A program made the translations under genes and the position numbers. A DNA stretch of 64,000 nt. Source: Sandaracinaceae bacterium (GTDB taxonomy: Bacteria > Myxococcota_A > Polyangia > Polyangiales > Sandaracinaceae). The DNA lies in assembly GCA_019637095.1 (NCBI GenBank), contig JAHBWG010000007.1:1-64000 (forward strand), read 5' to 3'. The number at the start of each line of letters is the position of its first letter. Positions within the stretch are counted from its first letter, which is position 1. Below are positions 1 to 64,000 of this stretch, one piece after another. Under the pieces are notes generated by a model that did no database searches, was not told the origin of the DNA, and saw only the letters and a program-made list of their open reading frames with translations.

Positions 1-96
1 TGCTCGTGTCGCGCGGCGCGCGCGCGCGCGGGCGGCGGCGCCGCGTGCTTCGCCGCGCTCGCCCTCCTCGCGCTCGTGCGTCAGAGGAAGAGGTAG
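1..96 (+). CDS. C-terminal end of a MYXO-CTERM sorted protein (partial)
   Basis: Frame 1 is open from the window edge to TAG at 94-96, giving 31 residues that begin C-S-C-R, pass through a Gly/Ala stretch, then a hydrophobic run (FAALALLALV) and end in a basic tail (RQRKR). Cys motif, hydrophobic helix and Arg cluster at the extreme C-terminus is the layout of the MYXO-CTERM surface-sorting signal of myxobacteria. The body of the protein lies outside the window, so its function is unknown. It converges on, and overlaps by 16 nt, the DUF202 gene on the other strand. Confidence 0.6.
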   Translation, partial: CSCRAARARAGGGAACFAALALLALVRQRKR

Positions 97-479
97 ACCG
101 TCAGCACGCCGGCGAGGATCACCGTCGCGATCGCGACGCCGAAGAGCGTGCGCTCGGAGGGGACGTCGCGGCCGGGCGAGATGCGGCGCGCCCAGCGACG
201 CGTCTTGACGGCGCCGGCGATCGCGAGGCCGCCGCCGAAGGCGACGAGGAGCGCGCCGAGCACCTGCGAGCGCTCCGGAGGAGGCAGCTCGCCTTGCAGC
301 TCCGGGTGGTCGAACCCGAACACGTGCAGCAGCAAGCCGAACTTCGCGACGGCGACGCCGAAGGCCATGAAGGTCAGCGCGGTGCGCAGCCACGCCATCA
401 GCGTGCGCTCGTTCGCGAGGTGGTCGCGCACCCAGCCGGCGGGCGGCGCGGGCTCGGAGGGCTCGGCGGGCGCGGACAC
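81..479 (-). CDS. DUF202/YidH-family small membrane protein
   Basis: A 132-residue protein starting at GTG 479. The N-terminal motif ANERTLMAWLRTALTFMAFG (about residues 22-41) is the hallmark of the DUF202/YidH family. Three membrane segments are visible: about 31-51, 72-91 and 111-131, with an Arg-rich loop (KTRRWARR) before the third. Family members are inner-membrane proteins of unknown function, about 100-140 residues long, so the length fits. The GTG start is preferred because everything upstream in this frame is antisense to the next gene and has no family similarity. It stands alone, convergent with the gene entering from the left. Confidence 0.85.
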   Translation of the reverse strand: MSAPAEPSEPAPPAGWVRDHLANERTLMAWLRTALTFMAFGVAVAKFGLLLHVFGFDHPELQGELPPPERSQVLGALLVAFGGGLAIAGAVKTRRWARRISPGRDVPSERTLFGVAIATVILAGVLTVYLFL

Positions 480-563
480 GGGCCGGCAGTGAAGCACACG
501 CGCGCGCGCTACGCCGGTCGAGCCCGGCGCTGGTACTCTCGCGCGACACCAACCGAGGGAGGG

Positions 564-1022
564 ATGCACATGGGGGCCATGACACCGTTGGATCCGAGCA
601 CGCCGAGCCGTGGACGGAGCGCGCGCCCGTGGCGGCTGCACGCCGCGCTCGTCTCGCTCGCGGCGCTCGCGTGCGTCGCGTGCGACGGCGGAGGGGGCGG
701 CAGCGACGCCGGCGGCGGCGACGCCGGCGGCGGCGCGGCCGCGCCGGGATGCGACCTGCGCGCCGTCGCGATGTACTGCCAGGACTACGCCTACGGCGAG
801 GACGTCCTGCCGGCGTACGAGGACAGCTGCCGGACCAACGGAGGCACGTGGCTCGCCGCCGGGTGCCCGCGCGCCGACGCGCTCGGCGGGTGCCGGAGCG
901 TCGACGCGACCTTCGGGGCGTCGACCACCTGGTTCTACGTGGGAGGGCCGTACATGGACGCCGCGCAGGTCCGCATGCTCTGCGAGAGCGGCGCGGGCGC
1001 CGGGACGTACGTCGACCCCTGA
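564..1022 (+). CDS. Small secreted lipoprotein, unknown function
   Basis: A 152-residue protein with a basic N-terminus, a hydrophobic stretch (LHAALVSLAALA) and two possible lipidation cysteines (Cys37, Cys40), followed by a Gly/Asp/Ala linker typical of exported lipoproteins in this window. The mature domain of about 90 residues has six cysteines and several Tyr/Trp, suggesting a small disulfide-bonded fold. A purine-rich GAGGGAGGG stretch (555-563) precedes ATG 564. The in-frame ATG at 570 is slightly better spaced from it. A -10-like TACTCT lies at 534-539. No family recognised. Confidence 0.65.
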   Translation: MHMGAMTPLDPSTPSRGRSARPWRLHAALVSLAALACVACDGGGGGSDAGGGDAGGGAAAPGCDLRAVAMYCQDYAYGEDVLPAYEDSCRTNGGTWLAAGCPRADALGGCRSVDATFGASTTWFYVGGPYMDAAQVRMLCESGAGAGTYVDP

Positions 1023-1026
1023 AGCC

Positions 1027-1151
1027 GATTGGAACACCGCTTCATTGGCAATTGAACCATTGGGCGGCGTCGATTGGCTGGTTTGGATGGCCTGCACATG
1101 GGGGTTTTTCGCCCTGTCCATTGCTGCGCGGCCGCGTTTGGTACAGACCAA
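1027..1151 (+). promoter_or_regulatory. Tandem ATTGG motif array upstream of pdxR
   Basis: ATTGG occurs at 1028, 1044, 1059 and 1073, a spacing of 14-16 bp, in an A/T-rich patch that stands out from the genome. A further TTGGT-ACAG-ACCAA inverted repeat (1138-1151) abuts the pdxR start codon. MocR/PdxR regulators are known to bind repeated direct or inverted elements near their own promoters. A PdxR operator is therefore a good inference, but the motif itself was only read by eye. Confidence 0.5.
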
Positions 1152-2662
1152 TGCCCATGCAAGACCTCGGGGTGACCGTCGCGCCGGAGGGGGCGCCGAT
1201 GTACCAGCAGATCTTCGATCAGATCGCGTCGCGCATCCGCAGCGGCGCGTTCCCGGAGGGCTACCGGCTGCCGCCGACGCGCGCGCTCGCGGCGGAGCTC
1301 GGCACGCACCGCAACACGGTGGTGCGCGCGTACGCGGAGCTCGAGGCGGCGGGCTTCCTCACCTCCACGGTCGGGCGCGGGACGTTCGTGAAGGCGTGGC
1401 GCGGGAGCGAGCCGCCGCTCGCGGCGTCGGCGCCGCCCGAGCGCGCGCTGCCGTGGGCCTCGCTCGTGTCGAGCGCGGTGCGCTCGGAGCCGATCCGCCG
1501 CTTCCTCCGCTACCGCCGCGACCCCGCGCCGCGCGAGGTGATCGATCTGACGAAGATGCAGCCGCCCGACGAGCTGCTGCCGCTCGAGCTCTACCGGCGC
1601 TGCCTCGAGCACGCGCTGAAGGCGCACCCGGACAAGGCGCTCGGTTACGCGCCGCGCGACGGCTTCCGCTCGCTGCGCGCGCGCATCGTCGAGGACCTCG
1701 CGCGCCGCGGCGTGCCCGCGCCCGCCGACGACGTGATCGTCACGACCGGCTCGCAGCAGGGGCTCGATCTGGTGGCGCGCGCGCTCCTCGATCCGGGCGA
1801 CGTGGTGCTGACGCACGCGGCGACCTACGCGGGCGCGCTGCAGGTCTTCGCGGCGAGCCGCGCGCACATCGTCGGCCTGCCGAGCGACGCGGACGGCCCC
1901 GACCTCGACGCGCTGCGCCGCCTCGGCGCGCGGCGGCCGAAGCTCCTCTACCTCATGCCGAACCACGCGAACCCGACCGGCGCGTGCATCGGCCGCGCGC
2001 GGCGCGCGGCGATCCTCGCGTGGGCGCGCGACGCCGAGGTCGCGGTGATCGAGGACGACTACGCGGCCGACCTCGAGCTCGAGGAGGCGCCGGTGCCCCC
2101 GGCGCTGCGCGCGCTCGACCCCGACGTCATCCACGTCGGCACGTTCAGCAAGCGGCTGATCCCGGCGCTGCGCATCGGCTACGTCGTCGCGCCCGCCGCG
2201 CTCAAGCCGCACCTCGTCGCGCTCAAGCACACGACCGATCTCGGGTGCTCCGCGACGCAGCAGCTGGCGCTCGGGGAGTTCCTCGACCGCGGCTACCTCG
2301 TGGCGCATCTGAACCGCATCCAGCCCGCCTACCGCGCGCGGCGCGACGCGCTGTGCGACGCGCTGCGGGCCCACCTGCCGAGCGAGGTGCGCTGGCAGCG
2401 GCCGACGCGCGGGCTCTCCGTCTGGCTCGCGCTCCCGGACGGCACGGACCCGGAGCGCGTGTTCGACGAGGCGCGGCGGCGCGGCGTGCTCGTCGCGCCG
2501 GGCCACCACTACGCGGCCGACGACGCGACGCACCCGGGCGTGCGCCTGAACTTCTGCTGGGAGCCGGAGGAGCGCCTGCGCGAAGGCGCGGCGCGCGTGG
2601 CGGCGGCCATCGCGGCCACGCTCGGCCGGGACCGCTCCGGGCCCGTCCTCGACATGGTCTGA
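1151..2662 (+). CDS. pdxR: PdxR-type MocR/GntR regulator with aminotransferase domain
   Basis: A 503-residue protein. Residues about 10-80 form a GntR winged helix ([20 protein letters not shown]), followed by a linker and a fold-type I aminotransferase domain from about 110 to the end. The PLP-binding lysine is Lys334 in [14 protein letters not shown], and the upstream MPNHANPTG loop is typical of class I aminotransferases. MocR proteins use this domain to sense PLP rather than for catalysis. pdxS and pdxT follow 91 bp downstream on the same strand, so it is most likely PdxR, which activates PLP synthesis when PLP is low. In the better known cases pdxR is divergent from pdxST; here it is co-directional. 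A repeat array lies upstream. Confidence 0.88.
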
Positions 2663-2753
2663 CGCGCCGCTGCGAGCGCGTGAGGAGCGACGGATTGGCG
2701 CACGCGCCTCCCGCGGTGGGAGACGTGCGTCCATCCACGAATGGAGTCGACTC

Positions 2754-3635
2754 ATGGAGAAGAGCACCTGGACCACGAAGGTCGGCCTCGCGCGCATGCT
2801 GCGCGGCGGCGTGATCATGGACGTCGTCGACCCCGAGCAGGCGCGGATCGCCGAGGAGGCGGGCGCCGCCGCGGTGATGGCGCTCGAGCGCGTCCCGGCC
2901 CGGATCCGCGCGGAGGGGGGCGTCGCGCGGGCCTCGGACCCGGCGATGATCCGCGAGATCCAGCGCGCGGTGAGCATCCCGGTGATGGCCAAGTGCCGCA
3001 TCGGCCACACGATCGAGGCGCAGGTCCTCGAGGCGCTCGAGGTGGACTTCGTCGACGAGTCGGAGGTGCTCACGCCCGCCGACCACGCGCACCACGTCGA
3101 CAAGACCGCCTTCCGGGTGCCGTTCGTGTGCGGCGCGACCGACCTCGGCGAGGCGCTGCGCCGCGTGGCGGAGGGCGCGGCGATGATCCGCACCAAGGGC
3201 GAGGCGGGCACCGGCGACGTGAGCGAGGCGGTGCGGCACCTGCGCGCCATGCGGGCGCAGATCCGGCGCCTGCGCGCGCTCGAGCCGGCGCAGCTCTCGG
3301 CGGAGGCGAAGGCGCTCGGCGCGCCGCTCGAGCTCGTGCGCGCGGTCGCCGCCGACGGATGCCTGCCCGTGCCCGAGTTCGCGGCGGGCGGGATCGCGAC
3401 GCCCGCGGACGCGGCGCTCTGCATGTCGCTCGGCGCCGAGGCGGTCTTCGTCGGCAGCGGCATCTTCCTCTCGTCGGATCCGGCGCGGCGCGCGCGCGCG
3501 ATCGTCGGCGCGGTCACCCACTGGCAGGACGCGGCGAAGCTCGCGGAGCTCTCGAGCGGGCTCGGCGAGCCGATGCGCGGGACCGAGAGCGCGCGGCTCG
3601 CGGCGACCGAGCGGCTCGCGGCGCGGGGCGCGTGA
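2754..3635 (+). CDS. pdxS: Pyridoxal 5'-phosphate synthase, PdxS subunit
   Basis: A 293-residue (beta/alpha)8 barrel, the normal length for PdxS. It condenses ribose 5-phosphate, glyceraldehyde 3-phosphate and ammonia supplied by PdxT into PLP in the cytoplasm (deoxyxylulose-independent route). The two catalytic lysines sit at the expected places: Lys80 in VMAKCRIGH and Lys148 in [10 protein letters not shown], next to the phosphate-binding GTGD loop. The segment [20 protein letters not shown] is nearly invariant in the family. ATG 2754 is preceded by GGAG (2743-2746) at a normal distance. The stop codon overlaps the pdxT start by 1 nt. A TCCAT/ATGGA inverted repeat (2730-2745) lies in the leader. 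Confidence 0.98.
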
Positions 3636-4144
3636 TGCGGATCGGCGTCCTCGCGCTCCAAGGGGCGTTCGCCGAGCACGTCGTGCGCCTGCGCGCCCTC
3701 GGGCACGACGCAGTCGAGATCCGCTCGGCGCGCGACCTCGCGGGCGCCGAGGGCCTGGTCCTGCCCGGCGGTGAGTCGACGGCGCAAGCTCGTTTGCTGT
3801 CGGACACCTTGGCGGCAGCGCTCGACGCGCTCTGGCGCGACGGCGCGCCGATCCTCGCGACGTGCGCCGGCGCGATCCTCGCGGCGCGCCGCGGCTGGCT
3901 CGACGCCGACCTCGCGCGCAACGCGTACGGGCCGCAGCTCCACAGCGCGGAGGCGATCGCCGGCGACGGCACGCCGCTCGTCCTGATCCGCGCGCCGCGG
4001 TTCACGCGGCTCGGCGCCGAGGTCGAGGTGCTCGCGCGCCTCGGCGACGACCCGGTGCTCGTGCGACAGCGCCGGCTCGTCGCGGCCACGTTCCACCCCG
4101 AGCTCACGGACGACCCGCGCGTCCACGCGCTCGCGTTCGGGTGA
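3635..4144 (+). CDS. pdxT: PLP synthase glutaminase subunit PdxT
   Basis: A 169-residue class I glutamine amidotransferase that hydrolyses glutamine and channels ammonia to PdxS. It starts RIGVLALQGAFAEH, has the LPGGEST loop, nucleophile Cys77 in ATCAGA, and the His154/Glu156 pair in FHPELT, so the catalytic triad is complete. It is shorter than the usual 185-200 residues. The missing length lies mainly between the nucleophile and the C-terminal His motif, where family members normally carry extra strand/loop sequence. TGATG overlap with pdxS implies translational coupling. Confidence 0.94.
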   Translation: MRIGVLALQGAFAEHVVRLRALGHDAVEIRSARDLAGAEGLVLPGGESTAQARLLSDTLAAALDALWRDGAPILATCAGAILAARRGWLDADLARNAYGPQLHSAEAIAGDGTPLVLIRAPRFTRLGAEVEVLARLGDDPVLVRQRRLVAATFHPELTDDPRVHALAFG

Positions 4145-4155
4145 AGCAAAGGTGA

Positions 4156-4872
4156 TCAGCGCGCTGGCGCGCGACGCCGCAGGACCACGGCGAGGTCCCA
4201 GAGCGCGGTCCCCCAGACGGGCGCGAACGCGAGCGCGAGCAGGGGCGCGGCGAGCGCGGGCGCGAACGGGAGCGCGAGGCCGGACGCGAGGGCGGCGGCA
4301 CCGGCGAGCGCCGAGAGCCGCCGCCAGCCGCCGGCGCGTCCGTGCGCGAGGCCGAGCGCGAAGGTCACGACCGCGAGGAGCTCCCACTTCACGTAGGTCG
4401 AGGCCCAGAGCCAGGGCAGCAGCGCGGCGAGGTCCGCGTCGCTGGCGGTGAGCGAGAGCAGCACCACGTTCTCCGCGACGTCGGCGAGCGCGGCGAGGAC
4501 GGCGAGCGGCGCGAGGGCGGCGAGCCGGCGATCCACGGTGCGGGCGCCGAGGAGCGCGGCGCACGCGAGCAGCGCCGCGTACGCGACGAGGTACGCGAAG
4601 TCGGCGAGGTTCAGCCGATCGACGGCGTCGCGCAGCGCGGCGTGTGCAGGATCGCCGGGCGCGCCGAGCACGGCGCGCACGTCGTCAGCGGTGCGCGCGA
4701 GCTCGAGCGCGAGGATCACGTTGTCGGCGAAGCGCCCCTCGAGCGGCGTCGCCGGGGTGAGCGGAAACAGCGTCCAGTAGAGCGTGAACGCGAGGACGAA
4801 CGCGCCCGCGGCGGCGCCGGTGATCGCGAGCGCGCGATCGCTCGGCGCGCGGCGTGGCTCGGCCTCGCTCAT
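4156..4872 (-). CDS. Multi-pass membrane protein, unknown function
   Basis: A 238-residue protein with about six hydrophobic segments (roughly residues 15-37, 85-108, 115-135, 150-172, 180-200 and 205-230). A conserved-looking extracytoplasmic loop (PLEGRFADNVILALELARTADDVRAVLG, split over residues about 42-69) lies between the first two. No catalytic motif is visible and I do not recognise the family. ATG 4872 is preceded on its strand by TACGCT (4880-4885), placing a predicted transcription start 1 nt before the ATG, so the transcript is probably leaderless. It converges on pdxT with 11 bp between stop codons. Confidence 0.72.
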   Translation of the reverse strand: MSEAEPRRAPSDRALAITGAAAGAFVLAFTLYWTLFPLTPATPLEGRFADNVILALELARTADDVRAVLGAPGDPAHAALRDAVDRLNLADFAYLVAYAALLACAALLGARTVDRRLAALAPLAVLAALADVAENVVLLSLTASDADLAALLPWLWASTYVKWELLAVVTFALGLAHGRAGGWRRLSALAGAAALASGLALPFAPALAAPLLALAFAPVWGTALWDLAVVLRRRAPAR

Positions 4873-4939
4873 CGCGGGCAGCGTAGCCGCGCGGCCGCGC
4901 CGTGCCATGGCCGGTCCCCTCCGGCGCCCGCGCGCGGCG

Positions 4940-4945
4940 TATACT
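4940..4945 (+). promoter_or_regulatory. -10 element TATACT for a leaderless transcript
   Basis: TATACT ends 8 nt before the ATG at 4953, so the predicted start of transcription falls at about +1/+2 of the coding sequence. There is no Shine-Dalgarno sequence. This is the clearest example of a pattern seen at many genes in the window. Confidence 0.5.
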
Positions 4946-4952
4946 CGAGCCC

Positions 4953-6122
4953 ATGTCGCGCGCTCGCCTCGCCCTCGCCACGCTCCTCCTGGTCGCCGCG
5001 TGCGACGGCGCCTCGCCGGGCACGGACGCCGGCTCGGATCCGGTCGACGCCGGGCCCTTCGATCCGGCGAGCGTCGGGCCGACCGACGTCTCGATCCTCT
5101 GGCCGCTCGGGGCCGACGGCGCGGACCTCGTCGCGGTGTCGGCGAGCGCGGCGGGCGGGCCGCTGCTCCCGGCGTCGGTCCTCGGCGCCATCCCACCGCT
5201 CGATCGCGAGGCGCCCAACGACCCCGCGACGATCCGCGTCGTCTCGATGCGCCTCGACCCGTGCTTCCCCGGCCGCGACCTCTCGGGGCCCGTGCCGTGC
5301 CGCGCGCAGGTGCGCCTCGTCGCCCAGCCGATCCGCGACGTCGGCGGTTCCGTCGGCGCCGCCGACGCCGCCGTGCACCTGCACTTCGAGCCGGGCGAGG
5401 CGGCGTGGCGGCGGATCCTGACGCGGATCGTCGCCGCCTCGCGCGCGGCCGGCGTCGACCGCGACGCACCGCTCGGCGTCCACCCGGCGCTCGCGGCCGG
5501 CGGCGCCAGCGGCAGCTTCGGTCGCGCGCTGCAAGAGATCTTGCTCACCGAGCTCGGCCCCGCCGCGCTCACGCGCGTCACGTTCGTCACCCGCGAGCTG
5601 CCGCGCGCGCCGCAGTGGCGCTTCGGCGGCGTCGAGGTCGTCGCGGGCGCGCCCTCGACGCTCCCGCTCGTCGGGCTCGCCACGCCGTCGGACACGCTCA
5701 CGCTCGACATGAGCGTGGTGGGCGGCGGGCTCTACACGACGAGCCCCGCCCTCGACGGCGTCGACGACGCCACGCTCTTGTTCGACCTCGAGAGCGCGGC
5801 GAGCGCGGGCGCCGACGCGCAGCGAGCCGCGTGGGTCGCCGCCCTGCGCATCGAGAGCCCCGACCGCCACTCCCCCGAGACGGCCGACTGCGCGAGCTGC
5901 CACGTCGCGCAACACCTGGCCCGCGACGCCGAGCGCGACTTCGGCCTGGGCCCCGATCACCCCGACCGTTACGACGCCGCCGGGGTCGCGCTCGCGCTCG
6001 CGCTGCCCGACGTCCGCGAGCGCATCCGCGCGTTCGGCTACTTCGAGCGCGAGCCGCAGATCCTCCAGCGCACCGTCAACGAGACGGCGGAGGTCGTGCG
6101 CCGGATCCGCGCGACGCCGTAG
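4953..6122 (+). CDS. Secreted lipoprotein with one c-type haem motif
   Basis: A 389-residue protein with a lipoprotein signal (LLLVAACDG, Cys17), then an Asp/Gly/Ala linker. The body (about 45-300) is a beta-rich domain without a recognised family. At residues 313-317 the motif CASCH is a single covalent haem-binding site, inside a segment (SPETADCASCHVAQHL) that resembles the late cytochrome c region of myxobacterial haem lipoproteins. A methionine that could serve as sixth ligand is not evident downstream, so His may replace it or the haem may be five-coordinate. It could carry electrons or act as a peroxidase-like periplasmic protein; neither is shown. The gene stands alone. Confidence 0.75.
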   Translation: MSRARLALATLLLVAACDGASPGTDAGSDPVDAGPFDPASVGPTDVSILWPLGADGADLVAVSASAAGGPLLPASVLGAIPPLDREAPNDPATIRVVSMRLDPCFPGRDLSGPVPCRAQVRLVAQPIRDVGGSVGAADAAVHLHFEPGEAAWRRILTRIVAASRAAGVDRDAPLGVHPALAAGGASGSFGRALQEILLTELGPAALTRVTFVTRELPRAPQWRFGGVEVVAGAPSTLPLVGLATPSDTLTLDMSVVGGGLYTTSPALDGVDDATLLFDLESAASAGADAQRAAWVAALRIESPDRHSPETADCASCHVAQHLARDAERDFGLGPDHPDRYDAAGVALALALPDVRERIRAFGYFEREPQILQRTVNETAEVVRRIRATP

Positions 6123-6182
6123 CGCCGCGCGCCTTCTGCGCGACCGCCGCCTCGTTCTCGGGCACCGGCGCGACGCCCACCG

Positions 6183-7046
6183 TCACTGGCAGTACCCGCG
6201 CTCGCACAGGTCGAGCGCGCGAAAGCACTGGTAGCTCGGGCGTGCGAGGGGATCGCAGCGCTCGTAGCAGCGGTGCAGACCGTCCACCGACGACGCGCAC
6301 TCCCACGTGCGGCCCCCGGCGACGGGACAGTTGGGCGCGTGCGTCGGATGACACGTGCGTCGCGAGCACAGACCGCTCCCGTCGAACGAGGTCGTCGTAC
6401 CGATGCACGACGAACACGTCGTGCTGCCGCTCTCGCAGCGCGTGCCGAGCGGCTGGTTGCATCGACCCGGGCGAGACGGGTCGCCGTCGGCGGAGCAGTT
6501 GCGGGACTCGCACTCGAGGTCGACGCTGCATGCCTCGCCCATCGCGCGCGGGGCGCCGCACGTCCGGGTGTCACGCAGGCACAGCCGCGACTCGCACTGC
6601 TCGTCGTGCTCGCATGCTTCACCGAGCGCGCGGGGCACGAGGCAGCCGCGCGAGGTGCACGTCCCGCCCCCGAAGGGCGCGCACCCGCACTGCGCGCACG
6701 TGAGGGCGGAGTCCGTGTCCCGACACGCCAGGAAGACGCCGCCGCGACAGACGAGGCGCTCCGCGCCATCGCCGAGGGTCTCACCCGGCGCACACGGCGG
6801 AGCGCAGAGCCCCGAGGGATGACAGACGCTCAGCCCGCGCTCGGCGGGGCAATCGCCCGGGCCCGCGCACTCGAGCGTACAGACGCGGCGGCCGGCGCCG
6901 GTCGGGCTCGCGCACATGCCGGTGGCGCACTCCTCGTCGGTGACGCAAGGCTCGCCCGCCTCCGTCGGGGGCCGGGAGGCGCACGCTGTCAGCCCGAAGC
7001 ACGTCGCGAGGAACGAAACGAGGACACGGTTGCGAGTGGGTCGCAT
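6183..7046 (-). CDS. Cysteine-rich secreted lipoprotein
   Basis: A 287-residue protein with a lipobox (FGLTAC, Cys22) and about 35 cysteines spread over repeated modules of the form GE-x-C-x4-EC-x-S/T-x-x-C (for example GEACEHDEQCESRLC and GEACSVDLECESRNC). This Dickkopf/EGF-like spacing is frequent in exported myxobacterial proteins of unknown function and implies a disulfide-knotted extracellular protein. ATG 7046 is preceded by AAGGGAG at suitable spacing, so this one, unlike many neighbours, has a normal ribosome-binding site. It converges on the haem lipoprotein gene. Confidence 0.75.
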   Translation of the reverse strand: MRPTRNRVLVSFLATCFGLTACASRPPTEAGEPCVTDEECATGMCASPTGAGRRVCTLECAGPGDCPAERGLSVCHPSGLCAPPCAPGETLGDGAERLVCRGGVFLACRDTDSALTCAQCGCAPFGGGTCTSRGCLVPRALGEACEHDEQCESRLCLRDTRTCGAPRAMGEACSVDLECESRNCSADGDPSRPGRCNQPLGTRCESGSTTCSSCIGTTTSFDGSGLCSRRTCHPTHAPNCPVAGGRTWECASSVDGLHRCYERCDPLARPSYQCFRALDLCERGYCQ

Positions 7047-7163
7047 CGGAGATCTCCCTTCGGCGCGGTCATCGGCTCCAAGCCGTGCGCGGTTTCCGCC
7101 CACTCGCGATCGCGGGCGCGGCGGGGGCTTGCGAGGGCGTTCGCGGGCTGCCACGACCCTCGC

Positions 7164-8000
7164 GTGCTCGAACCGACCGCCGTCCCCTTCGCCCCGTGGG
7201 CGCTCGCCAACGCCGAGGAGGCCCGCATCGCCGACGTCGTCACCGCCCTCGGCGACGAGCACGCGGTGATCGCCGGCGTGACGTGCGCGTTCGGGGGGCT
7301 CGGCTCGTGGATCAATCAGGCGCTGAGCGCGCCGCGCGAGCGCGCGTACACCCTCGACGACGTCGAGGCGATCGCCGCGTTCTTCACCGCGCGCGGCGCC
7401 GAGCCGAAGGTCGTCGTCCACCCGTACGTCGATCCGTCCCTCTACGCAGCGCTCGCGGCCGCGGGCTTCCGCCTCGCGCAGACCGAGATCGTCCTCGCGA
7501 TCGACCTCGCGCGCGAGCGCGTCCTCGAGGGGCCGCCGGTGGCGGGCCTGCGCATCGATCCCGTCGACCCGACGAGCGCGCGCGACGTCGACGCGTACGT
7601 CACCACCGCGTCGCGCATCTTCTTCGGCGACGCGGTCTCGTCGGTGCTCGTCGAGTCGATCCGCCGCTCGGTGTTCCACCCGCGCGCGACGACGCTGCTC
7701 GCGCGGATCGACGGGGAGCTCGCCGGCGTCGCCGGCCTCGAGCGCTGGCGCTTCGGCGAGCACGAGCACGCCGCGCTCTTCGGCGCCGCCGTCCTGCCCA
7801 CCTTCCGCCGCCGCGGCGTCCAGCGCGCGCTCTTCACCCACCGCCTCGCCCTCGCGCGCGCGAGCGGCGCGCGGTTCGTCACCGTCGCGTCGCTCCCGAA
7901 CATCGGCACGGAGCGCAACGCGCTGCGCGCGGGGATGCGCCTCGCCTACGTCCGCCACGAGCTGGTCCGCCCCGCGCCCGGCCTCGTCCCGAGCCCCTGA
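7164..8000 (+). CDS. GNAT-family N-acetyltransferase
   Basis: A 278-residue protein. The C-terminal half (about 130-270) has the acetyl-CoA binding motif A of GNAT enzymes (VLPTFRRRGVQRALFTHRL, with R-R-x-G-x-x-x-A) followed by TVASLPNIGTERNALRAGM, the usual motif B region (NxxxERNxxRxGF). The N-terminal half (about 1-120) is a divergent, possibly duplicated GNAT half-domain as in two-domain acetyltransferases. The acceptor is unknown. The only plausible start in the conserved frame is GTG 7164; sequence upstream is antisense to the Cys-rich lipoprotein promoter region. Confidence 0.82.
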   Translation: MLEPTAVPFAPWALANAEEARIADVVTALGDEHAVIAGVTCAFGGLGSWINQALSAPRERAYTLDDVEAIAAFFTARGAEPKVVVHPYVDPSLYAALAAAGFRLAQTEIVLAIDLARERVLEGPPVAGLRIDPVDPTSARDVDAYVTTASRIFFGDAVSSVLVESIRRSVFHPRATTLLARIDGELAGVAGLERWRFGEHEHAALFGAAVLPTFRRRGVQRALFTHRLALARASGARFVTVASLPNIGTERNALRAGMRLAYVRHELVRPAPGLVPSP

Positions 8001-8018
8001 CCGCGAAGCGCGCGGTCG
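8000..8018 (+). terminator. Hairpin after the GNAT gene
   Basis: GACCGCG, a 5-nt loop and CGCGGTC begin at the last base of the stop codon. There is no T-tract, as is usual for this GC-rich sequence, so it may be a weak terminator or an mRNA 3' end stabiliser. Confidence 0.35.
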
Positions 8019-8058
8019 CCGATCCATCTCACCCGCTCGCGTCGTATCCTCTGCCGCG

Positions 8059-9375
8059 ATGAGCGGTGGGAACGAGCGCGAGCCCCTCGAGACGGTCACC
8101 GCCGCGCGCGAGCGCGGCGCGCGGCGCGCGGAGCACACCGTGCCGTGCGCGACGGTGGTCGACTCCCCCGACCCGGCGGCGCGCGGGCGGGTGTTCGCGC
8201 TCGGCCCGGGCCTCGTGCTCGGGCGCACCGCGGGCGCAGGCACCGACCTCGTGATCCGCGACCCCGCGCTCTCGCGTCGGCACACGCGCCTCTGGACGGA
8301 GGACGGCGCGATCGGCGTCGAGGACCTCGGCAGCCGCAACGGGACGTTCGCGGGCGCCGCCCGCGTGACGCGCGCGACGCTCCCGCCGCCCTGCCTCGTG
8401 CGCGCCGGCGACACCCTGCTCGAGCTCGGCCCGGAGGTGCCCGACGAGCGCTGGCCGCCCGACGAGGAGGGCGCGCTGATCGGCCGCGCGGCGCCGATGC
8501 GGGCGCTGCGCGCGGAGCTCGACCTGCTCGCGCCCGCGCGCATCGGCGTCCTGATCACGGGCGAGACGGGCGCGGGCAAGGAGCTCGTCGCCCAGCGGCT
8601 GCACGAGCGCTCGGGCCGCCGCGGGCGGCTCGTCGCGCAGAACGCGGCGGCGATCCCGGCGACGCTCTTCGAGGCGACGCTCTTCGGACACGAGAAGGGC
8701 GCGTTCACCGGCGCCGCGCAGCGCGCCGACGGCTGCTTCGTGGCCGCTGACGGAGGCACGCTCTTTCTCGACGAGGTGGCGGACCTGCCGCTCGAGCTCC
8801 AGCCCAAGCTGCTGCGCGTGCTCGAGACGCTCGAGGTGACGCCGGTCGGCGGCACGAGCCCGCGCGCGGTCGACGTGCGCGTGATCGCGGCGACCAACGC
8901 GGACCTCGCGAGCGAGGTGCGCGCCGGGACGTTCCGCGCCGACCTCTACGCGCGCATCGCGGGAGCGCGCGTGCGCCTGCCGCCGCTGCGCGAGCGGCGC
9001 GCGGACGTCGCCCGGCTCGCGCGCCACTTCTTCGCGACGCTGGCCCCCGAGCGCGCGCTGCGCTGGACACCCGGCTTCGTCGAGGCGCTGGTCACTTACC
9101 CCTGGCCGCTGAACGTGCGCGAGCTGCGCTCCACCGTCGAGCGGCTCGCGCTCGGGCCCGACGAGGTCCTCGAGCGCCACCACCTCGAGCCGGTCCTCGG
9201 GCCGGTCCGCGCCGCGGCGGCGCCCTCGGGCGCGCCCTCGCGCGAGGAGCTCGAGCGGCTCCTCGCGCTCCACGAGGGCAACGTGTCGCGCGTCGCGCGC
9301 GCGCTCGGCAAGCACGCCAAGCAGATCTACCGCTGGCTCGAGCAGCACGGCCTCGATGCGTCGGCGTTCCGGTGA
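8059..9375 (+). CDS. FHA-domain sigma-54-dependent transcriptional activator
   Basis: A 438-residue protein. An N-terminal FHA domain (about 48-125; motifs GRTAG, SRRHTRLW, GSRNGTF) binds phosphothreonine peptides. The central AAA+ domain (about 140-370) has Walker A GETGAGKE, the sigma-54 contact loop KGAFTGA and Walker B TLFLDEVADL. A Fis-type HTH (GNVSRVARALGKHAKQIYRW) closes the protein. It lacks a receiver domain, so control is probably through a phosphorylated partner bound by FHA. The FHA protein and the kinase-ATPase downstream are obvious candidates. A -10-like TATCCT (8045-8050) ends 8 nt before ATG 8059, predicting a leaderless transcript. Confidence 0.92.
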   Translation: MSGGNEREPLETVTAARERGARRAEHTVPCATVVDSPDPAARGRVFALGPGLVLGRTAGAGTDLVIRDPALSRRHTRLWTEDGAIGVEDLGSRNGTFAGAARVTRATLPPPCLVRAGDTLLELGPEVPDERWPPDEEGALIGRAAPMRALRAELDLLAPARIGVLITGETGAGKELVAQRLHERSGRRGRLVAQNAAAIPATLFEATLFGHEKGAFTGAAQRADGCFVAADGGTLFLDEVADLPLELQPKLLRVLETLEVTPVGGTSPRAVDVRVIAATNADLASEVRAGTFRADLYARIAGARVRLPPLRERRADVARLARHFFATLAPERALRWTPGFVEALVTYPWPLNVRELRSTVERLALGPDEVLERHHLEPVLGPVRAAAAPSGAPSREELERLLALHEGNVSRVARALGKHAKQIYRWLEQHGLDASAFR

Positions 9376-9388
9376 GGGTGAGACACCG

Positions 9389-9437
9389 TGACGTCGGATC
9401 GAGACACGTCAGGGCGCGTCACACCCGCGCCTGACGC
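9389..9437 (+). promoter_or_regulatory. Two inverted repeats upstream of the FHA gene (possible UAS)
   Basis: TGACGT (9389-9394) pairs with ACGTCA (9406-9411) across 11 nt, and GCGTCA (9416-9421) pairs with TGACGC (9432-9437) across 10 nt. Both half-sites share the core TGACG. The pair sits between the sigma-54 activator gene and a sigma-54-like promoter at 9458, where an enhancer-binding protein could act. The assignment to the adjacent activator is inference. Confidence 0.45.
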
Positions 9438-9457
9438 TCGAACCGCGCGCGCGCGCG

Positions 9458-9473
9458 TGGCCCGCGCCTTGCC
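9458..9473 (+). promoter_or_regulatory. Sigma-54 (-24/-12) promoter for the FHA-kinase operon
   Basis: TGGCCCGCGCCTTGC matches the consensus TGGCACG-N4-TTGC except for one base, with GG (9459-9460) and GC (9471-9472) at the required spacing. The predicted start of transcription is about 9484, 3 nt before ATG 9487. Confidence 0.6.
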
Positions 9474-9486
9474 CTGGTCGGGTCCG

Positions 9487-9981
9487 ATGCCGGCGCCCTC
9501 CCCCACCCTGCGCGATCTGCTCGGCGCGCACGCGACGGACGCGGCGGCGTTCTGCCGCGCGCACCCGCACGCGTTCCTCGTGCCGGCGGCGGCGGCGCGG
9601 CGCGGCCGGCGCGCGCTCGCGCTCGGCACCGGCGCGCTCGCGCACCCCATCCACGCAGTCGAGAGCGCCGGAGGCCCGTGGGCCGCCGTGACGGTCGGCC
9701 GCAGCGAGGAGTGCGACGTGGTGCTCGACGACCCGCGCGTCTCGCGCCACCACGCGACGTTCGAGCGCCGCGAGGGCACCGGCGAGTACGCGCTGCTCGA
9801 CGCGGGCAGCCGCAACGGCGTGCGGATCGGCGCGGCGCGGCTCTCCGCGTGGAGCCTCGTGCCCGTCGCGTCCGAGGCGCGCATCTCGTTCGGCGGGCTC
9901 GAGCTGATCTTCCTGTCCGCGGCGGATCTGTTCGCGCTCGCCGCGCCGCTCGGGCCCGCGCCGCTCGCGAGGGCGCGGTGA
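9487..9981 (+). CDS. FHA-domain protein
   Basis: A 164-residue protein from ATG 9487. One FHA domain (about 60-140) carries the phosphothreonine-binding motifs VGRSEECDVVLDD, SRHHATFER and SRNGVRIG. The N-terminal 50 residues (PTLRDLLGAHATDAAAFCRA) form a predicted helical segment. A longer version from GTG 9388 is possible, but it would place the coding region across the inverted repeats and the -24/-12 promoter, so ATG 9487 is preferred. It is cytoplasmic, with no membrane segment. Its stop overlaps the kinase gene start by 4 nt, so the two are translationally coupled and it is likely the kinase's phosphobinding partner. Confidence 0.82.
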   Translation: MPAPSPTLRDLLGAHATDAAAFCRAHPHAFLVPAAAARRGRRALALGTGALAHPIHAVESAGGPWAAVTVGRSEECDVVLDDPRVSRHHATFERREGTGEYALLDAGSRNGVRIGAARLSAWSLVPVASEARISFGGLELIFLSAADLFALAAPLGPAPLARAR

Positions 9982-12900
9982 GGGCCGCGGCCGACACGAT
10001 CGGTGTCGCGCAGACGCTCTTGCCCGACGAGCTCACGCGGAGCGCGCGCAGGAGCCTGCTCGCGACGCTCGAGGGCGTCGGCACGCCTTCGGAGAGCGCG
10101 CCTGGCGTCGCGCTCCGGCCCGGCGCGATCGTCAACGGCCGCTACACCATCGAGCGCGTCATCGGCGCGGGCGGGATGGGCATCGTCTACCGCGTCGCGG
10201 ACGCGCTCCACCCCGACCGGCCGCTCGCGCTCAAGACCCTGCGGGGCGGCGCCTCGCGGCGCGCGGCGCTCTCGCTCTTCAAGAGCGAGTTCCGCACGAT
10301 GACCGAGCTGCGGCACCCGCACCTCGCGCAGGTCTACGACTTCGAGCCGATCCGCGGCAGCGAACAGCACCTGTTCACGATGGACTTCGTCGACGGCGCC
10401 GACGCGATGCGCGCGACCGAGGGCGCGGGGCACCGCACCGTCGTCGAGGTGCTCGTGCAGGCGTGCCGCGCGCTCTCGTACGTCCACAGCCGCGACGTCG
10501 TCCACTTCGACCTCAAGCCCGACAACGTCCTCGTCACGCGCGACGGGACGGTGAAGATCGTCGACTTCGGCATCGCGGGCAGCGCGCTCGCCGAGCGCGA
10601 CGCGATCCGCGGGACGCCGCACTACATGGCCCCCGAGCTCACCGGCGACGCGGGGCTCGTCGATCACCGCGCCGACCTCTACGCGCTGGGCATCATGACG
10701 TTCGAGCTGACGTTCCGGCGGCTGCCGTTCGTCGGCAGCTCCTTCGTCGAGCTGATGCGCCTGCACCACCTCGCGCCGATCGAGCCGACGGAAGCCGAGG
10801 CCGCCTCCGTGCCGCCCTGGCTCCTCGCGCTCGTGCGGCGCCTCGCGGCCAAGCACCCGGACGAGCGCTTCCACACGGCGAACGAGGTCATCGAGGAGAT
10901 CAACCGCGCGGGCGGCGCGACGTACGCGCTCGAGACGAAGGAGACGCAGGCGAGCTACGCGCTCGCCGGGCGCTTCGTCGGGCGCGAGGCGGAGCGCGAC
11001 GCGCTGTGGTCGTTCGTGCGCGCGCGCAGCGAGGGCGCGCGCGACGCGGCCGCCGCCGCGGTGATCGGCGGACAGAGCGGCGTGGGCAAGTCGCGGCTCG
11101 CGCGCGAGCTCCGCCGGCTGTGCCAGCTCTCGCGGATCCCCTTCGTCGAGGTGGTCTGCCACGAGCACGGCGCGGACCTCGCGCCGATCGCGCGCGCGCT
11201 CTCGTTCGCGCTCACGCTCGCGGAGACCCTGGGGCGAGCGGATCTCGTCGAGCGCTTCGGCCCGCAGCTCGCGAAGATCCTCCCCTCGCTCGCGGGTCGC
11301 GTCGCGACCGCCGGCGTCCACCCCGACCCGGTCCGCGAGCGCGCGAGCGTGCGCGAGGCCGCGGCGGACTTCCTGCTCGCGCTCGGGGAGGCCGCCCCGT
11401 ACGTGCTCTACGTCGACGACCTGCAGTGGGCCGGCGAGGCCGCCGCCGCGGTCGTGCGGCACGTCGTCTACGGCGGGGCCGAGGGGCGCCGCTCGCGCCT
11501 CGCGCTGGTCGGCGGCTACCGCGACGACGAGCTCGAGGGTGCCCCGATCGCCGCGCTGCTCGAGGACGCGCGCGACCGGCTGTGCGCCGTCTCGCTCACG
11601 CCCCTCGGCGAGGTCGAGGTCGAGGCGCTGATCCGCTCGATGCTCGGCGTCGACGCGTTGCCCGCGCCGTTCGTCGAGCTCGTCGCCCGCTCGACCGGCG
11701 GCAGCCCGTTCTTCGTCGAGGAGGTGATGCGCTCGCTCCTCGAGCACGGACACGTCGTGCGCGAGGCCGGGCGCTGGTCCGCCCGGGCGCGGCTCTCGGA
11801 CCTGCCGATCCCGGAGCGCATGGACGACGTGTTGGTCCGCCGCGCCGAGCGGCTGCCACCTCTCGCGCGCGGCCTGCTCGAGATCGTCTCGGTGCACGGC
11901 AAGCCGCTCGAGTCGGACGCGCTGCGCGAGGCGTCGGGCCTCGACGAGGCGGCGTTCTTCGAGGCGCTCGGGCTCCTGCGGCATCGCTCGATGATCCGGC
12001 TCGCGGCGGGCGAGCCGCCCGCGTTCGGCCCGGCGCACGATCGCGTGCGGGAGAAGGTGGCGGAGGCGCTCGAGGGCGGGCGGCGCCGCGCGCTCCACCT
12101 CCGGCTCGCGGAGGCGCTCGACGACGAGACGACCGCGGGCGAGGCGAGCTTCGACGCGGCGAACCACTACGCCGCCGCGGTCGAGGCGACCGATCCCCCG
12201 GCGACGCGCCGCCGAGCGGCCGCCGCCCTCGCGCGCGCCGCCGCCGAGGCCTCGCGCGCCGCGCTCCACGAGGCGGCGCGCGGCTACCTCGAGCGCGCGC
12301 TCGCGCTGCTCGACGGAATCGAGGAGGCCGAGCCCGAGCGCGCCTCGCTCCGCCCGCGCCTGCTCGAGATGCTCTACCTGATCGACCGCGGAGAGGCGGA
12401 GCGGCGCCTGCCCGAGATGCTCCGCGTCGCCACCGAGAGTGAGCAAGCCACCCTGCACTCCACGAAGTGCTACGCGCTCATGTCGGCGGAGCCGGTCGCC
12501 GCGTACGAGCACGCGATCGACGCCACCGCCGGGCTCGGGCTGCGCCTCCCCAAGCACCCGGGCCCGCTGCGCACGCTCGTCGACTACCTCGCGCTGCGCT
12601 GGGCGATCCGGGGGCTGGACCCGACGACGGTGCTCTCCTGGCCCGAGGCGAGCGACCCGCGCTTCCGCGCCGCGTGCGAGGTCCTCGCCGTCGCCGGCAG
12701 CACCGCGAGCTTCGTCGGCAAGGCCGCCATGATCAGCATCGTCTCGCACGGCCTGCGCGCGATGCGGCGCCGCGGCGTCGTCCCCGACGCGACCTCCGTG
12801 CTCATCGGGCTCTCGATGGCGCTGCAGGCGACGGGCGAGCTCGCGCGCGGGTACGGGTTTGCCCGAGCCGGCGTCGAGATCGCCGCGCGGGCGGGCTATC

Positions 12901-13805
12901 CGGGACAGACCGCGGTCGAGGGCGCGTGGGGCGGCGTGTTCGCCGGCGTCTGGAGCGCGCCGCTGCCCGAGGTGCTCCGCGACGTCGAGCGCGCCTGCGC
13001 CGCGGGGCGCGACCGCGTGCACTCCGGGCTGCTCGCGCTCGCCGCCAACGTGTGGATCACCTCGAGCGTGTTCCTCGCGAAGAGCGCCGACGAGTGGCGC
13101 GCGCTCGTCGCGCGCCACCAGCCGCTCCTCTTGTCGGTCGGCGACCCGCACGCGCGCGGCGAGGTGCGCGGGATCGAGCGTGCGATCCTCGCGCTGCGCG
13201 GGGAGAGCGTGTCCGCGCTCGCGCTCGACGACCCCTCCGAGACGGACGAGCAGTTTCGCGCCGGCCTCGTGGGCGACCCGCTCGCGCTCGCGCACGCGGC
13301 GAGCTTCGCGGCCCGCCGCGCGGCGATCGACGGCGAGTGGGAGCGCGCCGAGCGCGAGGCGGCCGCGGCGCGTCGGGCCGCGCGGGAGAGCCCGCTGCGG
13401 CAGCTCTTCCTCGCGCAGGCCGAGCTGCTCCACTACCTCGCGCGCACGCAGACGGGGAGCTGGCGACGCGCGCGGCTCTCGCAGTGGTGGCTGCGCCGGG
13501 GCTACGCGCGCTACGCGCGTGCGTGCCCCTCGACGTTCGCGCACGGGCTCGCGCTGATGGACGCACAGGACGCGCGGCTCGCCGGGCGCGTGCGCGAAGC
13601 GGCCGCCGCGTACGCGCGCGCGATCGACGGCGCGCGCGAGGGCGGGTTTCGCCTCGACGAGGCGCTCGCGTGCCAGCTCGCCGCGCGCTTCTGGGCCGCG
13701 CAGGGCGCACCCGCGGAGGCCGCCGCGCACACCGCGCGCGCCGCCGACGTCTACGAGGCCTGGGGCGCGACCCGCGTCGCCGCGGACCTGCGCCGTGCGC
13801 GCTGA
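9978..13805 (+). CDS. Ser/Thr kinase fused to AAA-type ATPase and TPR region (PknK-like)
   Basis: A 1275-residue protein starting at GTG 9978 (GTGA overlap with the upstream stop). The kinase domain spans about 54-315: glycine loop GAGGMGIVYR at 64, Lys86 in ALKTL, catalytic HFDLKPDN at 176-183, DFG at 196 and GTPHYMAPE. A predicted ATPase domain follows, with Walker A GGQSGVGKS (about 364-372) and Walker B LYVDDLQWA (about 478-486). The C-terminal 600 residues are helical, TPR-like repeats. This architecture is known from large myxobacterial kinases of the PknK/SorC type, which link kinase signalling to STAND-type ATPase scaffolds. Loss of the usual Arg before the catalytic Asp (HFD in place of HRD) marks a kinase that may not need activation-loop phosphorylation. 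Confidence 0.9.
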   Translation: MRAAADTIGVAQTLLPDELTRSARRSLLATLEGVGTPSESAPGVALRPGAIVNGRYTIERVIGAGGMGIVYRVADALHPDRPLALKTLRGGASRRAALSLFKSEFRTMTELRHPHLAQVYDFEPIRGSEQHLFTMDFVDGADAMRATEGAGHRTVVEVLVQACRALSYVHSRDVVHFDLKPDNVLVTRDGTVKIVDFGIAGSALAERDAIRGTPHYMAPELTGDAGLVDHRADLYALGIMTFELTFRRLPFVGSSFVELMRLHHLAPIEPTEAEAASVPPWLLALVRRLAAKHPDERFHTANEVIEEINRAGGATYALETKETQASYALAGRFVGREAERDALWSFVRARSEGARDAAAAAVIGGQSGVGKSRLARELRRLCQLSRIPFVEVVCHEHGADLAPIARALSFALTLAETLGRADLVERFGPQLAKILPSLAGRVATAGVHPDPVRERASVREAAADFLLALGEAAPYVLYVDDLQWAGEAAAAVVRHVVYGGAEGRRSRLALVGGYRDDELEGAPIAALLEDARDRLCAVSLTPLGEVEVEALIRSMLGVDALPAPFVELVARSTGGSPFFVEEVMRSLLEHGHVVREAGRWSARARLSDLPIPERMDDVLVRRAERLPPLARGLLEIVSVHGKPLESDALREASGLDEAAFFEALGLLRHRSMIRLAAGEPPAFGPAHDRVREKVAEALEGGRRRALHLRLAEALDDETTAGEASFDAANHYAAAVEATDPPATRRRAAAALARAAAEASRAALHEAARGYLERALALLDGIEEAEPERASLRPRLLEMLYLIDRGEAERRLPEMLRVATESEQATLHSTKCYALMSAEPVAAYEHAIDATAGLGLRLPKHPGPLRTLVDYLALRWAIRGLDPTTVLSWPEASDPRFRAACEVLAVAGSTASFVGKAAMISIVSHGLRAMRRRGVVPDATSVLIGLSMALQATGELARGYGFARAGVEIAARAGYPGQTAVEGAWGGVFAGVWSAPLPEVLRDVERACAAGRDRVHSGLLALAANVWITSSVFLAKSADEWRALVARHQPLLLSVGDPHARGEVRGIERAILALRGESVSALALDDPSETDEQFRAGLVGDPLALAHAASFAARRAAIDGEWERAEREAAAARRAARESPLRQLFLAQAELLHYLARTQTGSWRRARLSQWWLRRGYARYARACPSTFAHGLALMDAQDARLAGRVREAAAAYARAIDGAREGGFRLDEALACQLAARFWAAQGAPAEAAAHTARAADVYEAWGATRVAADLRRAR

Positions 13806-13850
13806 GCGCCGTTTGGCCGGCGACATCGGTGCGGGTGCTACGCTTGGCCC

Positions 13851-14426
13851 GTGGACCCTGCGCGCAAGTTGGCGACGTACGAGGATCTCCGCGCGCTGTC
13901 GGAGCCCGAGCGCGCGGAGGTGATCCTCGGCGCCGTGGTCACGCAGCCGGCGCCGCTCCCACGCCACGCCCGCGCACAGGGCTCCCTGCGCCGTTTCCTC
14001 GGGGGCCCGTTCGACGACGACGACGGCTTCGGCGGACCAGGCGGGTGGTGGATCCTGCTCGAGGTCGACGTCCGCCTCGGACCGCACGACATCGTCCGCC
14101 CCGACCTCGCAGGGTGGCGCCGCGAACGACTCCCGAGCCCCTGGGACACGCGCCCGATCGACGTCGTACCGGACTGGATCTGCGAGGTCCTGTCGCCCTC
14201 GAACGCGGCGGTGGATCGCGTCACCAAGCGCAAGCTCTACGCCGAGCACGGGGTGTCGTTCTACTGGATCGTCGACCCCACGGAGGGGACGCTCGAAGCC
14301 GATCGCCTCGAACGCGGCGCCTGGGTGGACGCGGGGCGCCACGACCGCACCGCCGTCGCACGGATCCCGCCCTTCGAAGCCGTCGAGCTCCCGGTGGGAC
14401 GACTCTTCCCCCCGAACGAGGCGTGA
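13851..14426 (+). CDS. Uma2-family (DUF820) PD-(D/E)XK endonuclease
   Basis: A 191-residue protein with the conserved Uma2 core: LEVDVRLGPHDIVRPDLAGW, then DWICEVLSPSN and DRVTKRKLYAEHGVSFYWIV. The Asp of the RPDLAGW segment, the Glu of CEVLSPS and Lys of TKRKLY are the expected metal-binding and catalytic residues. Uma2 proteins are very numerous in cyanobacteria and myxobacteria; a nuclease activity is predicted by fold but their role is unsettled. GTG 13851 lies 7 nt after TACGCT (13839-13844), predicting a leaderless transcript. A second Uma2 gene lies at 35.5 kb. Confidence 0.88.
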   Translation: MDPARKLATYEDLRALSEPERAEVILGAVVTQPAPLPRHARAQGSLRRFLGGPFDDDDGFGGPGGWWILLEVDVRLGPHDIVRPDLAGWRRERLPSPWDTRPIDVVPDWICEVLSPSNAAVDRVTKRKLYAEHGVSFYWIVDPTEGTLEADRLERGAWVDAGRHDRTAVARIPPFEAVELPVGRLFPPNEA

Positions 14427-14427
14427 T

Positions 14428-14461
14428 GCGAGGCGACAGCGCGCCTCCGAGCGCCTCGCAC
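14428..14461 (+). terminator. Stem-loop after the Uma2 gene
   Basis: TGCGAGGCG (14428-14436) pairs perfectly with CGCCTCGCA (14453-14461) across a 16-nt loop, 1 nt after the stop codon. No T-tract follows. Likely the 3' end signal of the Uma2 transcript. Confidence 0.4.
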
Positions 14462-14607
14462 GCTCATCCACCGCGTCGCGGATGCCGGGCAGCCGCTTCT
14501 CGACGCTCGTCGATCCGGCGGCGCTGCACGCGCTGCAACGACGACAGAGACGGAGGGCGTCCCCGGGACGTACTTCGGCCCGGTGCGCGTGCAGGCTGCG
14601 AGCGATC

Positions 14608-15267
14608 ATGGCCCCGCTCACCAGCCTCCGCGAGGCGGTCACCGACGCGTTCAGGTCCCTCGCGGACGAGGAGGCGACCGCTCGAAGCGCCGCGCGCGTC
14701 GATGGCGCGCTCGAAGGACTGCTCGCACCCGGCGCGCGCACCTGGCTCACCGGCGCCCGGAGCGAGCTGCTCGACCTGTGCGGGCTCGTTGCGCGGCGCG
14801 TGGCGAGCGAGGGCGCCGTGCTCGTCCTCTGCGGCCCGGAGCCTGCCCTCCCCCTGGCGCGCCGCTGGCTGCACGCGCAGGCCCGCGTCGCCCGCTCGCG
14901 GCCGATCTCACGCGAGGGCTGGGTCCGGCTCTGCGAAGCGGCAGCCTCCATGACCACGCTCGACGTGTCCTTCCTGCCCGGGGACGCGGGCGTCGCACCG
15001 CCTCCGGGCACGTGGCGCGCGGTGCTCGATCTCCGCGCCGATGGCGCCCGCGAGTGGCTCGGCGAGCTCGTGGGCGATCGCACCGCGGTGCTCTGCTCGG
15101 GATCAGCGCCCCCATCCGCCGACGCGTGGTGGTGTGCGCAGCTCGACTGGCACGACGATACCGTACGCGTGCTGCGCGCCGAGCACGCCGGCGACGTGCG
15201 GGCGACCGAGCTCTACTACGACGCGTCGAGCGGCTTCCTCTGGGAGCTCGCGCCGGAGCGGCCGTGA
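14608..15267 (+). CDS. Hypothetical cytoplasmic protein
   Basis: A 219-residue protein from ATG 14608. It is Ala/Leu/Arg rich with a predicted alpha/beta pattern (VLVLCGPEPALPLARRWL, WRAVLDLRADGAREWL, DRTAVLCSGSAP) and an acidic, Trp-rich C-terminus. It has no signal peptide or membrane segment, and no P-loop or other catalytic motif that I can name. The frame extends upstream to 14482, but the extra segment is Arg-rich and unconserved-looking, so the internal ATG is preferred. Its stop overlaps a WYL-domain remnant (GTGA), so it may once have been co-transcribed with a WYL regulator. Confidence 0.55.
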   Translation: MAPLTSLREAVTDAFRSLADEEATARSAARVDGALEGLLAPGARTWLTGARSELLDLCGLVARRVASEGAVLVLCGPEPALPLARRWLHAQARVARSRPISREGWVRLCEAAASMTTLDVSFLPGDAGVAPPPGTWRAVLDLRADGAREWLGELVGDRTAVLCSGSAPPSADAWWCAQLDWHDDTVRVLRAEHAGDVRATELYYDASSGFLWELAPERP

Positions 15268-15497
15268 CGGCTCTGGGTCCAGGTCGCGGCGAGCTCGCCG
15301 CGGACGTGGGACACCCATCGCAACGCACGAAGCGTCTGCGCGGCGGTCGGGTCCGGATGGAGCTCGAGCTCCCCGTGACGCCGGACGTCGTCGCGTGGCT
15401 CGTCGGCTGGGGCCCGATGGTCCGCGTCCAGGAGCCCGAGATGCTGGCGGAGGCCGTGCTCGCGGAGCACCGCGCGGCGCTGTGTGGTATGGAGTAG
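15264..15497 (+). pseudogene. Remnant of a WYL-domain transcriptional regulator (C-terminus only)
   Basis: A 77-residue open frame resembles only the last third of YafY-type WYL regulators: HPSQRTKRLRGGRVRMELEL followed by TPDVVAWLVGWGPMVRVQEP and a final helix. In intact proteins this part follows a winged helix and a WYL core, neither of which is present here or in another frame nearby. The remnant ends 31 bp before the A/T-richer GIY-YIG gene, so a rearrangement or insertion probably destroyed the regulator. It begins at GTG 15264, overlapping the upstream stop, and could still be translated. Confidence 0.65.
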
Positions 15498-15528
15498 CAT
15501 TGGGGCCACGAAATTGGAGGTAGTGAAC

Positions 15529-16092
15529 ATGGACTACGCGGAGAAGTTCAAGAGCATGGAGTACGGAACGTTGCGCGGTGGCGTGCCGTTCTGTGTTTGC
15601 TTCCTCGACTGGGAGGTGGTCGAGATCGACTCGGTGAAGGAAGTCGCGGAGCTTCGACGAGGGGTCTATTGCTTTGAAGGGCGTCATGATGCTCACCGGA
15701 GCCCGGGACCGCTGTACATTGGGCAGGGGGCTAAAGTGGCAAAGCGGATTGTGCTCGGGCCAAAGACCTCAGGCGCCCTGTTCTACTACACGGACGAGAA
15801 CGGGCAGATCTATCCTTACTCGGCGGCATGGGACATCGTCGTTCGCCATGCGCGGGTGTCCGATGAGTCGCAGAACGACTGTGACCTCGACACTGTCGAA
15901 GATCTCCTGATCAAGTCCCACAAGCCGCCGTACAACAACCAGGGGGTCAACGGGGCGATCAATCGCGGCGATAGCGAGAAGCAGGCGCACTTGATCCTCT
16001 TCAACGGGGGTGCCAAGGGCCATCTCTTGCCCGTCGTGTCGACCCTGTACTTCGATGGCGAGAAGTGGCCTGCGCGTCAGGCCCCGGAGTGA
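15529..16092 (+). CDS. GIY-YIG nuclease-domain protein, likely acquired
   Basis: A 187-residue protein from ATG 15529 with a clear GGAGG ribosome-binding site (15516-15520). The core of a GIY-YIG nuclease is visible: RRGVYCFEGR (the GIY strand), GPLYIGQGAKVAKRIV (the YIG strand plus the catalytic-Arg helix), and VEDLLIKSHKPPYNNQG, where Glu and the final Asn match the metal-binding Glu and PxxN motif. The fold cuts DNA in repair enzymes, homing endonucleases and some restriction systems. Codon use is much more A/T-tolerant than in neighbouring genes, which points to recent transfer. It overlaps the next gene by 4 nt. The target and role are unknown. Confidence 0.75.
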   Translation: MDYAEKFKSMEYGTLRGGVPFCVCFLDWEVVEIDSVKEVAELRRGVYCFEGRHDAHRSPGPLYIGQGAKVAKRIVLGPKTSGALFYYTDENGQIYPYSAAWDIVVRHARVSDESQNDCDLDTVEDLLIKSHKPPYNNQGVNGAINRGDSEKQAHLILFNGGAKGHLLPVVSTLYFDGEKWPARQAPE

Positions 16093-16556
16093 CCGACGAC
16101 TTCGACAGGCACTACGGCAGCCTCCTCGCGCGGCGGGTCCCGCGCGAGGACGTGGTGATCGGGCGGGCGTACGTGATCCACGCCCGCAATGGCGGCGTCG
16201 GCGTCGCGATCGAGCAGGAAGGTCGGCTCGGATACCGGCTCCACCGCGAGAAGTCCGGGGACCACTTCCTCTTCGTGGAATGGGACTGGGACGAGGGGCC
16301 GCCGCACGGCACAGCCTTCCCGCTCTCGCCGATCGCGCTCGCGCCGCCGGCGGACGAGGACGAGCTCCTCGCGTGGCTCGCGGAGCGCGAGACGGATCTC
16401 CGAGCCGAGATCGCCGAGGCGCAGCGGGAGCTGTTCAGCGCCATGGGGCTCGGTGCGGTCTTCGACGAGATGGAGCTCCGTCGCGACGGCGCAAGAGATC
16501 AGACGCCTCCATCCGAGGCGAGCGATGTCTCGAGGCGCGGCTCCGGCACGGAGTAG
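16089..16556 (+). CDS. Hypothetical partner of the GIY-YIG protein
   Basis: A 155-residue protein starting at GTG 16089, overlapping the GIY-YIG stop (GTGA), so the two form a coupled pair. It has no signal peptide. The N-terminal half (VVIGRAYVIHARNGGVGVAI, then YRLHREKSGDHFLFVEWDWD) looks like a small beta-barrel, and residues about 95-130 form an acidic helix. No known motif. A specificity, inhibitor or chaperone subunit for the nuclease is conceivable from context only. Its GC content is back near the genome level, unlike its partner. Confidence 0.55.
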   Translation: MTDDFDRHYGSLLARRVPREDVVIGRAYVIHARNGGVGVAIEQEGRLGYRLHREKSGDHFLFVEWDWDEGPPHGTAFPLSPIALAPPADEDELLAWLAERETDLRAEIAEAQRELFSAMGLGAVFDEMELRRDGARDQTPPSEASDVSRRGSGTE

Positions 16557-16630
16557 ATGTGCATCTCCGGGGGTCCCCCTGTTGCGCGAGCCGGCCCGCT
16601 CGCTCGCGCCTGAGCACGATCGCCTCGCGG

Positions 16631-17992
16631 TCAGGACGGATCGACGGCGGGGAGGACCGAGACGCGGGCGGGCGCGCGGCCTTCGTAGGTGCGGAACACC
16701 CAGAGCGCCGCGAGGACCAGGAGCGTGGTCGGGACGGCGAAGAGGAGCTTCAGGCCCCACACGACCTCGGCGCTCGGGGCCACGCTCTCTTCGTACCCGA
16801 TCAGCGTGAGGCCCAGGCCCACGCCCGCGGCGGCGCCGGCGACGGCGAGCTTGCGCGTGAACGTGGCGAAGCCGGCGAAGAGGCCCTCGCGGCGCTCGCC
16901 GTGGCGCGCCGCGTCGAGGTCGGTGACGTCGGCGGTGAGCGCGGCGAGCTGCATCCAGAAGCCGACGTTCGCGGCGCCGGAGAAGACCATGACCATGACG
17001 AGGCCGAGGTAGTCGCCGGGGCCGACGACGAACACGCTCGAGAACGCGAGCGCGGACAGGCCCAGGCCCAGGCGGAACGCGGTGGGCTTGCCGTAGCGCA
17101 AGACGACGCGCGTCCAGAGCGGGTAGGACGCGATCGCGGCGAGCGCGTTGATCACGAACGCGCCGAGGTGCACCGCCGGGTCGTGCGCCTGCATCACGTG
17201 CTCGAGCACGTAGAGCACCATCGCGTTGACGAACGCGAGGGCGACCGCGGCGAGCGCGCTCGCCCCGAGCAGCGCGCGGAACGGGGCGTTGGCGCGCAGC
17301 GCGGCGAACACGTCGCGGAGCGGGATCTCGCGCGGCGGCGGGACGTCGCGGTCCTCGCGAGTGCCCGCCCACGTGAAGAGCAGCGCGCCGAGCGCGACGA
17401 TCGCGACGAGGCCGCCGGCGAGCCGGAACGCGCCGCGCGCGATCGACGGGTCGGCGCCCTCGTCGGCCGCGCCCGCGATCATCAAGAGGGCGATCGGGAG
17501 CAAGAGGCCGAGCAGATCACCGACGTTGCCGAGCTGCTCGCGCGCCGCGGCGAAGCGCGTGCGGCCCTCGGCGTCGCGGGCGAGCTCGGGCAGGAGCGAG
17601 AGCACGGGGACCTGCACGACCGTGCGCGCGGTGAAGAGCACGAGCAGCGACGCGGTGAGCCAAGCGGCGAGCGCGCCGCCCTCGAGGCCTTCGGGCGGGC
17701 TCATCAGCGCGGCGAACGCGAGCGCGACGGGGATCGCGCCGATCAACACGTACGGGCGGCGGCGGCCGGCGCGCCAGCGCGTGCGATCGGAGAGGCGGCC
17801 CATGCCCAGGCTCGCGATCGCGTCCCAGCCGAGGGCGACCGCGAGGCCGGCGCTCACCCACAGCGGCGCGAGACCGGCGACGTCCGTGTAGAACACGAAG
17901 AGGTGCACGCCGATCGCCGTGCCGACGACGTTGTCGGCGAGGCCCGAGAGGCCGAAGGACCAGCGCGTGCGCGCGTTCGAGGAGCTCGTCAT
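16631..17992 (-). CDS. MFS transporter of the GPH (sugar:cation symporter) type
   Basis: A 453-residue protein with about 12 membrane segments. The N-terminus (SFGLSGLADNVVGTAIGVHL, then LFVFYTDVAGL) and the loop after helix 2 (GRLSDRTRWRAGRRRPYVLIG) are characteristic of the glycoside-pentoside-hexuronide:cation symporter family related to MelB. Members move sugars or other small molecules with Na+ or H+ across the inner membrane; the substrate cannot be read from sequence. ATG 17992 overlaps the stop of the upstream envelope gene by 1 nt (TGATG), so the two are one operon transcribed leftward. Confidence 0.85.
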   Translation of the reverse strand: MTSSSNARTRWSFGLSGLADNVVGTAIGVHLFVFYTDVAGLAPLWVSAGLAVALGWDAIASLGMGRLSDRTRWRAGRRRPYVLIGAIPVALAFAALMSPPEGLEGGALAAWLTASLLVLFTARTVVQVPVLSLLPELARDAEGRTRFAAAREQLGNVGDLLGLLLPIALLMIAGAADEGADPSIARGAFRLAGGLVAIVALGALLFTWAGTREDRDVPPPREIPLRDVFAALRANAPFRALLGASALAAVALAFVNAMVLYVLEHVMQAHDPAVHLGAFVINALAAIASYPLWTRVVLRYGKPTAFRLGLGLSALAFSSVFVVGPGDYLGLVMVMVFSGAANVGFWMQLAALTADVTDLDAARHGERREGLFAGFATFTRKLAVAGAAAGVGLGLTLIGYEESVAPSAEVVWGLKLLFAVPTTLLVLAALWVFRTYEGRAPARVSVLPAVDPS

Positions 17993-19023
17993 CACAGGCC
18001 TCCGAGGTCGTAGTCGAGCGCGACTCCGCCGAGGATCGTGGCCTCGCCGGCACGAAAGACGTGGTGCGTGTAGCCGCCGCCGCGCACGAAGATCGTCAGG
18101 CCGCTCAGCGCCGGGTCGATGCGCTCCCAGCTGAGCATCGCGATCGGCCCGAGCTGGTGGCCGACGTAGCCGGACGCCGGCACGTGGCGCACGTCGTCGT
18201 AGGCGCCGACGCGCAGCAGGAGGTCGCTCGCGCAGCGCACCTCGAGCCCGAGGAACGCGCTGTTCGTGAGCACGAGGTCTTCGCGCGCGAGCACGAGGTC
18301 GTGCTTCATCGAGTAGTAGTAGGGCGCGTCGCCGAGCGCGACGTAGGTGAGGCCGAGCTCGCTCGCGAAGAGCAGGCGTACGCCGTCGCCGAGGCCGATC
18401 GCGCCTTGCAGCGTGACGCTGCCGCCCGCGAAGAGGCCGCGCGCCGAGCCGCCCTGCGCGCCGGGCAGCGCCTCGCCGCGCACGTCGTCGTCGTAGCTCG
18501 TGAGCCCGTAGTGGCCGGCGGCGTTCATCCCGATCGGCCACACGCCCGCGCCCATCACCTCGCCGCGCAGGACCAGGAACGAGAACGGCGCGAGCTCCAC
18601 GAACCCACCGCCGATCGCGTAGACGGGCGAGACGAACGACGTGGCGCCGCCCTGCAGGTGCGCGCCGTCGAAGAAGAGATCGCGCTGGTCGCCGAGGGGC
18701 GCGCGCACGCTGAGGTCGAAGCGGTGCTCGGCGCCCATCGGGTTGAGCAGCGCGATCAGGCGCTGGTGGGCCACCACGCGGACGGTCGACGGCGCCTCGG
18801 CGGGCGCGGGGCTCGCGGGCTGGCCGGCGGCCGCCGCCTCGTCGGTGCGCGGCGCGCGTGGCCCCGGCCGCGCGGCGGCGAGAGGGCTCGGCGCGCGCGG
18901 CGTGTCGGCCGCGTACGCCACGCGGGCGGCCTCGCCGTCCTGCGCGCTAGCCGCGGCCGGCGCGAGCGCGAGCGCCGCCGAGACGCGCAGGGCCAGGAGT
19001 GCTCGGAGGTGATGGGGTCGCAT
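17992..19023 (-). CDS. Exported beta-rich envelope protein, unknown family
   Basis: A 343-residue protein from ATG 19023. Residues 1-28 form a signal peptide ending near ASAQDG, followed by a Pro/Ala-rich linker (about 40-85). From about residue 95 the alternating hydrophobic and aromatic strands (RFDLSVRAPLGDQRDLFFDG, ILGGVALDYDLGGL at the end) and glycine turns suggest a 12-14 strand outer-membrane or periplasmic barrel. It is coupled to the transporter gene downstream, so it may assist uptake of the same substrate. GGAGGG precedes the ATG, but a -24/-12-like element at the same place would exclude it from the transcript. Confidence 0.68.
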   Translation of the reverse strand: MRPHHLRALLALRVSAALALAPAAASAQDGEAARVAYAADTPRAPSPLAAARPGPRAPRTDEAAAAGQPASPAPAEAPSTVRVVAHQRLIALLNPMGAEHRFDLSVRAPLGDQRDLFFDGAHLQGGATSFVSPVYAIGGGFVELAPFSFLVLRGEVMGAGVWPIGMNAAGHYGLTSYDDDVRGEALPGAQGGSARGLFAGGSVTLQGAIGLGDGVRLLFASELGLTYVALGDAPYYYSMKHDLVLAREDLVLTNSAFLGLEVRCASDLLLRVGAYDDVRHVPASGYVGHQLGPIAMLSWERIDPALSGLTIFVRGGGYTHHVFRAGEATILGGVALDYDLGGL

Positions 19024-19036
19024 GCTGCCCACCCTC

Positions 19037-19052
19037 CGCACGCCCCTTGCCA
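19037..19052 (-). promoter_or_regulatory. Possible sigma-54 promoter for the envelope-transporter operon
   Basis: On the minus strand TGGCAAGGGGCGTGC differs from TGGCACG-N4-TTGC at two positions, with GG and GC correctly spaced. The predicted start of transcription is near 19026, 3 nt before the ATG at 19023. Confidence 0.35.
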
Positions 19053-19147
19053 GCGCGTCCGAGCCCAGGATTCATGGGCGCAGCGCGCCGCCGAGCGCGG
19101 CCGCGAGCCAGCCGCCGCCCACCCGCGTGCAGCCCGCTGCACGCAGG

Positions 19148-19209
19148 GGGGACGATCCTCGTCATTCGTCATTGTCCGCGAGAAAGACGAAATGACGAGG
19201 ATCGTCCCC
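19148..19209. repeat. Palindromic element, copy 1
   Basis: A 19-bp arm, GGGGACGATCCTCGTCATT (19148-19166), is repeated as a perfect inverted copy at 19191-19209 around a 24-nt centre. The same arms recur at 20709-20769 in the other flank of the MoaD/BNR gene pair. It could be a REP- or MITE-like mobile palindrome. Confidence 0.8.
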
Positions 19210-19254
19210 TCGACCTGTGACACGAGGCGCGTTCTGGTCGTACGCTCGCCGGCG

Positions 19255-19533
19255 ATGGCGCGGGTCGAGCTCACGCGACACCTCCACACGTTCTTCCCGC
19301 AGCTCGAGGGCATGGACCTCGAGCTCGACGCGGCGACGGTGGCCGACGTGGTGAAGGCGCTCGAGGAGCGCGCGCCGGGCATCGCGTTCTACCTCTGCGA
19401 CGAACGCGGCCGGCTGCGCCGCCACGTCAACGTGTTCGTCGACGAGGAGATGATCGCGGACCGGACCCGCCTGAAGGACCGCGTGGGACCGAGCTCGCGC
19501 GTGCTCATCGTGCAGGCGCTCAGCGGAGGATAG
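19255..19533 (+). CDS. MoaD/ThiS-family ubiquitin-like protein
   Basis: A 92-residue beta-grasp protein: VELTRHLHTFFPQLEG at the start, VADVVKALEERAPGIAFYL in the middle, VNVFVDEEMIADR near the end, and a C-terminal Gly-Gly (QALSGG). MoaD/ThiS proteins carry sulfur as a C-terminal thiocarboxylate for molybdopterin, thiamine or other sulfur transfers. No E1-like adenylating enzyme is encoded nearby. It sits 9 bp from a BNR-repeat gene, a pairing that I recall as recurrent in bacteria but without a settled function. TACGCT (19241-19246) ends 8 nt before the ATG, predicting a leaderless mRNA. Confidence 0.87.
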   Translation: MARVELTRHLHTFFPQLEGMDLELDAATVADVVKALEERAPGIAFYLCDERGRLRRHVNVFVDEEMIADRTRLKDRVGPSSRVLIVQALSGG

Positions 19534-19542
19534 GAGGCGACG

Positions 19543-20703
19543 ATGCGAGCCTGGGTCGGGACCCGCAAGGGGACTTTCGTGATCGAGAAGGTCGGCGGCG
19601 CGTGGCGGCCGCGCCTCGCGGGGCACGCGGGGATGGGCGTGAACTACGTCGCGCCCGACCCGGGGACGGGCACGCTGTGGGCGGCGCTCGGCCACGGCCA
19701 CTGGGGCGCAAAGCTCTCGCGCTCCGACGACGGCGGCGCGAGCTGGCGCGACGCGTCGCAGATCAAGTACCCACAGGACGCGCGACACCTCGTCCCGCCC
19801 CCGCCGAGCGAGGACCCGGAGGCGGCGAGCGGGCCGGTGGTGATCCAGCCGGCCACGCTGCTCAAGCTGTGGGTGCTCGCGTTCGGACCCGGACGGATCT
19901 ACGTCGGGACGATCCCGGGCGGCCTGTTCACGAGCGACGACGACGGCGGGCACTTCGCGCTCAACCGGCCGCTGTGGAGCCACGAGTCGCGCGGGGGAGA
20001 CCTGTTCGAGGGCGAAGGCTCGGGGACGACGCACTGGTTCGGCACGCCGGCCGCGGCGGACACCGGCGAGTTCGCGCCGGGCATCCACTCGATCGCGGTC
20101 GACCCGAAGGACCCGCAGCGCGTGCTCGTCGCGATCTCGACCGCGGGCGTGCTCGAGACGACCGACGGCGGCGCGTCGTGGCGCTCGCGCAACCGCGGGA
20201 TGCTCAACGACTACCTGCCGGACCCCGCCGCGGAGTGGGGGCACGATCCGCACTTCGTCACGCTCAGCGCGAACCACCCCGAGCACGTCTGGCAGCAGAA
20301 CCACTCGGGCGTCTTCTACAGCGACGACGGCGCGGCGAGCTGGCGCAAGGTCAGCGACCCCGACCGCGGCGTTCACTTCGGCTTCCCGATCGCCGCCGAC
20401 GCGGACGACGGCCGCACCGCGTGGGTCGTGCCGGGCAAGTCCGACGCGGCGCGCATGACGATCGACGGCGCGCTCTTCGTCGCGCGCACGAGCGACGGCG
20501 GCCAGAGCTGGGAGCCGCTGCGCGAGGGGCTCCCGCAAGCGAACGCGTACGACGTCGTCTACCGCCACGCGCTCGATCACCAGCGCGGCTGCCTCGCCTT
20601 CGGCAGCACGACGGGCAACCTCTACGTCAGCGAGGACCGCGGCGATCGCTGGGCGTGCGCCGCGACGAACCTCCCGCCGATCTACAGCGTGCGCTGGGGC
20701 TAA
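19543..20703 (+). CDS. BNR/Asp-box repeat beta-propeller protein (sialidase-like fold)
   Basis: A 386-residue protein starting MRAWVGTRKGTFVIEK. At least six Asp-box repeats are visible (SDDGGASWRD, SDDDGGHF, TTDGGASWRS, SDDGAASWRK, TSDGGQSWEP, SEDRGDRW), as in six-bladed propellers of the exo-alpha-sialidase/sortilin VPS10 type. The arginine triad and other catalytic residues of sialidases are not apparent, so hydrolase activity is doubtful. There is no signal peptide, so it is cytoplasmic, which fits its neighbour, the MoaD-like protein. GGAGG 7-8 nt upstream supports ATG 19543. Confidence 0.82.
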   Translation: MRAWVGTRKGTFVIEKVGGAWRPRLAGHAGMGVNYVAPDPGTGTLWAALGHGHWGAKLSRSDDGGASWRDASQIKYPQDARHLVPPPPSEDPEAASGPVVIQPATLLKLWVLAFGPGRIYVGTIPGGLFTSDDDGGHFALNRPLWSHESRGGDLFEGEGSGTTHWFGTPAAADTGEFAPGIHSIAVDPKDPQRVLVAISTAGVLETTDGGASWRSRNRGMLNDYLPDPAAEWGHDPHFVTLSANHPEHVWQQNHSGVFYSDDGAASWRKVSDPDRGVHFGFPIAADADDGRTAWVVPGKSDAARMTIDGALFVARTSDGGQSWEPLREGLPQANAYDVVYRHALDHQRGCLAFGSTTGNLYVSEDRGDRWACAATNLPPIYSVRWG

Positions 20704-20708
20704 CAGGT

Positions 20709-20769
20709 GGGGACGATCCTCGTCATCTCGCCATTCCCTTCGAATGACGAAATGACGAGGATCGTCCCC
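20709..20769. repeat. Palindromic element, copy 2
   Basis: An 18-bp arm (20709-20726) matches an inverted copy at 20752-20769 around a 25-nt centre and is identical to the arms of copy 1 at 19148-19209, while the centre differs. It lies between two convergent genes, 6 bp after one stop and 5 bp before the other, so it may also serve as a bidirectional transcript end. Confidence 0.8.
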
Positions 20770-20773
20770 GCTG

Positions 20774-21922
20774 CTACGGGCGACGGCAGCCGATGCGCTC
20801 GGTGGCCACGACCACGTCGTCGTAGAGGATCGTCTGCGCGTCCGAGACGGTGAGGCCGCGCGCCTCCATCTCGGCGCGCCGGCGCGCGCTCGAGTCGCGC
20901 TCGTAGTAGGCGTCGAGGAAGAAGCTCTTGAAGCGGACGTCGGCGTCCGTGCGGAAGTCGAAGCCTTCGAAGGGCTCGGGCGGGGTGCACGCGGAGAACT
21001 CGCAGCCGCCGGTGTGGAAGCGGTCGCGCAGCCACGTGCCGTCGGGGTGCCCGGGGCGGTAGTCGCCGACGAGGACGTCGTCGATCCAGAACGCGAGCGC
21101 GCCATCGCTCATCCCGGGCGTGTTCGCGCGGGCGTGCACCTCGACGCAGAACCAGCGGTCGCGCGGGAACGCGGACTGGCCCGGCGGGCGGAAGACGTTG
21201 CCGTAGTGGTACGTGCTGCCTTGATCGCCAGCGCAACCGGGCACCGCCGTGCCGTCGTTGCAGCGACCCGAGCGCATCTGGTGCCAGTACACGTAGAAAT
21301 TGAAGTTGTCCTCGACGTCGGTGTCGAAGTCGAACCAGAACCCCTGATCACCGGGCGGCACGGTGTTGGCGCGGCCGCTCCCGTCCCAGCTCGGCGTCCC
21401 CGCGCCCATCCGCACCCAGTGGTGCGGGTTCGGCGCGAGCTCGGGGAAGCGCACGTGGAAGCGCCACCAGATCGCGTCGACGCGCTCGTGCGCCACCCTC
21501 GTCGAGGACGAGATGTACATGTCCTCGTCGAGGTGCGCGCGCGTGACGGTGGAGCGCAGGTAGCGCGAGCCCGCGTGCGCCGCCGCCGCGTCCGTCTCGA
21601 GGTGGAGGTAGCGCGTGTCGGCGCGCGGCGCGTCCCAGCGCCCCCAACCGTCCTCGAAGTCGTCGAAGAAGAGCACCGACGGGTGGTCCGCGAGGCCCAC
21701 GTCGCCCGGGTGCCGCGCGCTCAGCGAGCCGGCCGGTGGGCCTCCGTCGGGCGGCGGCGGCGCCGCGCCGTCGCCCAGCCCCGCGTCGCGCGCGCCGCCG
21801 TCGCCCGAGGGCGCGGCGGCGTCCGCGCGCGCGGCGGCGTCGGGCGAGAGGCCCGCGTCGGCGGCGGGCGTTCCGTCGCATGCGGTGAGCGAGAGCGCGA
21901 GGAAGAGGGCGAAGCGACGCAT
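20774..21922 (-). CDS. Secreted lipoprotein with lectin/lyase-like jelly-roll domain
   Basis: A 382-residue protein with a lipobox (LALSLTACDG, Cys15) and a long Asp/Ala/Gly/Pro linker (about 18-70). The mature domain (about 80-350) opens with VLFFDDFEDGWGRWD and contains YISSSTRVAHERVDAIWWRF, FWFDFDTDVEDNFNFYVY and WFCVEVHARANTPGMSDGAL. This resembles concanavalin-like sheets of polysaccharide lyases or LamG-type binding proteins, where the WFCVE...W pattern is common. It probably acts on or binds a glycan at the cell surface; activity is not shown. TAGAGT (21931-21936, minus) predicts a leaderless transcript. Confidence 0.72.
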   Translation of the reverse strand: MRRFALFLALSLTACDGTPAADAGLSPDAAARADAAAPSGDGGARDAGLGDGAAPPPPDGGPPAGSLSARHPGDVGLADHPSVLFFDDFEDGWGRWDAPRADTRYLHLETDAAAAHAGSRYLRSTVTRAHLDEDMYISSSTRVAHERVDAIWWRFHVRFPELAPNPHHWVRMGAGTPSWDGSGRANTVPPGDQGFWFDFDTDVEDNFNFYVYWHQMRSGRCNDGTAVPGCAGDQGSTYHYGNVFRPPGQSAFPRDRWFCVEVHARANTPGMSDGALAFWIDDVLVGDYRPGHPDGTWLRDRFHTGGCEFSACTPPEPFEGFDFRTDADVRFKSFFLDAYYERDSSARRRAEMEARGLTVSDAQTILYDDVVVATERIGCRRP

Positions 21923-22051
21923 CGCGGGTCACTCTAGCGCAGACGGGCTCATCGCTTCTCGCGAGTCGCGCTCGACCCCGAGCTGCGCACCGCGTGCAGC
22001 GGATTGCACGCTCGGCTCGCGACGGCCCACCGCGTCGTGGCGCGCCGCGCT

Positions 22052-22067
22052 CGGCACGCCGACTGCT
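22052..22067 (+). promoter_or_regulatory. Possible sigma-54 promoter for the acyltransferase gene
   Basis: CGGCACGCCGACTGCT matches the -24/-12 consensus except T1 and T12, with GG at 22053-22054 and GC at 22065-22066. The predicted start of transcription is about 22078, 3 nt before ATG 22081. No Shine-Dalgarno sequence is present. Confidence 0.45.
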
Positions 22068-22080
22068 CTCGTGCTCGGGC

Positions 22081-22755
22081 ATGACCCGCTCCGACCTCCC
22101 CTACCGCCTCTGGATGGCCACCCTGCGCGCGCTGCTCCGCGTGCTGCTCCACGGTGGCTACCGGCTCTCGATCGAGGGCGCCGCGCGCGTCCCGCGCGAG
22201 GGCGGCGTGCTCGTCGTCGCGAACCACGTCGCCTTCCACGACTGGATGTTCGTCGGCGCCGCGCTCGGTCGCCCGCCGCGCTTCGTGATGCACCAGCACC
22301 ACTTCCAGTACCGGCTGCTGCGCATGTTCTTCGAGGCGTGCCGCGTGATCCCGATCGCGCCGCGGAAGGAGGACCCGTCGCGCCTCGACGCCGCGCTCGA
22401 CGCGATCGAGCGCGCGCTCGCGGCGGGCGAGCTCGTCGTGATCTTCCCCGAAGGGAACATGAGCCCGGACGGAAGGCTGCACGCGCTGAGGCCGGGGCTC
22501 GAGCGCATCGTCGCGCGGTGCCCGGTGCCCGTCGTGCCGATCGGGATCGCGGGCCTCTTCGGGAGCTGGCTGAGCCGCGCGCACGGCGCGCCGATGAGCG
22601 GACGGCCGCGCCGCCTGCGCGCGCGCGTCCGCGTCCGCTTCGGCGAGCCCATCGCCCCCGCGCGCGTGAGCCTCGCGTCGGTCCGCGCGGCGCTGCTCGA
22701 GCTCGCCGAGACGAGCGACGCGACCGAGCCCTGCGGCGCCCCCGCCCTCGCGTGA
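22081..22755 (+). CDS. 1-acyl-sn-glycerol-3-phosphate acyltransferase family (PlsC-like)
   Basis: A 224-residue protein with the acyltransferase catalytic motif NHVAFHD (about residues 53-59; NHxxxxD form), the substrate motif FPEGNMSPDG (about 123-132) and the later VPVVPIGIAG. PlsC enzymes transfer an acyl group from acyl-ACP or acyl-CoA to lysophosphatidate at the inner membrane. A hydrophobic N-terminal helix (LWMATLRALLRVLLHGG) fits membrane association. It may instead acylate another lipid or secondary metabolite. A predicted CoA-dependent acyltransferase gene follows 40 bp downstream. Confidence 0.85.
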   Translation: MTRSDLPYRLWMATLRALLRVLLHGGYRLSIEGAARVPREGGVLVVANHVAFHDWMFVGAALGRPPRFVMHQHHFQYRLLRMFFEACRVIPIAPRKEDPSRLDAALDAIERALAAGELVVIFPEGNMSPDGRLHALRPGLERIVARCPVPVVPIGIAGLFGSWLSRAHGAPMSGRPRRLRARVRVRFGEPIAPARVSLASVRAALLELAETSDATEPCGAPALA

Positions 22756-22795
22756 TCGGGCGTGCTCGCCGTGCAGACGTGCGTATCTGCCCTGC

Positions 22796-23602
22796 ATGGA
22801 GCAGCTCAGGGGGTGGCGCCGGGTGGCCAGCGCGATCTGGAGCGCGCCGAGCGATCCGCAGATCTACGGGAGCCTCGACGTCGAGGCGACGGCGCTCGTG
22901 CGGTTCGTCGAGCGCGTCCGGGCCGCCGGGCACCACGTCACGCCGACGCACCTGGTGGGTCGGGCGGTCGCGCGCGCGCTCGCCGCGGTGCCGGACCTCA
23001 ACGTGCGGATCCTCGGCACGCGCGCGATCCGGCGGCGGAGCGTCGACATCTTCTTCATCACCGCGATCAAGAGCGGCCACGACCTCTCGGGAGTGAAGGT
23101 GCGCGGGGTCGACTCGCGCAGCGCCATCGACGTCGCGGCCGAGCTCGCGTCCCGCGCGGAGCGCCTGCGGGCGGGGCGCGATCCGGAGTTCGCGCGCACC
23201 AAGGCGATGACGGATCGGCTCCCGCGGCCGCTCTTGCGCCTCGCCCTCGGGGCGACCCGCCTCGTCACCGAGACGCTCGACCTCGACGTCCCGCCGCTCG
23301 GCCTGCACGCGAACCCGTTCGGCAGCGCGATGATCACCAGCGTCGGCATGTTCGGCCTGCCGCAGGGGTACGCGCCGATCGCGTGGCTCTACGGGGTGCC
23401 GCTCGTGGTGCTGGTCGGCGAGATCGAAGAGCGCGCGGTCGTCGTCGATCACCAGGTCGTCGCGCGGCCGGTGCTCCCGCTCGGGGCCACGATCGACCAC
23501 CGCTTCGTCGACGGCTGGCACGTGAGCAAGGCCGTCGCGAGCCTGCGCGAGTACCTCGCGGCGCCGGAGCGCTTCGAGCCCCGACCCGAAGAGAGCGGCT
23601 GA
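22796..23602 (+). CDS. Stand-alone 2-oxoacid dehydrogenase-type acyltransferase (E2 catalytic domain)
   Basis: A 268-residue protein with the E2/chloramphenicol-acetyltransferase fold. The catalytic motif DHRFVDG is present near residue 232, and GSAMITSVGMFGLPQGYAPI matches the conserved core of E2 acyltransferases. It has no lipoyl domain and no E1/E3-binding domain, so it cannot work as a normal complex subunit. Such stand-alone forms probably transfer acyl groups from CoA to a small acceptor. TATCTG (22784-22789) directly precedes the ATG, predicting a leaderless transcript. It begins 40 bp after the PlsC-like gene. Confidence 0.85.
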   Translation: MEQLRGWRRVASAIWSAPSDPQIYGSLDVEATALVRFVERVRAAGHHVTPTHLVGRAVARALAAVPDLNVRILGTRAIRRRSVDIFFITAIKSGHDLSGVKVRGVDSRSAIDVAAELASRAERLRAGRDPEFARTKAMTDRLPRPLLRLALGATRLVTETLDLDVPPLGLHANPFGSAMITSVGMFGLPQGYAPIAWLYGVPLVVLVGEIEERAVVVDHQVVARPVLPLGATIDHRFVDGWHVSKAVASLREYLAAPERFEPRPEESG

Positions 23603-23645
23603 TCGACCGCTGGCGGCGCGGCGGCGCGGTGTCAGAACGTGAGGC

Positions 23646-24434
23646 ATGACGCCGGAGCAGCAGCGCGAGGTCTGGGCCTCGCTCGACCGCGAGCACCTCG
23701 CGCGCGTAGCGCGGTCGGGGCCCTCGCCGGTGTTCGCGACGATCAGCGGCGCGCACCTCTACGGCTTCGCGTCGGCGGACAGCGACGTCGATCTGCGCGG
23801 CGCGTTCCTGCTGCCGGCGGCGGCGTTGTTGGGCCTCTACCCGCCGGCCGAGACGATCACCGTCGAGGACGACACGACCGTCGAGCTCGACTGGGTCGCG
23901 CACGACCTCCGCAAGTTCGCGCGCATGATGACGAGCCACAACGGCTACGTGCTCGAGCAGCTGTACTCCCCGCTCGTGGTGGTCGCGACGTCCGCCCACG
24001 AGGAGCTCATGGCGCTCGGGCGCGGGTGCGTGACGCGGCCGCTCGTGAAGCACTACCTCGGCTTCGCGCGCGGCCGGCGCGAGCGTCTGCGCGAGCCGGA
24101 GCCGACGGTGAAGCACGCGCTCTACGCCTACCGAGTGCTGCTCACCGGCATCCACGCGATGCACACAGGCGAGATCGTGGCGAACGTCGGCGTGCTCAAC
24201 GAGCGCTTCCGGATCGCCGCGATCGACGAGCTCGTGGCGCGCAAGCGCGGCGCCCAGGAGGCGACGCGCCTCGACCCACGCGAGCTCGACGCGCACCAGG
24301 CGGCGCTCGATCGGCTGGAGCGCGAGCTCTACGAGGCGCACGCCGCGAGCCAGCTGCCCGAGGAGCCGACGAGCGCTGCCGCCCTCGACGACTTCGTGGT
24401 GCGCGTGCGGCTCGAGGCGAGCGGCGGACGATGA
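23646..24434 (+). CDS. DNA polymerase beta-like nucleotidyltransferase (RlaP/YcgL-like), first of pair
   Basis: A 262-residue protein. The minimal nucleotidyltransferase core is SGAHLYGFASADSDVDLRGA (about residues 36-55), with the G-x-x-x-x-G and D-x-D metal-binding signature, followed by VELDWVAHDLRKF, which carries the third acidic residue. The C-terminal half is helical (KHALYAYRVLLTGIHAMHTG), as in the COG3541 family named RlaP in predicted RNA-repair contexts. It overlaps the next gene by 4 nt (ATGA), and that gene encodes a paralogous enzyme. The substrate is unknown. Confidence 0.85.
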   Translation: MTPEQQREVWASLDREHLARVARSGPSPVFATISGAHLYGFASADSDVDLRGAFLLPAAALLGLYPPAETITVEDDTTVELDWVAHDLRKFARMMTSHNGYVLEQLYSPLVVVATSAHEELMALGRGCVTRPLVKHYLGFARGRRERLREPEPTVKHALYAYRVLLTGIHAMHTGEIVANVGVLNERFRIAAIDELVARKRGAQEATRLDPRELDAHQAALDRLERELYEAHAASQLPEEPTSAAALDDFVVRVRLEASGGR

Positions 24435-25588
24435 AGCTCCGCCTCGAGGACCACACGATCTTCGTCACCCTCGCGGGGAGCCAGGCGCACGGGACCGCGC
24501 GCGAGGGCTCCGACGTCGACCTGCGGGGCGTCGCGGTCGCGCCGCTCGCGACGCGCCTGTCACTGTTCGGCGGGTTCGAGCAGCACGAGGGCCCGCTGCC
24601 CGAGGCGCTCGAGCGTCGGGTGCGGGGGCGCCTGACGGCCCACCCGACGGCGTCGCGGGGCCTCGGCGTCAAGACGGAGTGCGTCGTCTACGACGTCGCG
24701 AAGCTCGCGGCGCTGGCCGCGACGGCGAACCCGAACGCGCTCGAGATCTTGTTCGCCGACGAGCGCGACTGGGTGCTCGAGACGCCGGCGTGGCGGCGCC
24801 TCCACGCCGAGCGGCGCGTCTTCTTGACGAAGCAGGTCGCGCAGACGTTCCTCGGCTACGCGATGGCGCAGCTCCGGCGGATCCGGACGCACCGGGGCTG
24901 GCTCCTCACGCCGCCAGCGATGCGCCCTTCGCGTGAGGACTTCGGCCTGCCCGCCGACCGCGGCGCGCTCTCGCGCGACGATCTGAGCCGCGTCGAGCAG
25001 AGCGTGGCCGCGCGTCTGAAAGAGTACGGCACCGACGACCTCGAGATGCCCAAGGCGGCACGGCTCGCGGTGCGCGAGCGGATGATCGCGTTCCAGAGGG
25101 ACGCGCTGTCGGCCGAGGACGCGGACGACGAGGAGCTCGAGGCGCGCGTGCGCGCGGTCGCCACGGACGCCGCAGGCCTGCCGGCCGAGGTCGTCGCGAC
25201 GCTGAGCGCGGAGCGACGCTACCGCGCGGCGCGGAAGCGCTGGGACGCGTACGAAGCGTGGCGACGAGGCCGCAACCCGGCGCGGGCCGAGCTCGAGCGG
25301 CGCTTCGGCTACGACACGAAGCACGCGATGCACCTCGTACGGCTGATGCGGATGGGCATCGAGGCGCTCGAGCGCGGTGAGCTGCGCGTCCGGCGCGAGG
25401 ACGCCGAGGAGCTCGCGGCGATCCGAGACGGGGCGCTGAGCTTCGACGCGCTGCTCGAGGAAGCGGAGCGCTTGCGTGAGCGCATGGCGCGCGCGACGGA
25501 GGCGACGGCCCTCCCCGACCGGGTCGACGAGGCGCGCGTCGACGCGCTGGTCCTGTCGCTCACGACGGCCGGGGCGCTGCTGCGCTGA
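24431..25588 (+). CDS. DNA polymerase beta-like nucleotidyltransferase, second of pair
   Basis: A 385-residue protein from ATG 24431, coupled to the upstream paralogue. Its core motif, AGSQAHGTAREGSDVDLRGV (about residues 16-35), aligns with that of the partner, with the G-S and D-x-D residues kept. LTKQVAQTFLGYAMAQLRRI and YDTKHAMHLVRLMRMGIEAL form the conserved helical half. It is about 120 residues longer than its partner, mainly through an inserted charged helical region (about 170-270). Two adjacent, similar but unequal nucleotidyltransferases suggest a heteromeric enzyme or two activities on related RNA or protein substrates. No ligase or kinase of an RNA-repair cassette is adjacent. 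Confidence 0.85.
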   Translation: MKLRLEDHTIFVTLAGSQAHGTAREGSDVDLRGVAVAPLATRLSLFGGFEQHEGPLPEALERRVRGRLTAHPTASRGLGVKTECVVYDVAKLAALAATANPNALEILFADERDWVLETPAWRRLHAERRVFLTKQVAQTFLGYAMAQLRRIRTHRGWLLTPPAMRPSREDFGLPADRGALSRDDLSRVEQSVAARLKEYGTDDLEMPKAARLAVRERMIAFQRDALSAEDADDEELEARVRAVATDAAGLPAEVVATLSAERRYRAARKRWDAYEAWRRGRNPARAELERRFGYDTKHAMHLVRLMRMGIEALERGELRVRREDAEELAAIRDGALSFDALLEEAERLRERMARATEATALPDRVDEARVDALVLSLTTAGALLR

Positions 25589-25598
25589 TCGGCGCGCC

Positions 25599-25614
25599 CG
25601 GCCCCTCGGGGCCG
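25599..25614. terminator. GC hairpin after the nucleotidyltransferase pair
   Basis: CGGCCCC-TC-GGGGCCG begins 11 nt after the stop codon. A T-rich stretch (TCTTTTTCC) follows about 36 nt later rather than directly. It probably ends the operon transcript. Confidence 0.4.
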
Positions 25615-25682
25615 ATCGGATCCGTCCTGCGGCGTCGGGCTCTCGCTCTTTTTCCGATCACGCGGCGCAGGAGCGGCGACTC

Positions 25683-26351
25683 ATGGTCATGAAGCACTCG
25701 CTCGTCGCCTTCGCCTCTCTCCTCCTCGTCGCCTGCGCCACCGAGGTCGGGCCCGGCACCGTGGTCCAGTGTCCAGGCCCCGACTGCCCCTGCACCGGGG
25801 TCGCGTGCGTGTGCGGCGCCGGGCTGTCCTGCGCGCTGGGCTGCGCCGCGCTCGACGGCGCGCTCTGTCAGCTCGCGTGCCGGGACGGAAACACCTGCGA
25901 GACCGAGTGCGGCGCCGAGCGATGCGAGGTGGACTGCGCCGCCATGAGCACCTGCGACGTGATGGCGATGGGCGAGACGAACGTCGACTGCCGGAGCGGC
26001 TCGACCTGCCGCGTCACGACCACGGGGGACAACGCCAACCTCGACTGCGAGTCCGGCGCGGACTGCACCTTCGACGCCATGGGCGCGGACGCCGACGTCG
26101 ACTGCCGCGGCATGAGCCGCTGCACCGCGACGCTCGGGCGCGACGCAGACGCGCGCTGCGAGGCGGCCGAGTGCGACTTCACCGTCGCCGACGAAGGCGA
26201 CGTGGAGTGCGTCGAGGGCGCGACGTGCCGCGCGACCTGCGCGATGGACTGCACGATCGCGTGCCGCGACACCTCGACCTGCCAGATCCGGTGCGCGGGC
26301 GAGCCCGAGTTCCGCATGGTCGAGGGCTCCGAGGGCCGCTGCGGCGGCTGA
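25683..26351 (+). CDS. Cysteine-rich repeat lipoprotein
   Basis: A 222-residue protein with a lipobox (SLLLVACATE, Cys19) and about 32 cysteines. Short repeats of about 18-20 residues recur (VDCRSGSTCRVTTTGDNANL, LDCESGADCTFDAMGADADV, VDCRGMSRCTATLGRDADAR), each with two cysteines and a D-A/N turn. This regular spacing suggests a right-handed beta-helix-like or solenoid stack held by disulfides, on the outer surface. Exact function unknown; similar proteins are common in this group. AGGAG (25669-25673) supports ATG 25683 over ATG 25689. Confidence 0.75.
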   Translation: MVMKHSLVAFASLLLVACATEVGPGTVVQCPGPDCPCTGVACVCGAGLSCALGCAALDGALCQLACRDGNTCETECGAERCEVDCAAMSTCDVMAMGETNVDCRSGSTCRVTTTGDNANLDCESGADCTFDAMGADADVDCRGMSRCTATLGRDADARCEAAECDFTVADEGDVECVEGATCRATCAMDCTIACRDTSTCQIRCAGEPEFRMVEGSEGRCGG

Positions 26352-26403
26352 CGCGCGCGCGACCCGCGCTCCGAGCCCCGCCGACCAGCGACCCTCCGGA
26401 GGC

Positions 26404-27048
26404 TCACCCGTCCTCGAGCATGCTCGAGGCCTCGCGGCCCTCGCGGTCGCAGCGCTCGCGCCAGCGGCCGAGCCCGTGCGCGGGCTCGCCGTTGGCGACC
26501 GACGCGCAGCTCCCGAACGCATCGAGCGCGCGCTGCCAGAGCGGCCGCGCCGCGCTCTCCATCGCGGCGCGGTAGGCGCTCGCGCGCTCGGGGTCGTCGC
26601 GGAAGGTCTCCGGCGTCTCGAGCCCGCGCAGGTCCATCGCGAAGCGCGCGTACGCGAGGCCGAGCAGCGTGGAGGCGACCACGCTGTGATCGGGACGGCC
26701 CTGCCGCGCGCCCTCGAGCGCGCGCTGGGCGGCGGCGATGATCTCGGCGCGGCGGCGCATCCAGTCCGCGAGCGCGTCGTCGGCCCAGGTCTCGATCTCC
26801 CACGGCTCACCCGCCGGAGGGCGCGGCGCGCTCATGGTGAGCGCCTGCGTCGCGAGCGACCAGCCCTCGCGCAGCGCCGGGTCCTCGGGCGTCACGTCGA
26901 TCGGCAGGCGCGGGAGCTCGATCCCCGCGATGCGCGGGGGCGCCGCGCCCACCTCCTCGCTGACGTCGGGCGGCGGGGCGAGCGGCGGGCGGGTGCCGCA
27001 CGCGGACGCGGCGAGGGCCAGGGTGAGGGCGAGCGCGAGGCGGCGCAC
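26404..27048 (-). CDS. Lipoprotein, mostly helical, unknown function
   Basis: A 214-residue protein starting at GTG 27048, with a lipobox (LAASACGT, Cys17) and a Pro-rich linker. The mature part is helical with TPR-like segments (DDALADWMRRRAEIIAAAQR, VVASTLLGLAYARFAMDLRG, RAAMESAARPLWQRALDAFG), as in periplasmic lipoproteins that accompany multi-protein envelope machines. No family is certain. TATGGC (27055-27060 on its strand) ends 7 nt before the GTG, so the transcript is predicted to be leaderless. It is separated by 42 bp from the NtrC gene stop and faces the same way. Confidence 0.65.
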   Translation of the reverse strand: MRRLALALTLALAASACGTRPPLAPPPDVSEEVGAAPPRIAGIELPRLPIDVTPEDPALREGWSLATQALTMSAPRPPAGEPWEIETWADDALADWMRRRAEIIAAAQRALEGARQGRPDHSVVASTLLGLAYARFAMDLRGLETPETFRDDPERASAYRAAMESAARPLWQRALDAFGSCASVANGEPAHGLGRWRERCDREGREASSMLEDG

Positions 27049-27090
27049 GCGCGAGCCATAGCAGGGCGGCGCCCCGCGCGCGATCCGGCG

Positions 27091-28422
27091 TCAGGCGAGG
27101 CCGTGCCGGCGCATGAGGCGGTAGAGCGTGGTGCGCTCGACGCCGAGGCGGCGCGCGGCCTCGACGCGCTTGCCGCCGACCTCGTCGAGCACGCGGCGCA
27201 GGTGCTCGGCGGTGGCGAGATCGAGCAGCTCCGCGAGGCTCCGCGTCGCCGCGGGCTCGCGGGCCTCGCTCGCGTCCTCGGGCGCGACGTCGGCGAGCTC
27301 GATGCGATCGCCCCGCGCGAGGACGGCGCCGCGCTCGATCGCGTTCTCGAGCTCGCGCACGTTGCCGGGCCAGTCGTGCGCGAGGAGCCACGCCTCGAGC
27401 TCGGGCGAGAGGCCGGCGAGGTCGCGGCCCTCCTCGGCGACGATGCGCGCGAGGAAGGCGCGCGCGAGCGGCAGGATGTCCTCGCGGCGCTCGCGCAGCG
27501 GCGCGAGCGCGACGCGCACGACGTTCAGGCGGAAGAAGAGATCCTCGCGGAAGCGGCCGTCGCGCACGTCGGCCTCGAGGTCGCGGTGCGTCGCGGCGAC
27601 CAGGCGCACGTCGACGGGCCGCGGCGCGGTGCCGCCGACGGGCAGGACCTCGCGCTCCGCCAGGACGCGCAACAGCTTGGCCTGGAAGTCCCCCGAGACC
27701 TCGCCGATCTCGTCGAGGAGCAGGGTGCCGCCGTCGGCGCGCTCGAACACGCCCGGCTTGTCGGCGCGCGCGCCGGTGAACGCGCCGGCGACGTGGCCGA
27801 AGAGCTCGCTCTCGAGCAGCGTGTCGCTGAGCGCCTTGACGTTGAGCGCGACGAACGGCCCGTCGGCGCGCGCCGAGCCGTAGTGGATCGCGCGCGCGAT
27901 GACCTCCTTGCCCGTGCCGCTCTCGCCGGTGACGAGCACGGTCGAGCGGCTCGGCGCGACGCGGCGGGCGAGCGCGAGCGCGCCACGCATCGCGGCGCTC
28001 TGCGCGACGATGCGCTTGGCGCCGGGAGCCTTGAGGTACCGGTTCTCGCGGCGCAGCTCGCTGTGCTCGAGCGCGCGCGCGACGAGCGCGCGGAGCTCGG
28101 CGTTGTCGAACGGCTTCTCGACGTAGTCGTACGCCCCCTTCTTCATGGCCGCGATCGCCGTCTGGACGGTCGCGTGCGCGGTGAAGAGGATCACGGGCAA
28201 GCCCGGGAGCGTCTCGCGCGCGCGCTCGAGCACGGCGACTCCGTCCATGCCGGGCATCGTGAGGTCGGTGAGCAGCAGATCGACGGGCGCGGCCTCGAGC
28301 GCGCCGAGGAGCGCGCACGGCTCGGTGAACTCGGCGACGTCGTAGCCGGCGCGACGCAGCAGCATGGCGACGACCTCGACCATGCGCGGCTCGTCGTCGA
28401 GGACGGCGACGCGCGCGCTCAC
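27091..28422 (-). CDS. NtrC-family response regulator, sigma-54 activator
   Basis: A 443-residue protein. A receiver domain (about 4-118) has phospho-acceptor Asp53 ([13 protein letters not shown]) and the conserved Lys (YDYVEKPF). The AAA+ domain (about 135-375) has Walker [19 protein letters not shown] with the sigma-54 contact loop, and Walker [12 protein letters not shown] Fis-type HTH ([20 protein letters not shown]) ends the protein. It starts at GTG 28422, which overlaps the kinase stop (GTGA), so it is translated together with its sensor. The target genes are unknown; the kinase gene itself has a -24/-12-like element upstream. Confidence 0.95.
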
Positions 28423-29372
28423 GCGGCCTCCGCCGCGAAGGCGGGCCCGCCGACCGGAAGCGCGATGGAGAAGCACGCGCCGCGCCCCTCGGGGCCGAGG
28501 CCCGCGCCCGCGCGCACCTCGATCGCGCCGCCGTGCGCCTCGACGATGCGCGCCGCCATCGAGAGGCCGAGCCCGGTCCCCGCGTCGCGCGTGGTGAAGA
28601 ACGGCTCGAACACGCGCGCCTCGTCGCCGGGCGCGACGCCCGGGCCGTCGTCGGCGACGCACAGCTCGATGGCGTCGCCGCGTCGGGCGCCCTCGACGCG
28701 CGCGCGCGTCGCACCGGCCTCCGCCGCGTTGACGACGAGGCCGAAGAGGACCTGCGTGACGAGGTCCGGGTCGGCGAAGACGGAGATCCCCGGCTCGAGC
28801 GCGCGCTCGACGGCGATGGGGCGCGCCTCGGCGGCGAGCGTCGCCGCGCGGGCGACGACCGGCTCGAGCGCGGTGCGCGCGAGCGTCATGCGCGCCGGCT
28901 TCGCGAAGGCGAGCAGCGCGCCGATGAGGCCGTCGAGGCGGTCGATCTCGCCGGTGATGAGCTCGCACGCGCGGTGATCGTCGGTGCCCTCGGGCAACGA
29001 CTCTTGCACCATCGACGCGCTGGCGCGGATGACGCCGAGCGGGTTGCGCACCTCGTGGGCGATGCCCGCGGCGAGGCGGCCGAGCGCGGCGAGCTTCTCC
29101 GACGACAGGACGCGGGCGCGGCTCTGCTCGAGCTCGGCGAGCTGCGCGGCGATGCGCTCGGCGTCGCGCTTGGCGCGGCGGCGCGCGCGCCAGAGGCGCG
29201 AGCCCGCGAGGCCGAGCAGCGCGTAGCCGGCGACGAAGCCGAACAGCACCGCGCCGCCGAGCGGCTGCGCGGTGAGGACGGACAGGTCGACGCCCGCGAG
29301 CGCGAAGGTGGCGAGGTCGAAGACGGCGACGCCGACGCCGGCCGCGAGCCCGAGCACGTCCCAGCGGTGCAT
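28419..29372 (-). CDS. NtrB-type membrane sensor histidine kinase
   Basis: A 317-residue protein with two N-terminal membrane helices (about 5-27 and 38-58), a short coiled region, and a HisKA domain with phospho-accepting His106 in GIAHEVRNPLGV. The catalytic domain has the N box (VVNAAEAG), G1 (DDGPGVAP), F (FEPFFTTRDAG) and G2 (GTGLGLSMA) boxes, all intact. It has no PAS or periplasmic sensor, so the signal is likely sensed in the membrane or comes through a partner. The next gene, an NtrC-type regulator, overlaps by 4 nt. Confidence 0.93.
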   Translation of the reverse strand: MHRWDVLGLAAGVGVAVFDLATFALAGVDLSVLTAQPLGGAVLFGFVAGYALLGLAGSRLWRARRRAKRDAERIAAQLAELEQSRARVLSSEKLAALGRLAAGIAHEVRNPLGVIRASASMVQESLPEGTDDHRACELITGEIDRLDGLIGALLAFAKPARMTLARTALEPVVARAATLAAEARPIAVERALEPGISVFADPDLVTQVLFGLVVNAAEAGATRARVEGARRGDAIELCVADDGPGVAPGDEARVFEPFFTTRDAGTGLGLSMAARIVEAHGGAIEVRAGAGLGPEGRGACFSIALPVGGPAFAAEAA

Positions 29373-29384
29373 GCCGGATGATAA

Positions 29385-29400
29385 GGCAGCGCGCGTGCCG
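29385..29400 (-). promoter_or_regulatory. Possible sigma-54 promoter for the sensor-regulator operon
   Basis: On the minus strand CGGCACGCGCGCTGC matches the consensus except T1 and T12, with GG and GC at the right distance. The predicted start is about 29374, 2 nt before ATG 29372. A competing -10-like TTATCA overlaps the same place, so a sigma-70 family promoter is also possible. Confidence 0.35.
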
Positions 29401-29429
29401 CCGTCCCGCGCCGCTCGCGCGCGCCGCGG

Positions 29430-29452
29430 GCGTTGCGGGCGCGCAACGCCCG
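29430..29452. repeat. 23-bp palindromic element, copy 1
   Basis: GCGTTGC-GGGCGC-GCAACGC with CG appended. The same 23 bp, with one change, recurs at 30115-30137, on the other side of the membrane-protein gene. Here the pairing extends outward (GCGCGCC/GGCGCGC), making a long stem just after that gene's stop, so it may act as its terminator. Confidence 0.6.
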
Positions 29453-29467
29453 GCGCGCGAGCGCGCG

Positions 29468-29977
29468 TCACGTCTTCACGGTGAGCCCCGCGCTCGCGAG
29501 CCAGCGCAGGCACGGCGCGAGCTCTTCCTTCGTGCCCTTGCCGAGCCGCAGCGCGCGCCCGTCGGGGACCCGCGCGACCAGCCAATGGTGCAAGCCGAAG
29601 CCGCGGTGGAACGGGTCCCACGCGGTGCCGAAGCGGATCTGCGCGAGCGGCCAGCGCCCGACCTCGCGCCCGCCGCGCTCGTGCACGAGCTCCTCTCGGT
29701 CGAGGTCGACGACGAACGCGCCCATCGTCCGCCACCGGCGCCGGAGCAGGAACGCGAACCAGCCGGCCATCAGCGCGGACGGCAGCATCCCCGCGAGCGC
29801 CGAGGGACCCCGGGCGAACGCCAGCGCGCCCACCGCGAGGGCGCCGAGCGCGAAGACGACGAGCCCGAGCGCGATCAGCGCGCTGATGAAGCGCCCCGGG
29901 TAGCTCGCCCGCAGCCGCCGCGGCGACTCCACGGCGATCTCGCCGCCGAGGCTCGAGGAGATGATCCGCGCGTCCAC
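29468..29977 (-). CDS. Membrane protein with two TM helices
   Basis: A 169-residue protein starting at GTG 29977 (purine-rich AGAGGGGA upstream). Two hydrophobic helices (about 35-55 and 62-80, with GLVVFALGALAVGALAFARG) are followed by a cytoplasmic, beta-rich domain with TMGAFVVDLDREELVHERG and WFHRGFGLHHW-like aromatic content. The strand pattern resembles bacterial PH-like domains found in two-TM membrane proteins, but this is a weak match by eye. Function unknown. It is flanked on both sides by copies of a 23-bp palindrome. Confidence 0.6.
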   Translation of the reverse strand: MDARIISSSLGGEIAVESPRRLRASYPGRFISALIALGLVVFALGALAVGALAFARGPSALAGMLPSALMAGWFAFLLRRRWRTMGAFVVDLDREELVHERGGREVGRWPLAQIRFGTAWDPFHRGFGLHHWLVARVPDGRALRLGKGTKEELAPCLRWLASAGLTVKT

Positions 29978-30114
29978 CGTCTGCCGTCCCCTCTTCAGCG
30001 CGGCTCCGGGGACACCGCCTCGGACGTCGCGGGGCGGTCTCGGTAGGACGCGCGGGTCATGCGGCGAGGGTAGATCGCGCACCGGAGCGCCGCCCAGCGG
30101 GATGTACGCCGCGC

Positions 30115-30137
30115 GCGTTGCAGGCGCGCAACGCCCG
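30115..30137. repeat. 23-bp palindromic element, copy 2
   Basis: GCGTTGC-AGGCGC-GCAACGC with CG appended, differing by one base from copy 1 at 29430. It lies upstream of the minus-strand membrane-protein gene and 61 bp before the sigma-54 promoter at 30198. A half copy (GCGTTGC) follows at 30148. Confidence 0.6.
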
Positions 30138-30197
30138 CGCGGGGCGCGCGTTGCGCTCGCGCCGCGCTCCGGGCGAGGCCGCGCGCGTCGGCGCGCG

Positions 30198-30213
30198 TGG
30201 CACGGCCGCTGCG
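30198..30213 (+). promoter_or_regulatory. Sigma-54 (-24/-12) promoter
   Basis: TGGCACGGCCGCTGC is identical to the consensus apart from one T in the -12 box, with GG at 30199-30200 and GC at 30211-30212. The predicted start is about 30224, giving a 20-nt leader that contains AGGAGG (30230-30235) before ATG 30244. It is the best -24/-12 match in the window. Confidence 0.7.
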
Positions 30214-30243
30214 AAGAGCCCTCGCCCACAGGAGGAATCGCTC

Positions 30244-30570
30244 ATGAAGATGCTCGAGAAGATCGGTCTGGCCGTCGTGCTCCTCTCCTTCGTCGCGCTC
30301 ACCGCGTGGGCCGCCTACGCGGGCAGCAGCGCGGAGCAGCTCGAGGCGCTGTTCACCAACCCGTGGGGCATCCAGATCTCCGTCGACCTGTGCATCGCGG
30401 CGACGTTCGCGATCCGCTGGATGTGGCGCGACGCGAAGGAGCGCGGGATCGCGCCGCTCCCGTGGGCGCTCGCGGTGATCCCGACGGGCTCGCTCGCGCT
30501 GCTCGCGTACGCGGTGCGCCGCAGGTTCGCGCCGACGCCCGCCGCGCGCGCGCGGCTCGCGACGGCGTGA
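30244..30570 (+). CDS. Small membrane protein with sigma-54 promoter
   Basis: A 108-residue protein with three hydrophobic segments (about 6-26, 45-60 and 70-92) and a basic C-terminal tail. The segment TNPWGIQISVDLCIAATFAI followed by RWMWRDAKERG resembles the DUF2834-type pattern of small three-helix inner-membrane proteins (conserved N-P-W-x-x-x-x-x-D and W-x-W-x-D-A). Function unknown. It has a strong ribosome-binding site and the best -24/-12 promoter of the window, so it is probably made on demand, perhaps under stress or starvation. It converges closely (7 bp) on the next gene. Confidence 0.72.
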   Translation: MKMLEKIGLAVVLLSFVALTAWAAYAGSSAEQLEALFTNPWGIQISVDLCIAATFAIRWMWRDAKERGIAPLPWALAVIPTGSLALLAYAVRRRFAPTPAARARLATA

Positions 30571-30577
30571 TCGCGGC

Positions 30578-31459
30578 TCAGAACGAGACGCCGCCGAAGA
30601 GCTGCAGGCGGAAGGTGGCGCCGTTGGTGGTGCCGCCTTCGCGCAGGTTCAGCCCCGGCTCGGTGCACGACGTGGTGCACGCGGGGACGGCGTCGCGGAA
30701 GAGCGCGAGCCACCCGCCGGAGAGCTCGGCGCCGAGGATGATCGGCGTGTCGGAGATCCGCACGCGCACGCCGAGGCCGAGCTCGGCCCACATGCCCTCG
30801 GGCGTGTTCTGTTCGGGCAGCGGGTCGGCGAGCCCGAACAGGAACGCGTACGAGAAGGAGAAGCGCAGGGTCGGCGCGATCCAGCCGTTCGAGAGGCGCA
30901 GGTGCGCGTCGATCCCGAGCGCGCCGAGCGCGTAGGGCTCCGCGAAGGTGAAGCTCACGCGCGGACCGACGCTGAAGGGACCGATCCCGAGCCCGAGGCT
31001 CGCGCCGAAGCTGCCGCCGACGCTCCCGCCCTGCGTCGCGCGAACGACGTTGCGGCCACCGAACACCTCGAAGCCGTCGGCGCCGAGGCCGCCGAAGAGC
31101 AGCAGGTCGAGGCCGAAGCCGGTCCGGGCGGCGGGGTCCGCCGCCGACGTCTGCGCGAGGGTGAGCCGATCCGCCTCCTGCGCGGTGCCGCTCGCGGGCT
31201 CGGCGAGCGCCTCCTCGTCCTCTTCCTCGACGCCGCGCTGATCGGGCTCGTAGCCGGTCTCGCCGCCGGCCGCCTGATCGGCGCCGTCCTGCGGCGGTCG
31301 CTCCTGTGCCCCGCGCTGGTCCGGCTCGTAGCCGTCCTCGCGCTCGGTCGCCGCCTCGCGCTCCGTCGGGGCTTCGCCGTCGTCCGCCGCCTGCGCGCGC
31401 ACGACGGCCGGGGCGAGGAGCCCGACCCAGAGCCAGAGCGCGAGGAGGCGGCGGAACAT
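30578..31459 (-). CDS. Exported beta-barrel-like envelope protein with acidic linker
   Basis: A 293-residue protein. A signal peptide (residues 1-22, ending VVRAQA) is followed by an acidic linker of about 75 residues with a repeated octapeptide GYEPDQRG (twice) and Glu-rich runs. From about 110 to the end the glycine-rich alternating strands (FGLDLLLFGGLGADGFEVFG, LRFSFSYAFLFGLADP) and a C-terminal Phe (FGGVSF) point to an outer-membrane beta-barrel; a final Phe is typical of BAM-inserted proteins. It lies 15 bp downstream of the VIT/vWA gene on the same strand, so it may be co-transcribed with it. Confidence 0.68.
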   Translation of the reverse strand: MFRRLLALWLWVGLLAPAVVRAQAADDGEAPTEREAATEREDGYEPDQRGAQERPPQDGADQAAGGETGYEPDQRGVEEEDEEALAEPASGTAQEADRLTLAQTSAADPAARTGFGLDLLLFGGLGADGFEVFGGRNVVRATQGGSVGGSFGASLGLGIGPFSVGPRVSFTFAEPYALGALGIDAHLRLSNGWIAPTLRFSFSYAFLFGLADPLPEQNTPEGMWAELGLGVRVRISDTPIILGAELSGGWLALFRDAVPACTTSCTEPGLNLREGGTTNGATFRLQLFGGVSF

Positions 31460-31474
31460 CGGCGAGGGGATCGT

Positions 31475-33544
31475 CTATCGCGCGCGGCGACGGCGCCACA
31501 AGAATAGCCCGAGGGCGGCGAGCGCGAGCCAGGGCGCGCGCGGCGCGTCCCGCTCCGCGCCGACCGCGCACGAGGCGCAGCCGGCGCGATCCGCCGAGGG
31601 CGGCGCCATCCCGAGCGTCTCGACGGCGTGCACGGCGTCGCCCCCGCCGCCGCTCCACGCGTCGCCGGGCTCCGCGTCGAGCTCCTCCTCGGCCGCGGGC
31701 ATCGCCGAGCGCTGCGCGAGGGCCTCGCCGCCGCTCGTGATCGAGCGCGCGTCGGCGTGCTGCTCCTGCGCCGCGTCGCGCACCGCGCGGCCGTCCGCGA
31801 GCGTGCGCGCCGCCTCCGCGGTCAGCTCGCGCTCGGGGATCGCGAGGAACGCCGTGTACGGCGTGACGAACCGGTACGCGAGCGCGAGCGAGGTCACCTC
31901 GCTGCGCAGCTCCGGGCGCTCGCCCTCGAGCGCGATCTGCTCGAGCAGGTGGTCGGTGCGCGCGATCGCCCAGCGGCGGCCGACCCAGGGCGCGGGCGCG
32001 CCGGCGCTCGCCGTCACGTCCACGCTCAGCGGGCGATCCGCGAGCGTACCGCGCACGACGAAGCGCACCGCGCGCGCGTCGCCCCGGTAGCGCCCGACGA
32101 TCACGAGCTCGTCGTCGACGAACACGTCGGGGACCGAGCGGGGGTAGATGCGGCTCGCGACGCCGCCCTCGACCTCGACGGAGACGTCGACCAGCAGCGG
32201 CCGCGCGATCTGCGCGTAGAGGTGGCCGACGTCCCGCTCGATCGACGAGGCGCGGTCGATGAACGTCGAGGTGCCGCGCTTCTCGGCGGCGAGGCGCGAG
32301 AGCAAGGCGCGGTTGACGCCCTGGCCGAGCCCGACGGTGAACACGCGCACGTCGCGTTGCTCGCGCGCGGCCGCGGCGAGCGCCGCCGTGGCGTCGGACT
32401 GGCCGTCGGTCATGAAGATCACGACGCGCGGCCGCCCCTCGCCGTCGTGCTGCGAGGCGAAGGCGCGCGAGAGCGCGAACGCGATGTCCGTCCCGCCGCC
32501 GGCGCGCAGCTCGCTCACGTAGCGGATCGCCTCCTCGCGCACGCCGCGCGCGAGGGCGCGGGGCCGCGCGTAGAGCGGGTCGACGTCGTCGTCGAACGCG
32601 ATGACGTTCACGCGGTCGCCCGGCGCGAGCCGCCGCAGGACGTCGATCGCGGCGAGGCGCGCGTTCACGATCGCCTCGCCGGCCATCGAGCCCGAGCGGT
32701 CGAGCACCAGCGTCACGTCCTTGTCGGCGATCTGGTCCTCGAGGCCCTCGGGCGCGGCGAGCGTGAGCAGGAAGTAGCCGTCCTGGCCGGCGTCGCGGTG
32801 CACGTACGCGGTCGGCTGCCACGACGCGTCGCCGACGTCCCAGCGCAAGACGAGCTCGCCGTTCGCGCTCGCGCGGGCGTTGCGGGCGCGAACGCGCACG
32901 CCGCCGGCGACGCGCTCGACGTCGAGGTCGTGCGTCGGCGAGCGGACGTCGCGCGCGCGCAGGTCCCGCAACAGGATCTCGGCGCTCGCGCTCGCGCCCG
33001 CCGGCACGCGGTAGGTCACCTGCGAGCCGCGCCGCGAGAGCCACTCGGCGAAGGTGGTCTCGACGCGCTTGTTCTCGGCGGGCTCGATCGGGAAGACGCG
33101 GAAGGTGAACTCGCCGTCGCCGGTCTGCTCGAGGATCGCCGGGTCGCGCCGCACGCGCGTCACCTGATCGTAGACCTGCCGCGCGCTCTGGCGCTCGAGG
33201 ATCTCGCCGACGATGCGCTCCTCGCCGACGTAGTAGGCGAAGCCCTGCACGCGCGCATCGATCGACGGCCGCAAGACGTATTGCCCCTCGAGCCGCGCGC
33301 CCGAGCGGTTGTGGAAGACCTGCACGAGCTCCGTCGTCGCGTGCTGCCCCTCGATCGTCGCGCGCACGCGCTCTTCGACCAGCGGCAGCGGCCCGAGCCG
33401 CTCCGCCGGGCGCTCCGGGTCGCGCACCTCGAGCTGCGCGCGCAGCCTCAACGCCGCCGTCACCGTCTGCGCCTGCGCGCTCGACACCGCGCTCGACACC
33501 ACGAGCGGCCACAGCACCACCAACCCGATCCACGTCCGTCGCAT
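31475..33544 (-). CDS. VIT and vWA domain surface protein with MYXO-CTERM-like tail
   Basis: A 689-residue protein from ATG 33544 (GAGGGGAG upstream). After a signal peptide (to about 26), a VIT domain spans about 35-170 (EERVRATIEGQHATTELVQV, then GQYVLRPS). A vWA domain (about 285-460) has the MIDAS motif DRSGSMAGE, with TDG later (FMTDGQSD). Inter-alpha-trypsin-inhibitor-like VIT-vWA proteins bind ligands at the surface via Mg2+. The C-terminus has a Cys pair (GCASCAVG), a hydrophobic helix and Arg cluster (WRRRRAR), the layout of MYXO-CTERM, so the protein is probably anchored and then processed at the cell surface. A divergent vWA lipoprotein gene lies 185 bp away. Confidence 0.9.
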   Translation of the reverse strand: MRRTWIGLVVLWPLVVSSAVSSAQAQTVTAALRLRAQLEVRDPERPAERLGPLPLVEERVRATIEGQHATTELVQVFHNRSGARLEGQYVLRPSIDARVQGFAYYVGEERIVGEILERQSARQVYDQVTRVRRDPAILEQTGDGEFTFRVFPIEPAENKRVETTFAEWLSRRGSQVTYRVPAGASASAEILLRDLRARDVRSPTHDLDVERVAGGVRVRARNARASANGELVLRWDVGDASWQPTAYVHRDAGQDGYFLLTLAAPEGLEDQIADKDVTLVLDRSGSMAGEAIVNARLAAIDVLRRLAPGDRVNVIAFDDDVDPLYARPRALARGVREEAIRYVSELRAGGGTDIAFALSRAFASQHDGEGRPRVVIFMTDGQSDATAALAAAAREQRDVRVFTVGLGQGVNRALLSRLAAEKRGTSTFIDRASSIERDVGHLYAQIARPLLVDVSVEVEGGVASRIYPRSVPDVFVDDELVIVGRYRGDARAVRFVVRGTLADRPLSVDVTASAGAPAPWVGRRWAIARTDHLLEQIALEGERPELRSEVTSLALAYRFVTPYTAFLAIPERELTAEAARTLADGRAVRDAAQEQHADARSITSGGEALAQRSAMPAAEEELDAEPGDAWSGGGGDAVHAVETLGMAPPSADRAGCASCAVGAERDAPRAPWLALAALGLFLWRRRRAR

Positions 33545-33655
33545 CGCGCTCCCCTCGGTTCGAACTGCGCTCACTCGAGGGTGGAGCGCGCGCGCGCGCG
33601 GTTCGAATTACAAGAGGTCACAAACCCGCGACGCGGCCGCTCGGCACAGCGCGGC

Positions 33656-33684
33656 ACACGAGATCCCTCGTGTTTTCGGGGATC
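33656..33684 (+). promoter_or_regulatory. Two overlapping, mutually exclusive hairpins in the divergent intergenic
   Basis: ACACGAG (33656-33662) pairs with CTCGTGT (33667-33673), followed by TTT. GATCCC (33662-33667) pairs with GGGATC (33679-33684). They share bases and cannot form together. The first looks like a small intrinsic terminator reading toward the vWA lipoprotein gene, so an attenuator is possible if transcription starts upstream. No start was identified. Confidence 0.25.
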
Positions 33685-33729
33685 GCGGTTGGCCCGGTCC
33701 GTGATTGAGCGGATGCGGGAGGGTTCGCC

Positions 33730-35319
33730 ATGACACACCGCTTCGTTCGCTTCTCGATCGTCCTCGCCGCGCTCGCCGGCGGCTGCGCCATGGAAGGCGG
33801 CGCGCCGTCGTACGAGGGCGGTCGCCACTCCGCGCCACCGTGGAGCTCGGGCCACCCCGGCGCGGACGCGGGCGCTGGCCCCTCGATGTCGGAGGAGTCG
33901 CGCGAGCGCTACGAGGCCGTCGGCACCAACCCGTTCGTCCGCACGGCGCACGACCCGTTCTCGACGTTCGCGTCCGACGTCGACACGGCGAGCTTCGACA
34001 TCTTCGAGCGCGACATCGCCGCGGGCGCCCTCCCGCACCCGGACGGCGTGCGGCTCGAGGAGTACGTGAACTACTTCGCCTACGACTACCCGACGCCGCC
34101 CGCGCACTCGGAGGTCCCGTTCGACGTGCACCTCGCGCTCGCGCCGCACCCGCTCGGCCGCGACCTCGCGCTCCTGCGCGTCGCGGTGCAGGCCGAGGCG
34201 GCGCCCGCGCAGGTGAAGCGACCGACCAACCTCGTGTTCCTCGTCGACGTCTCCGGCAGCATGGGGAGCGCCGACAAGCTCCCGCTCGCGCAGACGCTGA
34301 TGATCGCGGCGCTCGGCGTGCTCGAGCCGACCGACACCGTCTCCATCGTGGCGTACGCCAGCAACACCGGCGTGCGCCTCCCGCCGACGCCGGTGGCCGA
34401 GCGCGCGCGCATCGAGGCCGCCGTGCGCAGCCTGTCCGCGGCCGGATCGACGGCCGGTGAGAGCGGCATCCGGCTCGCGTACGCGCAGGCCGAGGCGGCG
34501 TTCATCGAGGGCGGCTTCAACCACGTCGCGCTGATGACCGACGGTGACTTCAACCTCGGCATCTCGAGCACCGACGAGCTCGTCTCGCTCATCGAGGAGC
34601 GGCGACGCACCGGCGTCACGCTCACCGCGCTCGGGTTCGGCCGCGGCAACCTCAACGACGCGATGATGGAGCGCGTGAGCAATGCCGGCAACGGCATCTA
34701 CACGGTCATCGTCGACGCAGACCACGCGCGCCGCTACGTCGAGGAGCGCCTGCTCTCGAGCGTCCGCCACGTCGCCAAGGACCTCAAGATCCAGCTCGAG
34801 CTCAACCCGGAGCACGTCGTCGCGTACCGCCTGCTCGGCTACGAGAACCGCGCGCTCACCACCGAGCAGTTCCGCGACGACGCGGTCGACGCGGGCGAGA
34901 TCGGCGCCGGCCACCGGGTGACCGCGCTCTACGAGCTGGTGCTGCCCCACCAGTCGATCCCCGCGGACGCGATGGTGCGCGAGGGAGAGCCGGTCGAGGG
35001 CGCGCGCGAGATCGCGGCGACGGACCTCGTCGAGGTGCGCGTGCGCTACAAGGCGCTCGGCGCGAGCGAGGAAGATCCGGCGTTCGAGATCCGCGCCGCG
35101 CTCACGCCGGCGGACCTCGCCGCCGCCGGCGCGGACGCCGACCTCGAGTGGGCCGCCGCGATCGCCGCGTTCGCGGAGATCCTCAAGGGCAGCCCCTTCG
35201 GCGACGTGGCGGATCTCCCCAACATCGCCGAGATCGTGCACGCGCAGGCGGGCCGCGACCGCGACCGCGCGCGCTTCGCGGAGCGCTTCGACGCCACCCG
35301 CGCTCTGCTCATGCGCTGA
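33730..35319 (+). CDS. YfbK-type vWA domain lipoprotein
   Basis: A 529-residue protein with a lipobox (LAALAGGCAM, Cys19) and a YfbK-like layout. An N-terminal domain (about 55-150) has NPFVRTAHDPFSTFASDVDT and RLEEYVNYFAYDYPTP. The vWA domain (about 165-335) has MIDAS DVSGSMGS and MTDGDFNLG. The C-terminal domain (DUF3520-like, about 370-525) has LIQLELNPEHVVAYRLLGYE-type strands and FAEILKGSPF. E. coli YfbK and relatives are periplasmic or surface proteins of unknown role, often near stress sigma factors. It is divergent from another vWA protein, so the two may act in one surface system. Confidence 0.93.
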   Translation: MTHRFVRFSIVLAALAGGCAMEGGAPSYEGGRHSAPPWSSGHPGADAGAGPSMSEESRERYEAVGTNPFVRTAHDPFSTFASDVDTASFDIFERDIAAGALPHPDGVRLEEYVNYFAYDYPTPPAHSEVPFDVHLALAPHPLGRDLALLRVAVQAEAAPAQVKRPTNLVFLVDVSGSMGSADKLPLAQTLMIAALGVLEPTDTVSIVAYASNTGVRLPPTPVAERARIEAAVRSLSAAGSTAGESGIRLAYAQAEAAFIEGGFNHVALMTDGDFNLGISSTDELVSLIEERRRTGVTLTALGFGRGNLNDAMMERVSNAGNGIYTVIVDADHARRYVEERLLSSVRHVAKDLKIQLELNPEHVVAYRLLGYENRALTTEQFRDDAVDAGEIGAGHRVTALYELVLPHQSIPADAMVREGEPVEGAREIAATDLVEVRVRYKALGASEEDPAFEIRAALTPADLAAAGADADLEWAAAIAAFAEILKGSPFGDVADLPNIAEIVHAQAGRDRDRARFAERFDATRALLMR

Positions 35320-35450
35320 CGCGCGCGCTTCACTCGGACGGCGAGGATCTCCGCACGCGCTCTGTCGCGGGGAGCGCGCCGAGATCTCGTAGCTCGCCAG
35401 CCCCCACGCCGCGGTCACGATCGAGGAGGTCGCGCCGCAGCGACGCCGCG

Positions 35451-36020
35451 TCAGCGCACGCCCTCGTAGATCTCGTCGAGGTCGAGTGCGGCGTCCACGC
35501 CCCGAAGCACGACGCGGCCCTCGCCCGCGAGCGGCTCGAGCCGCCACGTCCCGTCCGGCAAGCGCGCGAAGTGATCGACGCTGCGCTCCGCCTGCGCGAT
35601 GAGCACGTAGTCCGCGAGCGACGGGATGCTGCGATAGCCAGCGAACTTGTCGCCGCGATCGAAGCGCTCGGTCGAGGGCGAGAGCACCTCGACCACCACG
35701 GAGGGGTTGAGCAAGGCGTCCGCCTCGTCGTCCTCGAAACGCGGATCGCAAGCGACGCTGACGTCGGGGTAGACGTAGCGGGCGCGGGCAGGGATCCGGA
35801 TGCGGAGGTTCGAGCCGAACGGTTCGCACGGGCGGCCGGCGAGCTGTTCGACGAGGCGGACGAGCACGTTGCGGACGATCCGCTCGTGCGCGACCGACGC
35901 GGCCACCATCGGGAAGACCTCGCCGTCCCAGAGCTGATGGCGAGCGCCCCCTTCCGCGCCGCGCTCGCGCGCGAGGTAGTCCTCGATGGACACGGGGGCC
36001 GCCGGCGCTGCCTCGCTCAT
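35451..36020 (-). CDS. Uma2-family (DUF820) endonuclease
   Basis: A 189-residue protein. Core motifs of Uma2 are present: HQLWDGEVFPM, GSNLRIRIPARARYVYPDVS, SVVVEVLSPSTERFDRGDKF and YRSIPSLADYVLIAQ. Asp of YPDVS, Glu of VVEVLSPST and Lys of GDKFAGY form the expected PD-(D/E)XK site. The N-terminus (MSEAAPAAPVSIEDYLARE) is typical of the short forms. TACGCT (36028-36033 on its strand) predicts a leaderless transcript from ATG 36020. It is divergent from the STAND regulator. A second family member, at 13.85 kb, is more distantly related. Confidence 0.9.
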   Translation of the reverse strand: MSEAAPAAPVSIEDYLARERGAEGGARHQLWDGEVFPMVAASVAHERIVRNVLVRLVEQLAGRPCEPFGSNLRIRIPARARYVYPDVSVACDPRFEDDEADALLNPSVVVEVLSPSTERFDRGDKFAGYRSIPSLADYVLIAQAERSVDHFARLPDGTWRLEPLAGEGRVVLRGVDAALDLDEIYEGVR

Positions 36021-36105
36021 GGCGCACAGCGTATCGCGCGCCGCCGACGCGCGCACTCGCGCCGCGGTTGCTGCGCGGCGCGCACCGCGGTCACAATCGC
36101 TCGCG

Positions 36106-38649
36106 GTGGCCGATCCCCACGACGCGCTCGAGGACTTCGTCGGCCGGGCGGCGGAGCTCGCGCGGCTCGGCGCTCGGCTCGCGGCGCCCGGGCCCGCGAT
36201 CCTCGTGACCGGCGCGGCCGGCGTGGGCAAGAGCCGGCTCGTCGCGCAGGCGCTGAGGCGGTTCCGCGGCGAGGTGGCGCGGGCGGACCTCGGCGCGGCG
36301 CGCGACCTCGAGGACGCGCTCCGGCGCATCGGTCGGGCGCTCGCGATCGAGCTCGAAGGCGCGGACGAGCCGGCCCGCGTGATCGCGCGGATCGGGCGCG
36401 TGCTCGCCTCGCGCGCGCCGGCGCTGCTCTGGCTCGACGACGCCGACGCGGTGGTCGAGGCGTGCGGCGAGGCGATCGCCGCGTGGGCCGCGGGCGAGGT
36501 GCGCGTCGTCGTGACGTCGCGCCGCGCGCGGCTCGAGGGCGCGCACGAGACCCTGAGCCTCGGGCCGCTCGCGCGCGACGAGGCGGTCGCGCTGCTCGTC
36601 GAGCGCGCGCGCCGCGTGCGGCGCGACTTCGCGGTGACCGGCGCGCAGCGCGCGCACGTGTGGGACCTCGTCGAGCGCGTCGACGCGCTGCCGCTCGCGA
36701 TCGAGCTGCTCGCGCCGCGCCTGCGGCTGCTCTCGCCCGCGCGCCTGCTCGAGCGGCTCGAGCGCGGCCGCGGGCCCGCCGACGCGCTGCGCGACGCGCT
36801 CGATCGGTCCTTCGAGCTGCTCTCCCCGTGGGAGAAGGACGCGCTCGCGCAGTGCACGGTGTTCCGCGACGGCTTCTACGTCGACGCGGCGGAGGCGGTC
36901 GTCCGGCTCGAGGCGAGCGCGCCGGACGTGCTCACCGTGCTCGAGGCGCTCGTCGACGCGTCGCTCTTGCGCACCGAGGCGGCGCCCGAGCTGCCCGACG
37001 AGGTCCGCGTGCGCTTCTTCGGCGCGGTGCGGGAGCGCGCGGCCGAGGAGCTGCGCGACGAGGCGCCCGTCCGCGCGCGGCACGCCGCGTTCTTCGCCGA
37101 CGCGGCCGAGCGCTGGGACGCGGGGATCGAGAGCCCCGACGAGGTGGAGCACACCGCACGGCTGGTGATCGAGCTCGCGAACCTCGAGGCGGCGCACCGC
37201 GGCAGCGCGGGCGCGACGCGCGCGCGCCTCGGGCTCTCGCTCCACATGGCCTACCAGCGGCGCGGGCCGTTCGCGCGCATGCGCGAGCTCGTCGAGGACG
37301 CGCGCGCGTGCGCCGAGGGCGACGACCGGCTCGTCGCGCGCGCGGAGCTCGCGCGGGCGCGGACGCTGCGGTGGGACAGCGCGCTCGACGCGAGCGAGGC
37401 GGCGCTCGAGGCGGCGCTCGGCGCGGCGCGGCGCGCGGGGGACGTCGAGACCGAGGCGGGCGTCGCGCGCAACCGCGCGGCCAACGCCTACCGGCGCGGC
37501 GACCTCGCCGGGTTCGAGGCGCACCTCGCGCACGCGCTCGACGCCGCGGCGCGGAGCGGTCGCGCGAGCGACGAGGTCAACGCGCTGAACGGGCTGGGCT
37601 ACCTCTACGCGGAGCGCGGCGAGCTCGAGCGCGCGCGCGAGGCGCTCGAGAGGGCCCTCGCGCTCGCGCGCGGGACGCGCATCCCGGGCCTCGTCGCGCT
37701 CGCGCACTCGTCGCTGTCGGCCGCGATGCTGCGCGCCGAGCGCTTCGAGGCCGCGGAGCACCACGCGAGCGAGGCGATCGCGCGTTACGGCGCGCTCGGG
37801 TACCTGCGGCAGTGGGCGATCGAGCACCTCGTGCGCGCGGAGGCGCGCCTCTGGGCCGACGACCTCGCCGGCGCGCACGAGGACGCCGCCGCCGCGCTCG
37901 ATCGCGCGCGCTGGCTCGCGCTCGACGCCCCGCTCGCGCGGGCGCTCGCCCTGCGGGGCAAGGTAGCTTTCTTCGAGCAGGACTTCGCGGCGGCGCGCGA
38001 CGCGCTCGAGGAGGCGGCCGCGCGCTTCGGCGAGGGACACGCCGAGGCCGGCCCGCTCTGGGCCTACGCGGGCGCCGCGCGCGCGATGATGCAGCACGCC
38101 GACGCGGCGGCGCAGGCGCTCGCGCGCGCGCCCGAGGGCGAGCTCACGCGCGCGCTGAGGGCGTTCGTGCGGATCGCCGCCGCCAAGGTCGCGCTCGCGC
38201 ACGGCGAGGACGTCGCGCTCGGGAGCCTCGCGCCCGCGCCGCCGTCGAGCACCGTCGAGGTGCGCCGCGTCGTCGAGCTCGCCGGCGCGCTCGCGCGCTC
38301 GATCGCGCCGAGCCGCGACGCGGGCGCGGTGCGCCTCGAGATCGGAGACGGCGCGCGCTGGTTCCGCCTCGAGGGCGACGCCGAGGGCGTCGACCTCACC
38401 CGCCGGCGCGCGCTGCGCGGCGTGCTCGCCGGCCTCGTCGATCGTCGCCGGAGCGAGCCCGGCGCGCCGATGAGCGTCGACGCCGTGCTCGAGGCGGGCT
38501 GGCCGGGCGAGCGCATGAGCCCGGAGTCGGGCGCGCGGCGCGTCTACGTGACGATCAACCGCCTGCGCAAGCTGGGCCTCGGCGACGTGCTCGTCACGAC
38601 CGGCGACGGCTACATGCTCGCCCCGCACGTCGACGTCGTCACCGCGTAG
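36106..38649 (+). CDS. STAND NTPase-TPR regulator with C-terminal winged helix
   Basis: An 847-residue protein starting at GTG 36106. An NTPase domain (about 8-280) has Walker A GAAGVGKSR (36-44), Walker B LLWLDDADAV and the sensor VVVTSRRARL; a winged-helix cap follows. Residues about 380-650 are TPR-like repeats (ALNGLGYLYAERGELERARE and others). The last about 95 residues (VDLTRRRALRGVLAGLVDRR, AVLEAGWPGE, RRVYVTINRLRKLGLGDVLV, TTGDGYMLAP) form an OmpR/PhoB-type DNA-binding winged helix. AfsR/SARP-like regulators carry this domain at the N-terminus; here it is at the C-terminus. CACAAT (36092-36097) ends 9 nt before the start, so the mRNA is probably leaderless. The ligand is unknown. Confidence 0.88.
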   Translation: MADPHDALEDFVGRAAELARLGARLAAPGPAILVTGAAGVGKSRLVAQALRRFRGEVARADLGAARDLEDALRRIGRALAIELEGADEPARVIARIGRVLASRAPALLWLDDADAVVEACGEAIAAWAAGEVRVVVTSRRARLEGAHETLSLGPLARDEAVALLVERARRVRRDFAVTGAQRAHVWDLVERVDALPLAIELLAPRLRLLSPARLLERLERGRGPADALRDALDRSFELLSPWEKDALAQCTVFRDGFYVDAAEAVVRLEASAPDVLTVLEALVDASLLRTEAAPELPDEVRVRFFGAVRERAAEELRDEAPVRARHAAFFADAAERWDAGIESPDEVEHTARLVIELANLEAAHRGSAGATRARLGLSLHMAYQRRGPFARMRELVEDARACAEGDDRLVARAELARARTLRWDSALDASEAALEAALGAARRAGDVETEAGVARNRAANAYRRGDLAGFEAHLAHALDAAARSGRASDEVNALNGLGYLYAERGELERAREALERALALARGTRIPGLVALAHSSLSAAMLRAERFEAAEHHASEAIARYGALGYLRQWAIEHLVRAEARLWADDLAGAHEDAAAALDRARWLALDAPLARALALRGKVAFFEQDFAAARDALEEAAARFGEGHAEAGPLWAYAGAARAMMQHADAAAQALARAPEGELTRALRAFVRIAAAKVALAHGEDVALGSLAPAPPSSTVEVRRVVELAGALARSIAPSRDAGAVRLEIGDGARWFRLEGDAEGVDLTRRRALRGVLAGLVDRRRSEPGAPMSVDAVLEAGWPGERMSPESGARRVYVTINRLRKLGLGDVLVTTGDGYMLAPHVDVVTA

Positions 38650-38674
38650 GCGCTTGCCGGCTCGGGCGTGTACG

Positions 38675-38690
38675 TGTACATGCATGTACA
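38675..38690. promoter_or_regulatory. Perfect 16-bp palindrome, probable VapBC operator
   Basis: TGTACATGCATGTACA is a perfect palindrome ending on the first base of the vapB start codon, with a further GTGTACG half-like sequence just upstream. VapBC complexes typically repress their own promoter by binding inverted repeats there. Placing the operator over the start codon would also block translation-start access. Confidence 0.65.
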
Positions 38691-38932
38691 TGGGGACCAA
38701 GACCATCTCCATCGACCTCGAGGCCTACGAGCGGCTGCGGCAGGCCCGGCGGCGGCCGGACGAGTCCTTCTCGCAGGTGATCAAGCGGGCACGGTGGCGC
38801 AAGGCCTCCTCGACCGCCGCGGCCTTGCTCGACGTCCTCGCGGCGGCGCCGCTCCCGGGCGCCCGCGAGCTGCGCCGGCTCGAGCGGGCGCAGCTCGCCG
38901 ACGCGCCGCCCGAGGACGCGTGGACCGAGTAG
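38690..38932 (+). CDS. vapB: VapB-type antitoxin
   Basis: An 80-residue protein. The N-terminal motif GTKTISIDLEAYERLRQARR followed by ESFSQVIKRA is the ribbon-helix-helix-like DUF217 antitoxin family usually found with PIN toxins. The C-terminal part (about 45-80, acidic end PPEDAWTE) would wrap the toxin's active site. ATG 38690 overlaps a perfect palindromic operator. It overlaps the toxin gene by 13 nt. No separate ribosome-binding site is visible, which fits a leaderless or operator-coupled start. Confidence 0.88.
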   Translation: MGTKTISIDLEAYERLRQARRRPDESFSQVIKRARWRKASSTAAALLDVLAAAPLPGARELRRLERAQLADAPPEDAWTE

Positions 38933-39330
38933 CGCTCGACACCAGCTTCCTGATCGACTTGCAGCGCGAGCGCCGCGCTCGACGCCGCTCCGGCCCGGCG
39001 ACCGAGCTCTTGCGAGCGCACCCCGACCTCCGCCTCGCGTTACCCACCGTGGCGCTCGGCGAGTACCTCGAAGGGTTCGACGATCCGGGCAGCGCGGCGG
39101 CGCGGGCGCTCGTCGAGCCGCTCGATCTCCTCGACGTCACCGAGGAGGTGGCGCGGAGGTACGCGCAGGTCACCCGCGCGCTCAGGACACGGGGCGCGCT
39201 GGTCGGCGCCAACGATCTTTGGATCGCGTGTACCGCGCTCGCATTCGAGCTGCCGCTCGTCACGCGCGACGTCGGCCCCATGCGACGGATCCCGGGGCTC
39301 GTCCTCGTGGACTATCGGTCGCGCACCTGA
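38920..39330 (+). CDS. vapC: VapC-type PIN-domain ribonuclease toxin
   Basis: A 136-residue PIN domain starting at GTG 38920. Acidic active-site residues are present: Asp in LDTSFLIDL (N-terminal), Glu in VALGEYLEG, Asp in GANDLWIACTAL, and Asp in LVTRDVGPM. VapC toxins cleave tRNA or rRNA when VapB is degraded, slowing translation. The start is chosen to include the conserved RVALDTSFLIDL strand. It overlaps vapB by 13 nt, as is normal for a toxin-antitoxin pair. Confidence 0.9.
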   Translation: MDRVALDTSFLIDLQRERRARRRSGPATELLRAHPDLRLALPTVALGEYLEGFDDPGSAAARALVEPLDLLDVTEEVARRYAQVTRALRTRGALVGANDLWIACTALAFELPLVTRDVGPMRRIPGLVLVDYRSRT

Positions 39331-39379
39331 GCGAGCGGTCGCGCGGCGCGCGTCGATTTGGCATCATCGCGCCAGCCCG

Positions 39380-41140
39380 ATGAAGGTCTGCCCCACCTGC
39401 GGCCTGAAGTACCCCGACGCCAACGATCGGTGCTTCGTCGACAAGGCCGTGCTCGAGCCGATGCCGGACGAGCGCATCGGCGTGCTGCTCAAGGGGCGTT
39501 ACCAGATCGAGTCCCCGCTCGGCGAGGGCGGGATGGCGACCGTCTATCGCGCGCGCAACACGCTCGTCGAGCGCCCCGTCGCGGTCAAGGTGATGAACGC
39601 GCACCTCAAGGGCGACGAGTCGCTCAAGGAGCGCTTCCGCCGCGAGGCCAAGAACGCCGCCGCGATCGCGCACCCGAACATCATCGAGATCTACGACTAC
39701 GGCGAGACCGACGAGGGCGTCCCGTTCCTGGTGATGGAGCTGCTCGACGGCGAGCCGCTCGATCAGCTCATCGCGCGCGGGCCGATGTCGCCCGGCCAGG
39801 TCGCCGCGCTCGGCGTGCAGATGGCGCGCGGGCTCGCGCGCGCGCACGACTTCGACGTCATCCACCGCGACCTGAAGCCCGAGAACATCTTCGTCTGCCA
39901 GGCGCCCGACGGCTCGCTCTCGATCGCGAAGCTGCTCGACTTCGGCATCGCGCGCTCGATGCAGGACAGCCGCCTCACGAGCGCGGGCCAGATCTTCGGC
40001 ACGCCGCAGTACATGGCGCCCGAGCGCGTGACCTCACCGGACGCAGGCGCGGAGTCGGACCTCTACGCGCTCGGCGTGATCTTGTTCGAGATGGTCACGG
40101 GGCGGCTGCCGTTCGAGTCGAAGGACATCCCGGGCTTCTTCATCAAGCACATGCAGGAGCCGCCGCCGCGGCCCTCGTCGCTCGTGCCCGCGATCCCGCG
40201 CCGGCTCGAGGAGCTGATCCTCGCGCTGCTCGAGAAAGAGCCGAGCAAGCGGCCGGTCGACGCGCACGCGGTGACGCACGCGCTCGAGCCGCTCGTGCCC
40301 GCGGGCGCCGGCGCCGTGCTGCCGCCGCCACCTCCGTCGGCGCCGCGGCCCGTGCCCGTCGCGCCGACGCTGCCGCCGACGACCCTCGAGCGGTGGGCCG
40401 GGCGCGCGGCGCTCTTCGAGCAGATGCTCGCGCGCGCGTTCCCGTCGGGCGGCGCGCCGCCCGAGGTCGCGGCGGCGCTCGCGGAGATCCGCGCGATCCT
40501 CGTGCGGATCCACGAGCTGCGCGGCGAAGGGCTCAAGGCGCAGCGGCAGCTCGAGAGCATGGAGCAGAACGCGCGCGACGGGCGCACCCGCCTGGGCCAC
40601 GCGGTGCACGTGCTCGCCGAGGACCTCTCGAACGCGCGCAGCGCGGCGCGGAGCGCGACGACCGAGATCGAGCCGTACCTGCGCGCCGACGCGAACGCGT
40701 ACGACGCGTACGAGCGCGCGCACCAGGCGTTCCTCGCGCTCGGCGGCGGCGAGCCGTTCCTCGAGCCGACGCAGGCGGCGGCGGCCGCGGCGCGCGACGT
40801 CGGCGAGACGCTCGACCGCTGGTCGCTCGCGAAAGCGGCGGCGCAGAAGGCGGAGCGCTGGGTCGACGCGAAGCGCCGCGAGGTGAGCGACCTCGAGTTC
40901 CAGCTCGACGCGCTGCGCGGCCAGCTCGAACGCCTCGAGTCGACCTACGAGGTGGACCGCGCCTCGGCCGAGGAGGCGCTGCGCGAGGTCGGCGAGGAGA
41001 TGGGGCGGCTCGAGGCGCGGCTCACCGAGCTCGGCGCCGCGTTCGTGGCGCCGCTGCGCGCGCGGCCGGGGCTCGGCGATCTGTTCGCGCGGCTCGAGCA
41101 AGAGGGGACGCCGGCCGCCGGCATCCGCCGCCCGATGTGA
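39380..41140 (+). CDS. Ser/Thr protein kinase with N-terminal zinc ribbon and C-terminal coiled coil
   Basis: A 586-residue soluble kinase. Residues 4-20 hold a CPTCGLKY...C motif, half of a zinc ribbon. The kinase domain (about 38-305) has glycine loop [16 protein letters not shown], catalytic [18 protein letters not shown] and GTPQYMAPE, all intact. A Pro-rich linker (about 310-345) leads to a long coiled-coil region (about 385-570, with [18 protein letters not shown]). There is no membrane segment, so it works in the cytoplasm. MsrB is encoded 11 bp downstream and may be co-transcribed. Zinc-ribbon kinases with coiled-coil tails are frequent in myxobacteria. Confidence 0.92.
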
Positions 41141-41151
41141 GGAGGGACGCG

Positions 41152-41538
41152 ATGAGCGACGACGACGAGAAGTGGCGCAGCCAGCTCACCCCCGAGCAGT
41201 ACCGGATCGCGCGCGAGAAGGGGACCGAGCGCGCGTTCACCGGCGCGTACTGGGACCACCACGAGAAGGGCAAGTATCTTTGCGTCTGTTGCGGCGCCGA
41301 GCTCTTCTCGAGCGAGCACAAGTACGACTCGGGCTCGGGCTGGCCGAGCTTCTGGCAGCCGAGCCGGCCCGAGCACGTCGGCGAGGACGAGGACCGCAGC
41401 CATTTCATGGTCCGCACCGAGATCGTGTGCTCTCGGTGCGGCGCGCACCTCGGCCACGTCTTCGAGGACGGCCCGCGCCCGACCGGGACGCGCTACTGCG
41501 TCAACTCGGCTTCCTTGACGTTCGAGCCCGAGGAGTAG
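41152..41538 (+). CDS. msrB: Peptide-methionine (R)-S-oxide reductase MsrB
   Basis: A 128-residue protein. It reduces methionine-R-sulfoxide in proteins using thioredoxin. The two zinc CxxC pairs (CVCC and CSRC) and catalytic Cys in [13 protein letters not shown] are present, as are [11 protein letters not shown] and [17 protein letters not shown], typical of the family. There is no signal peptide, so it is cytoplasmic. A GAGGAGGG stretch precedes the ATG. It begins 11 bp after the kinase gene and converges closely with the HAD gene. Confidence 0.97.
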
Positions 41539-41542
41539 CCGC

Positions 41543-42127
41543 TCAGAGCCCGAGCGCGCGGCGGAGCTGTGGCGCGCTCTCGAAGACGATCCCGCGCATG
41601 CCGGCGTCGATCGCGGCCTCGACGTTGGGCGCGCGGTCGTCGACGAAGACGCAGCGCGCCGGCGGGACGCCGAGCGCGCGCGCGGCGTGCGCGTACGCCT
41701 CGGGCGCGGGCTTGCGGTAGCCGGTCACGCACGAGACGAACGTCCACGCGACGTAGCGGCTCAGCGCGAGCTCCTCCTCGATCCACCGGTACCAGCACGG
41801 GTAGTTGCTGAGCGCGTGCATGACGACGCCGCGCGCGGCGAGCTCCCGAAGGAGCGGCTCGACGCCCTCGACGAACGCGTAGCCACCGCGCACCGCGCGC
41901 TCGAACGCGGCGTGGTCGAACGCGCGGCCGTCGGCGAAGAACGAGCGCAACATCTCGGCCGGCTCGAGCTCGCCGCGCTCGAAGCGGACCCACGCGTCGG
42001 GGTGCTTCTGTGCGAGCAGCTCGCGCAGGCTCAGGCCGAAGAAGCCGGGGATGACGCCCGAGTGGAAGGGGTCGACGACCAGGGTGTCCATCACGTCGAG
42101 GAGCAACACGTCGTCGGGCGCGAGCAT
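41543..42127 (-). CDS. HAD-superfamily hydrolase
   Basis: A 194-residue protein. Motif I is LLLDVMDTLV (Asp nucleophile, with the acid/base Asp two residues later), motif II lies at MHALSNYP, motif III Lys in GYRKPAPEAY, and motif IV VFVDDRAPNVEAA. The cap between about 18 and 90 is helical, as in subfamily I phosphatases related to dehalogenases and beta-phosphoglucomutases. The substrate is unknown. It is divergent from the next gene by 34 bp, and both promoters must overlap. TATCCG (42138-42143) predicts a near-leaderless start. Confidence 0.9.
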   Translation of the reverse strand: MLAPDDVLLLDVMDTLVVDPFHSGVIPGFFGLSLRELLAQKHPDAWVRFERGELEPAEMLRSFFADGRAFDHAAFERAVRGGYAFVEGVEPLLRELAARGVVMHALSNYPCWYRWIEEELALSRYVAWTFVSCVTGYRKPAPEAYAHAARALGVPPARCVFVDDRAPNVEAAIDAGMRGIVFESAPQLRRALGL

Positions 42128-42161
42128 GGCCAGGGGACGGATAGCCGATTATGGTCGCGGC

Positions 42162-42749
42162 GTGTCGAAGGAAGCATCGCCGGCGCGCGCGGCGCTCGTG
42201 ATCGGGGCGCTCGCGCTCGCGGGGCTCGCGCTCTTCTGGCGGTTCCGCGGCAACGACGCGCCCCCGCCGCTCGCGCCCACCAGCCCCGCCGACGCGGGCG
42301 CGCCGACGTTCGCCGAGCCCACGCCGCTCGAGGCGCCGACGACGACGTACGACCCCGAGCCGCTCGCCCGCCTGCTCCTCGACGGAAGCACCGCGGCAGA
42401 GGCCGAGCAGGCCGCGGCGATCTACGCGCCCGAGCCGCCGACGCGCGGGGTCGAAGAGCCGGAGGAGGTCGCGCGCGAGCGCATGGAGGCCGCCGCCGCC
42501 GCCGCCGCGGCCGAGCCGGTCGCGCGCGCGCCCGGCACGCCCGCGCAGCAGCTCCGCCAGGCGACGTTCTGGCGCGGCCTGCTCGACTCGCGGCTCGACG
42601 CGATGCGCGAGGCGCTGCGCGAGGCCGAGGCGTCGGGCGACGCACAGGCCGCCGAGCGGTCGCGACGGTTGCTCGCCCGGCTCGAGGGCCAGCGCCCGGC
42701 CCTCGACGAGCGCATCGAGGCGCTCCGGCGCGAGGCCGAGCCCGAGTGA
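42162..42749 (+). CDS. Single-pass membrane or exported helical protein
   Basis: A 195-residue protein from GTG 42162. A hydrophobic N-terminus (ALVIGALALAGLALFWRF, residues about 11-28) acts as an anchor or signal. A Pro/Ala/Thr-rich stretch (about 33-70) is followed by Glu/Ala-rich helices (LLDSRLDAMREALREAEASG, RRLLARLEGQRPALDERIEA), probably a coiled coil. No catalytic motif. It is divergent from the HAD gene. TATGGT (42150-42155) directly precedes the start codon, predicting a leaderless mRNA. Function unknown. Confidence 0.65.
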   Translation: MSKEASPARAALVIGALALAGLALFWRFRGNDAPPPLAPTSPADAGAPTFAEPTPLEAPTTTYDPEPLARLLLDGSTAAEAEQAAAIYAPEPPTRGVEEPEEVARERMEAAAAAAAAEPVARAPGTPAQQLRQATFWRGLLDSRLDAMREALREAEASGDAQAAERSRRLLARLEGQRPALDERIEALRREAEPE

Positions 42750-42800
42750 TCGACGAACCTTCGAGCGACACCCCGCCGGCCGCGTGCTAGCACCGCCGCC

Positions 42801-43967
<1,167 letters not shown>

Positions 43968-43980
43968 ATCGAACGCGCCT

Positions 43981-44239
43981 TCGAGACCAGCCCGTCGCGA
44001 AGCGACGGGCGTAGGTCGAAGGGCGCACGCGGCCGACGGCGCCATCGAGACCAGCCCATCGCGCAGCGACGGGCGTAGGTCGAGGGGGCGCATGCGGCCG
44101 ACGGCGCCATCGAGACCAGCCCATCGCGCAGCGACGGGCGTAGGTCGAGGGGCCGCACGCGGCCGACGGCGCGATCGAGACCAGCCCGTCGCGCAGCGAC
44201 GGGCGTAGGTCGAGGGGGCCCCATCGCCCCGCGATGGGG
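43981..44239. repeat. Four tandem 64-65 bp units, each with a hairpin
   Basis: Units begin with TCGAGACCAGCCC at 43981, 44045, 44110 and 44175 (period 64-65 bp). Each contains a stem built from CCC(G/A)TCGC and GCGACGGG with a 3-nt loop, then GTAGGTCGAGGG and a CG-rich spacer with ACGCGGCCGACGGCG. The last unit runs into a different hairpin (44219-44239). The array lies between two convergent genes. No coding function is supported. Confidence 0.9.
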
Positions 44240-44289
44240 TCGAACGCGGCTCCGCCGCGTTCGGACGGAGGGGTGCGAAGCACCCCTCC
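44219..44289. terminator. Three consecutive perfect hairpins between convergent genes
   Basis: CCCCATCGC/GCGATGGGG (44219-44239), CGAACGCGGC/GCCGCGTTCG (44241-44263) and GGAGGGGTGC/GCACCCCTCC (44267-44289) are perfect 9-10 bp stems with 3-nt loops, separated by 1-3 nt. They follow the tandem array and end 7 bp before the stop codon of the lipoprotein gene on the other strand. They probably act as strong bidirectional transcription or decay barriers. Confidence 0.6.
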
Positions 44290-44295
44290 AGAACT

Positions 44296-44928
44296 TCAGA
44301 ACGCGCAGACCGGCATCGAGTTCTGGAGCTCGAGACCGCTGCAGTTCGCGAGGCGGAACGTGCCGGGCGAGTTGAGCGCCATCACGTCCGAGCCGCGCGC
44401 GTGCAGCTCGAGCTCGAGCGTCGGGTTCGCCTGGTTGCGCAGGAACTGGCAGCGCAGGTTGCCGCGCACGGTCGGGTTGCCCGCGTCGTCACAGAACTCG
44501 ACGTTCGAGATCTGGCACGGCTGCGCCTCGCTCGGGGTGCTCGAGCCGCACGCGCCGACGTGCGTGTTGGGGCCGTCGGTGATCGTCACGGTGCAGCTCC
44601 CGCCGCCCGCGCTGCCGCCGCCGAACGGGATGATCGCCTGGCGCACGGAGATCGAGAAGCCGCCGCCCTGCATCGCGCTGAAGCTCACCGTGCGGGTGCT
44701 GCCCTCGACCTCGGCGACCGTGCAGCTCAGCGTCGCCGGCGTCCCGGTCGCGTCGCACGGGTCGCTGTTGTTGATGCCGCAGATGTCTCGGTTCGGCGCC
44801 GGCGTACAGCCGCGCGTGTTCTCGCACGAGGTGCCGTATTGGATGTCGGCGAACAGCGCCCCCGCGTTCGGATCACCGCAGGCCAAGAGGCCGAACGAGA
44901 GCAAGGTGGGCGCGAGGGTTCGACGCAT
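44296..44928 (-). CDS. Secreted lipoprotein, beta-rich, unknown function
   Basis: A 210-residue protein starting at ATG 44928, which has GGAG at good distance; an upstream ATG at 44943 lacks one. A lipobox (SFGLLACGD, Cys16) is followed by a mature domain with about ten cysteines (YGTSCENTRGCTPAP, NRDICGINNSDPCD) and beta strands (ATLSCTVAEVEGSTRTVSFS). Sequence pattern suggests an immunoglobulin-like or jelly-roll fold. No recognised family. It faces the sulfur-metabolism gene across a hairpin array and is followed at its 5' side by the kinase operon in the same orientation. Confidence 0.7.
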   Translation of the reverse strand: MRRTLAPTLLSFGLLACGDPNAGALFADIQYGTSCENTRGCTPAPNRDICGINNSDPCDATGTPATLSCTVAEVEGSTRTVSFSAMQGGGFSISVRQAIIPFGGGSAGGGSCTVTITDGPNTHVGACGSSTPSEAQPCQISNVEFCDDAGNPTVRGNLRCQFLRNQANPTLELELHARGSDVMALNSPGTFRLANCSGLELQNSMPVCAF

Positions 44929-44991
44929 GCGATCTCCGGTCATCGCCGGGAGGCTAGCAACGACCGAGGCGGCGCGTCCAACAAGAGCGCA

Positions 44992-47304
44992 TCAGCGCCG
45001 CCACACCTCCGCCGCGCGCACCGCCACCGTGTGCCGGGCCGCCTCGAACCGCGGCGAGGCGCGCAGCGGCGCGAGCTGGCGGCAGCGGTCGAGCCAGTGG
45101 ACGTCGACGAGGACCCCCGCCGCCGCGCGCTCGAGCGCGTCGAGCGCGAGCTCCACGTCCCCGGCCACCGCCGCGCACTCCACCACGATCTGGAGCATCA
45201 GCGAGCGGAACCGCGGGTTCGGCGCCGCCGCGTCGAGCTCTTCGAGCCCCTGCCGCGCGGCGTCGGCGAGCGGCTCGCCGAGCGCGTACCGGTAGAGGGC
45301 GACCGCCGGCGCGGCGCGCCGCCCGAGCGCCTCGAGGCCGCCGAGCAGCTCGCGCGCGAACGCGTGGTCGTCGAGGAACAGGGCCCAGCGAAGCCGCGCG
45401 ACGAGGACGGGCAGCGCCGACGGATCGACCAGCCCGAGCAGGACGTCCGCGTGGCGCTCCATCGTCTCGCGGTCCCCCTCGAGCGCGGCCGAGCGCGCGA
45501 GCGCGAGGTGGCACGCGTTCAGCGTCGGATCGAGCGAGAGCGCGAGCGCGAGGCGCTCGCGGCCCTCGCGGAGCCGACCCGCCTCGAGCTGCAGCTCCGC
45601 GAGGTACTGGTGCGCCTCCGGCATCGTCGGCGCGATCGCGATGGCCTCCGCGCACGCGAGCGCCGCGGCCCGATAGTCGCCGCCCTGCACGGCGTACATC
45701 GCGCGCGCGAGGTGCGTCTCGGCGACGTCGGGCGCCTCACGGCTGGCGCGCTCGACGGCGCGGCGCGCGCGCTCGCCCCGCGCGCCTTCGTCGAGCGACT
45801 GCGCGCCGCCCCACCACGCGCGGATGCACGCGATGGCGTACGCGGCGATGGCGGGCGTGAAGCCGGGCGCGAGCGCGAGCGCGCGCTCGAGCTTGTCCAC
45901 GGTCCCGCCCGCGTTCATGAGCACGTCCGTGCGCAGGTCGCGCCTCGCCTCGAGGTAGAGCGTGAGCGCCTCGGCCGGCGCGCTGTGGCGGTGGCTCGCC
46001 GCGGTCAGCTCGAGCCGCAGCGCCTCGGCGAGCCGCCGCGCCATGGACTCCTGCAGCGCGAAGACGTCCTCGAAGCGCCCCTCGAAGCGCTCGCTCCAGA
46101 GCTGGACGCCCGAGGGCTCGACGAGCCGCGCCGCGAGCCGCACGCGATCGCCCGCGAGCTGCACGGTGCCGTCGACGACCGCGTCGACGCCGAGCGCGTC
46201 GTGCACCTCCTTGGGGTCGCGGCGCTCCGCGAAGCGCCGCGTCGCGCCGAGCGCGAGGAGCTTGAGCCCGCGGGTCCGCGACAGCACGTCGACGAGCTCC
46301 TCCGAGAGCCCGTCGCCGAGATAGTCGTGCTCGGGCGCGCCGCGGTACGCGAACGGCAGGATGGCGAGCGCCCGCGCGCCGAGCTCCATCGGCGCGTAGA
46401 GGCTGGGCGGCGTGGTCGGGGTCGCGTGACGCGGCGCGCCCGTCGCCTCGAGCGCGGCGCGCACCTGCGCCGCGCTCGCGGGTCGCTGCGCGGGCTCGCG
46501 GCCGAGCAGCTGCAAGATCAGCGTCGCGAGCGTGTCGGGCAGCGGCGCGAGCGCGCGCGGGTCGCGCGGCGGCGACGCGAGGCGCGCGACCGCGACGGCG
46601 ATCGGGGTGTCTCCGTCGAAGGGCAGCGCGCCCGTCGCCATCTCGAACAGGACGACGCCGAGCGCGTAGAGATCGCTCGCCGGCTCCGCGGGCCGCCCCG
46701 CGACCTGCTCGGGCGCCATGTAGTGGGGCGTGCCGATCAGGCCGCCGGTGTGCCCGCCGGCGGTGCTCGCCATCCGCGCGATGCCGAAGTCCGTCAGGAC
46801 CACGCGTCCGTCGCGCGCGAGGATCACGTTCGCGGGCTTGAGGTCGCGGTGCACGACGCCCGCGGCGTGCGCCGCCTCGAGCCCGGCGGCGATCGCGGCG
46901 CCGATGCGCCGCACCTCGTCGGGCGGGAGGCGCCCGCGCGCCTCGAGCACGTCGTCGAGCGCCTCACCCTCGACGAGCTCCATCGTCAGGAACGGGAGGC
47001 CGCGGTGCTCGCCGAGGTCGTGCGTGCGCGCGACGTTGGGGTGCGTGACCTTGCGCGCGACGCGCACCTCGCGCACGAACCGCTCGGCGCTGCGCGCCGA
47101 GACGCGCGTGAGCAGCTTGAGCGCCACGCGCTCGTCGAGCGTCGCGTCGTGCGCGCGATAGACGGTGCCCATCCCGCCGCGCCCGATCTGCGCCTCGATG
47201 TGGTAGCGCCCGGCGATCAGGTCGCCCGGCGCGAGGTCCGGCGCGATGCCCTCGGGCTCGAGGCCGTCGGCCGCCTGCGTCTCGTCGTCCGCGCCCTCCG
47301 CCAT
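44992..47304 (-). CDS. Ser/Thr protein kinase with FlgO/TolB-like and TPR regions
   Basis: A 770-residue protein. The kinase domain (about 30-295) has GRGGMGTVYR, VALKLL, catalytic HRDLKPANVI, LTDFGIARM and GTPHYMAPE, all intact. Next, ALAILPFAYRG, YLGDGLSEELVDVL and VDAVVDGTVQLAGDRVRLAARLV form the FlgO-like/TolB-N-like segment often seen in CadC-type and kinase-TPR proteins. The C-terminal about 320 residues are TPR-like helices. There is no membrane segment. It starts 9 nt after the SpoVR stop and is the last gene of the yeaH-spoVR operon, so it probably works with them. In Enterobacteria the same neighbourhood encodes the kinase PrkA/YeaG instead. Confidence 0.88.
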   Translation of the reverse strand: MAEGADDETQAADGLEPEGIAPDLAPGDLIAGRYHIEAQIGRGGMGTVYRAHDATLDERVALKLLTRVSARSAERFVREVRVARKVTHPNVARTHDLGEHRGLPFLTMELVEGEALDDVLEARGRLPPDEVRRIGAAIAAGLEAAHAAGVVHRDLKPANVILARDGRVVLTDFGIARMASTAGGHTGGLIGTPHYMAPEQVAGRPAEPASDLYALGVVLFEMATGALPFDGDTPIAVAVARLASPPRDPRALAPLPDTLATLILQLLGREPAQRPASAAQVRAALEATGAPRHATPTTPPSLYAPMELGARALAILPFAYRGAPEHDYLGDGLSEELVDVLSRTRGLKLLALGATRRFAERRDPKEVHDALGVDAVVDGTVQLAGDRVRLAARLVEPSGVQLWSERFEGRFEDVFALQESMARRLAEALRLELTAASHRHSAPAEALTLYLEARRDLRTDVLMNAGGTVDKLERALALAPGFTPAIAAYAIACIRAWWGGAQSLDEGARGERARRAVERASREAPDVAETHLARAMYAVQGGDYRAAALACAEAIAIAPTMPEAHQYLAELQLEAGRLREGRERLALALSLDPTLNACHLALARSAALEGDRETMERHADVLLGLVDPSALPVLVARLRWALFLDDHAFARELLGGLEALGRRAAPAVALYRYALGEPLADAARQGLEELDAAAPNPRFRSLMLQIVVECAAVAGDVELALDALERAAAGVLVDVHWLDRCRQLAPLRASPRFEAARHTVAVRAAEVWRR

Positions 47305-47313
47305 CGAGCCCCG

Positions 47314-48849
47314 CTACTTGAGCGGCCGCTGCACGTGCTCCTTGCCGTCGAAGCGCAGGAGCACGGGCTTGTTGTCGACGAGCGTGTGGATCTCGACGGG
47401 GCGCCGCCAGATGCGCGCGAGCGAGCGCAGCACCTCCTTGGCCCAGTCGAGCCGCAGGTCGACGCCCTGGTGGTCGTGCGAGAGCAACAGCTCGCCGCGG
47501 TTCTCGTGGTTCTTGTCGACGACGCGGATGAACGGCTGGCCCGCGTTGGTCAGCGAGAAGAGGAGCTTGTTCTTCACCTCGTGGAAGCGCCGGCTCTCGA
47601 TCTCGAAGCGGTCGTTGCGCTGGTTGAAGCCGAACGTGTAGAGCTTCTGCGCGGCGACGAACTCCGGCGTGAGGAACTCGTCGATGAAGGTCACGTCGTT
47701 GTAGAGCGAGCGCACCTCGAAGATCTTCTTGCGCCCGAGCCCGGTGCGGCGGTCCCAGGACTGCCGCGCCTCGAGCGTCTCGCAGTCCTCCCACTCCTTG
47801 CCGAACTGCCCGCGGTCCCAGCGCTCCTCGATGTGGCGGTAGAGCTCGACGCCGAGCTTGTACGGGTTGAGCCGGCCGTTGGCCGTCTCGAGCACCGACG
47901 CGTTGCGCTCCGCGTACTCGATGATCTCCGAGTCCTCCGAGAGCTTCTCCGTCATCAGCCGCGAGTGCCAATACGAGGCCCATCCCTCGTTCATGATCTT
48001 CGTCTGCATCTGAGGCCAGAAGTAGTAGGCCTCGCGCCGGATCACCGCGAGGATGTCGCGCTCCCAGCGCTCGAGCGGCGCGTGGTCGAGCAGGAACCCG
48101 AGCACGTCGCGGTCCGGGTGCTCGGGGATGCGGCGCGCGCGCTCGCGCTCCTCGGCGGCCTTCTCGCGCTGCTCGTCCACGAACGCCTGCGGGTTGATGT
48201 ACGACTCCATGTAGTCGCGATCGACGCGCAGCAGGGCGAGCTCGAGCGCGTCCGTCTCCTCCTCCTCGCGCTCGTCCTTGCGCTTGGTGGGCAGGAACGG
48301 CTTCTGCGGATCGATCAGGTTCTCGAGCGAGAGGCAGTGGTCGACGTACTCCTCGACGCGCTCGATCCCGACGCGGTCCGCCCAGCGGCGCACGATCGCG
48401 CCGTGGTTCGCCATCGTGTCGATCCACTTGCGGATCGGCTCGCCGGTGCGCTGCTCGACGCCCTGGTCGGTCGCGCGGAACGCGAAGTTGTTCTTGAAGA
48501 AGTCGACGTGCGCGTAGACGTGCGCCATCACGAGCTTCTGATCGACGAGGCTGTTGCCCTCGAGCAGGTAGGCGATCGCGGGGCTGTTGTTGATCACCAT
48601 CTCGTAGATCTTCGAGAGGCCGTACTCGCTGCTCTTGGCGAGCTGCTCGAACTCCATCCCGAAGCGCCAGTGCGGGTAGCGCACCGGGAAGCCCCCGTAC
48701 GCGGCGAGCTCGTTCATCTGGTCGTAGGCGACGACCTCGAAGATGGTCGGGAAGAAGTCCAAGCCGTAGCCGCGCGCGACCTCCTCGACCTGGATCTGGA
48801 TGTCGCGCAGATAGCGCGGCAGGCGTCGGGTGAGCCGGTAGGCGCTCAA
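47314..48849 (-). CDS. SpoVR-family protein (YcgB-like)
   Basis: A 511-residue protein, close to the usual SpoVR length. Family signatures are clear: [57 protein letters not shown] and [14 protein letters not shown]. SpoVR acts in spore cortex formation in Bacillus and in a PrkA-YeaH-SpoVR stress or aggregation pathway in other bacteria; the biochemical role is unknown. The start is TTG 48849: no ATG or GTG exists upstream of the conserved region, and AAGGGGA lies 8-9 nt before it inside the end of yeaH, so initiation is coupled. It begins 1 nt before the YeaH stop ends. Confidence 0.92.
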
Positions 48850-48850
48850 G

Positions 48851-49960
48851 TCACTTCCCCTTGCCCAAGAAGTCGCGGATCGAGCCGACGATCGCGTCGC
48901 GGTCGCGGATCTCGCTGGTGATCAGCCGGTCGTCGTCCTTGAGGTGCTCGCGCAGGTCCTTGATGAACTGACCGGAGCCGTACGGGCTCTCGACCTGCCC
49001 GTAGCAGAATACGTTCGAGGCGGGCAGCAGCGTCTTCTTCATCAGGTCGATGCAGACGAGCGTGTCGTCGACGCTCCAGTTGTCGCCGTCGGAGAAGTGG
49101 AACGGGTAGATGTTCCACTCCGAGGCCGGGTAGTCCGAGTCGATCATCTGCGCGGCGAGCTTGTACGCGCTCGAGATCATCGTGCCGCCCGACTCGCGCG
49201 TGCGGAAGAACGTCTCGCGGTCCACCTCGCGCGCGACCGCGTCGTGGATGATGAAGCGCGTCTCGACCCCCTTGTACTGCCGCTGGAGCCACGCATCGAG
49301 CCAGAAGGACTCGATGCGCACGATCTCCTTCTGCTCGTCGCCCATCGAGCCGGAGACGTCCATCATGTAGATGATCACCGCGTTGGCGATCGGCTCCTCC
49401 TCCGTCTTCCAGGAGCGGAAGCGCATGTCGTCGCGCGTGGGGATGACGATGGGGTTCGACGGGTCGTAGCCGCCCATCACGATCTGGCGGCGCAGCGCGG
49501 CCTTGTACGTGCGCTTGAAGTGGCGCAGCGAGCTCGGCCCGACGCGCCGGATCCCGACGTAGCGGTCCTTCTGGTCGATCACCTTGGACTTGCCGCGGTT
49601 CTCGATGTTCGGCAGCTCGAGCTCCTCGCCGAGGATCTCCGCGAGCTCGTCGAGCGTGACGTCGACCTCGAGGACGTGCTGGCCGGCGTCCTTGCCGGCC
49701 TCGCCCTGGCCGTCGCCCGGCTGCGGATCGCCGCCGACGGGATCGCCCTCGTCGCCGTCGCCCTGGCCGACGCCGCCCTTCTGCTTGTCGCCATACCGGA
49801 ACTTCGGGATGTCGATCTGCGGGATGGGGATCGAGACGACGTCCTTGCCCTGCTTGCCGATCAGCTCGCCCTGCGAGATGTACTGCCGCAGGTTCTTCCG
49901 GATGCGTCCGCGAACGATCTGCTTGAACCGGCCATGGTCCTCGTCGATGCGAAGCGACAC
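48851..49960 (-). CDS. YeaH-family (DUF444) vWA protein
   Basis: A 369-residue protein starting at GTG 49960. Family motifs are present: [50 protein letters not shown] and the vWA-like [14 protein letters not shown] with MIDAS residues. DUF444 proteins are encoded with SpoVR-type proteins and a PrkA kinase. Here SpoVR follows directly, PrkA is absent from the window, and a different Ser/Thr kinase follows. TATCCT (49967-49972) places the transcription start on the GTG, so the operon mRNA is predicted to be leaderless. A Gly/Asp-rich insertion (about 62-95) is the main departure from the family. Confidence 0.93.
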
Positions 49961-49966
49961 CCGCAG

Positions 49967-49972
49967 AGGATA
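49967..49972 (-). promoter_or_regulatory. -10 element TATCCT of the yeaH-spoVR-kinase operon
   Basis: The last T is 7 nt before GTG 49960, so transcription should start on the initiation codon. The same hexamer precedes the sigma-54 activator at 8059. Confidence 0.4.
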
Positions 49973-50042
49973 TCAGCGCGCGGGCCCGGCCGCCGCGAGC
50001 AATCGCGTCGAGCGCCGCGACGCGCGCCGCGACCACCTGCTC

Positions 50043-50048
50043 TACAAT
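50043..50048 (+). promoter_or_regulatory. -10 element TACAAT of the activator-pseudokinase operon
   Basis: TACAAT ends 8 nt before GTG 50057. No good -35 is visible at 17 bp. The element lies in a 96-bp region that also holds the divergent yeaH promoter. Confidence 0.45.
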
Positions 50049-50056
50049 CCCGTCGC

Positions 50057-51382
50057 GTGTCCACGTCCCTTCCGCACGAGCCGGAGAGCGGCACCTGGGT
50101 CGAGGCCGGCCAGGACGGCGACGCCCTGCGCGTGCGCAAGGTGCGCCTCGCCGTGCTCGACGGGCCCGCCGCGGGCCGCTCGGTCGTGCTGGCGAAGAGC
50201 CCGATCGTCATCGGGCGCAGCGACGGCGACCTCGCGCTCGGCGATCGCAAGGTCTCGGCGCTCCACGCCGAGCTCCGGCTCGAGGAGAGCGGCTACCGGC
50301 TGCGCGACCTCGGCTCCACCAACGGCACGTTCGTCATGGGGCTGCGCGTGCTCGACGCGTACCTGCACCCGGGCGCGGTGATCGGCCTGGGCGACTCGGC
50401 CGTCCGCTTCGAGCCCCTCGACGGCTCGGTCGCGCTGCCGCTCTCGGACGCGACGCAGCTCGGCGAGCTGATCGGGGCGAGCCCGCCGATGCGGCGGCTC
50501 TACCGCGAGATCGAGAAGGTGGCGCCGACGGACATGGCCGCGCTCGTGACGGGCGAGACCGGGACCGGCAAGGAGCTCGTCGCGGGCGCGCTGCACGAGC
50601 TCTCGCCGCGCGCGCGCGGGCCCTTCGTCGTGCTCGACTGCGCCTCGATCTCGCGCTCGCTCTTCGCGGCGGAGCTCTTCGGCTACGAGGCCGGCGCGTT
50701 CACCGGGGCGCTCGAGCAGCATCGCGGCGCGCTCGAGCGCGCGGACGGCGGGACGCTCTTCCTCGACGAGCTGGCCGAGATCCCGCTCGACATGCAAGCG
50801 AGCTTGCTGCGTGCGATCGAGACGCGCGGGTTCCGCCGCCTCGGCGGCGACGAGATGCGCCAGAGCGACTTCCGCGTGGTCGCGGCGACGAACCGCGACC
50901 TGCGCGAGGAGGTGAACCGGCAGACCTTCCGCGCCGATCTCTACTTCCGCGTCGCGGTCGCGGTGCTCGAGGTGCCCCCGCTGCGCGCGCGAGGCGAGGA
51001 CGTCACGCTGCTCGCCGACCACTTCCGTCGCGAGCACGGCGCCGCGCCCTTCCCCGAGGGCTTCCTCGACTGGGCGAAGGCGCACGCGTGGCCGGGGAAC
51101 GTCCGCGAGCTCGGGCACGCGGTGTCACGCGCGTGCCTGCTCGGCAGCGTGCCCGGCGCGCCGGCGACGGCGTCCGACGACGACGCGCTCGCGATCGACC
51201 TCGGCGTCCCGTTCCGCGACGCGAAGGCGCGGCTCGTCGAGGCGTTCGAGCGGCGCTACCTCGCGGCCCTGCTCGAAGCGCACGAGCACAACCTCGCCGC
51301 CGCCGCCCGCGCGGCGAAGCTCGATCGCATGTCGATCTACAAGATGCTCGACCGGCTCGGGATCGCGCGAGAGGGCACGTAG
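50057..51382 (+). CDS. FHA-domain sigma-54-dependent transcriptional activator
   Basis: A 441-residue protein from GTG 50057. FHA domain (about 28-115): VIGRSDGDLALGDRKVSALH and GSTNGTFVMG. AAA+ domain (about 130-375): Walker A GETGTGKEL, YEAGAFTGAL with the GAFTGA sigma-54 loop, Walker B GGTLFLDELAEI. A Fis-type HTH (HNLAAAARAAKLDRMSIYKM) ends the protein. It has the same layout as the activator at 8059. The next gene, a membrane pseudokinase-kinase, starts 1 nt after its stop, so a kinase-to-FHA phosphorelay onto the activator is likely. Confidence 0.92.
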   Translation: MSTSLPHEPESGTWVEAGQDGDALRVRKVRLAVLDGPAAGRSVVLAKSPIVIGRSDGDLALGDRKVSALHAELRLEESGYRLRDLGSTNGTFVMGLRVLDAYLHPGAVIGLGDSAVRFEPLDGSVALPLSDATQLGELIGASPPMRRLYREIEKVAPTDMAALVTGETGTGKELVAGALHELSPRARGPFVVLDCASISRSLFAAELFGYEAGAFTGALEQHRGALERADGGTLFLDELAEIPLDMQASLLRAIETRGFRRLGGDEMRQSDFRVVAATNRDLREEVNRQTFRADLYFRVAVAVLEVPPLRARGEDVTLLADHFRREHGAAPFPEGFLDWAKAHAWPGNVRELGHAVSRACLLGSVPGAPATASDDDALAIDLGVPFRDAKARLVEAFERRYLAALLEAHEHNLAAAARAAKLDRMSIYKMLDRLGIAREGT

Positions 51383-51383
51383 C

Positions 51384-54233
51384 GTGGAGCGCGCGCCGAG
51401 CGTGCTCGCGCCGCGCGAGGCGTTCGGGGCGCTCGCGATCGCGACGGGTGTGGCGGCGCTCCTGGTGTGGGTCGCGGGGCGCGAGCCGAGCCCGCGCGAC
51501 GCCGCCGCCGCCTCGCTCGCGCTGGCGAGCGCGCTCTCGGCGTGGCTCGCGTGGCGCGATCGACCGGGCCCGCGCGGGCGCTTCGTACGTCTGGGTGCGA
51601 TCGGCGCCCTCGCGGCGTCGAGCGCGCCGGTCGCGTGGTTCTTCGGGCCCAACGCGGGGTTCGCGGCGTTCCTCGCGATCGCGCTCGTCACCGCGGGCGT
51701 GCTGTCGGGGGGCTCGCGCGACCCGCTCGTGCGCGCCGCCGCGTGGGTCGGGTACGCGGCGCTCGCGCTCGGCGAGCTCGCGGTGTTCGGCGCCGTCCTC
51801 GCCCGCGCGCTGCCCGACCATTCCCTCACGCCGGTGCTCGTCGGGGACCACCCGGACTGGCACCACGCGATGGCGCACGCCTTCTTGCAGGCGATCCTGC
51901 TCGCGTCGCTCCTCGCCGGGCGGGCGATCGCGCGGCGCTACGCGGCGCTCCTCTTCGCGTTGGAGGGCGCGGCGCGCGCGCGCGCCGAGCGCGACGCGCT
52001 CCTCGCCGAGGCGCGCGCGGAGTACGAGCGCACGCTCGACGCGGCACGACGCGGCGTGCTCTCGGGGCGTGGGCTCGGGGGCTACCGGCTCGGCGAGCTA
52101 CGCGAGCGCGACGACACCTCCGAGGTCTACGAGGCGGAGCGGGCCGACGGCGCGCCGGTGACCGTGCGGATCGACGTCCACGCCGCCGAGACCGTCATCC
52201 GCGAAGAGCCGCGGACGCTCGAGGAGCGCGTGATCGCGCGGGGCGCGCTCCCGCTCGGCGAGCTCGTCGCGCTCGCGCGGGCGCTCGCCGCCACGCTCGA
52301 TCCGCTCCACGCGCGCGGGCTCGCGCACCTCACCGTCAGCCCCGCGTCGATCGAGTGGGACGGGGAGGCGTGGCGCCTGCGCGCGGCCGGCGCCGCGCAG
52401 CCGGACTACGCCGCGCCCGAGCAGCTCCGCGGCGCGGCCGACGCCCGCGCGGACGTGTTCGCGATGGCCGCGACGCTGGCGTTCGCCGGGTTGGGGCGCG
52501 CGCTCGTCGGCGACGCCGAGCGCGGCGAGCCCGGCCGCCTCGACGCGCCGCTCGCGTCGCTCGCCCTCGGGCTCGCGCGTGACCCCGCGGCGCGGCCACC
52601 GAGCGCGGGCGCGCTCGCCGACATGCTCGCGCGCGACGTGGCAGACACGCCGCGCGCGCCCGCGACGACGCGCGCCGCGCAGTCACCCGCCGCGGAGTCG
52701 CCCGCGACGACCCCCGCGAGGGACGCGCTCGACGACGCCTATCGCGCGAAGATGCGCGCGTTCAGCGTCGGCATCAGCGCCGTGTGCGCGGTCGGCGCGA
52801 GCCTGCTCCTCGTCGTCGCTCGCGAGCCGCTCCCGCTGCGCGTCGCGCTCGTCGCGATGGCGGGCATCGTCGCCTCGGCGTGGGCGTACGACCTCCTCAT
52901 CGTTCGGCGCGGAGGCAGCTCGTACTGGCCGTGGGTGCTCGCGGCCGCGCTCTCCGCCGGGCCCGCGTACTCGATCGGCCTGCACTCGGGCATCGCCGCG
53001 GTGGTGGCGCTCTGGCTGTTCGCGGGCGGCGTCTTCATGGACGCGCCGCGGCGGGGGGCGCGCGTCCGCGCGCTCGCCGGCGTGCTCGCGGCGCACACGG
53101 CGATCTTCGTCGCCGTCGCGAGCGGGGTCCTCCCCGACGCGGGCAACGTGCCTCTCTTCGCGCCCGGCGCGCCGCGCGCCGAGGCCGCGCTGCTGCACGC
53201 GCTGCTCATGGCGACGTACGTGCTCGCGTTCGCCGCCGGCCACGCGATCGACCGACGGCACGCGGCGCTCGCCGCGCGCGCCGACGCCGCCGCGCGCGAA
53301 GCGGCGCGGCGGGAGGTCGAGCTCGCAGCGGCGCGCGACGAGCTCGACCTCGCGCGCGCCGCCGCCTCGGGGATCTTCACTGGAGCCGCGCTCGGCGGCT
53401 ACGACGTCGGGCGGCTCCTCGGGCGCGGCGGGATGGGCGAGGTCTACGAGGCCGTCGAGCGCGCGAGCGGGCAGCGCGTCGCGCTCAAGCTCGTGCGCGG
53501 CGACCGCGTCGAGCCGTGGGCGCTCGAGCTCTTCCGCCGCGAGGCGACCGCGATGGCGCGCGTCACGAGCCCCCACGTCGCGCGCGTCCTCGCGGTCGGC
53601 GACGGCGACGGGGGCCCGCCGTACCTCGCGATGGAGCTCGTCGTCGGCCGCTCGCTCGCGGCGCTCCTGCGCGAGCGCGCGACGTTGCCCCTCGAGCGAG
53701 CGCGCAGGATGGTCGCGGAGCTCGCACGCGGGCTCGCCGACGTCCACGCGGCGGGCGTCGTCCACTGCGACCTCAAGCCGGCGAACGTGATCTTCACCGA
53801 CGACGGGCACGTGCGGCTCGTGGACTTCGGCGTCTCCCGTGCGGGGGGTGAGGGCGATGCGCCCGACGTCGTCGCGGGGACGCCCGCGTACATGGCGCCC
53901 GAGCAGTGCCGCCGCGGTGAGATCGGTCCGCGCGCCGACCTCTACGCGCTCTCGCTCGTGATCTATCGCGCCCTCGTCGGGCGCCCGGCGTACGTCGGGA
54001 CGAGCCCACACGTGATCGCCGCGCGCGCGGAGCGCGAGGGCCCGCCGGACCCGCGCCCCGCCGTCTCGGACGACCTCGCCTGTGCCCTGCGCGTCGGGCT
54101 CGCGTTCGACCCCGCGGATCGCTACGCGTCCGCGGACGAGCTGGCCGACGCGTTCGAGGCCGCGTTCGATGGCGCGCTCCCCGCGGCGGTCCGCGAGCGA
54201 GCGCGCGCGCTGGCCTCTCGCAAGTCGGGCTGA
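51384..54233 (+). CDS. Duplicated membrane protein: pseudokinase plus active Ser/Thr kinase
   Basis: A 949-residue protein from GTG 51384. The chain repeats one plan twice: membrane region (about 13-180), coiled helix, kinase-like domain (about 232-415), then a second membrane region (about 460-620), coiled helix, kinase domain (about 670-945). The second kinase is intact: GRGGMGEVYE at 680, Lys702, HCDLKPANVI with Asp796, DFG at 814, GTPAYMAPE. In the first, the glycine loop is LGELRERDDTSEVYEAE, the catalytic loop reads HLTVSPASIEW at 315 with no HRD or Asp, and no DFG is found, while YAAPEQLRGA survives. It is therefore a pseudokinase joined to a kinase, an arrangement reminiscent of JAK2-like regulation. 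The start is coupled to the activator gene upstream. Confidence 0.88.
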   Translation: MERAPSVLAPREAFGALAIATGVAALLVWVAGREPSPRDAAAASLALASALSAWLAWRDRPGPRGRFVRLGAIGALAASSAPVAWFFGPNAGFAAFLAIALVTAGVLSGGSRDPLVRAAAWVGYAALALGELAVFGAVLARALPDHSLTPVLVGDHPDWHHAMAHAFLQAILLASLLAGRAIARRYAALLFALEGAARARAERDALLAEARAEYERTLDAARRGVLSGRGLGGYRLGELRERDDTSEVYEAERADGAPVTVRIDVHAAETVIREEPRTLEERVIARGALPLGELVALARALAATLDPLHARGLAHLTVSPASIEWDGEAWRLRAAGAAQPDYAAPEQLRGAADARADVFAMAATLAFAGLGRALVGDAERGEPGRLDAPLASLALGLARDPAARPPSAGALADMLARDVADTPRAPATTRAAQSPAAESPATTPARDALDDAYRAKMRAFSVGISAVCAVGASLLLVVAREPLPLRVALVAMAGIVASAWAYDLLIVRRGGSSYWPWVLAAALSAGPAYSIGLHSGIAAVVALWLFAGGVFMDAPRRGARVRALAGVLAAHTAIFVAVASGVLPDAGNVPLFAPGAPRAEAALLHALLMATYVLAFAAGHAIDRRHAALAARADAAAREAARREVELAAARDELDLARAAASGIFTGAALGGYDVGRLLGRGGMGEVYEAVERASGQRVALKLVRGDRVEPWALELFRREATAMARVTSPHVARVLAVGDGDGGPPYLAMELVVGRSLAALLRERATLPLERARRMVAELARGLADVHAAGVVHCDLKPANVIFTDDGHVRLVDFGVSRAGGEGDAPDVVAGTPAYMAPEQCRRGEIGPRADLYALSLVIYRALVGRPAYVGTSPHVIAARAEREGPPDPRPAVSDDLACALRVGLAFDPADRYASADELADAFEAAFDGALPAAVRERARALASRKSG

Positions 54234-54473
54234 CGCCTCGCGGGCTCACCTCGCGAGGTCAGCGCACGCAGCGACGGATCAACACGTAACAATCCCATGG
54301 GCGGCAAAGGGCTCCCAGCCAGCCGGCGCCTCGACGATCGGGGAACGGGCTCGTCCATGAATCGAATCCCGCGCACGTGCTTTACGCGGCGACGTCCGCG
54401 GCGGAGGCCGCAGCCCCGCACCGCAGTGACGAGCAAGCCCAGCAAGCTCCCCGTCGACATCTCCTTGCGCTCG
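54234..54473. other. Non-coding stretch after the kinase gene
   Basis: About 240 bp with no supported gene. A palindrome ACCTCGCGAGGT lies about 20 nt after the kinase stop and may be part of its transcript end. The minus-strand open frames here are antisense-like with no family features. Confidence 0.5.
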
Positions 54474-54590
54474 GTCCGTCGTACGGTCGCCCCGGGGTCG
54501 TACCGCAGGTCACGACCCCTTCGCAGTAAGGTGCTGCCGAGGCACACAGAACTCGATGAAGGGGTGGGCCCACCGTCGATCGGGTCGTGG
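54474..54590 (-). pseudogene. Third, decayed copy of the Cys-rich lipoprotein (fragment)
   Basis: About 115 bp aligns to the 5' third of the intact gene at 55531-56358 (minus). HPFIEFCVPRQHL can be read in one frame and YCEGVVTCGTTPGRPYDGP in the next, so a one-base deletion (AAGG where the intact copy has AAAGG) breaks the frame. The rest of the gene is missing. It lies 60 bp from the stop of the first intact copy and reads as a leftover of tandem duplication. Confidence 0.65.
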
Positions 54591-54649
54591 GCCCCTTACG
54601 CCTCGCGAGCCGTCGCGCCGGGAACGCGGGCTGTCCATCGGCGCGCGCG

Positions 54650-55507
54650 TTAGATCCCGCCGACGAAGCACCACGTGTCGGGCGGGTCGAGCGGGGTGCA
54701 GCTTTGTAGCTCGCAGTACATCGTGGAGCAGGCGAAGTCTGTGAAGCACTCCGCCGCGTCGTCTTGTACCTCGCAATACCCTCTATACGGGGTCGGAACC
54801 GTGTCCCACTGACAGAAGAAGCCCGGGCCACAGTCGTGGTTGCAGCTATCTCCTTCGTCGCCCGGGTCCGTGCACCGGCCGGTGAACTCGTCGATCGTCC
54901 CGGTGAGCTCACATCGGAGGCCCGGCCGACACCGCAGACGCCCGAGGCCGTACATTCCCCGGGACTGCGGCGAGCAGTCCGCGCCGGCTTCCAGCGTGCC
55001 CTCGAGGACGCGACCGTAGTCCCACGCGCGATCGATCGCCTCGCAGCCGGGCCGCCGCGCTTCGAGCTCGGCGAGGGTCCGCGCGGCCTCGTCGGGGAGC
55101 CAGACGAGCGTCCCGTCCGTCAGGGCGGGATCCGCGGCCAGTTCCTCGCATCCCGATCGGATCGCCTCCACGTCGCACGGGCCCTCGGACATACGCCCAG
55201 GGATCGTACAGCAGGCCACGCGTCCTTCGCACCGAAGCTGCGCCCGCCTCACGCAGAACTCGATGAACGGGTGGGGTCCGCCACCGTCGATCGGGGGCGC
55301 GTCGATCGGGTTGCCGCCGTCATCGAACCGCGCCGCGTCCTCGACCGCGGCGTCGAGGCCACCGTCGCGGTCGTGGCTCGTCCCGCACGCCGTGATGCAG
55401 GCGAAGATCGTCGCGCCGAGCCCGAGCGGCGCTCGATGGCCGCCCGGTCGGCGGCGTCCAGATCGTTCGCCTGTGTACGGTGAGGCGGCCGAGCGAGCGT
55501 GCCGCAC
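54650..55507 (-). CDS. Cys-rich lipoprotein, tandem copy A
   Basis: A 285-residue protein; the best start is GTG 55507, because a shorter start would cut into the lipoprotein signal (GATIFACITACGTS). The mature protein has about 20 cysteines, in RAQLRCEGRVACCTIPGRM, RCRPGLRCELTG, CTDPGDEGDSCNHDCGPGFF and CSTMYCELQSC, and is about 70-75 percent identical by eye to copy B next door. Such Dickkopf-like spacing occurs in exported myxobacterial proteins. Function unknown. Copy B ends 23 bp upstream, so both may share one transcript. Confidence 0.75.
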   Translation of the reverse strand: MRHARSAASPYTGERSGRRRPGGHRAPLGLGATIFACITACGTSHDRDGGLDAAVEDAARFDDGGNPIDAPPIDGGGPHPFIEFCVRRAQLRCEGRVACCTIPGRMSEGPCDVEAIRSGCEELAADPALTDGTLVWLPDEAARTLAELEARRPGCEAIDRAWDYGRVLEGTLEAGADCSPQSRGMYGLGRLRCRPGLRCELTGTIDEFTGRCTDPGDEGDSCNHDCGPGFFCQWDTVPTPYRGYCEVQDDAAECFTDFACSTMYCELQSCTPLDPPDTWCFVGGI

Positions 55508-55530
55508 GCCCCCGCGACAGCGTCGCAGCG

Positions 55531-56358
55531 TCAGAAGCCGTGGACGATGCACCACGTGTCGGCCGGCTCGATCGGCGTGCAGCTTCGCAGCTCGCAGTAC
55601 ATCGTGGAGCAGCCGAAGTCGCCGAAACACTCCGCCGCCTCGTCTTGGACCTGGCAGAGTCCCCGATAGGGCGTCGAGTCCGTATGCCATTGACAAAAGA
55701 GGCCCGGGCCACAGTCGTGGTTGCAGCTATCCCCTTGGGCACCGGGCTCGGCGCAGGTGCCGGTGAAGTCGTCGCTCGTCCCGGTGAGCTCACACCGGAG
55801 GCCGGGCCGACAGCGGAGGCGCCCCAGACCGCTCATTCGCGGGGACTGCGGCGTGCACTCCGCACCGGCTTCGAGCGTGCCCTCGAGGACGCGACCGTAG
55901 TCCCACGCGCGATCGATCGCCTCGCAGCCAGGCCGCCGCGCCTCGAGCTCGGCGAGGGTTCGGGCGGCCTCGTCGGGGAGCCAGGTGAGGGTCCCGTCGG
56001 TCAGGGCGGGATCCGCGGCCAGCGTCTCGCACCCGGACCGAATCGTCCCCACGTCGCATGGGCCGTCGTACATTCGCCCGGGGATGGTACAGCAGGCCAC
56101 GACCCCTTCGCAGTAAAGGTGCTGCCGAGCCACACAGAACTCGATGAAGGGGTGGGGGGCACCACCGTCGTCAAGCCCCTGAGCGTCAGGCGCGCCTCCG
56201 CCGTCATTGAGCTGCGCCGCGTCCTCGAGCGCGGCGTCGAGGCCGCCGTCGCGGTCGTGGCTCGTCCCGCACGCGCCGAACAGCAGGCTGCCGCCGATGC
56301 CGATGAGGGCGAGCTGAGCGAACTGGGCCCGTTGACACGACGTGGTCACCCCGCACAT
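55531..56358 (-). CDS. Cys-rich lipoprotein, tandem copy B
   Basis: A 275-residue protein from ATG 56358. The signal ends at IGGSLLFGACGTSHD (lipobox FGAC, Cys28 or so), followed by an Asp/Gly-rich linker and the same Cys-rich domain as copy A (HLYCEGVVACCTIPGRMYDG, CRPGLRCELTG, GDSCNHDCGPGLFCQWH). The two copies match best in the central ARTLAELEARRPGCEAIDRA region. Its start region overlaps the divergent protease start by 17 bp, which argues that the protease really starts further in (see there). Confidence 0.75.
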   Translation of the reverse strand: MCGVTTSCQRAQFAQLALIGIGGSLLFGACGTSHDRDGGLDAALEDAAQLNDGGGAPDAQGLDDGGAPHPFIEFCVARQHLYCEGVVACCTIPGRMYDGPCDVGTIRSGCETLAADPALTDGTLTWLPDEAARTLAELEARRPGCEAIDRAWDYGRVLEGTLEAGAECTPQSPRMSGLGRLRCRPGLRCELTGTSDDFTGTCAEPGAQGDSCNHDCGPGLFCQWHTDSTPYRGLCQVQDEAAECFGDFGCSTMYCELRSCTPIEPADTWCIVHGF

Positions 56359-58728
56359 TCTTGCACGATGGTCACGGGGGGGGGCAAAGCGCGGGCGCAG
56401 CAGCGGAGATGCTTGGCGGTGGCTCGGTGTCGCGGCAGCGATCCTGGCGCTCGGCTGCCAGGGCGGAATCGAGAGCCTCGAGGTCGAGGACTTCGACGCA
56501 GACCGGGGACTGCGCTCACTCAAACACGAGCGGGGGCTCGACTTCGGGTGGGTGAACACGCGGATGCCGCACGTGGTGCTCGTGTCGATTCCACTGCGCG
56601 CGCCGACGACGCTCGCGACGGCCAACTCCTGCACTGGAGTGCTCGTCGCGCCCGACCTCGTCCTCACCGCCGGTCACTGTCTCAAGGACACGGCCTACCT
56701 CGCCGACGACTGCACGGTCGTCAGGGAGCCGGGCGGGCGGGGAGGTCACATCCGGCTCGACCAGCAGATCGTTCAGGACTCCGGGGTCGGGTTTCCCCCG
56801 CCAGCGGATCGCGACCGTCCCTCTCGACGAATCGAGATCCGCGAGCTCGTGGCGCACCCGGGAAGGAATCTGTTCCTCAGAGAGCCGGTCCTTGGTGACC
56901 CGGTTCGCGAGGTGTGCACCACGCCCACGCAGAACCGCCACTTCGATGGGGCCTCCGCCTTGCGGAGTCGCTGCCCGAGCGCGGGTTCGCGCGAGTGCGG
57001 GTGACCGACCCGCAGCCCGGTGAGCTGCTCGCGGTGGTGCGTCACTACGGCGAGTCGACCCCCAAGTCCGTCTTGCCACTGATCGTCGTTCCCCATGGCC
57101 CGATTGGGCCTGGGCTCCCGTCGGCCGAGGCGATCATGGCGCGGCCAGCGCCCGTTCCGCCGCACTTGGCGGTTGACGTGGGCGAGCCGGAGCTCGGGGG
57201 GAGCTCCGGCGCCCCGCTCTTCGATGAGGAAGGCTACGTCGTCGGGCTCGTCAGCGCGCCCTCGCCCATTGCAGGTGAGATCGTCCACGCGAGCATCGCC
57301 TCGCTGTTCTCGCTCGACGCGTTCCGGCTCCAAGTGCCTCCGGCGACCGAGCGTTCGTTCTTCGCGCTCGCGCCGCTCGACGACGCGGTGGCGAGACCGC
57401 TCCGGCTGCGCGCGACGGCGCTCGGCACGGGACCGCAGGCGCCGCGAGCTGTCGCGGAGCGCCCCGGCGGCGGCTTCTTGAGCGTCGGGTACGCGACGAA
57501 GGCGGACGGGCAGCACGCGTTCGCGCTCGCCGGTTTCACGGCGGACGGCGGGCTCGACCCGGCGTTCGGCGGGAGCGTCATCGACGTCCTGGGCTCGACG
57601 ACGGAGGAGCTGTTCGACGTCGCGTTCCAAGTGGTCGCGGGGGAGCCGCACGCGGTCGCGGTCGGCAACCTCGCCGACCCGGACTCGGTCGGGGTGCTTC
57701 GCCTCACGCCGTCGGGGACACCGGACCAGACCTTCGGCGGGAGCGGCGACGGCGTGGTCCGCATCACCGGCGGCGACGGCGGGGCGAGCGGCGCGGCGAT
57801 CCTCGTCGACCCGACGGATCAGTCGCTCGTCGTCGTGGGTCACGCGGCCGTTCGAGTGCCCTCCGTGGAGAACCGCCTCCACGGCTCGCCGCTCGTCGCG
57901 CGCCTCGCGCCCGACGGGACGCTGGCGCCGCGGTGCGCGGGGAGCGGGACGTTCGTGTGGCGGCCTGATTCGGGCAACTTCTTGACCGCACAAACGTTCG
58001 AGGAGCTCGTCGAGGGCTCGATCGCGCCGACGTACGACATGGTGGTGACCGACGCGGCGCTCGACTCGGTCGGACGGATCGTCCTCGGGGGCTACGTCCA
58101 CTTCCTCGAGCTCCACGGGCGCTCGCCGTGGGTCGGGCGATTGCTCCCCGACTGCACGCCCGATCGGACGTTCGGTGAGGGCGGGTCCGGCGTCCACGTG
58201 TTCTCGCTGCAAGGGTTCGCGGTCGACGCCGACAACGCTTGGGTGTCCGCGGTTGCGGTCGAGCCCGACACGGACCGGGTCTTCGCGGCCGGTACGGTGA
58301 CGCGGTTCGAGCGGAGCCGCGGGTCCTTCGCAGGTCGGATGTTCGTGGCGGCCTTCCTCACCGACGGGCGGCTGGACGACGCGGGCTTCGGCGTCGGCAC
58401 GATGCGAGGCGGAGCGCTCGTGCCTCGCGACGCCGAGATCTGGCACGAGGAGGCGCACGGGATTGTGGTCGGAACGCGCTCGGGCGATCCGGGCGACGAA
58501 CTTCGCGTCGTGGTGGTGGGCTCGGCCTACGCACACACGCGCTCGACGACGCGCCGCGCGCGCGTGGCGACGCTCTTCACCGATGGAGCGCTGGAGTCGT
58601 TGGCGCTGCCGCCCAACCCCTTGGGCGTCGTGGAGGCTCGGGCGGTGGACGGCGTGCTCGATGCGAGCGGCGGTCTGTGGCTCGCGGTCGCCCAGCGCAG
58701 CCAGCGCGTGTTCGATCCGAGACCGTAG
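56342..58728 (+). pseudogene. Trypsin-like serine protease with delta-60 repeats, frameshifted
   Basis: Frame 1 (GTG 56342 to 57004) carries a lipoprotein signal (LGVAAAILALGCQGG) and the protease His in VLTAGHCL. Frame 2 (56899-58728) carries the Ser in LGGSSGAPLF and at least five delta-60 beta-propeller repeats (DGGLDPAFGGSVIDV, SGTPDQTFGGSGDGVVRI, DCTPDRTFGEGGSGV). Between them, GAT (56945) then GGGGC then CTC CGC CTT GCG GAG TCG CTG would read D-x-A-L-R-L-A-E-S-L, the conserved catalytic Asp strand, if one base were restored near 56948-56953. A second problem sits at the 5' end: ATG 56368 is followed by nine G (56376-56384), and one G fewer would join this ATG to frame 1. So the gene is either an assembly artefact, a switched-off phase variant, or a pseudogene. 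Confidence 0.75.
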
Positions 58729-58759
58729 GCGCGGTTCGGCCGCGCGAGTCTCCAGCCGA

Positions 58760-58781
58760 AGTGTCGACCGCGGTCGGCACT
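58760..58781. promoter_or_regulatory. Imperfect 22-bp palindrome, site A (possible activator site)
   Basis: Half-sites AGTGTCGACCG and CGGTCGGCACT differ by one base pair from a perfect palindrome. It lies 29 bp upstream of the -24/-12 promoter at 58810. Related sites occur at 60970 and 62064, near other exported-protein genes, so a shared regulator is likely. Confidence 0.5.
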
Positions 58782-58809
58782 CCGGCGCGGCTCTCGGCGC
58801 GCGCGCGCA

Positions 58810-58825
58810 CGGCACGCGAGTTGCG
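58810..58825 (+). promoter_or_regulatory. Sigma-54 (-24/-12) promoter for the esterase-protease-vWA operon
   Basis: CGGCACGCGAGTTGC is one base from TGGCACG-N4-TTGC, with GG at 58811-58812 and GC at 58823-58824. The predicted start is about 58836, 2 nt before ATG 58838. Site A lies just upstream. Confidence 0.6.
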
Positions 58826-58837
58826 GCAGCAGGCGCG

Positions 58838-60019
58838 ATGCTTCGCGTCCTCTACGCCGCCTTGCTCGCCGGTTGTACGACCTCGATGGTCGCCCCCGAC
58901 GCGGGCCCGTCCTCGGGCTCCGACGCCGCCGCGCTCGCGCAGGACGCGGCGAGCCGCCCGACCGACGCGGGCGGGCCCGCACCCACCGACGCCGCGGCGC
59001 CGTCGCCCGATGCCGGCGCGATCGACGCCGGCGCGCCGCCTCCGCCTCGCGATCTCCGTTGTGGGGATCCCGCGCCCGACGACGCCGAGCTCCCGCCGCC
59101 GCTCCCGCGCTACTCGGGCGGCGCCTGCCCGACGCTCGCGCCCGGCGACAACGAGCTGCGCTCGCGCGGTGGCCTCCGCCGCTTCACGCTCGTCGTCCCG
59201 AGCGATCTCGCCCCCGGCGAGCGCGCCCCGCTCGTGGTCATGTGGCACCACCTCGGCGGCAGCGCGAGCTCGCTCTACTCGCATGGGCAGGCGCAGGAGT
59301 CGGCGGACACGCTGCGCTTCATCGCCGCCATCCCGGAGAAGAAGGGCGACCTCGAGATCAACCTCGGCTTCGCGCGCTTCGACCCCGCGTGGCCCTACCT
59401 CGACACCGCCTCCGACGCGCGCGTCGAAGAGGAGGCGGTCTTCTTCGACGACATGATCGCGTGCATCGCGGAGCAGTACGCGATCGACGAGAGCTGCATC
59501 TCGACGGCAGGCGTGAGCGCAGGCGCGCTCTGGTCTGCGCAGCTCATGCAGCAGCGGGCGGAGCGGCTCGCGAGCGTGATCCTGCTGAGCGGTGGGATCG
59601 GGCCCGCGACGACCAACGGCTTCGTCGACGTGCGCCGCTGGCGCGGGACCTCGCACGCGATGCCGGTGCTGCTCGGCTGGGGCGGCCCGCGCGACCAGTG
59701 CGGGCTCGACTTCCAGCGGGCGTCGCGGAACCTCGGCGCCGCTCTCACGAGCGCCGGGCACTTCGTCCAAGAGTGCGTGCACAACTGCGGGCACGCCGCG
59801 CCGCCGGTCGACCCCGACGTCGGGCTGCCGCTGCTCTGGCGCTTCGCGCTCGACCACCCGTACTGGCTCCGCGACGGCGAGTCGCCCTACCTCGCGGCCG
59901 GCGTGCCCGAGCGCACGCCGAGCTGGTGCGCGATCGGCGCAGGCACCGCGTCGCCGCGCACCGAGGCCTGCGAGGGCGACGGCTTCGACGGACGGTCGTG
60001 CACGATCGGCGCGCTGTGA
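58838..60019 (+). CDS. Secreted alpha/beta-hydrolase lipoprotein (PHB depolymerase/feruloyl esterase-like)
   Basis: A 393-residue protein with a lipobox (YAALLAGCTT, Cys13) and an Asp/Ala/Pro-rich linker (about 15-75). The hydrolase domain has APLVVMWHHLGGSASSLY (oxyanion-hole region), the nucleophile motif GVSAGALWS (G-x-S-x-G with Ser as nucleophile), and the His candidate in CVHNCGHAAP. The layout matches secreted polyhydroxybutyrate-depolymerase-like esterases of the LpqC/Feruloyl group, with disulfides (CIAEQYAIDESC). It is the first gene of an operon with GTGA overlaps to two more genes. The substrate is unknown. Confidence 0.85.
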   Translation: MLRVLYAALLAGCTTSMVAPDAGPSSGSDAAALAQDAASRPTDAGGPAPTDAAAPSPDAGAIDAGAPPPPRDLRCGDPAPDDAELPPPLPRYSGGACPTLAPGDNELRSRGGLRRFTLVVPSDLAPGERAPLVVMWHHLGGSASSLYSHGQAQESADTLRFIAAIPEKKGDLEINLGFARFDPAWPYLDTASDARVEEEAVFFDDMIACIAEQYAIDESCISTAGVSAGALWSAQLMQQRAERLASVILLSGGIGPATTNGFVDVRRWRGTSHAMPVLLGWGGPRDQCGLDFQRASRNLGAALTSAGHFVQECVHNCGHAAPPVDPDVGLPLLWRFALDHPYWLRDGESPYLAAGVPERTPSWCAIGAGTASPRTEACEGDGFDGRSCTIGAL

Positions 60020-61032
60020 TCGCGGCGCGCGCGACGCTGCTCGTCGCCGCGCTCGGCTGCGCCTCGCCGGCCGACGGCGCGCGCGCCGAGATCGTCGGCG
60101 GCGCGCCCGACGACGCGCACCCCGCGGTCGTCGCGGTGATCAACTGGGACCGCGCGGCGGGCGGTGGGCTCTGCACGGGGACGCTCATCGCGCGCGACGT
60201 CGTGCTGACGGCGAAGCACTGCGTCTGGCACCGCGACGGATCGGCGCACGCAGAGACGGCGTTCGATCGGCTCGAGGTGCGCGTCGGGCCGCACGCGGTC
60301 AGCGACATCGTCGAGACCATCGGCGTCGTCGAGGTGTCGAGCACGCCCGGCGCGTACACGGTGGCGCGGATCCGGGAGGGGGACGACCTCGCGCTCCTGC
60401 GCCTCGCGCGCCCGCTCGACGGCGTCACGCCGCTGGCCGTCGCGACGTCGCTCCCGGCGGCCGGCGCACGCGCGACGATCGTCGGCTACGGGTTCATCGA
60501 CGCGACCGCGCCCGACGTCGGGCGGCGCCATGCGGGCTCGACCGAGGTCGTCGAGGTCGGCACTCACCTCGCGCGCACGCTCGGCGAGAGCTGGACGTGC
60601 CAAGGAGACAGCGGCGGGCCGCTCCTCGCCGAGGGCCGCGTGGCCGCGGTGACGAGCGCCGGGATGGGCGGCTGCGTGCGCGACGCGTCGCACCTCTACA
60701 CGCTCGTCGCGCCGCACCTCGCGCTCGTCGAGCGCGTCGCGCCTCCCGCGTGCGTCCCCTCGACGGAGACCTGCGACGGCACCGACGAGGACTGCGACGG
60801 CGTCGTCGACGAGCACGCGTGCGACGCCGACGGAGGCGCGCCGCGCGAGCCGGGCGACGGCGGCACGTCGAGCGCCGACGCCGGCGCCGCACCGTCGAGC
60901 GCGGGGTGCGCGAGCGCGCCCGCCCGCCGCTCGCCGTGGTCGCTCGTCCTGGGCGCGTGCGCCCTCCTCCGCCGACCGCGGTCGACACCTCGCCGCTCCG
61001 CGCCCTCGCGTCGGAGCGGGCACGGGCCGTGA
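60016..61032 (+). CDS. Trypsin-like serine protease with MopE-like motif and MYXO-CTERM-like tail
   Basis: A 338-residue protein starting at GTG 60016 (GTGA overlap). The S1 protease domain (about 28-240) has all three catalytic residues: His in LTAKHCVW, Asp in DDLALLRLAR, Ser in CQGDSGGPLL. Next comes ETCDGTDEDCDGVVDEHAC, the MopE/myxo-type metal-binding motif, then a Gly/Asp/Ala linker and a tail GCASAPARRSPWSLVLGACA with RRPRSTPRR, resembling MYXO-CTERM. The signal peptide is ATLLVAALGCASP, and the Cys could be lipidated. The overlap with the next gene puts all three on one transcript. Confidence 0.88.
   Translation: MIAARATLLVAALGCASPADGARAEIVGGAPDDAHPAVVAVINWDRAAGGGLCTGTLIARDVVLTAKHCVWHRDGSAHAETAFDRLEVRVGPHAVSDIVETIGVVEVSSTPGAYTVARIREGDDLALLRLARPLDGVTPLAVATSLPAAGARATIVGYGFIDATAPDVGRRHAGSTEVVEVGTHLARTLGESWTCQGDSGGPLLAEGRVAAVTSAGMGGCVRDASHLYTLVAPHLALVERVAPPACVPSTETCDGTDEDCDGVVDEHACDADGGAPREPGDGGTSSADAGAAPSSAGCASAPARRSPWSLVLGACALLRRPRSTPRRSAPSRRSGHGP
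60970..60990. promoter_or_regulatory. Palindrome site B, inside the end of the protease gene
   Basis: CGCCGACCG and CGGTCGACACC repeat the core of site A in the reverse sense. It lies 39 bp upstream of the vWA gene start at 61029, inside the preceding coding region, so it could control an internal promoter. A weak -24/-12-like GGCACGGGCCGTGA follows at 61019-61032. Confidence 0.35.
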
Positions 61033-61985
61033 AGAGCCGCGCGCGCATGCGCCTCGCCTCGCTGCTCCTCACCCTGCTCTGCGCCTGCGCCGGCCCGCGC
61101 GCGATCCCCCACGCAGCGCCCGACGGGGGCGCAACCGAGACGGACGGCGCAGCGACGACCGACGCGGGGCCGCCGCCGCCACCGCGGGACGCGGGCGAGC
61201 TCGAGGCGTGCCGTGCGGTCGACGTCCTGTTCGTGGTCGACAACTCCGGGAGCATGGCCGACCAGCAGGCGAGCCTCATCGCGAGCTTCCCCGGCTTCGT
61301 GCGCGGCATGCGCGAGCACCTCGCGAGTGCGCCGAGCTTCCACGTCGGCGTCGTGACGAGCGACGCGTATCGCGGCAACGAGGCGGGCTGCACCGACATC
61401 GGCGACCTCGTGACCACCACGGGCGGTCCCGCTTCGAGCGGGCGCGCGTGTGGGCCGTTCGCGTCCGGTGCGCGCTACCTCACGGACGGCGAGCCCGACC
61501 TCGACGGCCGCTTCGCGTGCATCGCGCAGGTCGGCACCGGCGGCGACGACGACGAGCGCGTCGCGCGCGCGCTCCTCGGCGCGGTCTCCCCCGCCCGGAA
61601 CGCGCCGGGCGCGTGCAACGCCGGGTTCGTGCGGCCCGACTCGCTCCTCGTCATCGTGATCATCTCGGACGAGGACGACGTGCGCGACGGATGCACGACG
61701 GAAAGCGGCTTCGAGCGCTGCCTGAGCTACGGCTCCGGCGGCCTCCCCGACGACTGGTTCGCCGAGCTGTCGGCGCATCGCGACCCCGCGAGCGTCGTCG
61801 TGCTGTCGCTGATCGGCCGCCGCGCCGGCAACCCCTGCGGCGCCGTCGTCGCGAGCCGCCTCCTCGGGTTCGCGCGCCGCTTCGGCGACAACGGCTACGT
61901 CGGCGACGTGTGCGCCTCGAGCTACGACGCGTTCTTCCGCGAGGCGCTGCCGGTGATCGGGAACGCCTGCGTCAATCTGATTTGA
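61029..61985 (+). CDS. vWA-domain lipoprotein
   Basis: A 318-residue protein starting at GTG 61029 (GTGA overlap), with an in-frame ATG at 61047 as alternative. A lipobox (LTLLCACAG) and an Ala/Gly/Thr/Pro linker lead to a vWA domain (about 60-300): VLFVVDNSGSMADQQA has the MIDAS motif, and IIISDEDDVRDGC and VVVLSLIGR fit the rest. The D-x-S-x-S motif is intact, so it can bind Mg2+ and a ligand. Cysteines are frequent (GCTDIGD, CTTESGFERC). It is the third gene of the esterase-protease operon. Confidence 0.85.
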   Translation: MKSRARMRLASLLLTLLCACAGPRAIPHAAPDGGATETDGAATTDAGPPPPPRDAGELEACRAVDVLFVVDNSGSMADQQASLIASFPGFVRGMREHLASAPSFHVGVVTSDAYRGNEAGCTDIGDLVTTTGGPASSGRACGPFASGARYLTDGEPDLDGRFACIAQVGTGGDDDERVARALLGAVSPARNAPGACNAGFVRPDSLLVIVIISDEDDVRDGCTTESGFERCLSYGSGGLPDDWFAELSAHRDPASVVVLSLIGRRAGNPCGAVVASRLLGFARRFGDNGYVGDVCASSYDAFFREALPVIGNACVNLI

Positions 61986-62063
61986 GCGCTCTGGGCGCGG
62001 CGTCGGTGACCGGGAGGCGTCGCGCAGGCGCGGCGCCGCGCCGGCCGATCGACGGCCGCTCGA

Positions 62064-62085
62064 GGTGTCGACTGCGGGAGACACT
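62064..62085. promoter_or_regulatory. Palindrome site C, upstream of the amidase gene
   Basis: GGTGTCGACTG and CGGGAGACACT share the core of sites A and B, with about four mismatches to a perfect version. It lies about 112 bp upstream of the -24 box at 62196, a normal distance for an enhancer-type site. Confidence 0.4.
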
Positions 62086-62195
62086 CGGAGCGACGCGCGC
62101 TCCGTGTCCAGAGTGCGGTCGGCGGGGCGTCGGATCGCGCCTCGACGGCGCGGCCTCGACGCCGCACTCGCGGGCCTCGGGCCGCGCGATGTACG

Positions 62196-62211
62196 TTGCA
62201 CGACGCTTGCA
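62196..62211 (+). promoter_or_regulatory. Sigma-54 (-24/-12) promoter for the amidase gene
   Basis: TTGCACGACGCTTGCA matches TGGCACG-N4-TTGCA except for one G in the -24 box. The predicted start is about 62222, 2 nt before ATG 62224. Site C lies upstream. Confidence 0.55.
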
Positions 62212-62223
62212 CTCGTAGGGGGC

Positions 62224-64000
62224 ATGCGTACTCGCGTCGTCGCCCTCCTCACCACGCTGCTCACTTCAGGCTGCATCCCCGCATCGCCGGGCCAGCAGCC
62301 CGCCCACTTCGACGAGGACCTCGGCGAGGAGTCGCTCTCCATCGAGGCGGTCGCCGAGGGCTTCGACGCCGAGGACGGCTGGCTCGTCTCCCCCGTCTCC
62401 GCGGCGCACGCGGACGGCGTCCGCCGCGTCACCGCGTTCGTCGAGCTGCTCGACGAGGGCGAGCTCGGGCTCGAGGCGCGCGCCGTCCACGCCGACGGCT
62501 CCACCGGCCCGTGGACTGTGCTCCGCACGAGCTGGGTCGAGGGCGTGATGCGCGTCGCGCTCGCGGACGTCGAGCCCGGGCGCGGCGGACAGCTCCGCGT
62601 GCGCGAGGCGGACCTCGCGCGGCTCTCCGTCCTGCGCTGGTCCGCGACCAGCCCCGACGAGGGCGAGCTCGACGCCGACGGCGAGGGCGACCTCGGCCTC
62701 TCGCGCGACGCGCTGCTCAGCACGCTGCGCCCGCTCGGCATCGTCGAGCGCACGGCCTGGCGCGCGCGCGCGACGCGCTGCACGAGCCGCGACGGCGCGC
62801 GCACCCGCATGGCGATCCACCACACGAGCTCTCCGTCGACCGGCGACGTCGCGGCCCGCGTGCGCGGCTTCCAGGCCTACCACATGGACTCGCGCGGCTG
62901 GTGCGACGTCGGCTACCACTTCCTCGTCGGCGCCGACGGCACGATCTACGAGGGGCGCCCGCTCGAGCTCGTCGGCGCGCACGTCGGCGGGCACAACACG
63001 GGCAACGTGGGCATCGCGCTCGTGGGCTGCTTCGAGCCGCGCAACTGCTCGCCCGAGAGCCGCTGGGGGAGCGCGGCGCCGTCCGACGCGATGATCGCCT
63101 CGACGCAGCGCCTCGTCGCGCAGCTCGCCGCGCACTACGGGATCACCCCGAGCGCCACGAACCTGCGCGGGCACCGCGAGCACTCGGGCCAGTCGACCGA
63201 CTGCCCCGGCATCAACGTGCTGCACCGCATCGCGGAGATCCGGAGCGGCGCGGCGACGCCGGCGCCAACGCCCACGCCGACGCCGACGCCCACGCCGAGC
63301 GCCGGCCGCTCGTGCACGCACAGCTTCGGCGCCGTGTACGCGAGCACCGCGTGCTCCGCGGGCTACCAGTGCTGCGACGGGACGTGGCGGACGCGCACGA
63401 GCGGCTGCGGCGCGTGCGCGTGCGTCGAGGAGTCCGGGCGCGTCGGCTGCACGCCCGGCGCGCCGGCTCCCGTCGAGCCGGTGCCCGCGGGCGGCCTCCA
63501 CGCCGGGCTCACCCTGCGCGGCTCGGAGATCCCGCGCGCGGGCCTCGCGAACACGACGCTCGAGCGCGCGCTCGGCGTCGCGGTCGAGCCGTACGGGACG
63601 GTCGTCACGGTCGGCGGCGCGCCGTGGGTGCGCGGGCGCGTCAGCCACTTCGGCGGCCCGAGCGACACCGGCGTGACCGCGACGGAGACCGGGGCGATCA
63701 CCGGCGAGCGGCTGCGCGAGCTCAACGACCCCGAGCGGCCGAGCAGCGCGACCCTGCGCGCGCGGCCCGAGGACTACTACTACGTGGCGATGCGGTGGGC
63801 GTACTCGCCCAACGGCCGGACGTTCTGGCGCGACGCGCGGCTCCTCGTGCAGAACCCCGCGACGGGTGCGCGCGTGGTGGTGCGCCCCGTCGACTGGGGC
63901 CCGCACACGCGCACGCGCCGGATCATCGACCTGTCACCGCAGGCGGTGCGCGATCTGGGCGTCGTCACCGACGCCGAGGTGGACGTCGCGTTCGCTGCGC
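62224..64000 (+). CDS. Peptidoglycan-recognition amidase lipoprotein with RlpA-like domain (partial)
   Basis: It runs off the window end; 592 codons are visible. Lipobox LLTTLLTSGCIP (Cys17). After a beta-rich region (about 25-180), the PGRP/Amidase_2 domain (about 180-335) has MAIHHTSSP (first zinc His at about 199), DVGYHFLVGADGTIYEGRP, VGGHNTGNVGIALVGCF, and the later zinc ligands H and C in GHREHSGQSTDCPG. All three zinc ligands are present, so it is likely an active N-acetylmuramoyl-L-alanine amidase. A Thr-Pro repeat (about 342-358) leads to a Cys-rich module and then a double-psi-barrel segment with VVRPVDWGPHTRTRRIIDLS, typical of RlpA. Such a fusion suggests hydrolysis of peptidoglycan of prey or self. 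Confidence 0.88.
   Translation, partial: MRTRVVALLTTLLTSGCIPASPGQQPAHFDEDLGEESLSIEAVAEGFDAEDGWLVSPVSAAHADGVRRVTAFVELLDEGELGLEARAVHADGSTGPWTVLRTSWVEGVMRVALADVEPGRGGQLRVREADLARLSVLRWSATSPDEGELDADGEGDLGLSRDALLSTLRPLGIVERTAWRARATRCTSRDGARTRMAIHHTSSPSTGDVAARVRGFQAYHMDSRGWCDVGYHFLVGADGTIYEGRPLELVGAHVGGHNTGNVGIALVGCFEPRNCSPESRWGSAAPSDAMIASTQRLVAQLAAHYGITPSATNLRGHREHSGQSTDCPGINVLHRIAEIRSGAATPAPTPTPTPTPTPSAGRSCTHSFGAVYASTACSAGYQCCDGTWRTRTSGCGACACVEESGRVGCTPGAPAPVEPVPAGGLHAGLTLRGSEIPRAGLANTTLERALGVAVEPYGTVVTVGGAPWVRGRVSHFGGPSDTGVTATETGAITGERLRELNDPERPSSATLRARPEDYYYVAMRWAYSPNGRTFWRDARLLVQNPATGARVVVRPVDWGPHTRTRRIIDLSPQAVRDLGVVTDAEVDVAFAA

Follow-up and report, generated by a model that had tools for sequence, protein, structure and literature searches.

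Whether pseudokinases act as regulators or persist as leftovers is an old question, and covalently joined pseudokinase-kinase pairs are famous in the eukaryotic Janus kinases (JAK/TYK2), in which a pseudokinase (JH2) stands N-terminal to an active kinase (JH1) within one chain. The membrane Ser/Thr kinases of the PknB class, for their part, are Hanks-type enzymes tethered by a single helix that is joined to an external sensor. Among myxobacteria, pseudokinases in themselves are frequent, making up 11 of the 99 kinases of M. xanthus (PMC6791715), and PMC12599244 does not present the bacterial membrane pseudokinases MviN/ActPs3 and EssB/YukC as joined to an active kinase from their own family. 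Our literature search for tandem bacterial pseudokinase-kinase proteins returned no match, and the words tandem and fused do not occur in PMC12599244.

The window, that is, the whole stretch of 64,000 nucleotides of Sandaracinaceae DNA analysed here, encodes a two-module protein of this kind (Table 1), the limits of whose reading frame, from a GTG start codon to the stop codon, had been predicted exactly. The repeated plan of membrane region, helix and kinase put forward in the original prediction is borne out by hydropathy, which peaks at residues 13-182 and 460-619, by AlphaFold models with a long helix ahead of each kinase, and by alignment of the two halves of the protein, which are 28% identical in the membrane region, 39% in the linker and 34% in the residual kinase. 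A draft genome of 197 contigs might be suspected of presenting an intact first kinase in damaged form through a sequencing or assembly error; however, all the losses are in frame, GC3 stays at 0.90-1.00 over the entire gene, a six-frame family-profile search detected no kinase signal in the other frames of the first half, and the orthologues follow the same trend, so that a frameshift does not account for the unusual first kinase and the chance of an artefact seems close to negligible.

Table 1. Features of the two-module kinase gene and of its upstream neighbour (window coordinates).
Feature	Coordinates	Strand	Extent	Basis or remark
FHA + sigma54 AAA+ activator + Fis-type HTH (enhancer-binding protein)	50057..51382	+		directly upstream of the kinase gene; GTG start at 50057
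Two-module membrane pseudokinase-kinase	51384..54233	+	949 aa	ORF read, Pfam, GC3
First six-helix membrane module	51411..51929	+	aa 10-182	hydropathy, model, homology
Long helix (last membrane helix + linker)	51855..52049	+	aa 158-222	model
Pseudokinase domain	52077..52643	+	about aa 232-420	alignment, AlphaFold model, structure match
Inter-module linker, low confidence	52644..52760	+	aa 421-459	pLDDT <50 at aa 424-443
Second six-helix membrane module	52761..53240	+	aa 460-619	hydropathy, model
Second long helix	53175..53363	+	aa 598-660	model
Complete Ser/Thr kinase domain	53400..54173	+	aa 673-930	Pfam, catalytic residues

On the combined evidence of alignment and modelling, the pseudokinase in the first half is real, a predicted kinase fold from which the catalytic chemistry appears to have been lost. 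It had been proposed that this domain lacks the Gly loop, the catalytic Asp and DFG while keeping the APE motif, and the proposal holds residue by residue: LRERDDTSEVY stands where the orthologues have the Gly loop LGRGGMGEVY, the beta3 Lys is an Arg (VTVRI, R262), beta4-beta5 are deleted, the catalytic loop reads HLTVSPAS (residues 315-322) instead of HxDxxPxN, with Asp changed to Thr, Lys to Ser and Asn to Ser, DFG has become AAG (residues 334-336) and the activation loop is shortened by a partial deletion, whereas YAAPEQ (APEQ) and the alphaF helix are retained. A pseudokinase lacks one or more catalytic residues, and here five are replaced: the Lys of beta3, the Asp of HRD, the Lys and the Asn of the catalytic loop, and the Asp of DFG. 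Since neither Pfam nor NCBIfam profiles match the first half, the evidence for its homology comes from alignment, tree and fold. Structure prediction, which might have exposed a different fold, instead returned that of a kinase, with a mean pLDDT of 87.6 that exceeds 90 across much of the C-lobe; residues 226-420 of the model match PknB (5u94) with a Z of 20.5 (193 residues aligned, rmsd 6.7), the best-fitting part being the C-lobe, which superimposes on COT kinase (4y85) with an rmsd of 2.4 A over 141 residues, while the N-lobe is diminished and, as the high rmsd of the whole match suggests, probably displaced. Because the model was built with 54 related modules, active homologues among them, it supports a folded domain rather than proving one by itself.

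It is general knowledge that some pseudokinases have turned out to be active after all, by alternative chemistry or through migrated residues as in SelO or the WNK kinases, and the same might be imagined here; yet with both Asp residues, the beta3 Lys, the Asn and the Gly loop gone and beta4-beta5 deleted, we regard such activity as very improbable. MviN/ActPs3 and EssB/YukC share with the domain the degradation of all motifs, a short activation loop (partly deleted in ActPs3/MviN as well) and a place in a membrane protein; this is a shared character and not evidence of common descent, and the order of membrane and kinase parts differs. In the tree the domain falls among the first copies of its orthologues. 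Nor does the domain have the trait of the GLW pseudokinase family, in which GLW replaces HRD (PMC12599244): the window protein reads HLT.

The second kinase, by contrast with the first, is the sole kinase that Pfam detects in the protein (Pkinase, residues 673-874, E 4.9e-44), and it carries all the hallmarks of a Hanks-type Ser/Thr kinase, namely the Gly loop (GRGGMG), the beta3 Lys (K702), the alphaC Glu (E720), the HxDxKxxN residues (D796, K798, N801), DFG (814-816) and APE. Its predicted completeness is therefore confirmed, albeit with a catalytic loop, HCDLKPAN, in which HCD takes the place of the usual HRD. The domain resembles the PknB class in sequence, fold and membrane tether; it differs in that its tether is a polytopic six-helix module and that two copies of the unit are fused. 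Being non-RD (HCD, residues 794-796, window 53763-53771) and having an activation loop (window 53835-53900) with nearly no Ser or Thr ahead of the GTP motif, it gives a hint that it may not be switched by activation-loop phosphorylation.

A search of 318 genomes from this class found proteins with both modules in 8, window included, and seven of the eight still have a remnant, or more, of the first kinase. The orthologues are L049 and L050 (genomes G492 and G493), those of G222, in which the gene is split across two contig ends within the repeated linker (L167/L168), and those of G255 (L171), G527 (L198), G531 (L197) and G547 (L199); a further sequence, L048 (G353), breaks off close to the end of its first kinase. 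It is against this count, and against the frequency of pseudokinases as such in myxobacteria, that the claimed rarity of pseudokinase-kinase pairs in bacteria is to be read. The membrane module joined to a kinase is widespread in Myxococcota, and in an alignment of 54 rows the catalytic set is complete in every copy except the first copies of this group. All N-terminal copies form one clade (support 100/99), as do all C-terminal copies (100/100), and the two clades are joined at 100/100, values that scarcely change with added genomes (99/99, 100/99 and 100/100, respectively); the joining of the two clades indicates that one tandem duplication of the unit of six-helix membrane module, helix and kinase, in an ancestor of several families within the class, is at the origin of the group.

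Other double-module membrane kinases occur in L033 (3131-6760), L034 (3364-7119; genome G035) and L057 (5188-8829), and in all three both kinase domains look complete. We rejected them as relatives with a shared history, as the copies of L033 and L034 group together apart from the window group and those of L057 are placed elsewhere in the trees; these positions, together with the two intact kinases, indicate that the three proteins arose separately from the window group, and they are useful contrast cases for the window protein. In L062 (4911-6867) an EBP-type gene precedes a membrane module and a kinase that do not share one frame; this broken or mis-sequenced relative, whose branch in the larger tree measured 4.5, was omitted from the region-specific trees.

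Within the orthologue group the first kinase appears at graded stages of decay, from light damage to complete loss, with the second kinase intact throughout. The catalytic loop of the first copies reads HLDVGPRN in L049 and L050, HGDLTPRN in G222, HGDVNPTN in G531, HGDVAPGN in G527 and HLTVSPAS in the window, against HxD[LIV]KPxN in all C-terminal copies, so that the Lys of DLKPxN is absent from all six readable first copies and from none of the second copies; by this pattern, phosphoryl transfer by the first kinase was probably compromised already in the common ancestor. The Gly loop, beta3 Lys, alphaC Glu, Asp and DFG are nevertheless retained in five of the six readable first copies, the window being the exception, whereas in G255 the first kinase is nearly erased, only a C-lobe tail being left, and in G547 it is wholly gone, both membrane modules being retained in either case. 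An active first kinase in homologues had been named as the result that would speak against the original prediction: the orthologues do keep nearly all motifs, but because the catalytic-loop Lys is missing in all of them we take their first kinases to be weakened rather than plainly active.

The constraint acting on the dead domain likewise varies among lineages. For the pair L049/L050, dN/dS is 0.18 in the first kinase, 0.15 in the second, 0.22 and 0.28 in the membrane modules and 0.40 in the linker, which shows that a Lys-less first kinase with its ATP-site motifs intact is maintained by purifying selection in that pair. In the region-specific trees, the N- and C-terminal branches of the window protein measure 1.04 and 0.75 for the membrane module and 3.10 and 0.67 for the kinase; the first kinase of the window therefore evolves about 4.6 times faster than the second, and its long branch beside ordinary membrane branches argues that constraint has been relaxed specifically on that domain. 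Sequence comparison shows the window domain as eroded to a C-lobe-rich form devoid of ATP-binding residues, next to a first membrane module under ordinary constraint. The domain might be a mere decaying spacer, selection acting on the first membrane module alone and loss being bound to follow as in L171 and L199, a reading favoured by the fast kinase branch and by the two relatives in which little or nothing of the domain is left beside two retained membrane modules. It fits poorly with a residual C-lobe that is 28-40% identical to the orthologues, about as conserved as the first membrane module (35-42%), with a frame free of stops and frameshifts at uniform GC3, and with a confidently predicted fold, and we hold it to be possible though rather unlikely. 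Conservation of the dead domain, for which a survey of homologues had been suggested, is accordingly real in L049/L050 and fails in L171 and L199; in some lineages the first kinase is Lys-less yet maintained, in others it is lost, and in the window it may be a reduced scaffold or a vestige.

The comparison with JAK can now be made more precise. In both, a pseudokinase precedes a kinase in one chain, and the first domains of L049, L050, G222, G527 and G531 retain ATP-site motifs as well; the window family differs in its Ser/Thr-type catalytic loop (HCDLKPAN in the second kinase as opposed to the JAK-type HRDLAxRN), in its two separate membrane modules and in a first domain that is dispensable in relatives, and Pfam matched no FERM or SH2-like domain in the window protein. 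Any regulation in cis in the window family is putative. Were the first domain an allosteric regulator in direct contact with the second kinase, keeping it either inactive or active, the shared domain order and the purifying selection on the Lys-less domain of L049/L050 would be readily understood. However, bacterial kinases form back-to-back dimers through the N-lobe, from which the window domain has lost strands, each kinase is anchored by a membrane module and a long helix of its own, and the full-length model yields no confident kinase-kinase interface (pTM 0.49), which, with the dispensability of the domain in relatives, makes direct regulation improbable. The idea of a conserved JAK-like regulator is unsupported as originally stated, given the near-erased domain of L171, its absence from L199 and its accelerated evolution in the window; such a step may have existed in the ancestor and may exist in the better-preserved lineages, and is less likely in the window protein, which lacks much of the N-lobe.

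A likely partner lies one nucleotide upstream of the kinase gene, where the encoded protein has the make-up of an FHA-type sigma54 enhancer-binding protein (EBP; Pfam FHA, 6e-15, and Sigma54_activat, 3.9e-63), with a GAFTGA loop and an HTH read in the sequence, the HTH_8 profile itself being matched in the orthologues only. These orthologues are 50-58% identical to the window gene, and the EBP gene adjoins the two-module kinase gene in seven of the eight genomes (window, L049, L050, G255, G527, G531 and, divergently, G222), the exception being G547, which has lost the first kinase and whose contig carries no EBP. FHA domains bind phospho-threonine. In its domain set the gene resembles the Myxococcus FHA-sigma54 activators, a type known from M. 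xanthus development (Jelsbak et al. 2005, cited in PMC12288465); it differs from them in adjoining a two-module kinase gene. Taken together with the adjacency, these properties make a kinase-to-activator pathway likely, as inferred from gene order, although the at least 153 kinase matches of the Pkinase family search in this genome mean that the true substrate could lie elsewhere. No sigma54 -24/-12 element was found at 49930-50100, before the EBP gene and the divergent DUF444 gene, and window-wide matches at up to two mismatches (12 against 10.3 expected) are at about chance level.

Divergent from the EBP gene, all on the minus strand, are genes for DUF444/YeaH (48851-49960), SpoVR (47314-48849) and a TPR-containing Ser/Thr kinase (44992-47304); PrkA kinase is usually linked to SpoVR/YeaH, and none was seen at this locus. 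Elsewhere in the window, tandem paralogous minus-strand genes at 54468-56274 encode lipoprotein-like proteins rich in Cys (82% identity over 300 nt, at a spacing of 881, with a third partial copy near 54468), and a 65-base GC-rich unit forms a 3.8-copy array at 43975-44219 (93% matches).

Our preferred reading, to which we give about an even chance, is that of a single-chain membrane sensor kinase built from a duplicated unit, in which the dead first kinase is a structural element and the second kinase signals to the EBP. The first half would be retained mainly as a second sensory or dimerisation membrane module, in cis beside the active half, which is the most economical role given that all lineages keep this module; the dead kinase, with its APE and alphaF side retained, would serve as a structural or docking element, the second kinase would do the catalysis, and the signal would go on to the neighbouring activator, which would recognise phospho-threonine through its FHA domain and regulate promoters of the sigma54 type. 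More tentatively, and somewhat doubtfully, there may have been a bacterial counterpart to the JAK arrangement, an ancestor with an ATP-binding, Lys-less pseudokinase in cis with an active kinase from its own family, gating an FHA-sigma54 activator, of which graded losses survive, the window protein keeping a C-lobe scaffold and having shifted signalling to the duplicated membrane module.

In a limited literature search we found no description of a bacterial pseudokinase decay series like this one. A single orthologue group here provides a natural series, from a Lys-less but otherwise complete domain through one reduced to its C-lobe to one that has been erased, across which the active partner and the membrane modules persist, in most cases together with the gene of the transcriptional partner. 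Such natural variants allow the contribution of a pseudokinase to its partner in cis to be tested.
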